Source of the DNA: Phycisphaerae bacterium
Lineage (GTDB): Bacteria > Planctomycetota > Phycisphaerae > Sedimentisphaerales > Anaerobacaceae
DNA length: 43,926 bases
Direction of reading: 5' to 3'
Assembly (NCBI GenBank): GCA_030619925.1
Contig: JAUXAL010000028.1
Coordinates: forward strand, 1-43,926
In this document: positions 1 through 43,926 of the stretch, piece after piece
Layout of the letters: every line of letters begins with the position of its first letter
Position numbering within the stretch: the first letter of the stretch is position 1
Made by a program: the position numbers and the translations under genes
The notes under the pieces: generated by a model
Told to the model about the DNA's origin: nothing
The model's input: only the letters and a program-made list of their open reading frames with translations
Database searches by the model: none

Positions 1-850
1 TTCCCATCAGAACCACCAGCGATGCGCCCAGCAGGCACCAAAAGACCATAATAAGAACATATGACATCTGAAAAGATGTAGTTTCGATAATCTTTTTTAC
101 AGGAGTAGCTAAGGCACCAATTACAAGGCCAAGAAGCGTATAAAGCGTCCTGCATTTGTTTTTCTTAAAGAGGAATGATATAATCCTTGAAATAGTAAAA
201 GCTCCCAGTATGGCACCTGCAATAAATACCAGGAAATAACTTATATTATTTCGAATATCATTCAAAACATTAACCATAAACTCATACAATCCCATAATTA
301 ATAATATAAAAGCACCTGAAATGCCCGGTAGAAACATGGCATTAACGGCACAGAAGCCCCCGAGAAGAACATATCCTAAACTTGGGTCTACAGTTAAAGG
401 TACAAGCATTGAAGACAGAAGGCCTAGTATCAATCCCAACAAACAAAACAGGATATTCTTTATATTGTGATTTTCAATATGTTCAAAGATTGTTTTTGAA
501 GATGCTAAAATTAAGCCAATAAAGAAAGATAAAGTATATGCAATATATTCCCTCAGAAGGAACTTAATGATTCTTGATCCTATTAAAAAAGCGCTCATAA
601 TTCCCAGCATCAGAATCAGCAGGAAAATCAAGTCTAATTTTTTAATGTCTTCTTTTAAGCGGTCACTTTTTCTGTTAATCGGATACGTGACAATATCGTA
701 GATTAGTTTTGGTGAGAAACTTTTAACCGCATTTATTAATCGAGTATAAATCCCGGTTATAAAAGCAACAGTGCCCCCTGAAATGCCGGGTATTAAGTCA
801 CATACCCCCATTAAGAAACCTTTGAGGAATATTAGAATCTTTTTTTTCAT
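1..850 (-). CDS. DUF368 / PopT-type polyprenyl-phosphate transporter, C-terminus cut by window edge
   Basis: The minus strand is open from an ATG at 848-850 to the window edge, giving about 283 residues with no stop. The N-terminus begins MKKKILIFLKGFLMG and continues with CDLIPGISGGTVAFITGIY, the signature start of DUF368 proteins. A second, internal copy of the motif (FLPGISGAFILLIMGLYE) lies near residue 190, as expected for an inverted-repeat membrane transporter. Several hydrophobic segments are visible. DUF368 members have been shown to be undecaprenyl-phosphate translocases that recycle the lipid carrier for cell-wall and glycan export, so an inner-membrane location is expected. Only the last part of the protein is missing. 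The gene is transcribed away from the AMMECR1 gene. The family call is firm; the exact substrate is by analogy. Confidence 0.88.
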   Translation of the reverse strand, partial: MKKKILIFLKGFLMGVCDLIPGISGGTVAFITGIYTRLINAVKSFSPKLIYDIVTYPINRKSDRLKEDIKKLDLIFLLILMLGIMSAFLIGSRIIKFLLREYIAYTLSFFIGLILASSKTIFEHIENHNIKNILFCLLGLILGLLSSMLVPLTVDPSLGYVLLGGFCAVNAMFLPGISGAFILLIMGLYEFMVNVLNDIRNNISYFLVFIAGAILGAFTISRIISFLFKKNKCRTLYTLLGLVIGALATPVKKIIETTSFQMSYVLIMVFWCLLGASLVVLMG

Positions 851-1162
851 TTTTGTATTCTAACTGTAGTGTCCGCTCACAAGTAGTTGAAAGTTCCGTA
901 TTTTTTTAGTTTTTCTGCAAAACAGATGGTACATTGAAGTAATCAGTATAAGTTCTTCGATGTTTTACGTCTCTAACATATAAAGTCTGTACAGTTTCTG
1001 AAGTGTATCGATCAATAGCTTTATAGGACTTCGTATCGCGTTGGCAGTGGGTCGGTCTGCAAGGTTTTTTATTGTGGCAGGGCTTATGGGCCGGAGGGCG
1101 AAAAAGTACGGTCCTTTATCGAAAAGTATTTTAATTGGTTATCGCCTGGTTTTGTGGTACTC
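851..1162. other. Intergenic stretch without a recognisable gene
   Basis: Between the divergent DUF368 and AMMECR1 genes there are about 400 bases without a convincing coding region. I see no tRNA, no riboswitch that I recognise and no clear hairpin. The DUF368 promoter must lie here on the minus strand, but no good -35/-10 pair stands out. An open frame continues upstream of the AMMECR1 start to 1135, but its extra residues are not conserved-looking. Confidence 0.4.
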
Positions 1163-1190
1163 TTGATTGGTGGATTTCTTGTGATAAAAT
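1163..1190 (+). promoter_or_regulatory. Candidate sigma-70 type promoter for the AMMECR1 gene
   Basis: TTGATT at 1163-1168 and TAAAAT at 1185-1190 are separated by 16 bases. Transcription would start near 1197, about 55 bases before the chosen start codon. This is a consensus match only. Confidence 0.35.
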
Positions 1191-1251
1191 GGCTTCATTG
1201 ATCAATAGGCAATTAGTAACCGGTAACTCGTTATTACAGGGGGCGACTATT

Positions 1252-1812
1252 ATGAACGATGCTCAAAAACAAACACTTTTAGGCGTCGCCCGTGATACCG
1301 TTGAGGCGGTTATCAAGCGGCAGCCGACTGAGAAGTCCCAATCGAACGACCCTGAATTAAAGGCCCATTGCGGCTGCTTTGTAACATTGAAAAACAAAGG
1401 CCGATTGCGAGGCTGCATCGGCCAATTCACTTCTGAAAGCCCACTGATTGAGCTGGTTGCTGAGATGGCAAAGGCCTCGGCTACCGGTGACCCGCGTTTT
1501 CTTGCTGACCCGATAACCGCTGGTGAGCTGGAAGACTTAGATATCGAGATATCGGTTCTCTCGCCGCTGCAGCGGGCCGATGAGCCGCTGAGTCTGCGGC
1601 TCGGAGTCGACGGCATCTATATAAAAAAAGGACCCGCTTCGGGCTGCTTTCTGCCTCAGGTCGCCACTGAGACCGGCTGGAGCAAGGAGGAATTTCTTTC
1701 ATACTGCTGCGCACATAAAGCCGGTCTTGCGTCTGATGCCTGGAAAGACCCGGATACGGAAGTCTATTTGTTCACCGCTGATGTATTCGGCGCAACATTC
1801 GCGGAGATATAG
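1252..1812 (+). CDS. AMMECR1-domain protein
   Basis: A 186-residue protein made of a single AMMECR1 domain. Diagnostic blocks are CGCFVTLKNKGRLRGCIGQF near residues 41-60, the family's LRGCIG motif, and the block around GDPRF near residue 80. Length is normal for the family. The open frame extends to 1135, but ATG 1252 is preferred because a GGGGG-type Shine-Dalgarno stretch lies just upstream and the protein then begins directly at the domain. AMMECR1 proteins occur in bacteria, archaea and animals; in bacteria they are often paired with MEMO and radical-SAM proteins, but no such partner is seen here. The biochemical role is unknown. The gene is convergent with the anti-sigma gene and separated from it by a perfect hairpin. 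Confidence 0.85.
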   Translation: MNDAQKQTLLGVARDTVEAVIKRQPTEKSQSNDPELKAHCGCFVTLKNKGRLRGCIGQFTSESPLIELVAEMAKASATGDPRFLADPITAGELEDLDIEISVLSPLQRADEPLSLRLGVDGIYIKKGPASGCFLPQVATETGWSKEEFLSYCCAHKAGLASDAWKDPDTEVYLFTADVFGATFAEI

Positions 1813-1818
1813 CGTGGT

Positions 1819-1850
1819 GCAGCAAGGGAGCTGTCTGGCTCCCTTGCTGC
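1819..1850. terminator. Perfect 13-bp hairpin between convergent genes
   Basis: GCAGCAAGGGAGC at 1819-1831 pairs perfectly with GCTCCCTTGCTGC at 1838-1850 across a 6-base loop. It lies between two convergent stop codons (1812 and 1861), so a bidirectional terminator is likely. Neither side has a true U-tract (only CTTTGT on the plus side), so a palindromic repeat acting as an mRNA end is an alternative. Confidence 0.55.
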
Positions 1851-1860
1851 CTTTGTCGAA

Positions 1861-2568
1861 CTAATCCTTGTCATCCTCACCTTTTACTTGTTCGCCTTCG
1901 CCGGCTCCCATCGTTATAACCTTTCCATTTGATAGAGTAAAGCGATCTTCATAGAGACGTATCTTTACGCCGTTCTTCTCTACTTCTTTGATGAAGGTCC
2001 TTTCGTACTTACCGGCTTTCCTTAATTCCTCAATCTCATCGAATTGTTTTTTCAATAGCTCTCTTCGCTCGGCCTCCGACAAGCCAAGGAGTTCAGGGTC
2101 GCCACCGTAAGCAAATCTATCACCATTGGAGAGAGTAGCTACCCACACGCCTGGCTCAACCTCTTCGGCTTTACCTTCTTTGTAGAGCTGATAGAATTCT
2201 TCTTGAGCTTTCCGTGCATCTTCTTCGGTTTGCATGTTATCATCAGAGCTAAAAATGCCTCCTTTTACTCCATAGATTACATTGTCCTCAGGATACTCAA
2301 ACTTAGCCTCAAATGTCTTTATAATGTGTTTTACTGTCTTAGTGGCACCATAGCTCAAAGGCAGCAGAACCATAATGGCGATTGCAGCAGCCACGCGCCA
2401 ACGAGAGATTGGTCCGCCGGCAGGAGCAAACCATCTGCGTATGACTGTGACATGTTTTTGAATCTCTCCAGCAGCGACATCTTCCTGCAATCTATTCAGC
2501 AAACCGTCCGGTGTCGCCGGCTTTGGAGCGGACTTGAGACATTTCTCGATTTTATCTTCCGTATTCAT
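1861..2568 (-). CDS. Anti-sigma-factor-like single-pass membrane protein
   Basis: A 235-residue protein encoded directly after the ECF sigma gene. The N-terminal 45 residues are charged and cytoplasmic in character. One hydrophobic segment (about residues 57-75, AAAIAIMVLLPLSYGA) should cross the membrane. The C-terminal two thirds are highly charged, rich in Glu and Lys, with repeated short strands such as NGDRFAYGG and NGKVITMG. I do not recognise a named anti-sigma domain, and no zinc-binding HxxxCxxC motif is present. The role follows from position and topology. The frame is open to 2628, which would overlap the sigma gene, but ATG 2568 has an AAAGGA Shine-Dalgarno sequence at suitable spacing and is preferred. 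Expected to hold the sigma factor inactive until an envelope signal arrives; this is inference. Confidence 0.6.
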   Translation of the reverse strand: MNTEDKIEKCLKSAPKPATPDGLLNRLQEDVAAGEIQKHVTVIRRWFAPAGGPISRWRVAAAIAIMVLLPLSYGATKTVKHIIKTFEAKFEYPEDNVIYGVKGGIFSSDDNMQTEEDARKAQEEFYQLYKEGKAEEVEPGVWVATLSNGDRFAYGGDPELLGLSEAERRELLKKQFDEIEELRKAGKYERTFIKEVEKNGVKIRLYEDRFTLSNGKVITMGAGEGEQVKGEDDKD

Positions 2569-2620
2569 ATTGGTTTTCCTTTCGCCATTGGAATTGTCTG
2601 TTTTAGTCAAATCTGATTTC

Positions 2621-3172
2621 TTAAACATGTATATTCGTTTTAAGGAATTTAAAGACTTCGCGAAGTCTGTACTTTACAGTACTTGTTGCAATACCCAAAA
2701 CTTTGGCTGTTTCCCTCAGAGATAATCCCTGATAATAATGCAGGTGTACAACGTGTTTTTTGTCCTCATCGAGTTGGTCCACGGCTTCGTACAGGCGTTG
2801 GGTTAATTGGCGTTCTGCGACATTTGCAAAAGGCCCTGAATTCTTGTTTGTATACTCTTTCCACCATCGGTCTGTATTGGATTGAATGCCGCTGGTGTTT
2901 CTGCGCTGCCAATCGATAAATGTATTATGGGCAATCCTGTAAAGCCATGTCGAAAACTTGCTGCGGCCTTTGAAACCGTCAAGTGAGGACCACACTTTAA
3001 GAAAAGTTTGCTGGGTCAGGTCTTCGGCATCTTGTTTGCTGCCGCAAAGACGCCTCAAATATGAATAAATGTCTGCATAGTAGATTTTTAATAGTTCGGA
3101 TGCAGCATTCTTGTCGGCCCTTTTAATACGCCTGCACAGACTCTTTATTTGATTGTCCAAAGGTGCTCTCAT
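2621..3172 (-). CDS. ECF-type RNA polymerase sigma factor
   Basis: A 183-residue sigma-70 family protein of the extracytoplasmic-function group. Region 2 is visible at about residues 18-90 (DAEDLTQQTFLKVWSSLDGF, then FSTWLYRIAHNTFIDWQRR). Region 4 covers about residues 125-178, with the helix-turn-helix around LSLRETAKVLGIATSTVKYR. Regions 1 and 3 are absent, as expected. It would direct RNA polymerase to a small regulon, often including its own operon. It lies 30 bases after the secreted coiled-coil gene and is followed by the anti-sigma-like gene, so the three genes probably form one transcript. Family assignment is firm; signal and regulon are unknown. Confidence 0.92.
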   Translation of the reverse strand: MRAPLDNQIKSLCRRIKRADKNAASELLKIYYADIYSYLRRLCGSKQDAEDLTQQTFLKVWSSLDGFKGRSKFSTWLYRIAHNTFIDWQRRNTSGIQSNTDRWWKEYTNKNSGPFANVAERQLTQRLYEAVDQLDEDKKHVVHLHYYQGLSLRETAKVLGIATSTVKYRLREVFKFLKTNIHV

Positions 3173-3202
3173 AAATAGATATTACAATCTATTTTTACAG
3201 GA

Positions 3203-3985
3203 TTAGTCAAGGAATTGCATCATTACTAACGTTGCTTCCTGGCGTTGTGTCACTAACTCGCGCAGTTCCTGCTGTGCTATAGCCAGTTCTTTTTTAGCTT
3301 CTTGTCTGAACTTTCGTAAGGCCTCCATTTTTTGTCTTATTTTCTCTGATTCTGAGTTGTTATCTTTCAAAAGCTCAAAAAGCTCTTCACAGATTTTTTC
3401 GCCTTCGTTAAGATTCTCAAGACTTTTGTACTGCGAAGGTCTTAACCATGCCCAACTACGATGAATGTGAATAGGACCGCTACTACCACCTGCGCCGCCC
3501 CGCTTCTGGACGATTTCTCCTCCACCGAACACCACATTACTACCGTATCCGGATCCGGACATGGACCCGCGGCCAAATCCTTTATCAACAACTGAACTGC
3601 CACCCATACCGCTAACGCCAACGCCAACGGCACCGCACATTAGTCTTATAGAAACATTCGCCCGGTTCCTAAGCTCACGTACTTTATCAAGTTTTGGCTT
3701 GATAGCCTTCCATTGCTTTTGCGTTGCTCTGAGTGCCTGTTTCATTGATTCTACTTGGTTCTTAGCAGGGCCTATTTGCTTTTTTAATTGCCTCTCTAAT
3801 TGTTGTTTCAGCCTGCGTTGCTCAAGCTCCTGTTGCCTTTGTTGTCTATCCATATTCCTCAAACGGCCCCTCTCGGACCTTTCTCTCGTTCTACCGGGTC
3901 CTCGTGTTTGGGATAGCGTTTGTCCCACAAACAATGCTATCGAGAAACATACGAGAAATGCAAAAATTATTCTTCGCGTTGACAT
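3203..3985 (-). CDS. Secreted coiled-coil protein with a Gly/Ser-rich middle
   Basis: A 260-residue protein with a clear signal peptide (MSTRRIIFAFLVCFSIALFVG, cleavage probably after about residue 25). The mature part has two charged, Gln/Arg/Glu-rich helical stretches (about residues 35-105 and 195-260) that look like coiled coils. They flank a Gly/Ser-rich section with pieces such as GVGVSGMGGSS and GGAGGSSG. No known domain is recognised. The architecture of an exported helical hairpin next to an ECF sigma and anti-sigma gene recalls the periplasmic sensor role of Spy/CpxP/CnrX-like proteins, but there is no sequence signature for those families. The start has a GGGAGC Shine-Dalgarno sequence. 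It is first in the operon, so it may be the most abundantly expressed product. Confidence 0.6.
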   Translation of the reverse strand: MSTRRIIFAFLVCFSIALFVGQTLSQTRGPGRTRERSERGRLRNMDRQQRQQELEQRRLKQQLERQLKKQIGPAKNQVESMKQALRATQKQWKAIKPKLDKVRELRNRANVSIRLMCGAVGVGVSGMGGSSVVDKGFGRGSMSGSGYGSNVVFGGGEIVQKRGGAGGSSGPIHIHRSWAWLRPSQYKSLENLNEGEKICEELFELLKDNNSESEKIRQKMEALRKFRQEAKKELAIAQQELRELVTQRQEATLVMMQFLD

Positions 3986-4008
3986 AGTAAGCTCCCATGA
4001 ATTAATAA

Positions 4009-4022
4009 TGAAATTTATTTCA
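4009..4022. promoter_or_regulatory. Small palindrome upstream of the ECF operon, candidate operator
   Basis: TGAAAT-TT-ATTTCA is a perfect 6-bp dyad 24 bases upstream of the first gene of the minus-strand operon, in AT-rich DNA that should hold its promoter. It could be a regulator site or chance in AT-rich sequence. Confidence 0.22.
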
Positions 4023-4242
4023 CAGCATTTTATCTACCTTATTTGATCCGGCTACAAGTTTAGACGAAAAATACCGCCTGGGTGGACAAAATATAATGGA
4101 TTTCTTGGTATTTGCAGCCGATTGTAAGGATAGCATAAGCCTGCGATTTCCTGAACAGGTTTCTTACATTTGGCCTTATCTTGGCGGGAGAGGTGCTTGC
4201 TGGTCTAAATACGATTGTTTTCTGTGCGGAGGAAGGGTTTTG

Positions 4243-5286
4243 GTGAAAAACTTCACGCTAATTTGTATAATCACCTTTTGTTTGGCGGGTTGTTTTGAAT
4301 CCGATAAAGTCGGGACAATTGAACCCGGCGATGCCGATAGAATCAAGATTACTGCCGATATGGTCGCGTATTTGCAGGCCCAGGATCTGCCGGCCCTGGA
4401 ATCTGTGGAGTTCTGGGAAAACGAGTATGGGCCGGGCCTGAAACTAACCACCGCTCATTATGAGATTTTCACAACGCTCTTGGAGCCTCTGATGCTTCGG
4501 CGGGTTCCCGGATTTGTTGAGTCGGGATATCGCGGCTATAATAGTCAGTTGCCCAGGCCGATCGAGACGAGCACCAGGTTTACCATTTATCTTTTTGCCG
4601 ACCGCCGGCAGTGGGAAGATTTTACGAAGACCTTCACGGGCGAGCAGGCGAAGCTGTTTTGCAAAATAAAGGCTGGTGCCTATTACCATAATGGCGCCTG
4701 CGTGGCATATAATATCGGCAGAGAGCGAACTTTCTTCGCTCTTGGGCACGAGGGATGGCATCAGTTTAACGGCAGGCACTTTAAGTTTCGTCTGCCGAGC
4801 TGGCTTGACGAAGGTGTCGCAATGCTCTTTGAGGCGCACGGAACTGAGCAGGGCGTGTTTTATTTTGAGCCGGCCGAAAATATGTACCGATTAAACGCAC
4901 TGAAGAAAACGCTGATAAATAACAAAATGATACCGCTGAAAGAATTGATAGCTATAAACCCCGGCGAAGTGCTTGCTACGGATGAGACTGAGGCGATAAT
5001 AGGTTTTTACGGCCAATCCTATGCGCTGGTGCGGTTTCTGCGGGAAGCAGGTTACGGCAGAAGGCTGGGTATTTATCATCGGTTGCTCCAGGACGGCTTA
5101 AGAGGAGATTGGCCGCTCAGTGAGGTGAGCAGAAGGATCGCAACAGATAGAAACATCCCAAGAAGCATCCTGTGGAACCGAATCGTCGGCCAGTTGTTAT
5201 TTGAACACTATATCGGCGATGACTTTGACCAAATCGAGACAGAGTATTTGGCTTTTTGCAGGCAAATAATTAAGACCCAGGACTGA
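4243..5286 (+). CDS. Lipoprotein with HExxH motif, DUF1570 / peptidase-MA-like
   Basis: The frame opens at 4096, but GTG 4243 is the likely start: a strong GGAGGAAGG sits at 4228-4236, six bases upstream, and the protein then begins with a lipoprotein signal peptide ending in a lipobox (FCLAGC, Cys at residue 17). The 347-residue product carries LGHEGWHQFNGR near residues 168-179, an HExxH zinc-protease motif, followed by SWLDEGVAML, in which the Glu fits the downstream metal ligand or catalytic pattern of DUF1570/peptidase-MA proteins. These are numerous in planctomycetes. An outer-membrane or periplasmic lipoprotein is expected. Substrate is unknown. The last residues (KTQD) and the stop codon are written by a word repeat. 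Confidence 0.7.
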   Translation: MKNFTLICIITFCLAGCFESDKVGTIEPGDADRIKITADMVAYLQAQDLPALESVEFWENEYGPGLKLTTAHYEIFTTLLEPLMLRRVPGFVESGYRGYNSQLPRPIETSTRFTIYLFADRRQWEDFTKTFTGEQAKLFCKIKAGAYYHNGACVAYNIGRERTFFALGHEGWHQFNGRHFKFRLPSWLDEGVAMLFEAHGTEQGVFYFEPAENMYRLNALKKTLINNKMIPLKELIAINPGEVLATDETEAIIGFYGQSYALVRFLREAGYGRRLGIYHRLLQDGLRGDWPLSEVSRRIATDRNIPRSILWNRIVGQLLFEHYIGDDFDQIETEYLAFCRQIIKTQD

Positions 5287-5303
5287 AGACCCAAGACCAA
5301 AGA
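5272..5303. repeat. Word-repeat string at a gene end
   Basis: AAGACCCAGGACTGAAGAC followed by CCAAGACCAAAG is a quasi-tandem of the words AAGACC and AGGAC. It contains the stop codon of the HExxH lipoprotein and runs up to the maf start. It belongs in style to the other word repeats in this window. Confidence 0.45.
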
Positions 5304-5306
5304 TTT

Positions 5307-5894
5307 ATGTCTGAACAGTGTCCGGTACCCATTATTTTAGCTTCGGCCTCGCCGCGGCGAAGACAATTATTAGCCGAAGCCGGCTATAAATTTACGATTG
5401 TTCAGCCGGATATTGACGAGTCAGCTTTTCCGGCCAAGGGCCTCGGGGCCTGTGAATATGCCGAACGGCTGGCCTTGGCCAAGGCAAAAAATGTCGCGGA
5501 GAAGCACCCGGACTGCTTGGTCATCGGTGCCGATACCGTTGCGGATTTTAAGGGCCAGATTATAGGCAAGCCCGCTGACGCAAGGCAAGCCGAGCAGATT
5601 ACCAGGAAACTCTTCAGCGGGCCACATAGGGTAATAACCGCAGTTGCAATCATCCGGCTAAGCAATGGCACTGAGCTGAGCGAAAGTGAGGCCACCACCG
5701 TTTACCCTAAGAAATTGACTGCCGAGCAAATCCGCGAACACATCAAAAGCAAATCCTGGCAGGGTAAGGCCGGCGCCTATGCTATAAAGGAAAGCGGCGA
5801 CGAATTCGTTGAGAGGATTGACGGCAGTTTGACAAACGTAATGGGCCTGCCGATGGAACTTTTGGAACGGCTGCTGAAGAAATGTATTGATTAA
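5307..5894 (+). CDS. maf: Maf-family nucleotide pyrophosphatase
   Basis: A 195-residue Maf protein. The N-terminal LASASPRRRQLLAEAG (about residues 11-26) is the family's nucleotide-binding signature. GADTVADF (about 72-79) includes the conserved Asp, GKPADARQA follows, and WQGKAGAYAI near residue 152 is the substrate loop. Maf enzymes hydrolyse non-canonical or methylated nucleoside triphosphates (dTTP/UTP or m7GTP subgroups) and have been linked to septum arrest. Length and motif spacing are normal. It starts 20 bases after the lipoprotein gene, so the two may be co-transcribed. No Shine-Dalgarno sequence is obvious because a word repeat abuts the start. Confidence 0.93.
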   Translation: MSEQCPVPIILASASPRRRQLLAEAGYKFTIVQPDIDESAFPAKGLGACEYAERLALAKAKNVAEKHPDCLVIGADTVADFKGQIIGKPADARQAEQITRKLFSGPHRVITAVAIIRLSNGTELSESEATTVYPKKLTAEQIREHIKSKSWQGKAGAYAIKESGDEFVERIDGSLTNVMGLPMELLERLLKKCID

Positions 5895-6001
5895 GATGCC
5901 GGTAAATCATCCTGATTTGGAGAGAGTTTTTTTTCTGAGTTTTTTCGGTGTATTCGGGCGCAGAACGAAAAGGCTAAATGTTCTTAGAATTGCTGCGAGG
6001 G

Positions 6002-6910
6002 TTACCAGGGGAGATAGCAGCTATAGTGACGGTAGAATAAGCCGATCGAACGCATGGCAATTAAGAAAACCGCTTGTGGAGCAAAATTCAGCAATAAATA
6101 GCCTGTAGCTTCCATTTGACCCTGGTGTGCATACTGTTCCGTTTGCGTTTGAACAATAACAGCAACACCAAGCAGCACCACAGTTACCAGATAAGGTTTA
6201 AAAGCACGAAAGATCGGTATCAGTAAATAATTATATCTTAACATTGTGAGTTCTTTACCTACCGCAACGGTTAATATTGCAATTGGAAGAAGAAAAAGTC
6301 CGCCAAGCATCGGTATATATAAGAAAACAGGCGATTCTATCTGCATTTTTTTTAGTATCAGAAAAGCAATAATATAAGGCATTCCAACAACCAGCAGAAT
6401 AATAAAAATTGTGTATACAGACTTAACAATTTTCCAGATGAATCCGTAAAATCCTCCAAAAGTGGCTACCGGCATCTCTTCCTGGTCAAAACCGGTTGAG
6501 TAAATCATTTCCGTATAAAACCAAAACAAACATCCCCACGCCACTGCTCTCAAAACCCATCCCAAAGGTATATAAAAATCAAAAGAAAGCCACTCGCCCT
6601 GTATAAAAAAGCTAAAATTCCAACCGGCTGTGAAAAACTTGAAGACAACCACTGCCAGTATAAACACAAGACCGGCTGCATTTTTCGGATTTGTGAAAAG
6701 TTTCCAGCTATCGACCAATACGGCCCGGTAGAAGCCGGGCAGCGGCTCGCCCTTTTCTTTGGGTGGTTCGACTTTTTTTAGTTTTTCGTTGTCTTTGAAA
6801 GGGATTATAAAGAGCTGTCCGCAGGTTGTGCACCGGGCACGTTTTCCACAGTGCTTGTCGTCAAAGGCAATCACTGCATTGCAATTGGGGCAGTTGAACT
6901 GGATGGTCAT
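6002..6910 (-). CDS. Zinc-ribbon multi-pass membrane protein of unknown function
   Basis: A 302-residue protein. It begins with a zinc-ribbon: CPNC at residues 7-10 and CTTC at 27-30, in the style of the MJ0042/prokaryotic zinc-ribbon family. Residues 40-60 are charged. After that come about six hydrophobic segments (around residues 78-98, 118-140, 160-190, 200-222, 240-262 and 270-292). I do not recognise the membrane domain. It is transcribed after pilT with a gap of 72 bases that is filled by a CGTATT-type word repeat. The ATG at 6910 lacks a Shine-Dalgarno sequence. A cytoplasmic zinc-binding head on a membrane bundle suggests a sensory or scaffold role, but nothing in the sequence proves it. 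Confidence 0.6.
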   Translation of the reverse strand: MTIQFNCPNCNAVIAFDDKHCGKRARCTTCGQLFIIPFKDNEKLKKVEPPKEKGEPLPGFYRAVLVDSWKLFTNPKNAAGLVFILAVVVFKFFTAGWNFSFFIQGEWLSFDFYIPLGWVLRAVAWGCLFWFYTEMIYSTGFDQEEMPVATFGGFYGFIWKIVKSVYTIFIILLVVGMPYIIAFLILKKMQIESPVFLYIPMLGGLFLLPIAILTVAVGKELTMLRYNYLLIPIFRAFKPYLVTVVLLGVAVIVQTQTEQYAHQGQMEATGYLLLNFAPQAVFLIAMRSIGLFYRHYSCYLPW

Positions 6911-6914
6911 ATCA

Positions 6915-6980
6915 TCGTATTGTGTATATCGTATATCGTATTGCGTTTTCTTTTCGCGCGATATGCGCCACGCACGACGA
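6915..6980. repeat. CGTATT-type word repeat between pilT and the zinc-ribbon gene
   Basis: The segment repeats ATCGTATTG, ATATCGTATATCG and CGTATTGCG, then GCGCGATATGCG and CACGCACGACG. Words on the left (CGTATTGCG) partly mirror those on the right (GCGATATGCG), giving an imperfect palindrome. Similar CGTATT/ACGAG words recur near 17050, 21190, 33120 and 33230. Confidence 0.5.
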
Positions 6981-6982
6981 AT

Positions 6983-8119
6983 CTAATCCCGCTGCATGCA
7001 GTCGAGGAAGCTTTTGAGATCGTTGGCCCACTTTTTGGCCTCCAGCAGGTCGACCTTGTCCTGTTTTACGAGCATTGCCAGATGCTTTTCCATCGTTATC
7101 ATTTTTTCGTCGGGCTTGTTTCGGGTTTTTGTTTGCAGTTGGCTATACATTTGCTCTACCTTGCCGGTGCGTATCAGATTGGCGCAGGCGTAGTTATTGT
7201 TGAGTATTTCCATTGCTACAATCCTGCCGGTTTTGTCCTTTTTGGGCACAAGCTTTTGGCATACAATATAGGCCAGTCCGAGTGAGAGCTGATTGCGGAC
7301 CTCGGCCTGTCTGCCGGCCGGGAAGTAGTCCAGTATCCGCGTTATCGTGCCGGTTGCATCTCTTGTGTGCAGCGTGGAGAAGACCAGATGGCCTGTCTCA
7401 GCGGCCATAAGCGTCATTGCTATCGTCTCGGGGTCGCGCATTTCGCCGACGAATATTATGTCAGGGTCCTGGCGCAGCATTTCTTTTAATGCCTGAAGAA
7501 AGGATTTGGTATCCCTTCCGACCTCACGCTGCGAGATAATCGAATATTTCTGCGGAAAGATGTATTCTATAGGGTCCTCGATGGTCATAATTCGGCAGGC
7601 GTTTTTTTCGCTGATTAGGTGAATGAGCGAGGCAATTGTTGTGGATTTGCCGGCGCCTGTGATGCCGGTTAAAAGGACCAGGCCGTGTCTGCGATTGATG
7701 ATGTCTTTCCAGACGTCATTTGGGAAGCCGATTTCCTCTATTTTTGGAATATCCAGCGATAAGGCCCGGATTGCCCCGGCTATCCCGTCGTTTTCCCTAA
7801 AGATGTTTATTCGAAACTGTAGTGAGCCGCGTCGATAGGAGCAGTCTACGCTGTGTTGGCTCCGGAATTTACGCAGATTCTCATTGCTCAAAAGCGGGTA
7901 GATAAGCTGCTTTGCCAGGTCCGGCGTTACGGTTGGGCCTTTGAGTTTTACCAGGTTGCCGTCGATGCGATATGCGGGCGCAGCGCCAACTTTGATATGC
8001 AAATCTGAGACGCGCATTGCACCATGCTTGTCAAAGTAGTCCAACATGTCAAGAATACTGAACTTGCCATGCTCTGCGGTCGGATAAACTTTTGCTGAAG
8101 CGGAAAATTCTTCAGCCAT
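6983..8119 (-). CDS. pilT: PilT-type secretion/twitching ATPase
   Basis: A 378-residue member of the GspE/PilT hexameric ATPase family. The N-terminal part contains VSDLHIKVGAAPAYRIDG, typical of PilT. Walker A is GITGAGKSTT, the Asp box/Walker B is DPDIIFVGEMRDPET, and the His box is AETGHLVFSTLHTRDA. PilT powers retraction of type IV pili at the inner membrane. No other pilus genes are in this window. The frame opens at 8131, but the GGAGG in the DNA of the first codons sits at the right distance for ATG 8119, so that start is preferred. The C-terminus is longer and less conserved than in classical PilT. Family is firm; true retraction versus another type IV filament role is less certain. 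Confidence 0.9.
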   Translation of the reverse strand: MAEEFSASAKVYPTAEHGKFSILDMLDYFDKHGAMRVSDLHIKVGAAPAYRIDGNLVKLKGPTVTPDLAKQLIYPLLSNENLRKFRSQHSVDCSYRRGSLQFRINIFRENDGIAGAIRALSLDIPKIEEIGFPNDVWKDIINRRHGLVLLTGITGAGKSTTIASLIHLISEKNACRIMTIEDPIEYIFPQKYSIISQREVGRDTKSFLQALKEMLRQDPDIIFVGEMRDPETIAMTLMAAETGHLVFSTLHTRDATGTITRILDYFPAGRQAEVRNQLSLGLAYIVCQKLVPKKDKTGRIVAMEILNNNYACANLIRTGKVEQMYSQLQTKTRNKPDEKMITMEKHLAMLVKQDKVDLLEAKKWANDLKSFLDCMQRD

Positions 8120-8187
8120 ATTTGCCTCCATCTGGAATTAGAGTGAAAACGCGAATTACCAGTTTGTCGGCCCTGCCGGCCATGCGT

Positions 8188-8216
8188 AGTATATCACTAC
8201 AACCGTCCCAAAGCAA
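8188..8216 (-). promoter_or_regulatory. Candidate promoter for pilT
   Basis: On the minus strand TTGCTT (8211-8216) and TATACT (8188-8193) are separated by 17 bases. The -10 box also lies inside a GTAGT/ACTAC dyad. The -35 box is a weak match. Confidence 0.3.
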
Positions 8217-8265
8217 AGGCCAAATTTGTGCCCACCCCCATCTGATATTCGTAGAAGCAAGCTCT

Positions 8266-8541
8266 CTAATTTTTTCCGTAGCCCAGCCAATCCTGCAGGT
8301 TCTTGGCTAATATCTCCACATCTTGTTTTTTCATAATATGGTCGATGATTACCGGCGGGATTTTTAGCTTTACCATTGCCTTACGGGCCCTTTGCCAGAG
8401 CCGAGCTTGCTTAGCCTGCGTATCGGCTAAGTACAGCTCGGTTACCAGCTCGCTTAGTCTCTGGAGCATTATCGTATCAAGGTTGTCATAATAACCTGAT
8501 ATAAGTGCCTTCTGGTATTCTGAATACTGGTTTTCAGCCAT
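8266..8541 (-). CDS. Small hypothetical protein, all-helical
   Basis: A 91-residue protein starting at ATG 8541 (MAENQYSEYQKALISGYYDN), preceded by CAGGA. The frame opens at 8610, but the extra N-terminus is Cys/Ser-rich and not protein-like. The sequence is rich in Leu, Ala, Lys and Arg and predicted to be helical, with no Cys and no membrane segment. I do not recognise the family. It lies upstream of pilT on the same strand with a 146-base gap that contains a candidate promoter, and it is divergent from lptD. A helper of the pilus ATPase is possible from position only. Confidence 0.55.
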   Translation of the reverse strand: MAENQYSEYQKALISGYYDNLDTIMLQRLSELVTELYLADTQAKQARLWQRARKAMVKLKIPPVIIDHIMKKQDVEILAKNLQDWLGYGKN

Positions 8542-8661
8542 ACAGGAGTCCTGTTTCTTTGAGCTATTTCCGACGGCTTCATTCTTACAGGAAACTTTCA
8601 GATAAATCAAGTTATCGTTGTTAAAGAAACGGTTTTTGCTGGCTTTGCTGTAACGACTGGC

Positions 8662-8700
8662 TATAATCTCGTGATGCCCGCCGCCCCGACTCGCGTCGGG
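8662..8700. repeat. TATAAT box and CCCGAC hairpin upstream of lptD
   Basis: TATAAT at 8662-8667 could be the lptD -10 box, but no good -35 is at the right distance. CCCGAC (8685-8690) and GTCGGG (8695-8700) form a 6-bp hairpin with a 4-base loop. The next bases continue with GACGCGGGGG. The hairpin would be in the 5' leader of the lptD mRNA if this -10 is used. Confidence 0.35.
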
Positions 8701-8800
8701 AGACGCGGGGGCTGGCGTCGTGAGTGCCTTCGCTTCGTTCGAGGCCGGTGATACATATTGTGTGAAAGACCGACTGGATGCGCAATACTGGTTTGTGAGT

Positions 8801-11782
8801 ATGCGAAAGAGAATACTGTCTATTTTGGGTTTATTGGCTTTGGCAGCGGCGGTGCCGACAAAATCGGGATTGGCTGTTGAAAACCAGACGGCCGAGGCCT
8901 TTGTTGGTCAGGATCTGCACCTGCAGGGACGGGAGCTTATAAGCTATAAGCTAAATACCACCGGGTACATTCTCGTTTTCCGGGGTGGATTTGAGATGTC
9001 GATTGGGGCTAATCAGTTTTCCAGCGATGAAGCAGTGGTATGGCTTGAAAGGGTAACGACTGAATTCCGCGGGCACCTTGCGATTGATTATAAAGCAACG
9101 GTATATCTGCAAGGCAATGTATCGGTTGAAAAAGCCAAAGGTGCGCTGACAGTCGATTTAAGTGAGACGGTGATCGAAAAGGGCCGGGAGATGGCCGTTT
9201 CGTTTGGCGTCAGCGGCGGTGTTTTTGCAACGGCGGACAAAAGAGAAATTACCGACCCTCGTGGATTAGAGCTTTACGCGAATGCGTTTGCGGCGTTGCA
9301 GGCGGTCGGGGTTGGGCCAACGACTGTCGAGGCCCAGCCGCGGGTGGAAGTGCGGCCGCAACGACCGTCTGAAGAGGAGGTAGTTACTGCCAGGCCGGCT
9401 GAAGGAGCTGCCGAACCACGAGAGAAGGAGCCGGACTTCAAGTATCCGATTAATCTATCGCCTGTGGGCGAGGTTGTGCCGAAGATAGAGTGGGACGAGG
9501 AGGCAAAGATTGCGACGGTGATTGGCAGGTTTTATCTGTGGCAAAAACAGGATGAAAAAGGCGGCTTGCTGGAATTGCAGGCTGATAACGCGGTTATATT
9601 TTCGGTCGGGGAACAACTTGCGGCGGACAGAGACAGAGGCGGTGCCGGCGATATTTTAGCCAAGGGTGCCGCCAGTGCAATTTATATGTCCGGCGACATT
9701 GTGATGACTGAAGGGCGGCGAACGATTCGGGCTGATGAGATGTACTACGACTTCGAAGGAAAAAAGGGGATAGCGATAAATGCAGTGATGAGGAATTTCG
9801 ATGTATCCGAGGGGATGCCGATTTATGTCAGGGCGGCGAAGTTAAAACGACTGGCAGAAAACAAATTTGAGGCTGATAACCCCACTTTGACAACCAGTGA
9901 ATTTTACCTGCCCCAGCTTTCGCTTAACGCCTCGAAGATAATTATCACGGATATGACCACTATTGACGAGCAAGAGGACAGGGTCTCTAAAAGTAGTTAT
10001 GAGGCACTGATGCATGATGTACGCCTGAAGGTGTATGATAAAACGATTTTCTATTTGCCCCGTGTATGTAGTAATCTGGAGAGGCCTGATAGTCCGATCA
10101 AAAGCGCCCATGCCGGTCATGACAGCAATTGGGGGGCGATGCTTGAGACACGGTGGTACCTGGCCCGGCTGTTAGGATTGCGAGAGCCGGAAGGGATGGA
10201 CAGCACTTTTGCGTTAGACTATTATAGCAAGCGTGGCGTCGGCGTCGGCGTGGAGATTGATTATGCAAGAGAGAATTACTTCGGCAGAATTTTGGGGTAC
10301 GGGATCCACGATAGGGGCGAAGACAGACTTGGCAGGGCGGCCGACCGAAGAGATCTTAAGCCGCCACGCGAGCTTCGTGGTAGGTTTAGTTGGCGGCACA
10401 GGCACTTTCTGCCTTACAACTGGCAGCTTACAACGGGAATCGATTACGAATCCGATAAACATTTTGTCGAGAGTTATTATCGTAACGAATTTATGGTAGG
10501 CTTAGAGCGGGAAACATACATTCATCTGAAGCGGATAGAGGATAACTGGGGCCTTTCCTTTTTGGGCAAGGTGCGAATAAACGATTTTGTCAATAAGCTG
10601 GAAGAATTGCCCACTGCTGAGCTCCACTGGACGGGCCAGTCACTTCTTGACGACAAGTTGACGTTCTACAGCGACAGTCAGGTCAGCCGGTTCCGCCAGC
10701 GTATTATGGCGTCCAGTTCATCGACGGTGTCGCAGAAATTCTTCACGTTTGCGTCGGAGAGGGCTGAGCTTGATATGCCGATGACGATTGGCAAGGTAAA
10801 AGTAGTACCTTTTGTTGCCGGTACTGTAGCGTACGAAGATGGGCTCGGTTTCTACAAAGAGCTTGGTGGTGCAACAGCAGGGGGAGAAGAGAATGTTTGG
10901 CTTGGCGAAGCCGGCTTTCGGGCATCATCGCAACCATATTGGAAGGTCTTTCCTGATGTCAAATCGCGCCTTTGGGATTTAAACCAGTTGCGGCATGTTA
11001 TAAGGCCGTACTTGACGGCAGTTGGTTTTACCGAGAGCGACTCGGTCATTGAACAACGTGATATGTTGAACGTAGGTATTTCTCAGCGGCTGCAAACTAA
11101 ACGTGGCTCCGGTGACAAACAGCGGACCGTTGACTGGATGCGGCTGGATACGGATGTTACGTTGGTGAATGATTCGGCTGATGCGTCTGACGCCGGGCCT
11201 GGGCCGGATCAGTTTATCTGGAACAAGCCGTTCATTCCGCTGGTGAATCGATTCAGCGGCGCGGTGCCGCTGCGGGACAGGCGCAGCAGTGATGTATTCG
11301 GGCCGAGGCGCAATTATTTCGGAGCCGACTATATCTGGCGTCTGAGCGATACCAGTGCGGTGTTGTCTGATATGAATTTTGATATGCAAAGCGCGGTGGT
11401 GCAGCAGTTTAATGTTGGTTTTTCGCACCTGCGCTGGCCTAACTTGAGTTATTATATAGGCAGCAGATATTTAAGGCGGCTTGAGATTCGCGACCCGGGG
11501 GGTTTGAGTCTCCAAAAGGGCTCGAATGCGTTTACTTTTGCGCTTACCTATGTGCTTGACCCACGATATACTGTAGTTTTTTCGCAGCAGTATGATTTTG
11601 ACTACGGTGCGAATGTACGAAGAGAAATAGCGCTTATAAGGCGCTATCACAGAGTGTATTGCGGTCTTACGTACAGCGCAGACGACTCGATGGACAGACA
11701 CTCAATTGTATTTAGTATATGGCCCCAGGGCATACCGGAGCTGGCAATTGGGCAGAGAAGATACATGAAACTGACCAGATAA
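8801..11782 (+). CDS. lptD: LptD-like outer-membrane LPS assembly protein
   Basis: A 993-residue protein with a signal peptide (MRKRILSILGLLALAAA). The N-terminal region has beta-jellyroll OstA/LptA-like stretches in two blocks (about residues 30-170 and 215-370), including ADRDRGGAGDILAKGAASAI and IRADEMYYDFEGKKG. The C-terminal part (about 440-993) is rich in alternating aromatic and polar strands, as in the LptD beta-barrel. LptD inserts lipopolysaccharide into the outer leaflet. Length is longer than the 780-850 of proteobacterial LptD, and the linker around residues 205-230 is rich in Pro, Glu and Arg. Start 8801 is chosen because it gives the signal peptide at once; the frame opens at 8720. 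Its presence argues for an LPS-bearing outer membrane. Family call is good, though this is a divergent member. Confidence 0.75.
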   Translation: MRKRILSILGLLALAAAVPTKSGLAVENQTAEAFVGQDLHLQGRELISYKLNTTGYILVFRGGFEMSIGANQFSSDEAVVWLERVTTEFRGHLAIDYKATVYLQGNVSVEKAKGALTVDLSETVIEKGREMAVSFGVSGGVFATADKREITDPRGLELYANAFAALQAVGVGPTTVEAQPRVEVRPQRPSEEEVVTARPAEGAAEPREKEPDFKYPINLSPVGEVVPKIEWDEEAKIATVIGRFYLWQKQDEKGGLLELQADNAVIFSVGEQLAADRDRGGAGDILAKGAASAIYMSGDIVMTEGRRTIRADEMYYDFEGKKGIAINAVMRNFDVSEGMPIYVRAAKLKRLAENKFEADNPTLTTSEFYLPQLSLNASKIIITDMTTIDEQEDRVSKSSYEALMHDVRLKVYDKTIFYLPRVCSNLERPDSPIKSAHAGHDSNWGAMLETRWYLARLLGLREPEGMDSTFALDYYSKRGVGVGVEIDYARENYFGRILGYGIHDRGEDRLGRAADRRDLKPPRELRGRFSWRHRHFLPYNWQLTTGIDYESDKHFVESYYRNEFMVGLERETYIHLKRIEDNWGLSFLGKVRINDFVNKLEELPTAELHWTGQSLLDDKLTFYSDSQVSRFRQRIMASSSSTVSQKFFTFASERAELDMPMTIGKVKVVPFVAGTVAYEDGLGFYKELGGATAGGEENVWLGEAGFRASSQPYWKVFPDVKSRLWDLNQLRHVIRPYLTAVGFTESDSVIEQRDMLNVGISQRLQTKRGSGDKQRTVDWMRLDTDVTLVNDSADASDAGPGPDQFIWNKPFIPLVNRFSGAVPLRDRRSSDVFGPRRNYFGADYIWRLSDTSAVLSDMNFDMQSAVVQQFNVGFSHLRWPNLSYYIGSRYLRRLEIRDPGGLSLQKGSNAFTFALTYVLDPRYTVVFSQQYDFDYGANVRREIALIRRYHRVYCGLTYSADDSMDRHSIVFSIWPQGIPELAIGQRRYMKLTR

Positions 11783-11912
11783 GAATGCAAAAGTCAAAAA
11801 TCGAAATGCAAAATGACAAGTGAAAATGCTTGATAGTCGATACTCATAGAAGAAGAAAATCGAGTATCGAGAATTATGTAATTTTGATTCTTAAATTTTG
11901 ACTCTTAATTTT
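11783..11912. repeat. AT-rich word-repeat imperfect palindrome between lptD and fba
   Basis: The left half carries words such as AAAAGTCAAAAATCGAAATG. The right half carries AATTTTGATTC and AAATTTTGACTCTTAATTTT, which are their approximate reverse complements. At the centre TCGATACTC (11837-11845) and GAGTATCGA (11862-11870) form a perfect 9-bp stem with a 16-base loop. The fba Shine-Dalgarno sequence (AAGGAG, 11913-11918) begins where the element ends. Confidence 0.65.
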
Positions 11913-11924
11913 AAGGAGAATGCT

Positions 11925-12869
11925 ATGGCGTTGGTTAATACCAAAAAGATGTTCGAGATGGCTTACAAGAACGGTTATGCAGTTGGTGCGTTCAATGTGA
12001 ATAATATGGAAATCACGCAGGGCATCATAAAAGCCGTGGCTGAAAAGAAGGCCCCGCTTATCCTGCAGGTATCCAGAGGCGCACGCGCTTATGCAAGTAT
12101 CAGCTATCTGAAGGCGATTATCAATGTGGTTATTGAGGAAAATCCGGACATTCCTATCGCAATAAACCTGGACCACGGAGATAATTTTGAGACGTGCAAG
12201 CAATTTGTCGATGATGGCTTTACTTCGGTGATGATAGATGCTTCAAAACAGCCGTTTGAAGAGAACATTGAGGTTACCAAGAAGGTGGTTGAATATGCAC
12301 ACTCCAGAGACGTTGTTGTTGAAGCTGAGCTGGGCCAGTTGGGCGGAATTGAAGAGGACGTGGTTGGAGTAGATGATGTGAGCAAGCACGTAGCTGACCC
12401 GAATCAGGTGGTAGAGTTTGTTGAAAAAAGCGGCTGCGATTCGTTGGCGGTGGCCTGCGGAACAAGCCACGGTGCTTACAAGTTCAAGACCGAGCCGAAG
12501 CTGGCCTTCGATGTGATACAGGAGATTGAGGAAAAGCTGCCGGGGTTTCCGCTGGTTATGCACGGCTCAAGCAGTGTGTTGAGCGAGTTTGTCGACCTTA
12601 TTAACAAATACGGCGGCGATATGCCAAACGCAATGGGTGTGCCGGAAGAAGCCGTAAGCAAAGCGGCGAAGATGGGGATGTGCAAGGTCAATATCGATAC
12701 GGATTTGCGACTGGCACTGACGGCTAAAATCAGGCAGGTGTTCGCCGAAAAACCCGGCGAGTTTGACCCGCGTAAGTACCTCGGCCCGGGCAGGGAAGCT
12801 ATCCAAGAGATGGTCAGTCATAAGCTTGATGTTTTGGGTTGCGCCGGCAAAGCCGCTGAGTGCATGTAA
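11925..12869 (+). CDS. fba: Class II fructose-bisphosphate aldolase
   Basis: A 314-residue zinc-dependent aldolase that splits fructose 1,6-bisphosphate into dihydroxyacetone phosphate and glyceraldehyde 3-phosphate in the cytoplasm. Zinc ligand regions are visible: INLDHGD near residue 84, CGTSHGAYK near 180 and PLVMHGSSSV near 214. Also typical are VEAELGQLGG and the phosphate-binding CKVNIDTDLR. Length is normal. ATG 11925 has a perfect AAGGAG Shine-Dalgarno sequence; the frame is open to 11898 but that start is inside the word repeat. It seems to be a stand-alone glycolysis/gluconeogenesis gene. Confidence 0.95.
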   Translation: MALVNTKKMFEMAYKNGYAVGAFNVNNMEITQGIIKAVAEKKAPLILQVSRGARAYASISYLKAIINVVIEENPDIPIAINLDHGDNFETCKQFVDDGFTSVMIDASKQPFEENIEVTKKVVEYAHSRDVVVEAELGQLGGIEEDVVGVDDVSKHVADPNQVVEFVEKSGCDSLAVACGTSHGAYKFKTEPKLAFDVIQEIEEKLPGFPLVMHGSSSVLSEFVDLINKYGGDMPNAMGVPEEAVSKAAKMGMCKVNIDTDLRLALTAKIRQVFAEKPGEFDPRKYLGPGREAIQEMVSHKLDVLGCAGKAAECM

Positions 12870-12870
12870 A

Positions 12871-12936
12871 TGCGTCGCTCGTGACTCGTGGCTCGTTTGG
12901 CATACGGGAGACGGGAAACGGCGACATGAGATGGGA
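12871..12936. repeat. CTCGT/ACGGG word repeat between fba and the S41 protease gene
   Basis: A quasi-tandem of GTCGCTCGTGACTCGTGGCT and then ACGGGAGACGGGAAACGGCG. Outer GTCG and CGAC words are inverted relative to each other. It lies between the fba stop and the GAAAGGA Shine-Dalgarno sequence of the next gene. Confidence 0.4.
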
Positions 12937-12953
12937 GAAAGGAAATACGAAGT

Positions 12954-15371
12954 TTGCGGACTAAGAATATATATTTGATTGGCTTAAGCTTTTTTGTGGT
13001 GTTGATTCTATCGGTTGTCTGGATGTTTGTGGCCCGGCCAGCCCCGTTAGAAGTCCCTATTGCCGGCGGAGTAGATGGCTCAGGCGGCTTACTTCTAACG
13101 GGGCCAGCGGTGGTGGGTCGCTGCGAAGGCACCGATGAGTTTGCGAAATCTGAGTCAGGGCCGTTAGAAATCCCTCCCGAACGTGCGTCAGTCCTACTTG
13201 GCGACTCACTTCTAACGGAGTCAGCCGAATCCAGCCCCGTTGAGATGGCCTGTGAGCTAATTTACCAAGGCAAATTCGACGCTGCCGATAAGCTGATCGA
13301 GCACCAATTGAGCTTGGGCTCAGGCCCAATCGGTGCCGAACAACCTGGCCAGGATGCGCAGCCCCGGTCCGCCCTTTCCGAATTAGCCCAGATTGTTCAG
13401 GAATACAAGGATATAAGTCGAGAGCGTCAGTCGGCTCGAGAAGCTGCGTACAAAGAACAATTATCCGAGCTCGAAAAGTTGCGGGCCGAAACAGATGCCA
13501 ATGACGTGAACGATGTCATCGCCGGTGATGTAAATGATATTGTTGCGGCGCTGTCGGTTATTGCTAAGGCCTCCGAGTTTGCGGACCAGACAAAGAAAGA
13601 GCAGCTTCTGTCTGACGCGTTCGTAAAAGAGATTGTGCAAAAAGCGATAGACAAATCCGCTGAGTTCGAGGTGAAAGGCAAATGGCTTGAGGCGTACGCG
13701 AATTGCTACTCTTGGCTGCAGGCAATCGATCCGAACAATGAGGCGTATTCAGATTATGGTCGGCGGCTCCTGGACAAGGCCACTATTGCGGCCGCTTTTC
13801 AGGACAGCCCTTGTGAGACCCGCGAGGAACGTTTCAGGGGGGTGAAGGAAGGGATATTTGTTCGGGCGATTAATTTCCTGAGTCTGGATTATGTCACCGT
13901 TATCGATTACGGCCAAATGGCAACAAAGGCTATTGAGCGTTGCAAGTTGCTGGCAGAGGTACTCGATCCTCGATTCTCGATACTCGGCGAGGATCAAGAA
14001 TTAAGAATCGAGAATCAAGGGTCGGCCTGGTCGGCAGCTCTGGTAGCACTGCTGGATGAAGTTAAGTCCGCCTCAGGCGAGCCAACAAAGTTCAGTAAGC
14101 AAAAGTTTATAGATGTTTTTGAGAAGGTCCTGAAGATAAACGAAGCAACCATTGATTTGCCCGGCCCTGTACTGATTATACAGTTTGCAGAAGCGGCGCT
14201 GTCTACGCTTGACCCTTATACGGTAATAGTCTGGCCCAGACAGATGCAGGATTTTGAAAAGATGATGACCAGTAAGTTTACGGGCATCGGCATAGAGATT
14301 TCAAAACAAAAGGGGCTGTTGACGGTGGCCAGCCTACTACTTGATACGCCGGCGTTCAACTCCGGTCTTCTTGATGCCGGGGACGTGATAGAAATGGTGG
14401 ATGGTGTTGAGACGAAGGATATGACTCTTACCTGTGCGGTTCATAAGATTACCGGCCCGGCCGGGACAAAAGTAACGTTGACGGCAAGACGGCCGAGCGG
14501 GGATAAAAACATTGAGGACAAGGTATTTGATATCACCCTGACCAGGGCCAAGATAATTGTTCCGACAATTCGCGGCTGGCAGAGGACCGAAGCGGGTAAG
14601 TGGCTGTATATGATTGATGACGGCAGCAAAATCGGCTATGTGCGGATTTACAACAGCTTTTCAGAAAGAACTGCCGCGGACCTGGAAAAGGTATTGCTTG
14701 AGCTTGAGGCAGAAAGGTTAAGGGGATTGATTCTGGATTTGCGATTCAATAGCGGCGGACTTTTAGATAGTGCCGTTGCGATATCCGACAAATTCCTCAA
14801 AGAAGGATTGATAGTCAGCACACAACCCGGGGTTAGGAGGAAGCCGGTTTATAAGCCGGCACACAGGAGGAAAACGCATCCGAATTATCCGCTCGTTATA
14901 TTGATAAATTCGAGCTCGGCCAGTGCTTCTGAGATTGTGGCGGGGGCATTGGCAGATAAAGCACATAAGCGGGCGGTTTTGGTCGGGACCAGGACTCACG
15001 GCAAAGGCAGTGTGCAAGGGGTAACAGGCTATCCAGGTGGAGGTGCGCAGCTTAAATACACAATGGCGTATTATCATTTACCCTCGGGCCAAAGAGTTGA
15101 AAACCAGGACGCAATGAAAAAACAAAACAGGAAAGACTGGGGGGTTGGGCCGGATATTGAGGTTGAATTAAGAACGGTTGAACTTAGAAAAATGATTGAT
15201 GTGCAGAGGGATAATGACGTGCTGGTTAAAGCCGACCACGTCAGCGTCGGCGCCGAGCTGAAAAAGCATACGATCGAAGAGACCCTCGCGGCTGACCCAC
15301 AGTTGGCGGTTGGCCTTTTGGTCGTTAAGAGTAAATTGATAGAAACGCAAAATGCAGAAAGTAAAATTTGA
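12954..15371 (+). CDS. S41-family C-terminal processing protease with PDZ domain
   Basis: An 805-residue exported or membrane-anchored protease. The start is TTG 12954, preceded by GAAAGGA. Residues 4-24 form a signal anchor. A helical, TPR-like middle follows (about residues 90-420). The PDZ domain spans about 440-525 (FTGIGIEIS, AGDVIEMVDG). The S41 catalytic domain follows: SSASASEIVAGAL holds the predicted Ser659, and RTHGKGSVQ the predicted Lys684, 25 residues later as in CtpA. Also DLRFNSGGLL. CtpA/Prc enzymes trim or degrade envelope proteins. Odd features: two palindromic sequences in the N-terminus (residues about 30-51 and 69-89) and a third at about 337-356 are translated in frame. 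No lipobox is seen. Confidence 0.9.
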   Translation: MRTKNIYLIGLSFFVVLILSVVWMFVARPAPLEVPIAGGVDGSGGLLLTGPAVVGRCEGTDEFAKSESGPLEIPPERASVLLGDSLLTESAESSPVEMACELIYQGKFDAADKLIEHQLSLGSGPIGAEQPGQDAQPRSALSELAQIVQEYKDISRERQSAREAAYKEQLSELEKLRAETDANDVNDVIAGDVNDIVAALSVIAKASEFADQTKKEQLLSDAFVKEIVQKAIDKSAEFEVKGKWLEAYANCYSWLQAIDPNNEAYSDYGRRLLDKATIAAAFQDSPCETREERFRGVKEGIFVRAINFLSLDYVTVIDYGQMATKAIERCKLLAEVLDPRFSILGEDQELRIENQGSAWSAALVALLDEVKSASGEPTKFSKQKFIDVFEKVLKINEATIDLPGPVLIIQFAEAALSTLDPYTVIVWPRQMQDFEKMMTSKFTGIGIEISKQKGLLTVASLLLDTPAFNSGLLDAGDVIEMVDGVETKDMTLTCAVHKITGPAGTKVTLTARRPSGDKNIEDKVFDITLTRAKIIVPTIRGWQRTEAGKWLYMIDDGSKIGYVRIYNSFSERTAADLEKVLLELEAERLRGLILDLRFNSGGLLDSAVAISDKFLKEGLIVSTQPGVRRKPVYKPAHRRKTHPNYPLVILINSSSASASEIVAGALADKAHKRAVLVGTRTHGKGSVQGVTGYPGGGAQLKYTMAYYHLPSGQRVENQDAMKKQNRKDWGVGPDIEVELRTVELRKMIDVQRDNDVLVKADHVSVGAELKKHTIEETLAADPQLAVGLLVVKSKLIETQNAESKI
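13041..13104. repeat. Palindromic element, copy 1, in frame inside the S41 protease gene
   Basis: GCCCCGTTAGAAGT (13041-13054) and ACTTCTAACGGGGC (13091-13104) are perfect 14-bp inverted arms enclosing 36 bases. The element is translated as residues from PLEVP to LLLTGP of the protease. A related copy lies about 50 bases downstream in the same orientation. Confidence 0.8.
13159..13219. repeat. Palindromic element, copy 2, in frame inside the S41 protease gene
   Basis: CCGTTAGAAAT (13161-13171) and ACTTCTAACGG (13208-13218) are inverted arms with one mismatch. CCGTTAGAARTCCCT is shared with copy 1 as a direct repeat. Translated as PLEIPPERA to SLLTESA, which echoes the PLEVP...LLLTGPA of copy 1. 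Confidence 0.75.
13961..14020. repeat. TCGA-type palindrome in frame inside the S41 protease gene
   Basis: GATTCTCGAT (13972-13981) and ATCGAGAATC (14007-14016) are a perfect 10-bp inverted repeat in a string of the words CTCGAT, TCTCGATACTC and GAATCGAGAATCAAG. The same vocabulary is seen between genes at 11837-11870 and 15384-15423. It codes for roughly LDPRFSILGEDQELRIENQG, a polar loop-like stretch. Confidence 0.7.
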
Positions 15372-15383
15372 AAAATGATACCG

Positions 15384-15423
15384 GATGCTCGATGCCCGTG
15401 CAAAACCGGAACGAGCATCGAGC
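15384..15423. repeat. GCTCGATGC palindrome between the S41 protease gene and lysS
   Basis: GATGCTCG (15384-15391) is inverted at 15412-15419, and GCTCGATGC (15387-15395) at 15415-15423. These overlapping stems give two alternative hairpins. It is the same word vocabulary as 13961-14020. Confidence 0.6.
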
Positions 15424-15448
15424 GTCGAGTTGTGATATTTGATTTGTT

Positions 15449-16987
15449 ATGGCAAACTCAGAAGATAAAGGAAGAGATTCTTCGCTTTGCTCAGAAGGGC
15501 AAGGCAAGCTTGAGGCCCAAAGGCAGGAAAAACTGTCCCGTATTAGACAATTGGGTATTGAACCTTACGGCGGCAGATATGAAGGCGCAGAGCAGGCTGC
15601 GGATATCAAGCGCAGATTTAAGGACGGCGATGAAACACAACAGGCCAAATGTGCCGGCAGGATTGTGTTGTTGAGGGACATCGGGAAGCTGATTTTTGTT
15701 ACTTTGCGAGACTGGAGCGGGACTATCCAGCTCGGCCTATCGAAAAAGCTTCTGGACGAGCAGTGGCAGCTTGCCAAGTTGCTTGAGCTTGGTGATATAA
15801 TCGGCGCCGCCGGTCAATTAGGTAAAACCAAAACCGGCGAGATAACTATATGGGTTGCCAAAGACGGTCTTTGCCTTCTGAGTAAATGTTTGTGCCAACC
15901 GCCGGAGAAATTTCACGGCTTATCAGATATCGACCAGCGTTTCAGGCAGAGGTTTGTGGACTTGTGGGCCAATCCTGAAGTTATGGAGCGGTTTAAGAAG
16001 CGCAGTGCCGTCATCGCCTCGATTCGCGAATTTCTCAAATCGAAAGGTTTTTTGGAAGTTGAGACTCCGATGATGCAGACCATAGCCGGCGGGGCCGCGG
16101 CAAAGCCGTTTGTAACACACCATAACAGCCTGGACCTGGATTTATTTTTGCGGATTTCGCCGGAGCTGTTTCTAAAAAGACTGCTCGTCGGCGGAATGGA
16201 AAAGGTATTCGAGATAAACCGAAATTTCCGCAACGAAGGACTCAGCAGACAGCACAACCCGGAATTCACGATGCTCGAAGTATATCAGGCTTACGGCGAT
16301 TACAATGTGATGATGGATTTGACCGAGGAGATTATCTGGCTTTGCGTGGAAAAATACTGTACAGACAAGCACGTTCAGTTCGGCGAATTCACAGTAGATT
16401 TCAGCCGGCCCTGGCGGCGGGCCAAATACGCAGAGCTGCTGAAAGAATACAGCGGCTGCGATATTGATGACATAGAGGCCATAAGAGCCAAGGCCAAGGA
16501 ATTTGTAGGGGCGGGCACGCAGACCCGCCCAGGGCAACCACACGGGGTTGCCCCTACAAGGGCAGGTATAGATGATATGGACGATGTGGTGGTTGTCAAT
16601 GAAGTCTTTGGAGCGACCGTAGAGGACAATCTCGTCGACCCGACATTTGTGATAGATTATCCAGCGGAACTGTGTCCGTTAGCCAGACGCAGAAAAGACA
16701 ATCCCAAATTCGCAGAGCGTTTTGAGCTGTTTATCGCCCGGATGGAGCTGGCGAATGCATATACTGAGTTGAATGACCCGGCCGAACAATACGAGAATTT
16801 CCTTGTTCAGCTTCGCGGCCAGGAAGAATCGCTAACAAAGATGGACAGAAATTATTTAACGGCGTTAAAGTACGGTATGCCCCCGGCTGGTGGGCTGGGG
16901 ATTGGAATTGACAGATTGGTGATGGTGCTGACCGGTGCTTTGAGTATTCGCGAGGTAATATTATTTCCACTTTTGAAGCGGAAATAA
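15449..16987 (+). CDS. lysS: Class II lysyl-tRNA synthetase
   Basis: A 512-residue synthetase that charges tRNA-Lys. The N-terminal OB-fold anticodon domain covers about 55-150. Class II motifs: motif 1 region around FLEVETPMMQ, motif 2 at VFEINRNFRNEGLSRQHNPE, motif 3 at GLGIGIDRLVMVLTG. All expected catalytic blocks are present, so the enzyme should be active. Odd points: residues 353-370 (GAGTQTRPGQPHGVAPT) are encoded by a near-perfect double-hairpin repeat and have no counterpart in E. coli LysS, in which this helix-to-strand link is short. Residues about 9-19 also look repeat-derived. ATG 15449 has no Shine-Dalgarno sequence, so the start is the least certain part. Confidence 0.94.
   Translation: MANSEDKGRDSSLCSEGQGKLEAQRQEKLSRIRQLGIEPYGGRYEGAEQAADIKRRFKDGDETQQAKCAGRIVLLRDIGKLIFVTLRDWSGTIQLGLSKKLLDEQWQLAKLLELGDIIGAAGQLGKTKTGEITIWVAKDGLCLLSKCLCQPPEKFHGLSDIDQRFRQRFVDLWANPEVMERFKKRSAVIASIREFLKSKGFLEVETPMMQTIAGGAAAKPFVTHHNSLDLDLFLRISPELFLKRLLVGGMEKVFEINRNFRNEGLSRQHNPEFTMLEVYQAYGDYNVMMDLTEEIIWLCVEKYCTDKHVQFGEFTVDFSRPWRRAKYAELLKEYSGCDIDDIEAIRAKAKEFVGAGTQTRPGQPHGVAPTRAGIDDMDDVVVVNEVFGATVEDNLVDPTFVIDYPAELCPLARRRKDNPKFAERFELFIARMELANAYTELNDPAEQYENFLVQLRGQEESLTKMDRNYLTALKYGMPPAGGLGIGIDRLVMVLTGALSIREVILFPLLKRK
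15474..15504. repeat. TTCTTCGCTTTGCTCAGAA repeat-like segment in the 5' end of lysS
   Basis: This string resembles a widespread environmental-genome repeat whose reverse strand reads SEQSEESL in translation. Here it falls in codons 9-19 of lysS, before the conserved domain begins. Recognition is from memory of such repeats, so confidence is limited. Confidence 0.4.
16505..16557. repeat. GTAGGGGC double-hairpin palindrome in frame inside lysS
   Basis: The 53-base element is bounded by GTAGGGGC (16505-16512) and GCCCCTAC (16550-16557). Inside, GGGCGGG (16509-16515) pairs with CCCGCCC (16524-16530), and GGGCAACC (16532-16539) with GGTTGCCC (16546-16553). It can fold either as one long outer stem or as two side-by-side hairpins. 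A shorter sibling lies between genes at 23266-23295. Confidence 0.88.
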
Positions 16988-17044
16988 CCATAAAGACACC
17001 AAGGCACGGAGGAGAGATTAACGCAACAGATAATCAATCAAAGG

Positions 17045-17100
17045 TTGCATTTGACGGTTGCGGTTGCGAGGCTCGTATCGGTTGCGTTTATCGTAAAACG
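17045..17100. repeat. Word repeat upstream of the four-helix-bundle gene
   Basis: A quasi-tandem of GGTTGC, ACGGTTGCGGTTGCGAGG and CGGTTGCGTTTATCG. The words GGTTGCG (17079-17085) and CGTTTATCG (17084-17092) recur inverted after the gene. Further upstream, 16985-17025 holds ATAAAGACACCAAGGCACGG, a string familiar from other environmental genomes. Confidence 0.6.
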
Positions 17101-17102
17101 TT

Positions 17103-17537
17103 ATGGAAAGCAAAAAACCTATTAGAAGTTTTCAAGATTTGGAGGTTTATCAAACTGCTTATCAAGCAATGCTTGAGGTGTTTAGGCATGTTCTGCCAAA
17201 ACTGCCTGCAGAAGAGAAATACGATTTGCTTGATCAGCTTAGATGTTCAATCAAAGCCGTCCCTCGTTTGATAGCAGAGGGCCACTCTAAAAGGCATCAG
17301 AAAAAAGGATTTCAGAAATACCTGGATGATGCAATGGCAGAGTCTAATGAAACAATAGTTTCTTTAACCCAAGCCAAGGATCTATATTCTTCTCTGGTCG
17401 ACGTAAAAATATGTGAAAGACTAATAGATATATACGACAAGATTAGCAGGCAGTGTTATAATTTGGTAGTTGCCTGGGATAAGTTTAGTGAACGTAAATC
17501 TAGGGCGCAACCGAAAGACGGTACACGAAACGAGTAG
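17103..17537 (+). CDS. Four-helix-bundle protein (S23 / 23S rRNA intervening-sequence protein family, Avd fold)
   Basis: A 144-residue protein with the family's typical start (FQDLEVYQTAYQAMLEVFR), the central block DLLDQLRCSIKAVPRLIAEGHSKR near residues 42-65, and the second helical half SNETIVSLTQAKDLY. The fold is a four-helix bundle that forms pentamers; the Avd accessory protein of diversity-generating retroelements has the same fold. The cellular role of most members is unknown. No reverse transcriptase, template repeat or rRNA gene is nearby. Codons and spacing differ from the flanking operons, and the gene is enclosed by inverted word repeats; its last nine or so residues (RAQPKDGTRNE) are written by the downstream repeat. 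It reads as an inserted cassette between lysS and the permease genes. Confidence 0.85.
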   Translation: MESKKPIRSFQDLEVYQTAYQAMLEVFRHVLPKLPAEEKYDLLDQLRCSIKAVPRLIAEGHSKRHQKKGFQKYLDDAMAESNETIVSLTQAKDLYSSLVDVKICERLIDIYDKISRQCYNLVVAWDKFSERKSRAQPKDGTRNE

Positions 17538-17566
17538 CGCAACCGATAAACGAAATACGCGATTTG
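17505..17566. repeat. Word repeat at the end of the four-helix-bundle gene, inverted relative to the upstream one
   Basis: GCGCAACCGAAAGACGG, then GCGCAACCGATAAACG and AAATACGCG. CGCAACC (17538-17544) and CGATAAACG (17544-17552) are exact reverse complements of upstream words at 17079-17085 and 17084-17092. The gene's stop codon (17535-17537) is inside this repeat. Confidence 0.6.
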
Positions 17567-17603
17567 TTAGCCTCGGGGTTTCTGTAGAAAAAAAGGGTGT
17601 GGG

Positions 17604-18956
17604 ATGCTGAAATTATTTTTATGGCTGCGATACCTACGTAAGAAAAAAATTGTATTTTTGAGTATTGCAGCAGTTGCTCTTTCTGTGTCGTTGTTGATAG
17701 TCGTTGCCAGCCTGTTCACCGGTTTTATCAATACGTTCGAGCAAAGCGCAGTTGAGACAATAGGTGATATTGTTCTTTTACCGCCGATTAAATTTACAAA
17801 ATACCGGCTGTTTATCGAGCGGCTGGAACAAACGGCTGCGGTGGAAGCGGCAACGGCGACGCTATCGGCTCAAGGCCTGTTGCATTTGGGCAAAGGCAAT
17901 GTGCGCGCAGTGAATGTTTGGGGGATTAAGCCAGGGCGGCGAGCGAAGGTGACGGGGTTTAAGCGGTCCTTGCTTAAACAGAAAGACTCGCCCGGCGAAT
18001 TATCTTTTGAGGTCGACGGTTTTCCGGAAAAAATCGGAGGATTTGTGGGAATCGGCGTGCTGGCAGAGCCTGATGAACAGACAGACCAGTACGATTTTGA
18101 CGCGGTCCAAAAGATGTTCGGCCAGCAGGTTTTTCTTACTACAGGCGCAGTAACGCGAGCAAAGCCGGGCGAGGATAAAACAGAATTCTCTTCGTTTAAG
18201 AGAAAGTTTATACCTTTCTTGATTGCAGATATCGTTTTCACGGGTGTTTATCTGCTTGATAAAGAATTTGTGTATCTGCCCATAGAAAAACTGCAAAAAA
18301 GGTTATACCCGAGCGAAGACTCACCGATTGCCAGCCAAATTCAGATTAAACTAAGCCCCGGCACCCGTGCTGATGTTGCAATTGCACAAATTCGGGGCCT
18401 GTGGCAGACCTTTGTGGACGAGCAGCTTAACGGAGACCCGTATCTTAGGAGATATACCGATATCGAGACAGCTAAACAGATGCAGAGTCGGTATGTTGCC
18501 GAACTGCGAAAACAAATGGGCGTTTTGTTATTGATATTCGGCGTTGTAAGCTTCGGTGTGGTTGTGCTGATATTCTGCATATTTTATATGATCGTCAGAC
18601 TAAAGCAGAAGGATATAGCGATAATAAAAAGCTGCGGGGCGCCGAGCCGTTCGGTGGCTTTTGTTTTTGTCGGTTTTGGTGCTTGTGTTGGAATAGTCGG
18701 CTCAGGTATTGGAGTTGTCCTGGGATACATTGTTATAAAAAATATAAATGCGATTGAGGGGTGGATAAGGGTCATCTTTGGGTTAAAGCTGTGGAAAAGC
18801 AGTGTGTATATGTTCAGTAAGATACCCAGCGAGGTTGATTGGGGCTCGGCTTTGCCTATTGTATTATTGGCAATTGTAGCGGCGGCAATCGGAACGTTGA
18901 TACCGGCAATTGTCGCGGCAAGAACAAGACCGGTTGAGATACTGCGGTATGAATAG
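17604..18956 (+). CDS. ABC transporter permease, LolC/LolE (FtsX) type, first of two
   Basis: A 450-residue inner-membrane protein. One membrane helix near residues 15-38 (FLSIAAVALSVSLLIVVAS) is followed by a large periplasmic domain and three C-terminal helices near 305-330, 350-380 and 410-435. The ending RTRPVEILRYE is typical of the MacB/LolC FtsX domain. With the second permease (19120-20469) and the ATPase (20466-21170) it should form a lipoprotein-release complex of the LolCDE kind that moves lipoproteins from the inner membrane towards the outer membrane. This fits the LptD gene in the same window. Which permease corresponds to LolC or LolE cannot be told. Confidence 0.8.
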   Translation: MLKLFLWLRYLRKKKIVFLSIAAVALSVSLLIVVASLFTGFINTFEQSAVETIGDIVLLPPIKFTKYRLFIERLEQTAAVEAATATLSAQGLLHLGKGNVRAVNVWGIKPGRRAKVTGFKRSLLKQKDSPGELSFEVDGFPEKIGGFVGIGVLAEPDEQTDQYDFDAVQKMFGQQVFLTTGAVTRAKPGEDKTEFSSFKRKFIPFLIADIVFTGVYLLDKEFVYLPIEKLQKRLYPSEDSPIASQIQIKLSPGTRADVAIAQIRGLWQTFVDEQLNGDPYLRRYTDIETAKQMQSRYVAELRKQMGVLLLIFGVVSFGVVVLIFCIFYMIVRLKQKDIAIIKSCGAPSRSVAFVFVGFGACVGIVGSGIGVVLGYIVIKNINAIEGWIRVIFGLKLWKSSVYMFSKIPSEVDWGSALPIVLLAIVAAAIGTLIPAIVAARTRPVEILRYE

Positions 18957-18960
18957 TAAT

Positions 18961-19114
18961 TTTGTAAGGATTAAAATCGAAATTCTAATATCTAAATCCT
19001 AAACAAATTCCAATGACCAAAATTCAAAACTCCAAACTCTTAGGTTTTGAGAATGTGAAATTTGTATTTTGAGATTGTTTAGTGCTTAGAGATTAGGATT
19101 TAGAATTTTTGATT
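18961..19114. repeat. 154-bp AT-rich imperfect palindrome between the two permease genes
   Basis: Left-half words recur inverted in the right half: AATTCTAA (18981-18988) with TTAGAATT (19100-19107), AAATCCTAA (18994-19002) with TTAGGATTT (19093-19101), and CTAAACAA (18999-19006) with TTGTTTAG (19075-19082). The centre holds AAACTCTTAGGTTTTGAG. The segment is low in GC compared with the genes around it. It ends five bases before the second permease start, which has no Shine-Dalgarno sequence. Confidence 0.75.
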
Positions 19115-19119
19115 GAGCT

Positions 19120-20469
19120 ATGTACAAAGTTATTCTTGCAATCAGGTATTTGATAAAGCGCCGCATAACATATTTTGCGGTGCTGGCAGTTGCGCTTTGC
19201 GTCTTCATCGTTGTTGTAGTGATGACCGTAATGACGGGCCTGGTGAGCGATTTCAAGCAGAAAAACCACGATTTTGTGGGGGATTGTGTCGTCGGCACCA
19301 AATCATTAGTGGGCTTTGCGTACTATGAAGAGTTTGTGAAGATACTGGAGAAAACTGATTTTATCGAAGGTGTATCGCCTGTGATAAAAAGCTACGCACT
19401 GATAAGCTCCAGGGGCTCAGAGCGAAGCTATGGTGTTGAGATTATGGGTCTCGATCCGGTCAGGCACAGTGGAGCTACCGGTTTTGGCCGAACACTTTAT
19501 TACCGTAAAGGCGATGTGGCTAAAGCGTTTGAGCCGACCTATGACTCAAATCTTCCTGGGTGTGTGTTAGGGATTGACCTGGCGCTGCAGCGAGATGCTA
19601 ACAGCAGGTATCCTTATGCGGTCAGCCCTGCCGAGATAGGTTTTTCTGTAAGTTGTTTTCCTCTGACTGCGAAAGGTGCTTTGGCTAAGGCGGGACTGGG
19701 GGAGGTCAACACACAGACCTTCTACTATAGCGACCATTCACACAGTGGTTTAGCGAGGGTGGACAGTTCATTAGTTTATTTGCTATTTGAACAGGCCCAA
19801 TTACTTTGCGGTATGGCTGGGCCTGTCGAGAGAGCCAACGCTGTCCATATAAAGTTTAAGCCGAACGTCAAACTGAAAGCCGGGCGTGAAAAGGTCGCTT
19901 CACTGTGGCAAAAGTTCAAGCAGGAAAAGGCCGGCGAGAAACAAGCAAACCTGCTGGATACGGTAACGGTGCAAGGCTGGAAAGATTATCGGCGCGCGTA
20001 TATTGCAGCAATGGAAAAGGAACAGACGATGATGACCGTTATGTTTGCTTTTGTGGGGATTACAACTGTGTTTATTGTCTTTGTTGTTTTTTATATGATT
20101 ATCAGCCATAAGAGTAAAGACATCGGGATATTGAAAAGTATAGGCGTTTCGAACGCAGATATTATCGAATTATTTTCGGGTTTCGCTTTTTTAGTGGGTC
20201 TTTTAGGCTCTGGCGTCGGCTTATTTGCCGGCTGGTTGTTTTTGCTGAAAATAAACCGGATAGAGAATTGGCTTTTTGAGCGTTTTGATTTTCAGCTATG
20301 GGACAGGACAATTTATGCTATAGGAGATATTCCGAACCAGATGAAACTTGGGGTCTTGGTGGTAATTGTCGTTTCGGCGATTGTTGCCTGTCTGGCTGGT
20401 GCGCTGGTACCGAGCTGGCAGGCGGCGACGTCGAAACCAATAGAGACTTTGCAGGTGAGCCAGTTATGA
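19120..20469 (+). CDS. ABC transporter permease, LolC/LolE (FtsX) type, second of two
   Basis: A 449-residue paralogue of the preceding permease with the same plan: one helix near residues 15-38, a periplasmic domain (about 40-300) and three C-terminal helices (near 308-333, 350-375 and 412-435). HKSKDIGILKSIGVSNADI is the classic cytoplasmic coupling stretch of FtsX-type permeases. The C-terminus SWQAATSKPIETLQV matches LolC/MacB endings. The stop overlaps the start of the ATPase gene as ATGA, which implies tight coupling. The start codon follows a large AT-rich palindrome without a ribosome-binding site, so expression may depend on readthrough from the first permease gene. Confidence 0.82.
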   Translation: MYKVILAIRYLIKRRITYFAVLAVALCVFIVVVVMTVMTGLVSDFKQKNHDFVGDCVVGTKSLVGFAYYEEFVKILEKTDFIEGVSPVIKSYALISSRGSERSYGVEIMGLDPVRHSGATGFGRTLYYRKGDVAKAFEPTYDSNLPGCVLGIDLALQRDANSRYPYAVSPAEIGFSVSCFPLTAKGALAKAGLGEVNTQTFYYSDHSHSGLARVDSSLVYLLFEQAQLLCGMAGPVERANAVHIKFKPNVKLKAGREKVASLWQKFKQEKAGEKQANLLDTVTVQGWKDYRRAYIAAMEKEQTMMTVMFAFVGITTVFIVFVVFYMIISHKSKDIGILKSIGVSNADIIELFSGFAFLVGLLGSGVGLFAGWLFLLKINRIENWLFERFDFQLWDRTIYAIGDIPNQMKLGVLVVIVVSAIVACLAGALVPSWQAATSKPIETLQVSQL

Positions 20470-21170
20470 GTAAGGATGATTTCATACTAAGAGCTGAAGG
20501 GCTCCATAAGTCTTACAGGATGGGTGCGACAGAGGTCAAGGTGCTCAAAGGCGTCGACTTGGCTGTAAAGAAAGGCGAATTTGTGGCAATAGTCGGGGCC
20601 TCCGGAAGCGGCAAAAGTACGCTTTTACATATATTGGGTGCGCTGGATAGGCCGGATAACGGTGTTGTTAAATTTGAGGGCCGGGATTTGAACCAGCATA
20701 GCGGCAGCGAGTTGAATAGATTCCGCAACAAAATGGTCGGATTTGTCTTTCAGTTTTATCATCTATTGGACGAATTAAGTGTGCTGGAAAATGTTTTTCT
20801 GCCGGTGATGGCTTCGAGGAGCGTGGTGGGCTGGTTTGCGTGCCGAAGATGGGCGAAGAGCCGGGCCAGAGAATTGCTCGTCCAGCTTGGTTTGCATGAG
20901 AGGGCCAATCATAAGCCCTATCAGCTCTCCGGCGGAGAAAGACAAAGGGTAGCTATCGGCAGGGCCTTGATGAATGAGCCGAGACTGCTTTTGGCCGATG
21001 AGCCGACGGGAAATCTTGACTCTGCGACAGGAAATGGTATTTTAAGGGTTTTTGAGGAATTGAATAGAGCCGGCCAGACGATTGTAATGGTAACCCACGA
21101 CGAGAGGATTGCACAAAGGGCTGGGCGGATAGTAACACTGGTCGACGGCAAAATAACGGATAGTATTTAG
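20466..21170 (+). CDS. ABC transporter ATPase, LolD/MacB type
   Basis: A 234-residue ATPase. Walker A is GASGSGKST, the Q-loop region FVFQFYHLLDELSVLENV is the LolD/FtsE-type sequence, the signature is LSGGERQRV, Walker B is LLLADEPTGNLD and the H-loop is MVTHDE. It powers the two FtsX-type permeases upstream. ATG 20466 overlaps the permease stop; the open frame to 20298 is inside the permease gene and is not the start. A small insertion (SRSVVGWFACRRWAKSR) before the signature helix lengthens the helical domain slightly. Confidence 0.92.
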   Translation: MSKDDFILRAEGLHKSYRMGATEVKVLKGVDLAVKKGEFVAIVGASGSGKSTLLHILGALDRPDNGVVKFEGRDLNQHSGSELNRFRNKMVGFVFQFYHLLDELSVLENVFLPVMASRSVVGWFACRRWAKSRARELLVQLGLHERANHKPYQLSGGERQRVAIGRALMNEPRLLLADEPTGNLDSATGNGILRVFEELNRAGQTIVMVTHDERIAQRAGRIVTLVDGKITDSI

Positions 21171-21210
21171 CAAATATACAGAGAATAAATACGAGATACG
21201 AGGATTTTTT

Positions 21211-22077
21211 ATGGCGTTGAAGATTTGGCTTGATGGCAAACTTGTTGACCAGGAAGAGGCTAAAATATCTGTTTTTGACCATGGCCTGCTTTATGGCGAC
21301 GGGGTCTTTGAGGGCATTCGTGTTTACAACGGCAGGGTGTTTGAATTAGAAGCCCACATAAAGAGACTTTATGAATCTGCTAAGGTGATTCGCCTTGTGG
21401 TTCCGATGAGCCGCAGCAAACTTATCGGTGCAGTTGAAAAAACGGTCGAAGCTAATGCTGTTATTGACGGCTATATCCGGCTGGTGGTTACCCGGGGAAC
21501 GGGAACTTTAGGATTGAATCCTCTCATCTGCGAGAATAGCAAATTATTTATCATAGCTGATAATATTCAGCTTTATCCCGAAGAGCTTTATGAAAAAGGA
21601 ATGAAGGTGGTCAGTGCGACCACGGTTCGCAATCATCCTCTGGCGATTCCGCCTCAGGTCAAGAGCTTGAACTATCTCAATAACATCCTGGCCAAGATTG
21701 AAGCGCTGGACAACGATGTGCCCGAAGCGATTATGTATAACCACGAGGGATATGTGGCCGAAGCGACAGGCGACAATGTTTTTATTGTTAGAGATGGTGT
21801 GATTTACACGCCTCCGGCTGAGGCCGGTTCACTGGAAGGAATAACGCGAGGTATCGTTATCAAGCTGGCCAAGGAAGAGGGCCTTGAGGTCGTTGAGAAA
21901 AATCTTACGAGATTTGATTTATATATTTGCGACGAATTCTTCCTCACCGGCACGGCTGCCGAGGTCATCGGTATTGTCGAGATTGACGGCAGGGTTATCG
22001 GTGACGGCAAGCCCGGGCCTGTTACACGCCTGCTGAGAAAAAAATTCTTTGAATACGCCCACGGTAAAAAGTTATGA
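21211..22077 (+). CDS. ilvE: Branched-chain amino acid aminotransferase (class IV)
   Basis: A 288-residue PLP enzyme of fold type IV that makes leucine, isoleucine and valine from their 2-oxo acids. FDHGLLYGDGVFEGIRVYNGRV near residues 20-40 is the family start. The PLP lysine is in SLNYLNNILAKIEA near residue 160, and EATGDNVFIV near 184 is the substrate/PLP loop. LTGTAAEVIGI near 250 binds the phosphate. Length is normal. A weak GAGG lies upstream within an AATACGAGATACGAGG word string. D-amino-acid aminotransferase or ADC lyase are less likely alternatives. Confidence 0.9.
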   Translation: MALKIWLDGKLVDQEEAKISVFDHGLLYGDGVFEGIRVYNGRVFELEAHIKRLYESAKVIRLVVPMSRSKLIGAVEKTVEANAVIDGYIRLVVTRGTGTLGLNPLICENSKLFIIADNIQLYPEELYEKGMKVVSATTVRNHPLAIPPQVKSLNYLNNILAKIEALDNDVPEAIMYNHEGYVAEATGDNVFIVRDGVIYTPPAEAGSLEGITRGIVIKLAKEEGLEVVEKNLTRFDLYICDEFFLTGTAAEVIGIVEIDGRVIGDGKPGPVTRLLRKKFFEYAHGKKL

Positions 22078-22135
22078 GTGTTGAGTATTTGGTTTTTAGC
22101 TATAACTCAAAACTCAAAACTTAAAACTCAAGACT
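22078..22135. repeat. AAAACTC word repeat with an inverted left half
   Basis: Right half 22105-22135 is a quasi-tandem of the 7-base word AAAACTC (ACTCAAAACTCAAAACTTA, then AAACTCAAGACT). Left half has GAGTGTTGAGTATTTGG and GTTTTTAG, roughly the reverse complement. The repeat touches the next start codon, which has no Shine-Dalgarno sequence. Confidence 0.65.
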
Positions 22136-23194
22136 ATGAGCACACGTACCGACATAACTGGTAGTATCCCACGGAGCGGGGTGCCCGCTTTTAGGCTTAT
22201 CGATGACCAGCTAAGCCGGGTGAAAGAGCTGATCGATGAGCAATTGACCGTGCCTGCTGCTCCGGGTTCGGCCGCAGGGGCAAACTCATCGGCGCGCAAG
22301 CGGTGGGCGGGGGATATTAACCGATTGCTCGAATATGTCAGTAGTCGTAGCGGCAAGATGATTCGCCCTGGGCTGGTTTTGCTTGCCGGCCGCTGCTGTG
22401 GCAAAATCACAGATGAGCACATCCGTATTGCAGCGATTGTTGAGATGATTCACAATGCCACGTTGTTGCATGATGATGTTATAGACGAAGGGCAAAGACG
22501 ACGGGGACAGCCGACGATAAATAGTCTTTGGGGTAATGAGTCCGCTGTGTTGTTAGGTGATTTTTTATTGAGCCGGGTTTTCAAAATATGTGCCGAGTTG
22601 GAACCGCAGGTAGCCGGGGTAATTGCTGCTGCCACGATTCGGATATGCGAAGGTGAGTTGAGGCAGATAGTTCAAAGGCAGAATTGGCAGTTAAGCGAAT
22701 CGGAATATGTCGACATAATCACCGAAAAAAGTGCTGCCCTTTTTAGCAGCTGCTGTTATCTTGGCGGCCTTTTGGCGCAGGGGACCGAAACGCAGGGCCA
22801 GTCGTTGGCTGTTTTTGGTTTGAATGCCGGCATTGCGTTTCAAATTACCGACGATTTGCTCGACATAGTCGGTGATGAAAGCAAAACCGGCAAAACACTC
22901 GGCAGTGATGCTGATAAAAACAAGCTGACTTTGGCCGTAATACATTTGCTAAGAGCAGTGGACGAAAAAGAAAAAAATGCGGTTATAAATTCGTATCTCG
23001 AGAGAAAAAACGCACAATATGATAAGGATGCTCTGGTGGAGACGCTGAGCCGCTATGGCAGTTTGGAATATGCGCGCAACCGGGCCCAGGAGTTTGTTGC
23101 CGGAGCGGTGCGGGCGTTGGCCGGCTTGCAAGAAAGCGATGCTAAAAAAGCCTTGATTGAAACGGCAAGATTTATGGCCAGCAGGGCGGTTTAG
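22136..23194 (+). CDS. Polyprenyl diphosphate synthase (trans-isoprenyl family)
   Basis: A 352-residue enzyme that extends isoprenoid chains for quinones or lipid carriers. The first Asp-rich motif is in LLHDDVIDEGQRRRG near residue 117, and the second is in FQITDDLLDIVGDESKTGK near residue 240. GKMIRPGLVLLAG near residue 80 matches the family's GKRLRP block. The N-terminal 65 residues contain an extra stretch (VPAAPGSAAGANSSARKRW) between helix A and helix B that I do not expect in this family. Its DNA has a short AGCGGG/CCCGCT dyad nearby (22176-22190), so a repeat origin is possible. Chain length cannot be read with confidence. Convergent with the porin gene. Confidence 0.88.
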   Translation: MSTRTDITGSIPRSGVPAFRLIDDQLSRVKELIDEQLTVPAAPGSAAGANSSARKRWAGDINRLLEYVSSRSGKMIRPGLVLLAGRCCGKITDEHIRIAAIVEMIHNATLLHDDVIDEGQRRRGQPTINSLWGNESAVLLGDFLLSRVFKICAELEPQVAGVIAAATIRICEGELRQIVQRQNWQLSESEYVDIITEKSAALFSSCCYLGGLLAQGTETQGQSLAVFGLNAGIAFQITDDLLDIVGDESKTGKTLGSDADKNKLTLAVIHLLRAVDEKEKNAVINSYLERKNAQYDKDALVETLSRYGSLEYARNRAQEFVAGAVRALAGLQESDAKKALIETARFMASRAV

Positions 23195-23265
23195 CGTCGA
23201 TTTGTTTGATGGGTTGGTGGTCTGGCTCCCGCGCGAATTAGGGGCCTCATCAGGCGCCGTATCGC

Positions 23266-23295
23266 GTAGGGGCAACCCTTCGTGGTTGCCCCTAC
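23266..23295. repeat. Perfect GTAGGGGCAACC palindrome between genes
   Basis: GTAGGGGCAACC (23266-23277) and GGTTGCCCCTAC (23284-23295) are perfect 12-bp arms with the loop CTTCGT. It has the same outer arms and right-hand hairpin sequence as the element inside lysS at 16505-16557, lacking that element's left hairpin. Confidence 0.88.
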
Positions 23296-23301
23296 ATAGC
23301 A

Positions 23302-23333
23302 AAAAAGGCCGGGTTTTTAAGACCGGCCTTTTT
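23302..23333. terminator. Bidirectional intrinsic terminator
   Basis: AAAAAGGCCGG (23302-23312) pairs with CCGGCCTTTTT (23323-23333) around a 10-base loop. The A-tract and U-tract at either side make it work for both the polyprenyl synthase gene and the convergent porin gene. Confidence 0.9.
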
Positions 23334-23363
23334 ACTGACATCGTAAGAAATTACGCAGTCATT

Positions 23364-24182
23364 TTAGAATTTGTACGACAGACCCAGGCCAATCCACCAT
23401 TCGTCCGACTCATTAACCGTGTCATCCATTGATGCCTGATAGTAAAGTGCCGGGACAAAGGCGACGTTTTCGGTGAGGTCGAACTCTGTTGAGACGCCAA
23501 GAACAGCGTGTGACCAGTCTTGGTCTGCCCCGAGAACGCCATCGTTGTAGGTCATATCTGCAGATAGATGGAGGGTCTGTTCGGGGATTTCCGGCAGCGG
23601 GCCCGGTACCGTCAAGTCATAATCAAGTCCGACGACATGTAGCCACCCACCAACGGTACGGTCGATAAGTGAAAGGGCTTGATTCGAGAGGGCATTGCTT
23701 TCGGACGGCCACAGACAAATGATGGTATAGCTGGGGACGACGCCAAGGGGGCATATCTCCGGCAAGGAAAGCGATGCGAAGAATTCCTGCATATCCGCAA
23801 CGTTGCTGGAATTATCCGGCAAGTTATAGTAGACCCAGCCCACCGTATAGTCAGTGGCGTAAGTTTCGCCTTCGAAGAGACTGTTGCCGTAGTATAAAGT
23901 CAAGTCCAGCCTCTCCAGATCTTGGAATGGGACACCCTCCACATTTCCGCTTTTGTTGGCCCTTGTGCTAAGAACATTCAAGCCAAATCCTGTGTCGTAC
24001 AAGTCAAGGTCGATGCCCAATTGAAGTGCGCTGTGGTTATTCTCGAACCAGTCATAACCTCGCCAAATATAACTGCTTAAGAAGGTTAGGTCGACAGTTC
24101 CGCTCAACTCGCCTTCCTGGGCCTGGGCAAAGCCCGCTGCGCTCAACAAGATTACGGCAGCTAACAAAATTCCTTTCTTCAT
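23364..24182 (-). CDS. Predicted outer-membrane porin-like protein
   Basis: A 272-residue exported protein. The signal peptide is MKKGILLAAVILLSAAGFAQA. The mature part is beta-strand-like with alternating aromatic residues and ends in LGLSYKF, a C-terminal Phe as in many outer-membrane barrels. The N-terminal SSYIWRGYDWFENN block resembles TorF-type putative porins. The start is taken as ATG 24182 because GGAG lies six bases upstream; an upstream TTG (24197) and ATG (24188) are open in the same frame but fit the ribosome site less well. Substrate is unknown. Confidence 0.72.
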   Translation of the reverse strand: MKKGILLAAVILLSAAGFAQAQEGELSGTVDLTFLSSYIWRGYDWFENNHSALQLGIDLDLYDTGFGLNVLSTRANKSGNVEGVPFQDLERLDLTLYYGNSLFEGETYATDYTVGWVYYNLPDNSSNVADMQEFFASLSLPEICPLGVVPSYTIICLWPSESNALSNQALSLIDRTVGGWLHVVGLDYDLTVPGPLPEIPEQTLHLSADMTYNDGVLGADQDWSHAVLGVSTEFDLTENVAFVPALYYQASMDDTVNESDEWWIGLGLSYKF

Positions 24183-24406
24183 GTTCATCTCCTTCAAAAA
24201 TCTCTCTACCTAAAACTTACTTCACACGCTACACAAAATTTTCTCTCCGATATAACGTTAAACCACCCACCTGCCACCTGGAGAGTTTATCGGTATGTGG
24301 CTACAAATCAAATGAAAAAAAAAGTTTTTTTTGGATTTTTTTGCGTGGGCTGTGGCGCCGAACCGGGGGCGAAAGGCTGGTATAAAAACCCTCAGAAATT
24401 AAATTT

Positions 24407-24435
24407 TCGACAGTTTTGCGTATCTCGCATATAAT
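24407..24435 (+). promoter_or_regulatory. Strong sigma-70 type promoter directly before rarA
   Basis: TCGACA at 24407-24412 (five of six consensus bases) and a perfect TATAAT at 24430-24435, with 17 bases between them. The AT-rich sequence upstream could act as an UP element. The expected transcription start is at about 24441-24443, which coincides with the first ATG of rarA. Confidence 0.65.
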
Positions 24436-24442
24436 ATGCTCG

Positions 24443-25813
24443 ATGTGTGCAAACAAGGGCAATAAAACTCTGTTCAGCGGGTCTGAAGAGGTCAATATAG
24501 ACTCGGCAGCGCCACTGGCGGTTCGGTTAAGGCCGAGAAAGCTCGATGAATTTATCGGACAAAGGCACTTTCTTGGGCCCGATAAGCTTCTGACAAGGAT
24601 GCTCGAGGCCGACAAGCTCAGCAGTCTGATATTCTACGGCCCGCCCGGGGTCGGCAAAACCTCGCTGGCGGCAGTGATTACAAATTACACGAAGGCCAAA
24701 TTTCACTATCTCAGTGCACCGGCGGCCAGCGTCAGGGATATTCGGCAGATAATCACTGCCGCCCGCGACAGACTCGCAGCCAGCGGGGCCAGGACCGTGC
24801 TTTTTATCGATGAAATTCATCGCTTCAACCGTGCTCAGCAGGATGTCCTGCTGGACGATGTCGAAGCGGGGGTCTTGATTCTCATAGGCGCAACTACTGA
24901 AAATCCGTTTTTTTCGATCATTTCGCCGTTGATTTCCCGCAGCACCGTGTTTCATTTTGAGCCGCTCAGCCAGGAAGACATTTTACAATTGCTAAAGACC
25001 GCGATTGAGGATACCGAGCGGGGGCTTGGTAAATTTGATATCGAGGCAGATGAAAAGACACTGAAATTCCTGGCTGTGATGAGTGACGGTGATGCCAGAA
25101 AGGCCCTGACAGCTCTTGAGATAGGCGTGTTATCGCAGGCTGCTCGAAGGCCCAGGGCAAAAATAAAATTTAATCTGGAAGTTGCGAAGGAGTCGATACA
25201 ACAAAAGACGATTGACTACGACGGAACGGGCGATACGCACTATGATTTGGCAAGCGCCCTGCAGAAGAGTATGCGGGGCAGCGACCCTGATGCCACGGTC
25301 TATTGGCTTGCCCGGATGTTGGCGGGCGGCGAGGATACGCGTTTTATTGCCCGGCGGATTGCGGTTTGCGCGGCTGAGGACGTGGGAAATGCCGACCCAA
25401 TGGCGACGGTTTTGGCAGCCGCAGCCGTTCAGATATCTGAGTTTGTGGGTTTGCCGGAAGCTCAGCTGGCACTGGCGCAGGCGGCGTTATATGTTGCTTG
25501 TGCACCAAAATCGAATGCTGTAGCTTCTGCTATTTGGCAAGCGGTGGCCGATGTAAAACAGCAGCCGACTAAACCGGTGCCGAAACATCTAAAGGATAGT
25601 CACTATCCGGCTGCAAAGAAATTGGGTTTCGGCGCTGACTACAAGTATCCGCATAATTTTAAGGATGGCTTCGTGCTGCAGGAATACCTTCCGGCGGCGA
25701 TGAGGAAAAAATACTATATACCGAAAGACAGCGGATGTGAAAAAAATATTAAGCGTTATTTACAAAAGCTGCAAAGCCTGATACAAAGTAGTAAACTTGA
25801 TGCTGGGGGGTAA
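24443..25813 (+). CDS. rarA: Replication-associated recombination protein A (AAA+ ATPase)
   Basis: A 456-residue AAA+ protein of the RarA/MgsA/WRNIP1 family, which acts at stalled replication forks. PLAVRLRPRKLDEFIGQRHF is the family start near residue 25. Walker A is YGPPGVGKTSL, Walker B is VLFIDEIHRFNRAQQD, and sensor 1 is LIGATTENPFF, diagnostic for RarA. The C-terminal domain with SNAVASAIWQAVADV and YPHNFKDG is intact. ATG 24443 lies at the predicted transcription start, so the mRNA may be leaderless; a TTG at 24416 is inside the promoter. Followed closely by the cyclo-ligase and L,D-transpeptidase genes, which may share its transcript. Confidence 0.94.
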   Translation: MCANKGNKTLFSGSEEVNIDSAAPLAVRLRPRKLDEFIGQRHFLGPDKLLTRMLEADKLSSLIFYGPPGVGKTSLAAVITNYTKAKFHYLSAPAASVRDIRQIITAARDRLAASGARTVLFIDEIHRFNRAQQDVLLDDVEAGVLILIGATTENPFFSIISPLISRSTVFHFEPLSQEDILQLLKTAIEDTERGLGKFDIEADEKTLKFLAVMSDGDARKALTALEIGVLSQAARRPRAKIKFNLEVAKESIQQKTIDYDGTGDTHYDLASALQKSMRGSDPDATVYWLARMLAGGEDTRFIARRIAVCAAEDVGNADPMATVLAAAAVQISEFVGLPEAQLALAQAALYVACAPKSNAVASAIWQAVADVKQQPTKPVPKHLKDSHYPAAKKLGFGADYKYPHNFKDGFVLQEYLPAAMRKKYYIPKDSGCEKNIKRYLQKLQSLIQSSKLDAGG

Positions 25814-25839
25814 TCAAGGCCGGAAAGAGGAGTAGCTAA

Positions 25840-26430
25840 ATGGACAAGGCCGAGTTGCGCCACAAGTTACAGAATTGCTTACTTGCCATACCCTCGGAGC
25901 AAAGGGACGAAAAAAGCCGAAAAGCATGCCAGAATTTGGTTTCGACATCGCAATTTCAAAGTGCATCAACGGTCATGATGTATTTGTCCCTGCTGCACGA
26001 GGTCGACACTTCCGAGGCTATACTTCACGCCTGGCAGCTCGGCAAGACAGTAGTGGTGCCGAAGATTTCCTGGCAGCAAAGGCATATGATAGCGGTGCAG
26101 ATAAACTCATTGGAAACAGGTTTTTCGACGGGAGCTTCCGGTCTGCGAAATCCGATAGCAGGCCTGCCAATGCCGTTTGAAGAGATTGATTTGGTGGTTA
26201 CGCCGGCGGTAGGATTCGATAGGAAAGGCAATCGGCTTGGCCGAGGCAGCTCCTATTACGACAGGTTTTTTGCTAACGAGGAACTTAAGGCTGCCAGATG
26301 CGGCTTTGCTTTTGCAGAGCAGATTGTTGAGTCGATACCGGTGACAGAGCTTGATGAGCCGGTAGATTTTTTGGTGACTGATGAGGGTGTAATATATTTT
26401 AAGGGACCCCGCAAGGCGGGAACCCAATAA
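25840..26430 (+). CDS. 5-formyltetrahydrofolate cyclo-ligase
   Basis: A 196-residue enzyme that converts 5-formyl-THF to 5,10-methenyl-THF with ATP. SLLHEVDTSEAI near residue 50 and the C-terminal VTPAVGFDRKGNRLGRGSSYYDRF (about residues 125-148) are the family signatures; the usual GxGxGYYDR appears as GRGSSYYDR, a mild variation. Length is normal. ATG 25840 has a GAGGAG Shine-Dalgarno sequence. It is 26 bases after rarA and 18 before the L,D-transpeptidase gene, so an operon is likely. Confidence 0.92.
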   Translation: MDKAELRHKLQNCLLAIPSEQRDEKSRKACQNLVSTSQFQSASTVMMYLSLLHEVDTSEAILHAWQLGKTVVVPKISWQQRHMIAVQINSLETGFSTGASGLRNPIAGLPMPFEEIDLVVTPAVGFDRKGNRLGRGSSYYDRFFANEELKAARCGFAFAEQIVESIPVTELDEPVDFLVTDEGVIYFKGPRKAGTQ

Positions 26431-26448
26431 CCGGAAAGGAGAATAAAA

Positions 26449-27576
26449 ATGGCTCGTTATCCTCGCAGCTCGCAAGGTAGGCGAAGAGATAGAACCCGAA
26501 GCTGGGCATATACCATTTTGGCTTTGCTTATTACTGCCGTGATAATTGCTTTTATTTATGGCCCTGGTCCTTTCGGCAGAAACAAAGGCGATACTGTTGA
26601 GATTCTACCTGAGGCCGATGTGCCGGAAGCGACCGAAACAGGATTGTATTCGGTTACCGAGCCGGAGCCACGGTTGGAGCCGGAGCCACAGTTGGAGACG
26701 GAGCCACGGTTAGAGCCGGAGCCACAGTTAGAGCCGGAGCCACAATTGGAGCCGGAGCCTGTGCTGGAACCGAATTTGCCAAAAATTGAGCTGGAACCGG
26801 CTGTTGAACCTAATCCCGAGGCGGCCAAGCTAATTGCCGAAGCCATGGCGGTGCTCGGCGAAAAGCCCAGCAGGATTATAGATGCACGTGAGAGGTTAAA
26901 CGAGGCACTGCGAATACCCATGAGCGGCCAACAGCGAGCATTTGTGAAGGACCAGCTCTCCGAGCTTGCGGATCAATGGCTGTTTAGCAGACGATTTTTC
27001 CCCCAGGACAGGCTTTGTGAGAGTTTACAGGTCAAGCCGGGCGATCAACTCAGAAGAATCGGCGAGCGATATAAGGTGCCGTACGAGATTCTTATGGAGA
27101 TTAACAATATCAGCCGTCCCGAAGGCCTGAGAGCGGGAGAGAGGATAAAGGTCATTAACGGCCCGTTCCATGCGAAGGTATATCTTTCAGCTTTTACGAT
27201 GGATTTGTATCTTCAGAACACTTTCGTTCGAAGTTTTCCTGTGGGTCTGGGCAAGCCTGGTATGGAGACACCGACAGGACTTTGGCGTGTCAAAGAGGGG
27301 GGAAAGCTGATGAAGCCGGTCTGGACGGATCCAATTACTGGTAAAACATATTACCCTGAAGACCCGGATTATCCTTTAGGCTCGAGATGGATAGGACTGG
27401 ACGGTATTGAGGGGGGGGCCGAAGGCAGGACCGGCTTTGCCATTCACGGCACAAAGGACCCAGACGAAATAGGGACCGCAGGTTCACAAGGGTGTATCCG
27501 CCTGCATAACGGTGATGTGATATTGGCCTATAAGTTGTTGGCGCCGATTCATTCCTTAGTCAGGGTCGAAGAATAA
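26449..27576 (+). CDS. LysM and L,D-transpeptidase (YkuD) protein with Pro/Glu repeat stalk
   Basis: A 375-residue envelope enzyme. A signal anchor lies near residues 21-40 (TILALLITAVIIAFIYG). Residues 71-106 are six copies of the hexapeptide EPEPxL, a stiff acidic stalk. A LysM-like domain follows (CESLQVKPGDQLRRIGERY, near residues 188-235), then the YkuD domain from about 240. The catalytic block is FAIHGT...GSQGCIRL, with the active Cys near residue 350. These enzymes form 3-3 cross-links in peptidoglycan or anchor proteins to it. AAAGGAG supports the start. The 3' end overlaps the convergent methyltransferase gene by 17 bases. Confidence 0.9.
   Translation: MARYPRSSQGRRRDRTRSWAYTILALLITAVIIAFIYGPGPFGRNKGDTVEILPEADVPEATETGLYSVTEPEPRLEPEPQLETEPRLEPEPQLEPEPQLEPEPVLEPNLPKIELEPAVEPNPEAAKLIAEAMAVLGEKPSRIIDARERLNEALRIPMSGQQRAFVKDQLSELADQWLFSRRFFPQDRLCESLQVKPGDQLRRIGERYKVPYEILMEINNISRPEGLRAGERIKVINGPFHAKVYLSAFTMDLYLQNTFVRSFPVGLGKPGMETPTGLWRVKEGGKLMKPVWTDPITGKTYYPEDPDYPLGSRWIGLDGIEGGAEGRTGFAIHGTKDPDEIGTAGSQGCIRLHNGDVILAYKLLAPIHSLVRVEE
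26659..26766 (+). repeat. Six tandem copies of an 18-bp coding repeat
   Basis: The unit GAGCCGGAGCCACRGTTR (six codons, EPEPxL) occurs six times without gaps inside the L,D-transpeptidase gene. Copies differ by one to four bases. Copy number probably varies between strains. Confidence 0.9.
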
Positions 27577-28570
27577 AATAAGGGATGTTTTTTGGCTGTA
27601 TAGATGAATCAATAGACGGCTTCTTTATCTTTTGTTTCTGCGCGTTGAGTGTGTTTCTTTCCCAGAATACGCCCTGGTGGTATCCCTGAATTGTTGTATC
27701 AAGCTGGGCTAAGTGCAGGCGTTTTGCAGCGAGCAGGCAGTATTCTTTTTCGATTTCAACTCCGAGGAATCTGCGATTCAGCTTTTTAGCCGCTACGAGA
27801 CTGCTTCCAACGCCCATAAAAGGGTCAAAAACCAAGTCGTTTTCATTTGTGCTTGCCAGAATTAATTTCGCTAACAGTTTTTCCGGTTTCTGTGTAGGGT
27901 GGTCGGTGTTCTCCGGCATCGACCAGAAGGGCACTGTAATATCGTTCCACAAATTTGACGGATGTGTCAGGCGGAATTGGCCGTCAGATGAAGCCTGCCA
28001 GTCTTTTGGTGCACCATTGGTATCAGTGTAAGGGGCCAGGACTTTGCGCTTGAGCTTTACGTCGGCTATATTGAATACATAATCATCTGAAACAGTGGCG
28101 AACCAAATATCTTCCGAAGCATTCTTCCAGTTTCTTTTTGCGCCCCTGCCTTTTTCCCTCTCCCAGGTGATCCGATTTCTTACCTTCAAGTGCTTTTCTA
28201 AAACAAGGTGGACTGCTGTTGACGAATGCCATTCAGAGCATACATAGACCGACGCGGTACTCTTAAGTGTCGGCAGCAACTTAACCAGCAGGTTCTCAAA
28301 CCACTCGGCGTATTTTGCGATGCCCTTTTTCCTGAAGGTAGTCGAGTCGAAGGTCTTGGTAAGATTATAAGGCGGGTCCAATATCAGCAAATCAGCGAAG
28401 CTATTCGGCAAAAAACCAAGTACCTGGAAAATGTCCTGGTTTACTATTTTGTTTTCGATAGTATTTATATATGCAGCTTTGGAAATGCGAATCGGATTCT
28501 TGCTGTAAAATTCTTTTTCTGCCGGGCTGAGCGTTATCGTCCGATTTCTGTGTGCGCGAGCCTTATCCAT
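27560..28570 (-). CDS. DNA methyltransferase (N6-adenine/N4-cytosine, beta class), no restriction partner
   Basis: A 336-residue methyltransferase. Catalytic motif IV DPPYN is at residues 65-69 and the SAM-binding motif I (LVFDPFMGVGSSLVAA) is near 245-260. The order IV before I marks the beta class. HPTQKPEKLLAKLI before motif I is also typical. DPPY fits N6-adenine methylation, though N4-cytosine cannot be excluded. A GCGGAGG Shine-Dalgarno sequence precedes ATG 28570. No endonuclease gene is adjacent, so it is orphan within this window, as in regulatory methylases of the CcrM/YhdJ kind. Its 3' end overlaps the L,D-transpeptidase gene by 17 bases. Confidence 0.88.
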   Translation of the reverse strand: MDKARAHRNRTITLSPAEKEFYSKNPIRISKAAYINTIENKIVNQDIFQVLGFLPNSFADLLILDPPYNLTKTFDSTTFRKKGIAKYAEWFENLLVKLLPTLKSTASVYVCSEWHSSTAVHLVLEKHLKVRNRITWEREKGRGAKRNWKNASEDIWFATVSDDYVFNIADVKLKRKVLAPYTDTNGAPKDWQASSDGQFRLTHPSNLWNDITVPFWSMPENTDHPTQKPEKLLAKLILASTNENDLVFDPFMGVGSSLVAAKKLNRRFLGVEIEKEYCLLAAKRLHLAQLDTTIQGYHQGVFWERNTLNAQKQKIKKPSIDSSIQPKNIPYFILRP

Positions 28571-28652
28571 ATGTCCTCCGCAATTTCCCCTTTAAGTGGC
28601 ATCATTTCTTCGCTATTGGATAATTCTTTCTACCCTCCCTGGAAAATGACCT

Positions 28653-28970
28653 TCATGCGGCATATATTTCTCTTCCTTCTTGTAGTACAGTTCGATAAAT
28701 TAAGCCGATATTATCTTTATGCTTTTCTAAAACACTTGGTGTTGCCACTAAAATATCAAAAGGAACCCCTAACCCTCTAATTTGCCGATACAATAGTTGT
28801 GCAGTCCGTCGGCAATGAATACCTTCGGGCATCACTACCAGGACATCAATGTCGCTCTCTGCATCCGCTTTGTCTCGAGCAGATGAACCAAAAAGAATTA
28901 TCTTTAGCGGATGTACAACTTCGACGATGCTTTGTACAAGTGGTTCAATCGCTTTAGAATTAGGCAGCAT
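28653..28970 (-). CDS. Minimal nucleotidyltransferase (MNT/NTP_transf_2), without HEPN partner
   Basis: A 105-residue protein with the polymerase-beta-type motif GSSARDKADAESDIDVLVV near residues 27-45, where the GS and DxD residues bind nucleotide and metal. A third acidic residue near FDILVA is present. MNT proteins often act as antitoxins that AMPylate HEPN ribonucleases. The HEPN gene is expected next to it, but the 80 bases before the methyltransferase gene contain only a short ATGA-overlapping frame of eight codons (MKVIFQGG). The start is set at ATG 28970 with GAGGT just upstream. Function as a solitary enzyme is open. Confidence 0.75.
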   Translation of the reverse strand: MLPNSKAIEPLVQSIVEVVHPLKIILFGSSARDKADAESDIDVLVVMPEGIHCRRTAQLLYRQIRGLGVPFDILVATPSVLEKHKDNIGLIYRTVLQEGREIYAA

Positions 28971-29011
28971 ATCTAACCTCAATTTTACTCACCTGGCCAT
29001 TTCAGTCAATT

Positions 29012-30280
29012 CTATGCGGATTCTTTTTTGGCTTTTCGTTTTGCTGTGAACAATTCGGTCTTTCCCTCGACGATGTCGCGGGTAATGACATATTTTGCGG
29101 GCTTGGACTCTTCCGGCAGTCGATACATTAAGTCAACCATCAGCTCTTCAGCAATCGAGCGCAATGCCCTGGCGCCCGTGTCCCGCGTGAGGGCTTTTTG
29201 GGCCAGCGCATGTAAGGCATCGTCCGTAAATTTAAGCTCGGCGTTTTCCATCTCGAAGAATTTTTGATACTGCTTGCACAGGGCGTTTTTGGGCTTGGTT
29301 AGTATGTCCATAAGCGCATCTTCATCGAGAGCGCAGAGCGTGGTAATTACCGGGAGTCTGCCCACCATTTCAGGAATCATTCCATACTCGATGATGTCTT
29401 CCGGTATGACCTGCCCAATTATATCGCTGTACTCGGTTTTTTCGTCGGTTCTGCCGGACAGTTCCGAATTGAAGCCTATCATTTTTCTGCCGAGCCGCTT
29501 CTTGACGATATTTTCCAGACCCACAAAAGTTCCGCCGCATATAAAAAGTATCTGCGTGGTGTCGATTTGTATGTAGGATTGTTCCGGATGCTTTCTTCCG
29601 CCCTGCGGCGGGATGTTGGCGGTAGTTCCTTCGAGCATCTTTAACAAGGCCTGCTGGACGCCTTCTCCGGAGACGTCACGGGTGATTGAAACATTCTGAT
29701 ACGTTTTGCCGACCTTGTCTATTTCATCGATATAGACGATGCCTCGCTGTGCGGCTTCTATATCATAGTCAGCGGTCTGCAGCAGTCGCAGCAGGAAATT
29801 TTCAACATCTTCGCCGACGTACCCGGCCTCGGTAACAGTGGTTGCATCGCATATTGCGAACGGCACCTCCAATTTACGGGCAAGGGTGCGGGCAAGCAGC
29901 GTTTTACCTGAGCCGGTCGGGCCAATCAAAAGAACGTTGGATTTGTCTATCTCAATATCGCTGTCGTTACTATCGCTGTGCAGAAGCCGTTTATAGTGAT
30001 TATGCACCGCAACTGAAAGATATCTTTTGGCGTGTTCCTGCCCGATTACATATTGGTCCAGATATTCTTTTATTTTTCTCGGCCTGGGCATCTCTTTTAG
30101 ACCAACGCTGCTGCTGGTTTGTTTGCGGTTCTGCCGGATGATGTTGTGACACAGTTCGACGCATTCCGGGCAGATAAAGACCTTGTTCGGGCCCTCTATG
30201 AGCGTATCAGCCTGGCTCGCCGACCTGCCACAAAAGCTGCAGATTGCCTTAGGTTTTTTCGTGGTTGTTCGCTTGGCCAT
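29012..30280 (-). CDS. clpX: ClpX, ATPase subunit of the ClpXP protease
   Basis: A 422-residue unfoldase. The N-terminal zinc domain has CSFCG and CPECVELC (about residues 14-42). Walker A is [23 protein letters not shown] is the pore-1 loop, and [10 protein letters not shown] is Walker B. The C-terminal domain is complete ([18 protein letters not shown]). It recognises tagged substrates and feeds them to ClpP, which is not in this window. Downstream genes on the same strand are the MNT and methyltransferase genes, 41 bases and more away. Confidence 0.96.
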
Positions 30281-30329
30281 TATTGTCTTCCTGTTCTCAA
30301 ATTAAATCCTGTTTTTCCCCACTTTGCAT

Positions 30330-30358
30330 ATTGTACGGCCTCACAGCTATTTATGCAA
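30330..30358 (-). promoter_or_regulatory. Candidate promoter for clpX
   Basis: On the minus strand TTGCAT (30353-30358) and TACAAT (30330-30335) are separated by 17 bases. The -10 box is good, the -35 box weak. It lies about 50 bases upstream of the clpX start, in the gap after korC. Confidence 0.4.
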
Positions 30359-30401
30359 ATTATTTAGCGACTTGAGTTGTTGTCTTTCGCGTAAGAGTCA
30401 G

Positions 30402-30986
30402 CTATTGCTTCTTTGCTCGAGACGTGCAACAGGCTTTGGCAAATTCAGCGCCCCTGCGTAGAGCTTCGGCGTTGACCGGCAATGTTTTATGATACCTTTT
30501 GGCAAGGACATCAGGTAAAGCCTGGGCCGCTGCATCGGGAGTAAGATGACCTCGCTTTTGCAAATACGCGCCAAGGGCCACCATGTTGGCGCTTTTAGGA
30601 CTGCCCAATTCAACGGCTAATTCGTCGGCCGGCACCGTGATTATCTCGATTGAATCATCAAGTTGCGGCTCGGTGTCAATCAGGGAGCTATTCATTATTA
30701 ACAGTCCGCCGGTTTTAAGACGGGGGGCGAATTTATTCAGCGAGGCCTTGTTCATTACAATCAGCGAATCGGGCCTGCCGACCACGGGGCAGGCGATAGG
30801 CTCATTTGCGAGAACAACCATACAATTGGCGGTTCCGCCGCGAACCTCGGCGCCGTAGGAGGGCATATAGGTTACCTCTTTGCCGGCCTCCATCGCAGTC
30901 TGGGCCAGCAATCTGCCGGTCAACATAATTCCCTGGCCGCCGAAGCCGGCAATGATAATCTCTTCGTAAAAGCCATTTGCCGTCAT
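30402..30986 (-). CDS. korC: 2-oxoacid:acceptor oxidoreductase, gamma subunit
   Basis: A 194-residue gamma subunit. IIIAGFGGQGIMLTGRLLAQ at the N-terminus and YGAEVRGGTANCMVV near residue 45 are the family's signature. ATG 30986 is chosen because it starts two bases after the korB stop; the open frame to 31043 lies inside korB. Together with KorA, KorB and KorD it forms a ferredoxin-dependent enzyme that oxidises a 2-oxoacid with CoA. The 2-oxoglutarate (Kor) type is favoured by the separate-subunit order DABC, but branched-chain 2-oxoacid (Vor) substrates cannot be excluded. Confidence 0.88.
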   Translation of the reverse strand: MTANGFYEEIIIAGFGGQGIMLTGRLLAQTAMEAGKEVTYMPSYGAEVRGGTANCMVVLANEPIACPVVGRPDSLIVMNKASLNKFAPRLKTGGLLIMNSSLIDTEPQLDDSIEIITVPADELAVELGSPKSANMVALGAYLQKRGHLTPDAAAQALPDVLAKRYHKTLPVNAEALRRGAEFAKACCTSRAKKQ

Positions 30987-30988
30987 TT

Positions 30989-31723
30989 TCAACCCTTTAA
31001 GCGTCCCAGGGGGAAAACTTTTGTCATTTCTTTTTCGATCCATTCCATCGATTCAGCCGGGGTCATCCGCCAGTAAACCGGACAGGGTGAAAGCAGCTCA
31101 ACAAGCGAGAAGCCTTGAGCGCCGCCCACTTGTAGCTCGAACGCATGTTTGATAGCTTTTTTGGTTTTGCGGATGCCAGCTGCGCCGCTGAGCGCGCAGC
31201 GCTCAACATAAATTGCGCCTGGCAATAGTGCCAATAATTCGGATACTTGCAGCGGAAAACCCTCGCCGGCGGCCTCTCGGCCCTGCGGCGTTGTTGCTGT
31301 TATCTGACCGAGAACGGTCGTCGGCGCCATCTGGCCGCCCGTCATTCCGAAGACGGCGTTGTTGATGAAAATAACTGTTATTTGTTCACCTCTGTGAGCG
31401 GCGTGGATGATCTCGGCAGTCCCAATCGCTGCCAGGTCGCCGTCGCCTTGATATGAAAATATTATTTTGTCCGGATTGGTCCTTTTCATACCCGTCGCGA
31501 CAGCCGGTGCTCTGCCGTGCGCTACCTCTATCATATCGACATCAAGGTAATCATACGCTAACACCGCGCATCCTACGGGCGCTATGCCGATGGTGCGGTC
31601 GCGGATGTCCAGCTCATCGATCGTCTCGGCTATCAATCGATGAGCAATCCCGTGGCCGCATCCGGGACAATAATGCGTTGGGCAATCCTTAAAAGTAGGT
31701 GTTCGCGTAAATACTGTTTCCAT
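30989..31723 (-). CDS. korB: 2-oxoacid:acceptor oxidoreductase, beta subunit (thiamine diphosphate-binding)
   Basis: A 244-residue beta subunit. CPGCGHG near residue 17 is the [4Fe-4S]/TPP-region motif of the short KorB type. SYQGDGDLAAIGTAEIIHAA, followed by INNAVFGMTGGQ, is the thiamine diphosphate and Mg-binding block (GDGD...NN). ATG 31723 begins directly after the korA stop; the upstream frame to 31810 overlaps korA and is not used. It is the catalytic subunit. Confidence 0.9.
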   Translation of the reverse strand: METVFTRTPTFKDCPTHYCPGCGHGIAHRLIAETIDELDIRDRTIGIAPVGCAVLAYDYLDVDMIEVAHGRAPAVATGMKRTNPDKIIFSYQGDGDLAAIGTAEIIHAAHRGEQITVIFINNAVFGMTGGQMAPTTVLGQITATTPQGREAAGEGFPLQVSELLALLPGAIYVERCALSGAAGIRKTKKAIKHAFELQVGGAQGFSLVELLSPCPVYWRMTPAESMEWIEKEMTKVFPLGRLKG

Positions 31724-31727
31724 TTTC

Positions 31728-32792
31728 TCAGCTTTTTGTTGGTATAGACAATTGTTTGATTTTGTCCAGAATCTCGTCGACGGTCGGCACGCCGCCGCCT
31801 GGTCGGCCATGAAGTAAGACCGGTGCTTTTCCGGCTACAGCCAGTTTTACGTCTTCGACCATCTGGCCATTGCTCATTTCCACGGTCAGAAAGATACGAA
31901 ATTCGTCAGCGGCCTTGCTGATTTGCTCCGTGGGAAACGGCCAGAGGGTGATAGGACGTATCCAGCCGGCCTTGATTCGGTTTTCTCTGGCTTTGTTCAC
32001 CGCGGCGCGCACGACTCTTGCTGCAACGCCGTAGGCGACCACTACGATTTCGGCATCGTCAACCTCATATTGTTCACAAAGCACTTCATTTTTTTGCACC
32101 TGCTCATACTTGGCCTGCAGCTTATTGTTGTGTTTTTCCAGCGATCCCTCAGGGAGCCATAATGAGCGGACGATGTTTTGCTCTCTGCCTTTGGCCCCGG
32201 TCAGAGCCCAATCTTTGGGTGGTAGTTCGCGGCCTGGTTTTTTCTCTAATACTATCGGCTCCATCATCTGGCCCAGGATGCCGTCGGCCAGGACGACAAC
32301 GGTCATTCGATACTGGTCGGCCAGGTCAAATGCCAGCGGCATACAATCGACCAGCTCCTGTACGCTCGATGGTCCGAACACGATGGTTCTGTAATCACCG
32401 TGTCCGCCGCCGCGTGTGGCCTGGAAGTAATCACATTGTGATGGCCCAATGTTACCGAGACCCGGCCCGCCTCGCATTACATTGACAACCACCGCGGGCA
32501 GCTCAGCTCCCGCCAGATAGCTTATGCCCTCCTGCATCAGACTGATGCCGGGACTGGATGAGCTTGTCATAGTCCTTTTGCCCGTGGCTGAAGCTCCGAA
32601 TACCATACTGATTGCGGCCAATTCGCTCTCGCTCTGCACGAAGACCCGGCCTTCCTCGGGCATTCTTCGGGACATATAGGCGGGGATTTCGTTTTGCGGT
32701 GTAATCGGATAGCCGAAATAAGCGTCGCAGCCGGCAATGATGGCCGCTTCGGCAAGGGCCTCATTGCCACACATTAGAACCCTTTCACTCAC
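31728..32792 (-). CDS. korA: 2-oxoacid:acceptor oxidoreductase, alpha subunit
   Basis: A 354-residue alpha subunit. AGCDAYFGYPITPQNEIPAY near residues 21-40 is the family hallmark, followed by QSESELAAISMVFGASATGKR and MTSSSSPGISLMQEG. The N-terminal domain binds substrate and the pyrimidine side of thiamine diphosphate; domain II ends with VEMSNGQMVEDVKLAV. The gene overlaps korD by four bases (ATGA-type), indicating coupled translation. Confidence 0.92.
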   Translation of the reverse strand: MSERVLMCGNEALAEAAIIAGCDAYFGYPITPQNEIPAYMSRRMPEEGRVFVQSESELAAISMVFGASATGKRTMTSSSSPGISLMQEGISYLAGAELPAVVVNVMRGGPGLGNIGPSQCDYFQATRGGGHGDYRTIVFGPSSVQELVDCMPLAFDLADQYRMTVVVLADGILGQMMEPIVLEKKPGRELPPKDWALTGAKGREQNIVRSLWLPEGSLEKHNNKLQAKYEQVQKNEVLCEQYEVDDAEIVVVAYGVAARVVRAAVNKARENRIKAGWIRPITLWPFPTEQISKAADEFRIFLTVEMSNGQMVEDVKLAVAGKAPVLLHGRPGGGVPTVDEILDKIKQLSIPTKS

Positions 32793-33112
32793 GTTTTCTC
32801 CTCGACTAAACGCGGCTTACCCTTTTTGCCTGGCTTGGCAACTATGTCGATTTTATTGGGCTGGTCCCGATACACCTCGATTATGGCCTCCGGACAGATG
32901 ATGGCACACAAGCAGCAGCCTGTGCAATCGGTGTCGGCTGCTCCCTCGACTCCGCTCTCCACAGGACGCCTATCGGCGGGGACAGGCTGGGCTGGGAAGT
33001 AACCGTTCTTGTTGGATTTTTTGGAGATGACGATGCTGCTCTTCGGGCATACTACTACACACAGGCCGCAGCCTTTGCACCGTTCGGTATCGATGATTAT
33101 TTTGCCAGCCAT
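32789..33112 (-). CDS. korD: 2-oxoacid:acceptor oxidoreductase, ferredoxin (delta) subunit
   Basis: A 107-residue protein with two [4Fe-4S] motifs, CKGCGLCVVVCP (Cys12-Cys22) and CTGCCLCAIICP (Cys63-Cys73). It passes electrons from the catalytic subunits to ferredoxin. The first-to-second cluster loop is long, with residues 43-58 (PVPADRRPVESGVEGA) unlike the usual short loop of KorD proteins; its DNA includes CGCC/GGCG and CCCTCGACTCCGCTC and looks repeat-derived. ATG 33112 has no Shine-Dalgarno sequence because a CGTATT word repeat abuts it; the frame is open to 33166 through that repeat. First gene of the kor operon. Confidence 0.88.
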   Translation of the reverse strand: MAGKIIIDTERCKGCGLCVVVCPKSSIVISKKSNKNGYFPAQPVPADRRPVESGVEGAADTDCTGCCLCAIICPEAIIEVYRDQPNKIDIVAKPGKKGKPRLVEEKT

Positions 33113-33172
33113 TTTTCGTATTGCGTATTGCGTTCGGCGATTCACAAGCGACGAACGACGAGACACGAGTTT
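33113..33172. repeat. CGTATT/ACGAC word repeat at the korD start
   Basis: CGTATTGCGTATTGCGTTCGG on the left and CAAGCGACGAACGACGAG on the right. The left words and right words are partly inverted. It directly touches the korD start codon. Confidence 0.5.
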
Positions 33173-33227
33173 AAGCTGCCGTATTCTAACAAGGCTGGAT
33201 GTTTCTGTAAAGTGAAAATGTAATTAG

Positions 33228-33275
33228 TTCGTATCTCGTATTGCGTCTATTTTTTGCGATATGCATCTGCGATAA
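33228..33275. repeat. Second CGTATT word repeat in the kor/phosphatase gap
   Basis: CGTATCTCGTATTGCG is followed by GCGATATGCATCTGCGAT, with GCG and CGTAT words in both directions. Same vocabulary as 6915-6980 and 33113-33172. Confidence 0.4.
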
Positions 33276-33294
33276 ATAATCCGGATATTCGCCC

Positions 33295-33323
33295 TTGGCA
33301 TCGGAACACAATTCGAGTATAGT
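33295..33323 (+). promoter_or_regulatory. Sigma-70 type promoter for the sugar-metabolism gene group
   Basis: TTGGCA (33295-33300) and TATAGT (33318-33323) are separated by exactly 17 bases; each hexamer matches five of six consensus bases. The start would be near 33330, about 60 bases before the first gene, which has a GGAGGT Shine-Dalgarno sequence at 33378-33383. Confidence 0.6.
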
Positions 33324-33391
33324 CTCTTCAAGGACTTGGTTTCAATGAGGTTGTGTGGGGGGAATCTTAATTTTTTTGGAGGTCCAATTTA

Positions 33392-34336
33392 ATGCAGGAC
33401 GAAATCTTTGCAGGAAGGCTAAAAAACTGGAAATCAGAAGGCAAGCTGACCGCTTTTAACCTCGCCTGTGTCGCTGAAGCACTTGATACGGTTAAGAGGT
33501 TGAGCGACCAGAACATCGGCGGCGAAACGGTCGAAAAAAGGCTCGGCGAGTACAAAAGCTGGGACCCCGACATCCTCAAAGTCGATAAGGACGTTGAGAA
33601 CGGCTATTGGAAGCGCCTCGAAGAGTCAGGCACACCCTTTACGTTTCTCTCCGAAGAGGCCGGCGAAGTTGAGATAAATCCCGAGGCAAAAGCGGAAAAG
33701 CACTTTGTCGTCTGTGACCCTTTTGACGGCAGCTACCTTTTCAAGCACGGAATACCCGCTTTCTGGTATAGCTCATTGGCCTTGTATAACGCTGATTTGA
33801 AACCCGTATGCTGCGCCGTTGGTGACTGTTTCCCGCGGGTAATCGCCTTCGCAAACGAGCAGGGGGCTTTTATTGCCGAGCTCGATGGAGACCAGCTGCT
33901 TCACAGGGTAAAATTGGACAAACAGTATCGTGAGTCTATGGGCCGGCCTGATGTTACCAAAATGGCCGGTGCCAGCATCGAATCATACGCTATGAAGCCC
34001 GCGAAATTCCTTATGCCGCTGGTTGACGAGTATCGCGATTTGTTAAAACCATTCAAATTTATCAATCCCAACGGCGGCCCGTACGGATTTGTTGATGTCG
34101 CCGAGGGTAAGATAGACTGCTATTTCGCTCGCCAGCAGCCCTTCGTTGACGTATTCTCGGGAATTTATATCGCCCAGCAGGCCGGCGCGGTCGTAACCGA
34201 TTTCGACGGTAATGACGTTGAATTCGTCGCCGAGGAACAGACCGTCTGGGATGTGGTCGCCACAACTAATCAGACCCTGCACGAGCAGGTCCTTTCCGCA
34301 ATAGCCGACTGCAGAAGACAGAAGACAGACTTCTGA
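33392..34336 (+). CDS. Inositol-monophosphatase-family sugar phosphatase
   Basis: A 314-residue member of the Li-sensitive, Mg-dependent phosphatase superfamily. Metal motifs: SEEAGE near residue 90, CDPFDGSYLFK near 108 (the DPxDGS motif) and PFVDVFSGIYIAQQAGAVV near 248, with the third metal-binding Asp. The N-terminal helical region is longer than in IMPase, and the sequence around GIPAFWYSSLALYN is unlike inositol monophosphatase, so a sugar bisphosphate or sugar phosphate is a likelier substrate. It is first in a same-strand run with the beta-helix, NagA-like and GalK-like genes. The last seven residues (RRQKTDF) are encoded by a word repeat. Confidence 0.8.
   Translation: MQDEIFAGRLKNWKSEGKLTAFNLACVAEALDTVKRLSDQNIGGETVEKRLGEYKSWDPDILKVDKDVENGYWKRLEESGTPFTFLSEEAGEVEINPEAKAEKHFVVCDPFDGSYLFKHGIPAFWYSSLALYNADLKPVCCAVGDCFPRVIAFANEQGAFIAELDGDQLLHRVKLDKQYRESMGRPDVTKMAGASIESYAMKPAKFLMPLVDEYRDLLKPFKFINPNGGPYGFVDVAEGKIDCYFARQQPFVDVFSGIYIAQQAGAVVTDFDGNDVEFVAEEQTVWDVVATTNQTLHEQVLSAIADCRRQKTDF
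34312..34335. repeat. CAGAAGA word repeat that forms the end of the phosphatase gene
   Basis: CAGAAGACAGAAGACAGA is followed by CTTCTG, inverted to the first CAGAAG. The segment supplies the final codons, and its end supplies the TG of the TGA stop. Confidence 0.45.
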
Positions 34337-34362
34337 AATCAGGATTTGAGAGGAACGACAAA

Positions 34363-35310
34363 ATGGCAGATGAAGTGATAAAGCTGCAAGACTTAAACAA
34401 AGAAGACGTTCCTGCCGACCTTCGGGCAGAGACGTATTTTGACTTTGATGCTCACCGGTTCGAACACCAGGTGCTTCTTGAACAGACTGATTCTGTTTAT
34501 GCAGCGATACTCGGTATCGACGAATACGCTACAAAATGGCTCGCTGATACAATCGCCAAGAAGCGTTCGGCTGCGAGGGCCTTCAATAACAAAGCGCCAA
34601 AGCCGGCCCACACTATCGGTAATTTCGAAGTGCTGCTTGAAGACGGTGCGGTCTTTGAACCGGCCCGGATTATCGGCAGTCCCAAAGCCGACGTATCGTA
34701 TAGTATCTACGTCGGCAAAGACGCAAGGGTCATCGGCACCGACATCTACCTTGAAAAGGGCAATATATATATCGGCGCCGAAACCACCGTTGAACCCGGG
34801 GTTGGCATCAAAGGCCCGGTCATCGTCGGTGGAAAAACCGAAATACGCCAGGGCGCTTACCTCCGCGGCGACTGCATTATCGGCAATGGCTGTACAATCC
34901 GCGGCGAAATAAAAAATTGTGTCCTGATGGATAAGGCCAACTTCCCCCATCCATCTTATCTCGGCGATTCACTCTGCGGCTATATGACGCATTTCGGCAA
35001 CCAGGCAACGACTGCAAACCTCGGTATTTTTGCGGGCCTGGTGGAAACACATAAGCGAAAACCTCTGGTCATTCGCTGCAATGGAAGGGCTTATGACATC
35101 GGCAATCCCAAAATGGGAATCTGTATGGGCGACTTCAGCCAGGTCGGATGCAGCTGTGTTTCCGACCCGGGTACATTCTTGAAACCATACACCATCACGT
35201 ATTCGCTGGCCCGGATTTCAAAAGGCTTCTACGGCCCTAATGAAATACTAAAGAACAAGCCGCTTGAGCATGGTATCATAGAGCGAAGTCCTTACAGGCC
35301 GCCGCCGTAG
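34363..35310 (+). CDS. Left-handed beta-helix protein, nucleotidyltransferase/acyltransferase-like
   Basis: A 315-residue protein. From about residue 120 onwards it shows hexapeptide-repeat character (TTVEPGVGIKGPVIVGGKTE, then IRQGAYLRGDCIIGNGCTIRG), as in the C-terminal half of GlmU or sugar-1-phosphate nucleotidyltransferases. NFPHPSYLGDSLCG and KMGICMGDFSQVGCSCV follow. The first 115 residues are not a nucleotidyltransferase domain of normal size and have no GxGTR motif, so it cannot be a complete GlmU. It might be a sugar acyltransferase, or a scaffold partner of the phosphatase and kinase. Starts 26 bases after the phosphatase gene, with GAGAGGAA upstream. Confidence 0.72.
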   Translation: MADEVIKLQDLNKEDVPADLRAETYFDFDAHRFEHQVLLEQTDSVYAAILGIDEYATKWLADTIAKKRSAARAFNNKAPKPAHTIGNFEVLLEDGAVFEPARIIGSPKADVSYSIYVGKDARVIGTDIYLEKGNIYIGAETTVEPGVGIKGPVIVGGKTEIRQGAYLRGDCIIGNGCTIRGEIKNCVLMDKANFPHPSYLGDSLCGYMTHFGNQATTANLGIFAGLVETHKRKPLVIRCNGRAYDIGNPKMGICMGDFSQVGCSCVSDPGTFLKPYTITYSLARISKGFYGPNEILKNKPLEHGIIERSPYRPPP

Positions 35311-35311
35311 C

Positions 35312-35356
35312 GGTTAGTGGGTGGTGAGCAGTGAGTAGCCAGCTCACCAATTAACC
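35312..35356. repeat. Hairpin between the beta-helix and NagA-like genes
   Basis: GGTGAGC (35323-35329) pairs with GCTCACC (35342-35348), and outer GGTTA (35312-35316) with TAACC (35352-35356). The words GTGGGTGGTGAGCAGTGAG are quasi-repetitive. The next gene starts nine bases on, without a Shine-Dalgarno sequence. Confidence 0.55.
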
Positions 35357-35364
35357 AAACTAAG

Positions 35365-36663
35365 ATGATGAAAGCAGTTCTGCTCAAAAATGGCTTTCTG
35401 GTAACGCCGCAGCAGGTGATGCGCAGGGATATTGCCCTGCGCAACGGCAGGATTGAGTTTATCAGCGGACAAATGGCCTTTGATGATGTTATCGACATCT
35501 TCGGCAAATATGTCGTGCCCGGATTTGTTGATATTCATTTTCACGGTTACAATCTGTTTGAATTTACTGTCGGTCTGTACGAGGCCAAGACCAACACCTA
35601 CGACAACAGCAAGGCGGCTTATGAGCAGGGTTTTGATATGCTAAGCAGGAAACTCGCTGAGTTTGGGGTGACCGGCTTTTATTTGTCGACCTGGGCTGCC
35701 TCAATTGAAACCTTGAAGCTCTGTTACGGCCGGCTCGCTGACTATCTGAGCAAAGCGAACGATACTTCAGCCGGGGCCAGGCTGTTAGGGGGTGGGCTGG
35801 AGGGTACGTTTATCAACCCGGATATGGCCGGGGCTATGAATCCCGAGATGGTGTTGGAGCCGACGCCACATGTTTTCGAACGCATCGAGGACCGCGGCAC
35901 CATCAAACTGGTCAACGTTGTCCCCGATGCCGGCTGCAAAAGCTGCGAACTAACCAAATATCTTACCGATAAGGGTATTGTCGTCGGGGCCGGCCACACC
36001 AACGCAACCTGCAACCAGGTAGCCGATGCCATCAAAGCGGGGCTTAAATACAGTATTCACTTTACCAACGGCCCGACCGGCGGCTCGTATAAACCGTTCG
36101 ACGGCGGCGGCGCTATCGAAGCGGTGCTGCAATTCGATGAGCTTTACGCCGAGCAAATCTGCGACGGTTTCCATGTCAATCCCGCCTATGTCCGCGATAT
36201 TGTAAAACGCAAGGGCGTAGACAAAATTGTGGGAGTGACTGACTGCACGTTTGTCGCCGGTTCAGACCTGAAGGAATTCTCCGTCTCCGGTGTACCTGGT
36301 GCGGTCAGTGATGATGGCGGCTACTTTCGTGTAGTCGGCAAGGCAAACACGCTGTTCAGTAGCAATTTGACGATGAACCGCGGATTTGCCAACCTGCTCA
36401 ATTGGCTTACCACAGATATGCAGGGCATCTGGAACCGCCGGCACGAGGCGATGGAGCTGGAAGAAGCCCTGGTGGCAACGGCAAAGATGTTCTCTACCAA
36501 TGCGTGTAAGCTAACCGGCCTGGAAGCCGAAGGCTGCGGCTCGGTCGTTGACGGAGCAAAGGCTGATTTGTGCGTGCTTGATGTCACCGGCTCGCCGGGC
36601 AATTACAAGGTAACCGTCGCCTCGACTATAATCAACGGCAATACGGCGTACTCAGCCGGGTAA
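35365..36663 (+). CDS. NagA-like N-acetylglucosamine-6-phosphate deacetylase
   Basis: A 432-residue amidohydrolase. VVPGFVDIHFHGYN near residue 50 holds the HxH motif, GGLEGTFINPD near 149 the conserved Glu, and VVGAGHTNATCNQ near 213 and YSIHFTNGPTGG near 233 further ligands. GVTDCTFVAG near 290 takes the place of the usual TDA block, where the catalytic Asp sits. The family removes the acetyl group from GlcNAc-6-phosphate (or GalNAc-6-phosphate). Some positions (GPTGG instead of NAM) differ from E. coli NagA, so the substrate could be another acetylated hexosamine phosphate. In line with the galactokinase-like and phosphatase genes, an amino-sugar pathway is likely. Confidence 0.78.
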   Translation: MMKAVLLKNGFLVTPQQVMRRDIALRNGRIEFISGQMAFDDVIDIFGKYVVPGFVDIHFHGYNLFEFTVGLYEAKTNTYDNSKAAYEQGFDMLSRKLAEFGVTGFYLSTWAASIETLKLCYGRLADYLSKANDTSAGARLLGGGLEGTFINPDMAGAMNPEMVLEPTPHVFERIEDRGTIKLVNVVPDAGCKSCELTKYLTDKGIVVGAGHTNATCNQVADAIKAGLKYSIHFTNGPTGGSYKPFDGGGAIEAVLQFDELYAEQICDGFHVNPAYVRDIVKRKGVDKIVGVTDCTFVAGSDLKEFSVSGVPGAVSDDGGYFRVVGKANTLFSSNLTMNRGFANLLNWLTTDMQGIWNRRHEAMELEEALVATAKMFSTNACKLTGLEAEGCGSVVDGAKADLCVLDVTGSPGNYKVTVASTIINGNTAYSAG

Positions 36664-36721
36664 AGATTATTATTTGCTTGTATATTGAACAACGTAAAAG
36701 CATCTTGGAGGACGAAGACCC

Positions 36722-38383
36722 ATGGCTGTTGAGATTGATGGCCAGCGGCCGGTCAGCAGTTGGATTGAGCTGGTCAAGGATACAAGCAGTGCATTTCACA
36801 ACGGGTTGAACCAAATCTACGGCAATAACGATGATATGAAAACCGAAGCGGCTCAAATGTGTTTGCGCACACTTGAGGCGTTTGCTAAGGCATACGGGGC
36901 AGACCGTAGCGTCATCATAGTACGCTCAATCGGTCGTGTTAACCTGGTGGGTACTCACATTGACCACCGCGGCGGGTCGGTCAACCCAATCGGCGTCAAG
37001 CAAATGTGGCTGGTAGTCGAGCCGCGTGATGATGACAGGGTGCTGACAAAAAACGTCGAGGCGGACCACTTTCCCGATGAGCAGTTCCGCATCAGCCGGT
37101 CTCTGCCGGCTGGGAAGAAAATCCGGAACTGGGACGCCTGGTGCCACGATGAGTTTGCAAAACGCAAGCACGATTCATCGGGGGTCCCAGCCACCTGGTC
37201 GAATTATATCCGCGCCGCGGTGCTGTACTTTCAGCATCTCAACACGAAAGACGATGGTACCTTCGCACGGACGATTAGGGGGATGAATATGATGTTTTAT
37301 GGCAATATCCCCAGAGCGGCGGGGCTTAGTTCGTCATCGGCATTGGTTATGCTTGCAGCAGAAGCAACAATACGGATAAACGCTCTTGAGGTCGAACCCG
37401 CTGATTTGATTGAGCACGCAGGTTTCGCCGAGTGGTATGTGGGCACCCGTGGCGGATGCAGCGACCACGCCGCGATCGCATGGAGCAAACCCAATATGCT
37501 CCTCCATATCACCGCCTTTCCAGTGACAGTAGATAGTATCCCGTTTCCGGCCGGCTACAGCATCGTCTTGGCCAACAGCCTCATCGAGGCAAAGAAGCAA
37601 ACCGGCGCCCGCAATACCTTTAACAGTCGTGTCGCAGCCTATGTGTTCGGCCTGATGATGATACGTAAGAACTTTCCACAGTACGCTGACAAACTTGAAC
37701 ACTTTCGCGATGTCAATCCAGAGAAACTTGGCATAGACCAGGCCCGGATTTATCGAATAGTAAAATCACTGCCCGATTCTGCCGGCCGTGCGGACATCTT
37801 AAAACTCCTTCCGGAACACAAGCAGGAAATTCGTCATGTGTTTAGAAGTCACGACGAACCCGAACAGGGCTACCACATCAGGCAGATATGTCTATATGGG
37901 ATAGCTGAGTGTATTCGTGCTGACATGGTTCCGCAGGCTCTGCGAGCGGGTGACATGAAAACTTTCGGCGAGCTGCTCTGTATCTCTCACGATGGCGACC
38001 GTGTGACAAAGCTGGTTGATGGAAAACGCGTACCAACCGACAACAGTTATCCGGCTGCAAGGCTCGATGTTTTGATAGACGATTTGGAATCAGGTGTCCC
38101 GCAGCGTGTGAGCCGGGCCAGCCTGTGGCGCCAAAGCGGCGGCTATAATGTCAGCCTGCCGGAGATAGATATGCTCGTCGATATTGCCATGGCAACGCCG
38201 GGCGTTGTCGGTGCAGGCCTTGTCGGCGCCGGCATGGGCGGCTGTATCGTGGTCGTCGTCGAAGATAAACATGCCCGCCGGGTCATTGAAAACATGGCTG
38301 AACAATACTATCGCCCACGCAACCTACCGGTAGAAGCCCAGGTCGTCACCCCCGTGGGTGGTTTGTGTACGATGGATGTGTAA
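36722..38383 (+). CDS. Divergent galactokinase-like GHMP kinase
   Basis: A 553-residue GHMP kinase, over 150 residues longer than typical galactokinase. Motif 1 is SIGRVNLVGTHIDHRGG (residues 69-85): the usual GEHTDY has become GTHIDH, so the Glu that touches the sugar is Thr78. Motif 2 is IPRAAGLSSSSALV (197-209). The catalytic Asp lies in GGCSDHAAI (Asp248) instead of GIMDQ. Motif 3 is GAGMGGCIVVVV near residue 515. The extra length lies between motifs 1 and 2 and in a 300-450 segment. A sugar-1-kinase reaction is expected on a substrate other than plain galactose, perhaps an N-acetylhexosamine. GGAGGA at 36707-36712 supports ATG 36722. Confidence 0.8.
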   Translation: MAVEIDGQRPVSSWIELVKDTSSAFHNGLNQIYGNNDDMKTEAAQMCLRTLEAFAKAYGADRSVIIVRSIGRVNLVGTHIDHRGGSVNPIGVKQMWLVVEPRDDDRVLTKNVEADHFPDEQFRISRSLPAGKKIRNWDAWCHDEFAKRKHDSSGVPATWSNYIRAAVLYFQHLNTKDDGTFARTIRGMNMMFYGNIPRAAGLSSSSALVMLAAEATIRINALEVEPADLIEHAGFAEWYVGTRGGCSDHAAIAWSKPNMLLHITAFPVTVDSIPFPAGYSIVLANSLIEAKKQTGARNTFNSRVAAYVFGLMMIRKNFPQYADKLEHFRDVNPEKLGIDQARIYRIVKSLPDSAGRADILKLLPEHKQEIRHVFRSHDEPEQGYHIRQICLYGIAECIRADMVPQALRAGDMKTFGELLCISHDGDRVTKLVDGKRVPTDNSYPAARLDVLIDDLESGVPQRVSRASLWRQSGGYNVSLPEIDMLVDIAMATPGVVGAGLVGAGMGGCIVVVVEDKHARRVIENMAEQYYRPRNLPVEAQVVTPVGGLCTMDV

Positions 38384-38394
38384 TTGGTTAAATC

Positions 38395-38434
38395 GTCGCT
38401 TGTCGCTCGATAATCAATAATAAGTTAAAGCGAC
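38395..38434. repeat. GTCGCTT/AAGCGAC inverted repeat between convergent genes
   Basis: GTCGCTT (38395-38401) and AAGCGAC (38428-38434) are inverted with a 26-base loop, followed by TCTTTT on the plus strand. It overlaps the last codons of the aminotransferase gene. It may serve as a weak terminator for the kinase gene, or is another word repeat. Confidence 0.3.
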
Positions 38435-39789
38435 TCTTTTACCGCTTCGCGAATTACCTCGCAACCTTCCTTGACCGCTTCTTCGCTAATGCACAATGGC
38501 GGCGCTATCTTAACGCAGCCTCCGCCCACACCCACGGGCGCAAACATCAGCAGGCCTTTGCGGAAACAAAGATTGCCCACATTCCAGGCCAGCTCGTAGT
38601 CCGGGTCTTTACCGCCCTTTTTGACCATCAGCAGCCCGGCGACAAGGCCCGCTGCCGGCGCAAAACCGATTCTCTCGGAAAACTCGCCCTTTATTAGCTG
38701 CAGATGCTCCTTGAGGACCAGCCCAACCTTTGCCGAGTTCTCAACCAGCTTTTCCTTCTCGATAACTTCGATACTTGCCAGTGCAGCCGCACAGCAGATA
38801 GGATTGCCCGAGTGAGTGCTGGTCATCTCATTGGGCCCGTATAAATTCATCACTCTTTCGGCGCCGATTACTGCGCTGATTGGCAATGAGCTGCTGACTC
38901 CTTTGCCGATACAGAACAAGTCCGGCAGCACATCATACAGCTCAAAGCCCCACATAGTTCCGCATCTGCCGAAACCTGCCTGAATCTCATCGAAACAGAG
39001 CAGAGCGCCATACTTGTCACACCATTTTCTCAGGTCCTTCGCATATTGTTTGGGCATAAAGTTAGGCCCGGCCCCCTGATATGTTTCGCTTATTACGCCG
39101 GCCACATTGTCCGGCTCGACTCCAAGCCGCCCAAGGGTCCTCTCGAACAGCTCGAAGCTGGTGTCTTGGCAGCGGAATCCATCGGGAAACGGCACCTGAA
39201 CTATCTCAGGGTCGAGATTTTTTATCCACGCTTCGCCGCCACCCAAGCTTCCCATCTGCTGGGCGCCGAGGGTCCTGCCGTGAAAGGAATTTTCAAATGA
39301 AACAATGATGCTCTTATCGTCTGTGCCGGTCTTTCGTCCATATGTACGCATTAGCTTTAGGGCGCACTCTGTGGTTTCTGCGCCGGTACTAAGCACGAAC
39401 ACTTTATTCAGGCCTTGCGGTGCAAGTGAAATCAGCTTCTGCGTAAGCTTGACCCTCGCTTCATTCGGGAAACAGTAGGTAGTAAGCAGCGGACGGGAGG
39501 CCTGCTTGGTGATTGCCTCAACAATACTCTTATGGCCATGACCGGCATTGGTAATGAGTACACCCGATGAAAAATCAAGCCACATGTTGCCGTAAGCATC
39601 GTAAACATTTACTCCCTCAGCGCGGTCCCAGATTACCGGCGGCTGACCTCGCATACTAAGGGGTTCGGCCTCACGAAGCTTCTCAATCTCTTTTATTGTC
39701 GCAGAATTTGGAACAGGCCCCGAGAGTTTGCGAAACTTCGTTGATACAGGTTTTACTTCAGTTGAGATAAGTGGAAATTCCTTTGCCAT
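38425..39789 (-). CDS. Class III (acetylornithine/GABA-type) aminotransferase
   Basis: A 454-residue PLP enzyme, fold type I class III. Blocks: FSSGVLITNAGHGHKSIVEA near residue 75, VLSTGAETTECALKL near 130, FENSFHGRTLGAQ near 165, and ALLCFDEIQAGFGRCGTMW near 255 with the PLP-binding Asp. The PLP Lys is in CIGKGVSSSLPISAV near residue 295. The family includes GABA, acetylornithine and taurine aminotransferases as well as amino-sugar and beta-alanine enzymes; the substrate is not fixed by sequence. It is convergent with the kinase gene and may share its sugar pathway or stand alone. Confidence 0.88.
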   Translation of the reverse strand: MAKEFPLISTEVKPVSTKFRKLSGPVPNSATIKEIEKLREAEPLSMRGQPPVIWDRAEGVNVYDAYGNMWLDFSSGVLITNAGHGHKSIVEAITKQASRPLLTTYCFPNEARVKLTQKLISLAPQGLNKVFVLSTGAETTECALKLMRTYGRKTGTDDKSIIVSFENSFHGRTLGAQQMGSLGGGEAWIKNLDPEIVQVPFPDGFRCQDTSFELFERTLGRLGVEPDNVAGVISETYQGAGPNFMPKQYAKDLRKWCDKYGALLCFDEIQAGFGRCGTMWGFELYDVLPDLFCIGKGVSSSLPISAVIGAERVMNLYGPNEMTSTHSGNPICCAAALASIEVIEKEKLVENSAKVGLVLKEHLQLIKGEFSERIGFAPAAGLVAGLLMVKKGGKDPDYELAWNVGNLCFRKGLLMFAPVGVGGGCVKIAPPLCISEEAVKEGCEVIREAVKESL

Positions 39790-39834
39790 TTTCTTTTCTC
39801 TTTTTTTTGTCCCTAAGAACTGCGATATGTGACG

Positions 39835-41385
39835 TTAGCCGGCTTGGTTTTCGACCTCCAGCTCGATTGCCGAAACAGAAGCAGGAGGAAATGTCCAATT
39901 GCTACCATTCAGCTGTTTGACCTTGGGAACGAGGGGATCCGGCATAGCTGAGATAACCTCAAATTCCGGATCTGTAGCCATTTCGTAGACCTTTCCGGAT
40001 TGGATTTTGTGACCCTCCACGCCAAGATCAACTGTAATAGACCTTAACCTCTTCGTGTTGATCACATGTAGTATGATAGTGTTGTCTCGCCGATTGGCGG
40101 CCACATCCAAGCCATCAGGCACACGCTGGACCTGGACGAAGCTGCTGCCCATGTGTTCGCGGTAAAACTTCATGACCTTGGCAACAGGCATCAAGAATGA
40201 CTTGCCCCTCGGGACTGGGATCATCACCGCATTCACCTGCCATCGTGTTCCACAGAAATCTGCGAGGGTACCAATCTTGAGCAGTTCACCGTAGCGGAGG
40301 TGTACATTCATGAACCTGGCGTAGGACACACCCGCCGCCCAAGATGAAAGCACTTCACACCGATTCCTACCGGGCAGGGCGAAATGACACTCGGTCAGGG
40401 CGAGGGGAATACCCAGACCTTTGACTTGCTCGCACGCATTTTTGATCTTCTGCTCATGGGCCTCATATGCCTTCATAAGGTGTGCCCACGTGCGGGCCGG
40501 GTCCTTGCGGTATTCTGTACCCTGAAGTGGCGAGTCCTTTTGTCCCCTGTCCGGGCGGAACATGTGGTGTATGGCGATATATCGCAGGTGTTCTCCCGCC
40601 ACCTCTATCATGCGTCTAGCCCACCCACTGTCACCCCATCCAATGATCTTGATGGACGGATCTGCCTTTCTCATGGATTTGGCAAACTCGACAGTCTTGG
40701 CCGCAGCAGTTTCGCAATCGAAGCCCTTCTTACTATAGGAAGTCTCGTTTCCTATCTGCCAGAAGGGAATCCGCAATGGGTCTTTGTGGCCATGTGATAA
40801 CCGCAGTTGGTTCGTGGGGTTGTTACAGTAATCCACCCATTCGCGGGCTTCTTGGGCATCCCCGCATCGTACGCTGCCAAATGGATCTTTTGTCCAACGC
40901 TTACGTCCATCGGATTCAAAATTTACGCACATCAGCGGGTCCGCCTTGACCTGGCGGCAGAAATCCACGAACTCTGCAGTCCCTACCTGATTGGTTTCGA
41001 TTCCGCCCCAGAGGAGATTGATCATCGGCTTTCGTTTATCACGCGGCCCCACCGCTTCTTTCCACTTATAGTAGGAACTGAAACACCCTCCCCAGCGAAT
41101 CATCGTGGGAGCCAAATCCCGAGTGACCTGAACAACGTCGGGACGCCAGCGATTTGTCCTGAAATCCCAGGCTGCGGCTACAGATCCGTCTGTTGTGCCA
41201 AGAGGCTCCATAAATTGCATATACAAATATGGTGACAAATCGAATCTTGGTCGAGGGTCAACAGTCAACAATTGCTTCTTTGCCCCGGTCTTTCCAGTAG
41301 TATTATCTATCGAACTGACCATTGCCGCTGCCCCCACGCCCACAGCTTTAAGAAAATCGCGACGAGTTTTATCTGGTGCACTCAT
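39835..41385 (-). CDS. Tat-exported glycoside hydrolase, GH51 alpha-L-arabinofuranosidase-like
   Basis: A 516-residue protein. The twin-arginine signal is TRRDFLKAVGVGAAAM (residues 7-22). The catalytic barrel has PFWQIGNETS with predicted acid/base Glu214 and LALTECHFALPG with predicted nucleophile Glu332. The 118-residue spacing is close to that in GH51 arabinofuranosidases. A C-terminal beta domain follows from about residue 410. Likely substrates are arabinose-containing plant or algal glycans; another clan GH-A activity is possible because the family match is distant. Folded export by Tat fits a metal- or cofactor-independent large enzyme in planctomycetes, where such N-termini are common. 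Confidence 0.72.
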   Translation of the reverse strand: MSAPDKTRRDFLKAVGVGAAAMVSSIDNTTGKTGAKKQLLTVDPRPRFDLSPYLYMQFMEPLGTTDGSVAAAWDFRTNRWRPDVVQVTRDLAPTMIRWGGCFSSYYKWKEAVGPRDKRKPMINLLWGGIETNQVGTAEFVDFCRQVKADPLMCVNFESDGRKRWTKDPFGSVRCGDAQEAREWVDYCNNPTNQLRLSHGHKDPLRIPFWQIGNETSYSKKGFDCETAAAKTVEFAKSMRKADPSIKIIGWGDSGWARRMIEVAGEHLRYIAIHHMFRPDRGQKDSPLQGTEYRKDPARTWAHLMKAYEAHEQKIKNACEQVKGLGIPLALTECHFALPGRNRCEVLSSWAAGVSYARFMNVHLRYGELLKIGTLADFCGTRWQVNAVMIPVPRGKSFLMPVAKVMKFYREHMGSSFVQVQRVPDGLDVAANRRDNTIILHVINTKRLRSITVDLGVEGHKIQSGKVYEMATDPEFEVISAMPDPLVPKVKQLNGSNWTFPPASVSAIELEVENQAG

Positions 41386-41471
41386 ATTTGTCTCTTTTCT
41401 TGTCCCTTAGTTCCTGTTGTGTTGATAAGTATGTTTTTTGCCCAGGACATCCATATTGCGTGGCAACAGCT

Positions 41472-42740
41472 TTAATACTTACAGAAATCGACGCCTGCGT
41501 TTTCGCCGTAGGTTATTTCAACCTCTCTGCCGCCGTTTAGGATTGACAGCCGGGCCGCCTCGGTAACCAGTTCATTGTACGAGCTGTTTGCAGGCGTTGC
41601 CATGATACCTTCATTATCAAATTGCTTAATCAGCTTCTGTCTGCCGGCCACAGCCTGTTTGTGGTCGACGCCGGCAGATACATCAATGCACTTGCAGATA
41701 TTCTTTACTATGTATTCAATCGAACGATACCCGTATCCGACCGGTGTCAGCCCTTCGCCGCCAAGCTCGACATACTTGAAATAATCCGGACTCGGCTCAG
41801 AATAGTATGTGTCACCGGGCTCGCCGCCCTTTTCAATATAGCAATGCTCGATACCGCGGTACTGGTCGTTGTGTACGAGCATGCCGCTTTTGTCCTGGCC
41901 TCGGCAGTACATACGGATGCCCTGAAAATTGCCGCCGGGCCCCTCGTCCGGATAACCCATTATGTTTGTAACATGCAGGCACGCATCGTTTTCCCAGATG
42001 ATACGGGCATCGGTCCACAGGTAACCGGTTTTGCCGTTGGGGTATGTATCTTTTATGCCGTAAACAGATACCGCCCTGGGCAGCAGTCCTGTGATAAAAT
42101 GCACCTGGTCGACGTAATGACAGCCAACGTAAGTAAACATATCGGAATTTTCTACGGTGCACCAGTTCTGGAAATTCGAATGTCGATAGTAGTAGGGCTC
42201 ATTCATTTCAGCATGGCCGATGCGAAATTCCCCAAATTTGCCTTCTCTGTAGAGCCGGCGAGCCATCAACGCCCGGTCGTCGAGCCGCTTATGATACTCC
42301 ACGCCTACGATAAGGGCCTTGTCATAGGCGGTTTTTTCGATTTCAACGGCCTGCGAATATTTTAACACCAGCGGCTTCACACAGCATATGTGCTGGTCGG
42401 CGGCAAGGGCGGCCTGTATGACCGGATAATGCAGCTGGTCCGGCACTGCAACGACCACGATACTACCTTTGGGCATCTTCTCGATTACTTCGGTGAATAG
42501 GTCGGGGAAGTCCTGCTGTGGGTCGGTATCCACGGAAGGATACGCCGTGAAGCTGTGACCGGGAAATGCCTTTTTGAGCGTCTCGTCCTGCGCCAAGGTC
42601 TTCAGCGGGGCGCTGTTCAATGCGCACACACTGACCTCACCAATAATACCCAGGCGCTGAAGTTGATAGACCGAAGGCAGAATCTGCACCTGCGTTATCA
42701 TCCCGCCGCCGATAATACAAACCTGAGGTTTATTACTCAT
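41472..42740 (-). CDS. Gfo/Idh/MocA-family NAD(P)-dependent oxidoreductase
   Basis: A 422-residue oxidoreductase. The Rossmann motif is CIIGGGMITQVQILPSVYQ near residues 7-25 (GGGMI). VVVAVPDQLHYPVIQAAL near 95 and ICCVKPLVL near 119 (the CVKP replaces the common EKP) are the cofactor and catalytic-lysine region. YVGCHYVDQVHFITG near 207 has the conserved His/Asp. The family oxidises or reduces sugars, inositols and their derivatives. An expansion of such genes beside glycosidase genes is common in planctomycetes. Substrate is unknown. Probably processes sugars released by the neighbouring hydrolase. Confidence 0.85.
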   Translation of the reverse strand: MSNKPQVCIIGGGMITQVQILPSVYQLQRLGIIGEVSVCALNSAPLKTLAQDETLKKAFPGHSFTAYPSVDTDPQQDFPDLFTEVIEKMPKGSIVVVAVPDQLHYPVIQAALAADQHICCVKPLVLKYSQAVEIEKTAYDKALIVGVEYHKRLDDRALMARRLYREGKFGEFRIGHAEMNEPYYYRHSNFQNWCTVENSDMFTYVGCHYVDQVHFITGLLPRAVSVYGIKDTYPNGKTGYLWTDARIIWENDACLHVTNIMGYPDEGPGGNFQGIRMYCRGQDKSGMLVHNDQYRGIEHCYIEKGGEPGDTYYSEPSPDYFKYVELGGEGLTPVGYGYRSIEYIVKNICKCIDVSAGVDHKQAVAGRQKLIKQFDNEGIMATPANSSYNELVTEAARLSILNGGREVEITYGENAGVDFCKY

Positions 42741-42935
42741 CGAGCTCTATCCGAATCACAGAATAAACAGAATTAGCGTAAGCTCTCTCTGGTCCAGCTT
42801 TGTAACCGTCTTGGAGCTAATAATTAGCACCGGCCTGCCTGTTTGTCAAACCTAATTCTTAACTTGATTATTGTGCTCCCATTTTGTAAAAAGATGGTAA
42901 AATGTTAATCCAGTCAGAGAAAATGGAGGTGAATA

Positions 42936-43926
42936 ATGCCGAATATGTGTAAGTGGGTTCCCATTTTGCGAAAAAATTGCAAAATGGGGTCCCGGTTTTT
43001 GGTCTTGGTGACTGTCCTGGCCTGCTGGTATGCCGCCTGGGCACCGGCTGAGGAGGTCATTATAGATTCTTCTGCGGTCCTGGAGACACTTGATAAGAGT
43101 CACCCCCGATTGATGTTGAAGGACAAAGACCTCGAAAGTCTGAAAAAACTGTATGCGAAAGACAAGGTTCTGCAGAAGTGTTTGAAGGATGTCTTGGAGC
43201 AGGCGGATGCCGACGCTGAAAAGCCGATGCTTACTTACAGGAAGATTGGGCCGCGTCTTCTTCGTGTCAGCAGAGCATGCCTGCACCGGATTTACGCCCT
43301 CGGCCTTGCCTGGCGATGGACGGGTGACCGGAAGTATGCCGGAAAAGCTGTGGACAACATGCTGGCCGTCTGCGCGTTCAAGGACTGGAACCCCTCCCAC
43401 TTCCTCGACACCGCCGAAATGTCACATGCCGTCGGCCTCGGGTATGACTGGCTCTATTCGTATCTCGATGCCACAACACGCCGGAAGATCAAGGCCGGCT
43501 TAATCAAGAACGGGATGAAACCGGGCATCGCAGCCTATTCCGGCAGAGGTGCCGGCTGGACAAGAACGGAGTTTAACTGGAACCAGGTGTGTAATGGTGG
43601 GCTGTTGGTCGGAGCGCTTGCGATTGCAGAAACCGACCCTGAGTATGCCGAGCAGATTGTCCCCGCTGCGGTTCGGTCGCTTCCGCGTGCGCTGAAGACC
43701 TACGGGCCTGATGGTGCGTGGGGTGAAGGGCCTGGTTACTGGCACTATGCCAGCCGATATACCGCCTACGGCCTGACGGCCCTGGAAACGGCCCTCGGCA
43801 AAGACTTCGGGCTCTTGCAAATCAAAGGACTGGCCGAAGCGGCAAATTTCCCGATATATATGACCGGCCCGACTGGAATGTACCTGAATTTGGCCGACAG
43901 CGGAGAAAGGAATTCGAGAAAGACAT
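42936..43926 (+). CDS. Heparinase II/III- or alginate-lyase-like exported protein, 3' end beyond window
   Basis: The frame is open from ATG 42936 to the window edge (about 330 residues), with a strong GGAGGT Shine-Dalgarno sequence at 42925-42930. A hydrophobic signal core (FLVLVTVLACWYAAWA) lies at residues 22-37. SHPRLMLKDKDLESLKKLYA near 50 is the typical start of the N-terminal helical toroid of heparinase/DUF4962-type lyases. FLDTAEMSHAVGLGYDWLYSYL and FNWNQVCNGGLLVGALAIAE are conserved blocks, with the Asn of NWNQV in the expected catalytic region, and GPDGAWGEGPGYWHYA follows. The C-terminal beta-sandwich is outside the window. A palindrome in the DNA of residues 7-19 puts WVPILRKNCKMGS between the start and the signal core. 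Confidence 0.75.
   Translation, partial: MPNMCKWVPILRKNCKMGSRFLVLVTVLACWYAAWAPAEEVIIDSSAVLETLDKSHPRLMLKDKDLESLKKLYAKDKVLQKCLKDVLEQADADAEKPMLTYRKIGPRLLRVSRACLHRIYALGLAWRWTGDRKYAGKAVDNMLAVCAFKDWNPSHFLDTAEMSHAVGLGYDWLYSYLDATTRRKIKAGLIKNGMKPGIAAYSGRGAGWTRTEFNWNQVCNGGLLVGALAIAETDPEYAEQIVPAAVRSLPRALKTYGPDGAWGEGPGYWHYASRYTAYGLTALETALGKDFGLLQIKGLAEAANFPIYMTGPTGMYLNLADSGERNSRKT
42955..42993. repeat. CCCATTTTGC palindrome at the start of the lyase-like gene
   Basis: GGGTTCCCATTTTGC (42955-42969) and GCAAAATGGGGTCCC (42979-42993) pair except for one dinucleotide, with loop GAAAAAATT. A degraded relative with CTCCCATTTTG and AAAATG lies upstream at 42876-42904. Confidence 0.78.

Follow-up and report, generated by a model that had tools for sequence, protein, structure and literature searches.

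A putative head-to-head dimer of GTAG REPs inserted in frame in the lysyl-tRNA synthetase gene of a Phycisphaerae bacterium

Introduction

Rickettsia palindromic elements are palindromic repeats that are inserted in frame in housekeeping enzymes. GTAG REPs, which include members in the PVC superphylum, are described in the available parts of the survey by Di Nocera, De Gregorio and Rocco (2013, PMC3733652) as a terminal GTAG next to a stem-loop, with a stem of 5-13 bp and a loop of 2-20 nt; they are dispersed and multi-copy, have alternative complementary stem residues, and frequently form head-to-head dimers. According to the same text, more than half of the in-frame REPs are dimers or groups, coding for 20-30 residues, and their hosts include tRNA synthetases of X. 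oryzae, E. litoralis and S. alaskensis, while the intragenic repeats RPE-4 and RPE-6 of R. conorii are counted there among the CGTC elements (PMC3733652).

A REP that flanks a RAYT gene of the same genome is, in the portions of the literature at hand, usual and not universal. For TnpAREP subclass 2.4, the available text of Quentin et al. (2018, PMC6006769) describes REPs with a stem foot of three consecutive G-C pairs, 'double foot' variants, and REPs lying in frame in the transposase gene between HuH and Y, the protein motifs being NH[IFV]H, WQ and YIxNNP. Here, we describe a palindrome translated as part of lysyl-tRNA synthetase (LysS) and compare it with these systems.

Results

The window, by which we mean the whole 43,926-base stretch of DNA that was analysed, belongs to a genome of 4.02 Mb in 141 contigs that is 92.8% complete (G000; the labels G, L and C stand for genome, locus and contig, and the family set comprises 61 genomes). 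It contains the following features:

15449..16987, + strand: lysS, lysyl-tRNA synthetase, 512 aa (open reading frame; TIGR00499 and NF001756 above cut-off; PF00152)
16505..16557, + strand: very likely a head-to-head dimer of GTAG REPs, in frame (from sequence, fold and covariance model)
16505..16530, + strand: putative REP unit 1, with GTAG at 16505-16508, a 7-bp stem at 16509-16515/16524-16530 (GGGCGGG/CCCGCCC) and an 8-nt loop at 16516-16523
16532..16557, - strand: putative REP unit 2, with its foot at 16554-16557 (CTAC on the + strand), an 8-bp stem at 16532-16539/16546-16553 and a 6-nt loop at 16540-16545
23266..23295, no strand assigned: second copy, a putative 'double-foot' REP (GTAG at both ends), between the converging ORFs 22136-23194 (+) and 23364-24197 (-)

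The 512-aa frame scored 534.8 bits against TIGR00499 and 589 bits against NF001756, both of them lysine--tRNA ligase models and both above cut-off, and the insert falls inside the span of PF00152 (residues 162-508). The original prediction had placed at 16505..16557 a 53-base double hairpin with perfect ends, translated in frame between two conserved blocks of LysS, and we found it present as described: both hairpins lie inside the open frame, where the insert forms residues 353-370 (approximately 18 amino acids), with the peptide VGAGTQTRPGQPHGVAPTR. The predicted tryptic peptide covering the insert is EFVGAGTQTRPGQPHGVAPTR. On both sides of the insert LysS is colinear and open, and its best match, with 85% identity, is in the same family. 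The site was placed by sequence alignment to LysRS 3a74 only, at approximately residues 344-351, between AREL/AKEHGV and FGHIVNEFFE, and an alignment-free AlphaFold model (mean pLDDT 33.7) was set aside. In that alignment, the site would be a loop between helices that tolerates extra residues; the modified LysS is presumably still functional, and the insert peptide would be neutral. Directly after lysS, a 144-aa ORF at 17103-17537 presumably resembles the small four-helix-bundle proteins of the 23S rRNA intervening-sequence type, and at 27560-28982 (-) lies what we take to be a DNA methyltransferase-like ORF adjoining a minimal nucleotidyltransferase-like ORF.

The 53-nt element consists of two 26-nt units, each made of GTAG and a stem-loop, in inverted orientation and 1 base (A) apart, and has perfect 8-nt ends, GTAGGGGC/GCCCCTAC, which occur exactly twice each in the window, at 16505/16550 and 23266/23288. 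Folded as ssDNA with DNA parameters, it is predicted to form two hairpins (-18.3 kcal/mol, z -4.2) that leave the outer GTAG and CTAC unpaired, and 0 of 200 dinucleotide shuffles folded as stably. Both units begin GGGC/GCCC, so that the foot of each stem has three G-C pairs in a row, and their stems (7 and 8 bp) and loops (8 and 6 nt) are inside the published GTAG REP ranges. The left unit (unit 1) is the most diverged, having one broken stem pair and a different loop, and fails the strict genome pattern. The recurrence of the outer arms and the right-hand hairpin at 23266-23295, also proposed originally, holds for the arms and for the right-hand stem (GGGCAACC/GGTTGCCC), which are identical to those of the LysS dimer; the loop differs.

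Across the whole genome G000, the pattern GTAGGGGCNNNCN{2,14}GNNNGCCC gave 27 matches at 23 places on 19 contigs, all of them 26 nt long though the spacer allowed 12-nt variation, and its backward control gave 0 matches, so the copy number of the unit is far beyond chance. A covariance model trained on five dimers, whose own copies match by construction, gave at least 58 matches on both strands, at 30 or more places at E<=1 and 17 or more at E<=0.001 (150 of 819 candidates scored). The sequence is thus dispersed rather than unique in the genome, in keeping with the earlier view of it as a mobile or multiplying repeat. In a strict scan, the 23 places resolved into seven dimers of 53-55 nt (in lysS and on C1, C15, C41, C54, C84 and C101), two symmetric, double-foot 30-bp forms and 14 single units, beside some of which lies a decayed partner. 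A symmetric 28-bp form, GTAGGGGCGGTTCGCGAACCGCCCCTAC, is present at seven places, five copies being identical and two having a change. In three copies (L070, L080 and L087, on C15, C41 and C84), the flanks beyond the REPs are common to all three, indicating that a larger repeat holding the REP dimer was itself duplicated.

Among 24 distinct units (the left LysS unit and the 23 pattern strings), pairing holds in 97.4% of stem cells. Changes of both partners affect 23 cells, whereas shuffles gave 7.4 and 0 of 500 were as high; when partners were slid by 1-3 columns, pairing fell to 28-56%. This covariation evidence, which concerns the upper stem, rests on three of the eight pairs, because the search pattern largely fixed the other five, and the genome-wide invariance of the G-C foot was set by that pattern and adds no evidence. 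Direct flank repeats of at least 2 nt were present at 1 of the 23 places and of at least 4 nt at 0, against 1.5 expected from permuted flanks; they are at chance level, and there is therefore no sign of target duplication.

To place the insertion among relatives, we collected 43 LysS loci, the window's own included, from 42 of the 61 family genomes. Partial or split loci (L055, L059, L060 and L061) were left out and 39 were aligned; as L057 is without residues at the site, 37 of the 38 others cover it. No insert was present at the site in 36 of these 37, and the single exception (L020, in G021) has an unrelated 25-aa low-complexity insert there, so that the alignment called for by the original prediction yielded no conserved peptide and the LysS insert is a lineage-specific in-frame insertion. 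Its net change amounts to +18 codons (+54 nt) for a 53-nt element.

Several LysS relatives (L020, L054, L056 and L037) have repeat-like in-frame inserts at several places, one of them exactly at the window's site. In G021, LysS carries a short TTCCTGC..GCAGGAA palindrome in frame at another place; in G020 and G005, it has in-frame ACAGAAG runs away from the window's insert site, and in G009 an in-frame CCGCAGAG-type stretch elsewhere in the protein.

Open frames were listed at 37 G000 loci (pattern, covariance-model and symmetric-form places, which overlap, a few places not being re-found), and Pfam was run on ten of the frames. Besides LysS, two enzymes of G000 contain a REP unit bordered on either side by homologous sequence: a PabB/TrpE-type synthase (L074), with one unit in frame giving the peptide QGNHIGLPLRG, and TrmB (L092; TIGR00091 above cut-off), with one unit in frame giving VGAGQCACP. 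For each enzyme 29 relatives were aligned, drawn from the 45 genomes that matched TrmB and the 50 that matched PabB/TrpE, and among them no clear REP unit was found in TrmB or PabB except in G023, of a sister genus. In that genome, two units in tandem occupy the PabB position and frame of the G000 unit, the corresponding TrmB position holds 26 nt readable as a decayed unit (6 of 8 stem pairs, tag GTAC), and LysS has no insert. Judging from these alignments, the PabB and TrmB insertions are probably older than the split from G023, and since the LysS insert is not shared, it would be the youngest of the three. The 26-nt unit accounts for a net length of about +12 nt in PabB and +15 nt in TrmB; the net lengths in all three enzymes differ from the element lengths, so that gain or loss of nearby bases accompanied the insertions and a clean rule of insertion cannot be read from them.

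In-frame extra sequence recurs at one PabB/TrpE-type site (L074 in G000, L324 in G023, and L316, L325 and L326). At this site, G013, G003 and G019 have DSRLRGNDK- or EILRCAQND-type peptides instead of REP units, and we take peptides of both types to be translated repeats. A fourth intragenic copy may be present at L051, where an open 772-aa frame that Pfam did not match at 1e-5 has a 28-bp palindrome at residue 500, and L341, a 618-aa frame without a Pfam match, is unproven as an intragenic REP host. Many other overlaps concern frames that are short or on the opposite strand, or that extend the N terminus upstream of a gene. A second place approximately 5.6 kb downstream of TrmB (C125:13691-13786 of G000) matches its C-terminal 32 codons with 88% identity.

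In the 61 family genomes, the REP pattern gave 446 matches against 37 for the backward pattern (symmetric copies counted twice), with a patchy distribution in which 44 genomes have 0 to 2 matches and G024, G460, G023 and G000 have 113, 66, 48 and 27, respectively. Family genomes with a RAYT match have more pattern matches (Mann-Whitney p 0.0004), and at least five were present in 8 of the 13 genomes with a RAYT match and in 8 of the 48 without (Fisher p 0.003); eight of the 16 family genomes with at least five matches, G000 included, thus have no RAYT match. A phylum sample had one or more matches in 223 of 392 genomes, and as backward matches are equally common in many of these, only high counts are meaningful.

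The 13 genomes above came from a protein search over the family with the RAYT of G015, whose gene contains REPs of this type and is flanked by them on both sides; two of the 13 matched by fragments only. The relatives' RAYT genes carry NHxH, WQRN and YxxxNP motifs. We read 16 of them, 14 from the family and two from outside (G396 and G425), four having been picked because REPs lay there (G015, G396, G425 and the gene on C48 of G466); in 14 of the 16, a tagged hairpin lies in frame between HUH and Y, some frames being stop-broken, with a changed tag in two (G444 and C40 of G024), and no tagged hairpin was found in this interval in G007 and one G024 gene. At L227 and L248, the 28-bp symmetric form lies in frame inside the RAYT gene. 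In G009, the internal RAYT peptide, VGAAPSGRP...GQPHRVAPT, uses the same two reading frames as the LysS insert VGAGTQTRPGQPHGVAPTR.

From at least 481 relatives in many phyla, 80 named RAYT loci were kept, 79 with the HUH motif. Among these 79, a GTAG-tagged hairpin was present between HUH and WQR in 63 and absent from that interval in 16, against 0.33 loci with an interval hairpin in codon shuffles; it was found anywhere in the frame in 66 and in the flanks in 42. Among the named loci kept, tagged hairpins numbered 113 in 15,904 interval bases, 2 in 18,336 bases before and 0 in 9,198 after, and the internal arm equalled the flanking REP arm in 20 of the 30 loci having both (2000 permuted pairings: mean 2.06, maximum 7). 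A REP inside a RAYT frame is a re-found feature, already published for subclass 2.4 in the available text (PMC6006769). The relatives' RAYTs fit this subclass broadly, on the published motifs rather than the authors' HMM.

In G000 itself (93% complete), the protein search with the G015 RAYT gave 0 matches at E<=1e-5 for a RAYT of this REP's type; the window's REP was found flanking RAYT genes in relatives (e.g. G015, G023 and G466) and none in its own genome. As no such RAYT was found in G000, the mobiliser is one that we infer.

PF01797 identified four Y1 transposase genes in G000, on C9, C33, C50 and C75, each of which was rejected as the cognate gene. The C33 RAYT is surrounded by a different GTAG REP, GTAGGGTGGGGCTTGCCCCACC; its gene (L181, 411-1241; NF047646, 188.6 bits) lies amid four units of GTAGGGTGGGGCTTGCCCCACC or a close variant. 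Hairpins adjoining the C9 and C75 genes (L011 and L012) are tagged GTTAG, not GTAG, and beside the C50 gene no hairpin could be tagged.

Discussion

We have little doubt that the LysS palindrome is made up of two GTAG REPs arranged head to head, and that these belong to the type associated with TnpAREP/RAYT subclass 2.4. The palindrome would be a non-autonomous mobile element whose GTAG foot a Y1 HUH enzyme of this subclass would recognise in ssDNA, the REPs being copied or moved in trans. One dimer would have entered lysS between two conserved blocks, at a permissive site and in a stop-free frame, and selection would have kept stop-free frames with a whole-codon net change. That the mobiliser is an ssDNA HUH transposase recognising GTAG at the hairpin foot and acting in trans is somewhat more probable than other possibilities, and we strongly favour the explanation as a whole, comprising REP-dimer identity, mobiliser and in-frame entry into lysS.

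It is improbable that the insertion is adaptive, with the peptide or an mRNA hairpin altering LysS activity or expression. Such a reading would suit an essential enzyme whose frame is intact and whose predicted hairpins are stable (with DNA parameters), and altered function was speculated for repair enzymes in the available text of Di Nocera et al. (PMC3733652). However, the insert peptide is simply the repeat in translation, and the LysS and PabB sites in other family genera hold unrelated repeat-like inserts, which points to tolerance and not to a selected peptide. These unrelated repeats suggest that site permissiveness, rather than peptide function, decides retention.

We give still less credence to the view that the palindrome is a MITE mobilised by an ordinary DDE insertion sequence and not a REP mobilised by a Y1 HUH enzyme. 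The fully symmetric copies (28-bp at seven places, 30-bp at two) do resemble tiny inverted-repeat elements, and a cognate RAYT was not found in G000, which is a point for this alternative; against it, there is no target-site duplication at the 23 places, the tag, stem and loop sizes fit GTAG REPs, REPs border RAYT genes in relatives, and symmetric forms are published as 'double foot' REPs of subclass 2.4 in the available text (PMC6006769), the 28-bp form lying inside RAYT frames. Although the assembly is in 141 contigs and 92.8% complete, a chimeric contig or spurious repeat junction from assembly or binning is barely credible, as the unit is present on 19 contigs and LysS is colinear and open on both sides with its best match (85% identity) in the same family.

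On the REP-dimer reading, a stray palindrome of an essential enzyme is connected with an established class of transposases. REP-coded residues are present in three enzymes of one genome, two of which probably have the insertion in common with a sister genus while the third does not, so that the age and tolerance of such insertions become comparable. As a warning for annotation, translated repeats can account for peptides like VGAG..RP and GQPHGVAPT in predicted proteins. A more doubtful proposal is that REPs carried in the frame of their own transposase are mobile copies filtered for translatability, and would give more in-frame host peptides than other repeats; together with other repeats hitting the same loops, they would form a regular source of new loops in the housekeeping enzymes of this lineage.

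The LysS dimer consists of two inverted REPs, which is reportedly also the arrangement of the mobile units named REPINs by Bertels and Rainey in 2011; those of Pseudomonas are said to have a spacer longer than the 1 nt of the LysS dimer. The likeness to Rickettsia palindromic elements suggested in the original prediction stands as an analogy of in-frame behaviour, whereas membership is not supported by the tag, which is GTAG and not CGTC. This comparison was made by tag for RPE-4 and RPE-6 and by description for RPE-1: the intragenic repeats of R. conorii are, in the available text, CGTC elements or the longer RPE-1 (PMC3733652), whereas the LysS element is GTAG-tagged and of a kind that goes with RAYT genes. 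The hint that such behaviour is undescribed does not survive, as GTAG REPs of the PVC superphylum and in-frame REP dimers were published in 2013, in the text available to us (PMC3733652). On the LysS case itself or the repeat's letters (GTAGGGGC), nothing relevant was found among the literature matches listed.

Compared with subclass 2.4 in the available text (PMC6006769), the relatives' RAYTs also have C, M and L at the middle position of the published motif, and G000 has REPs whereas no such transposase gene was found in it; the G-C stem foot and the double-foot copies are shared, and REPs lie in frame inside RAYT genes of relatives. There is also a close resemblance to the GTAG REPs, as far as the available text describes them (PMC3733652): although the string GTAGGGG is absent from its main text, the GTAG foot, the stem and loop sizes, the dimers of two unlike units 1 nt apart, the location of most copies outside recognised genes with some in frame, and a tRNA synthetase as host are all in common. 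The LysS insertion is a clear example of a documented phenomenon, not a new kind of element.
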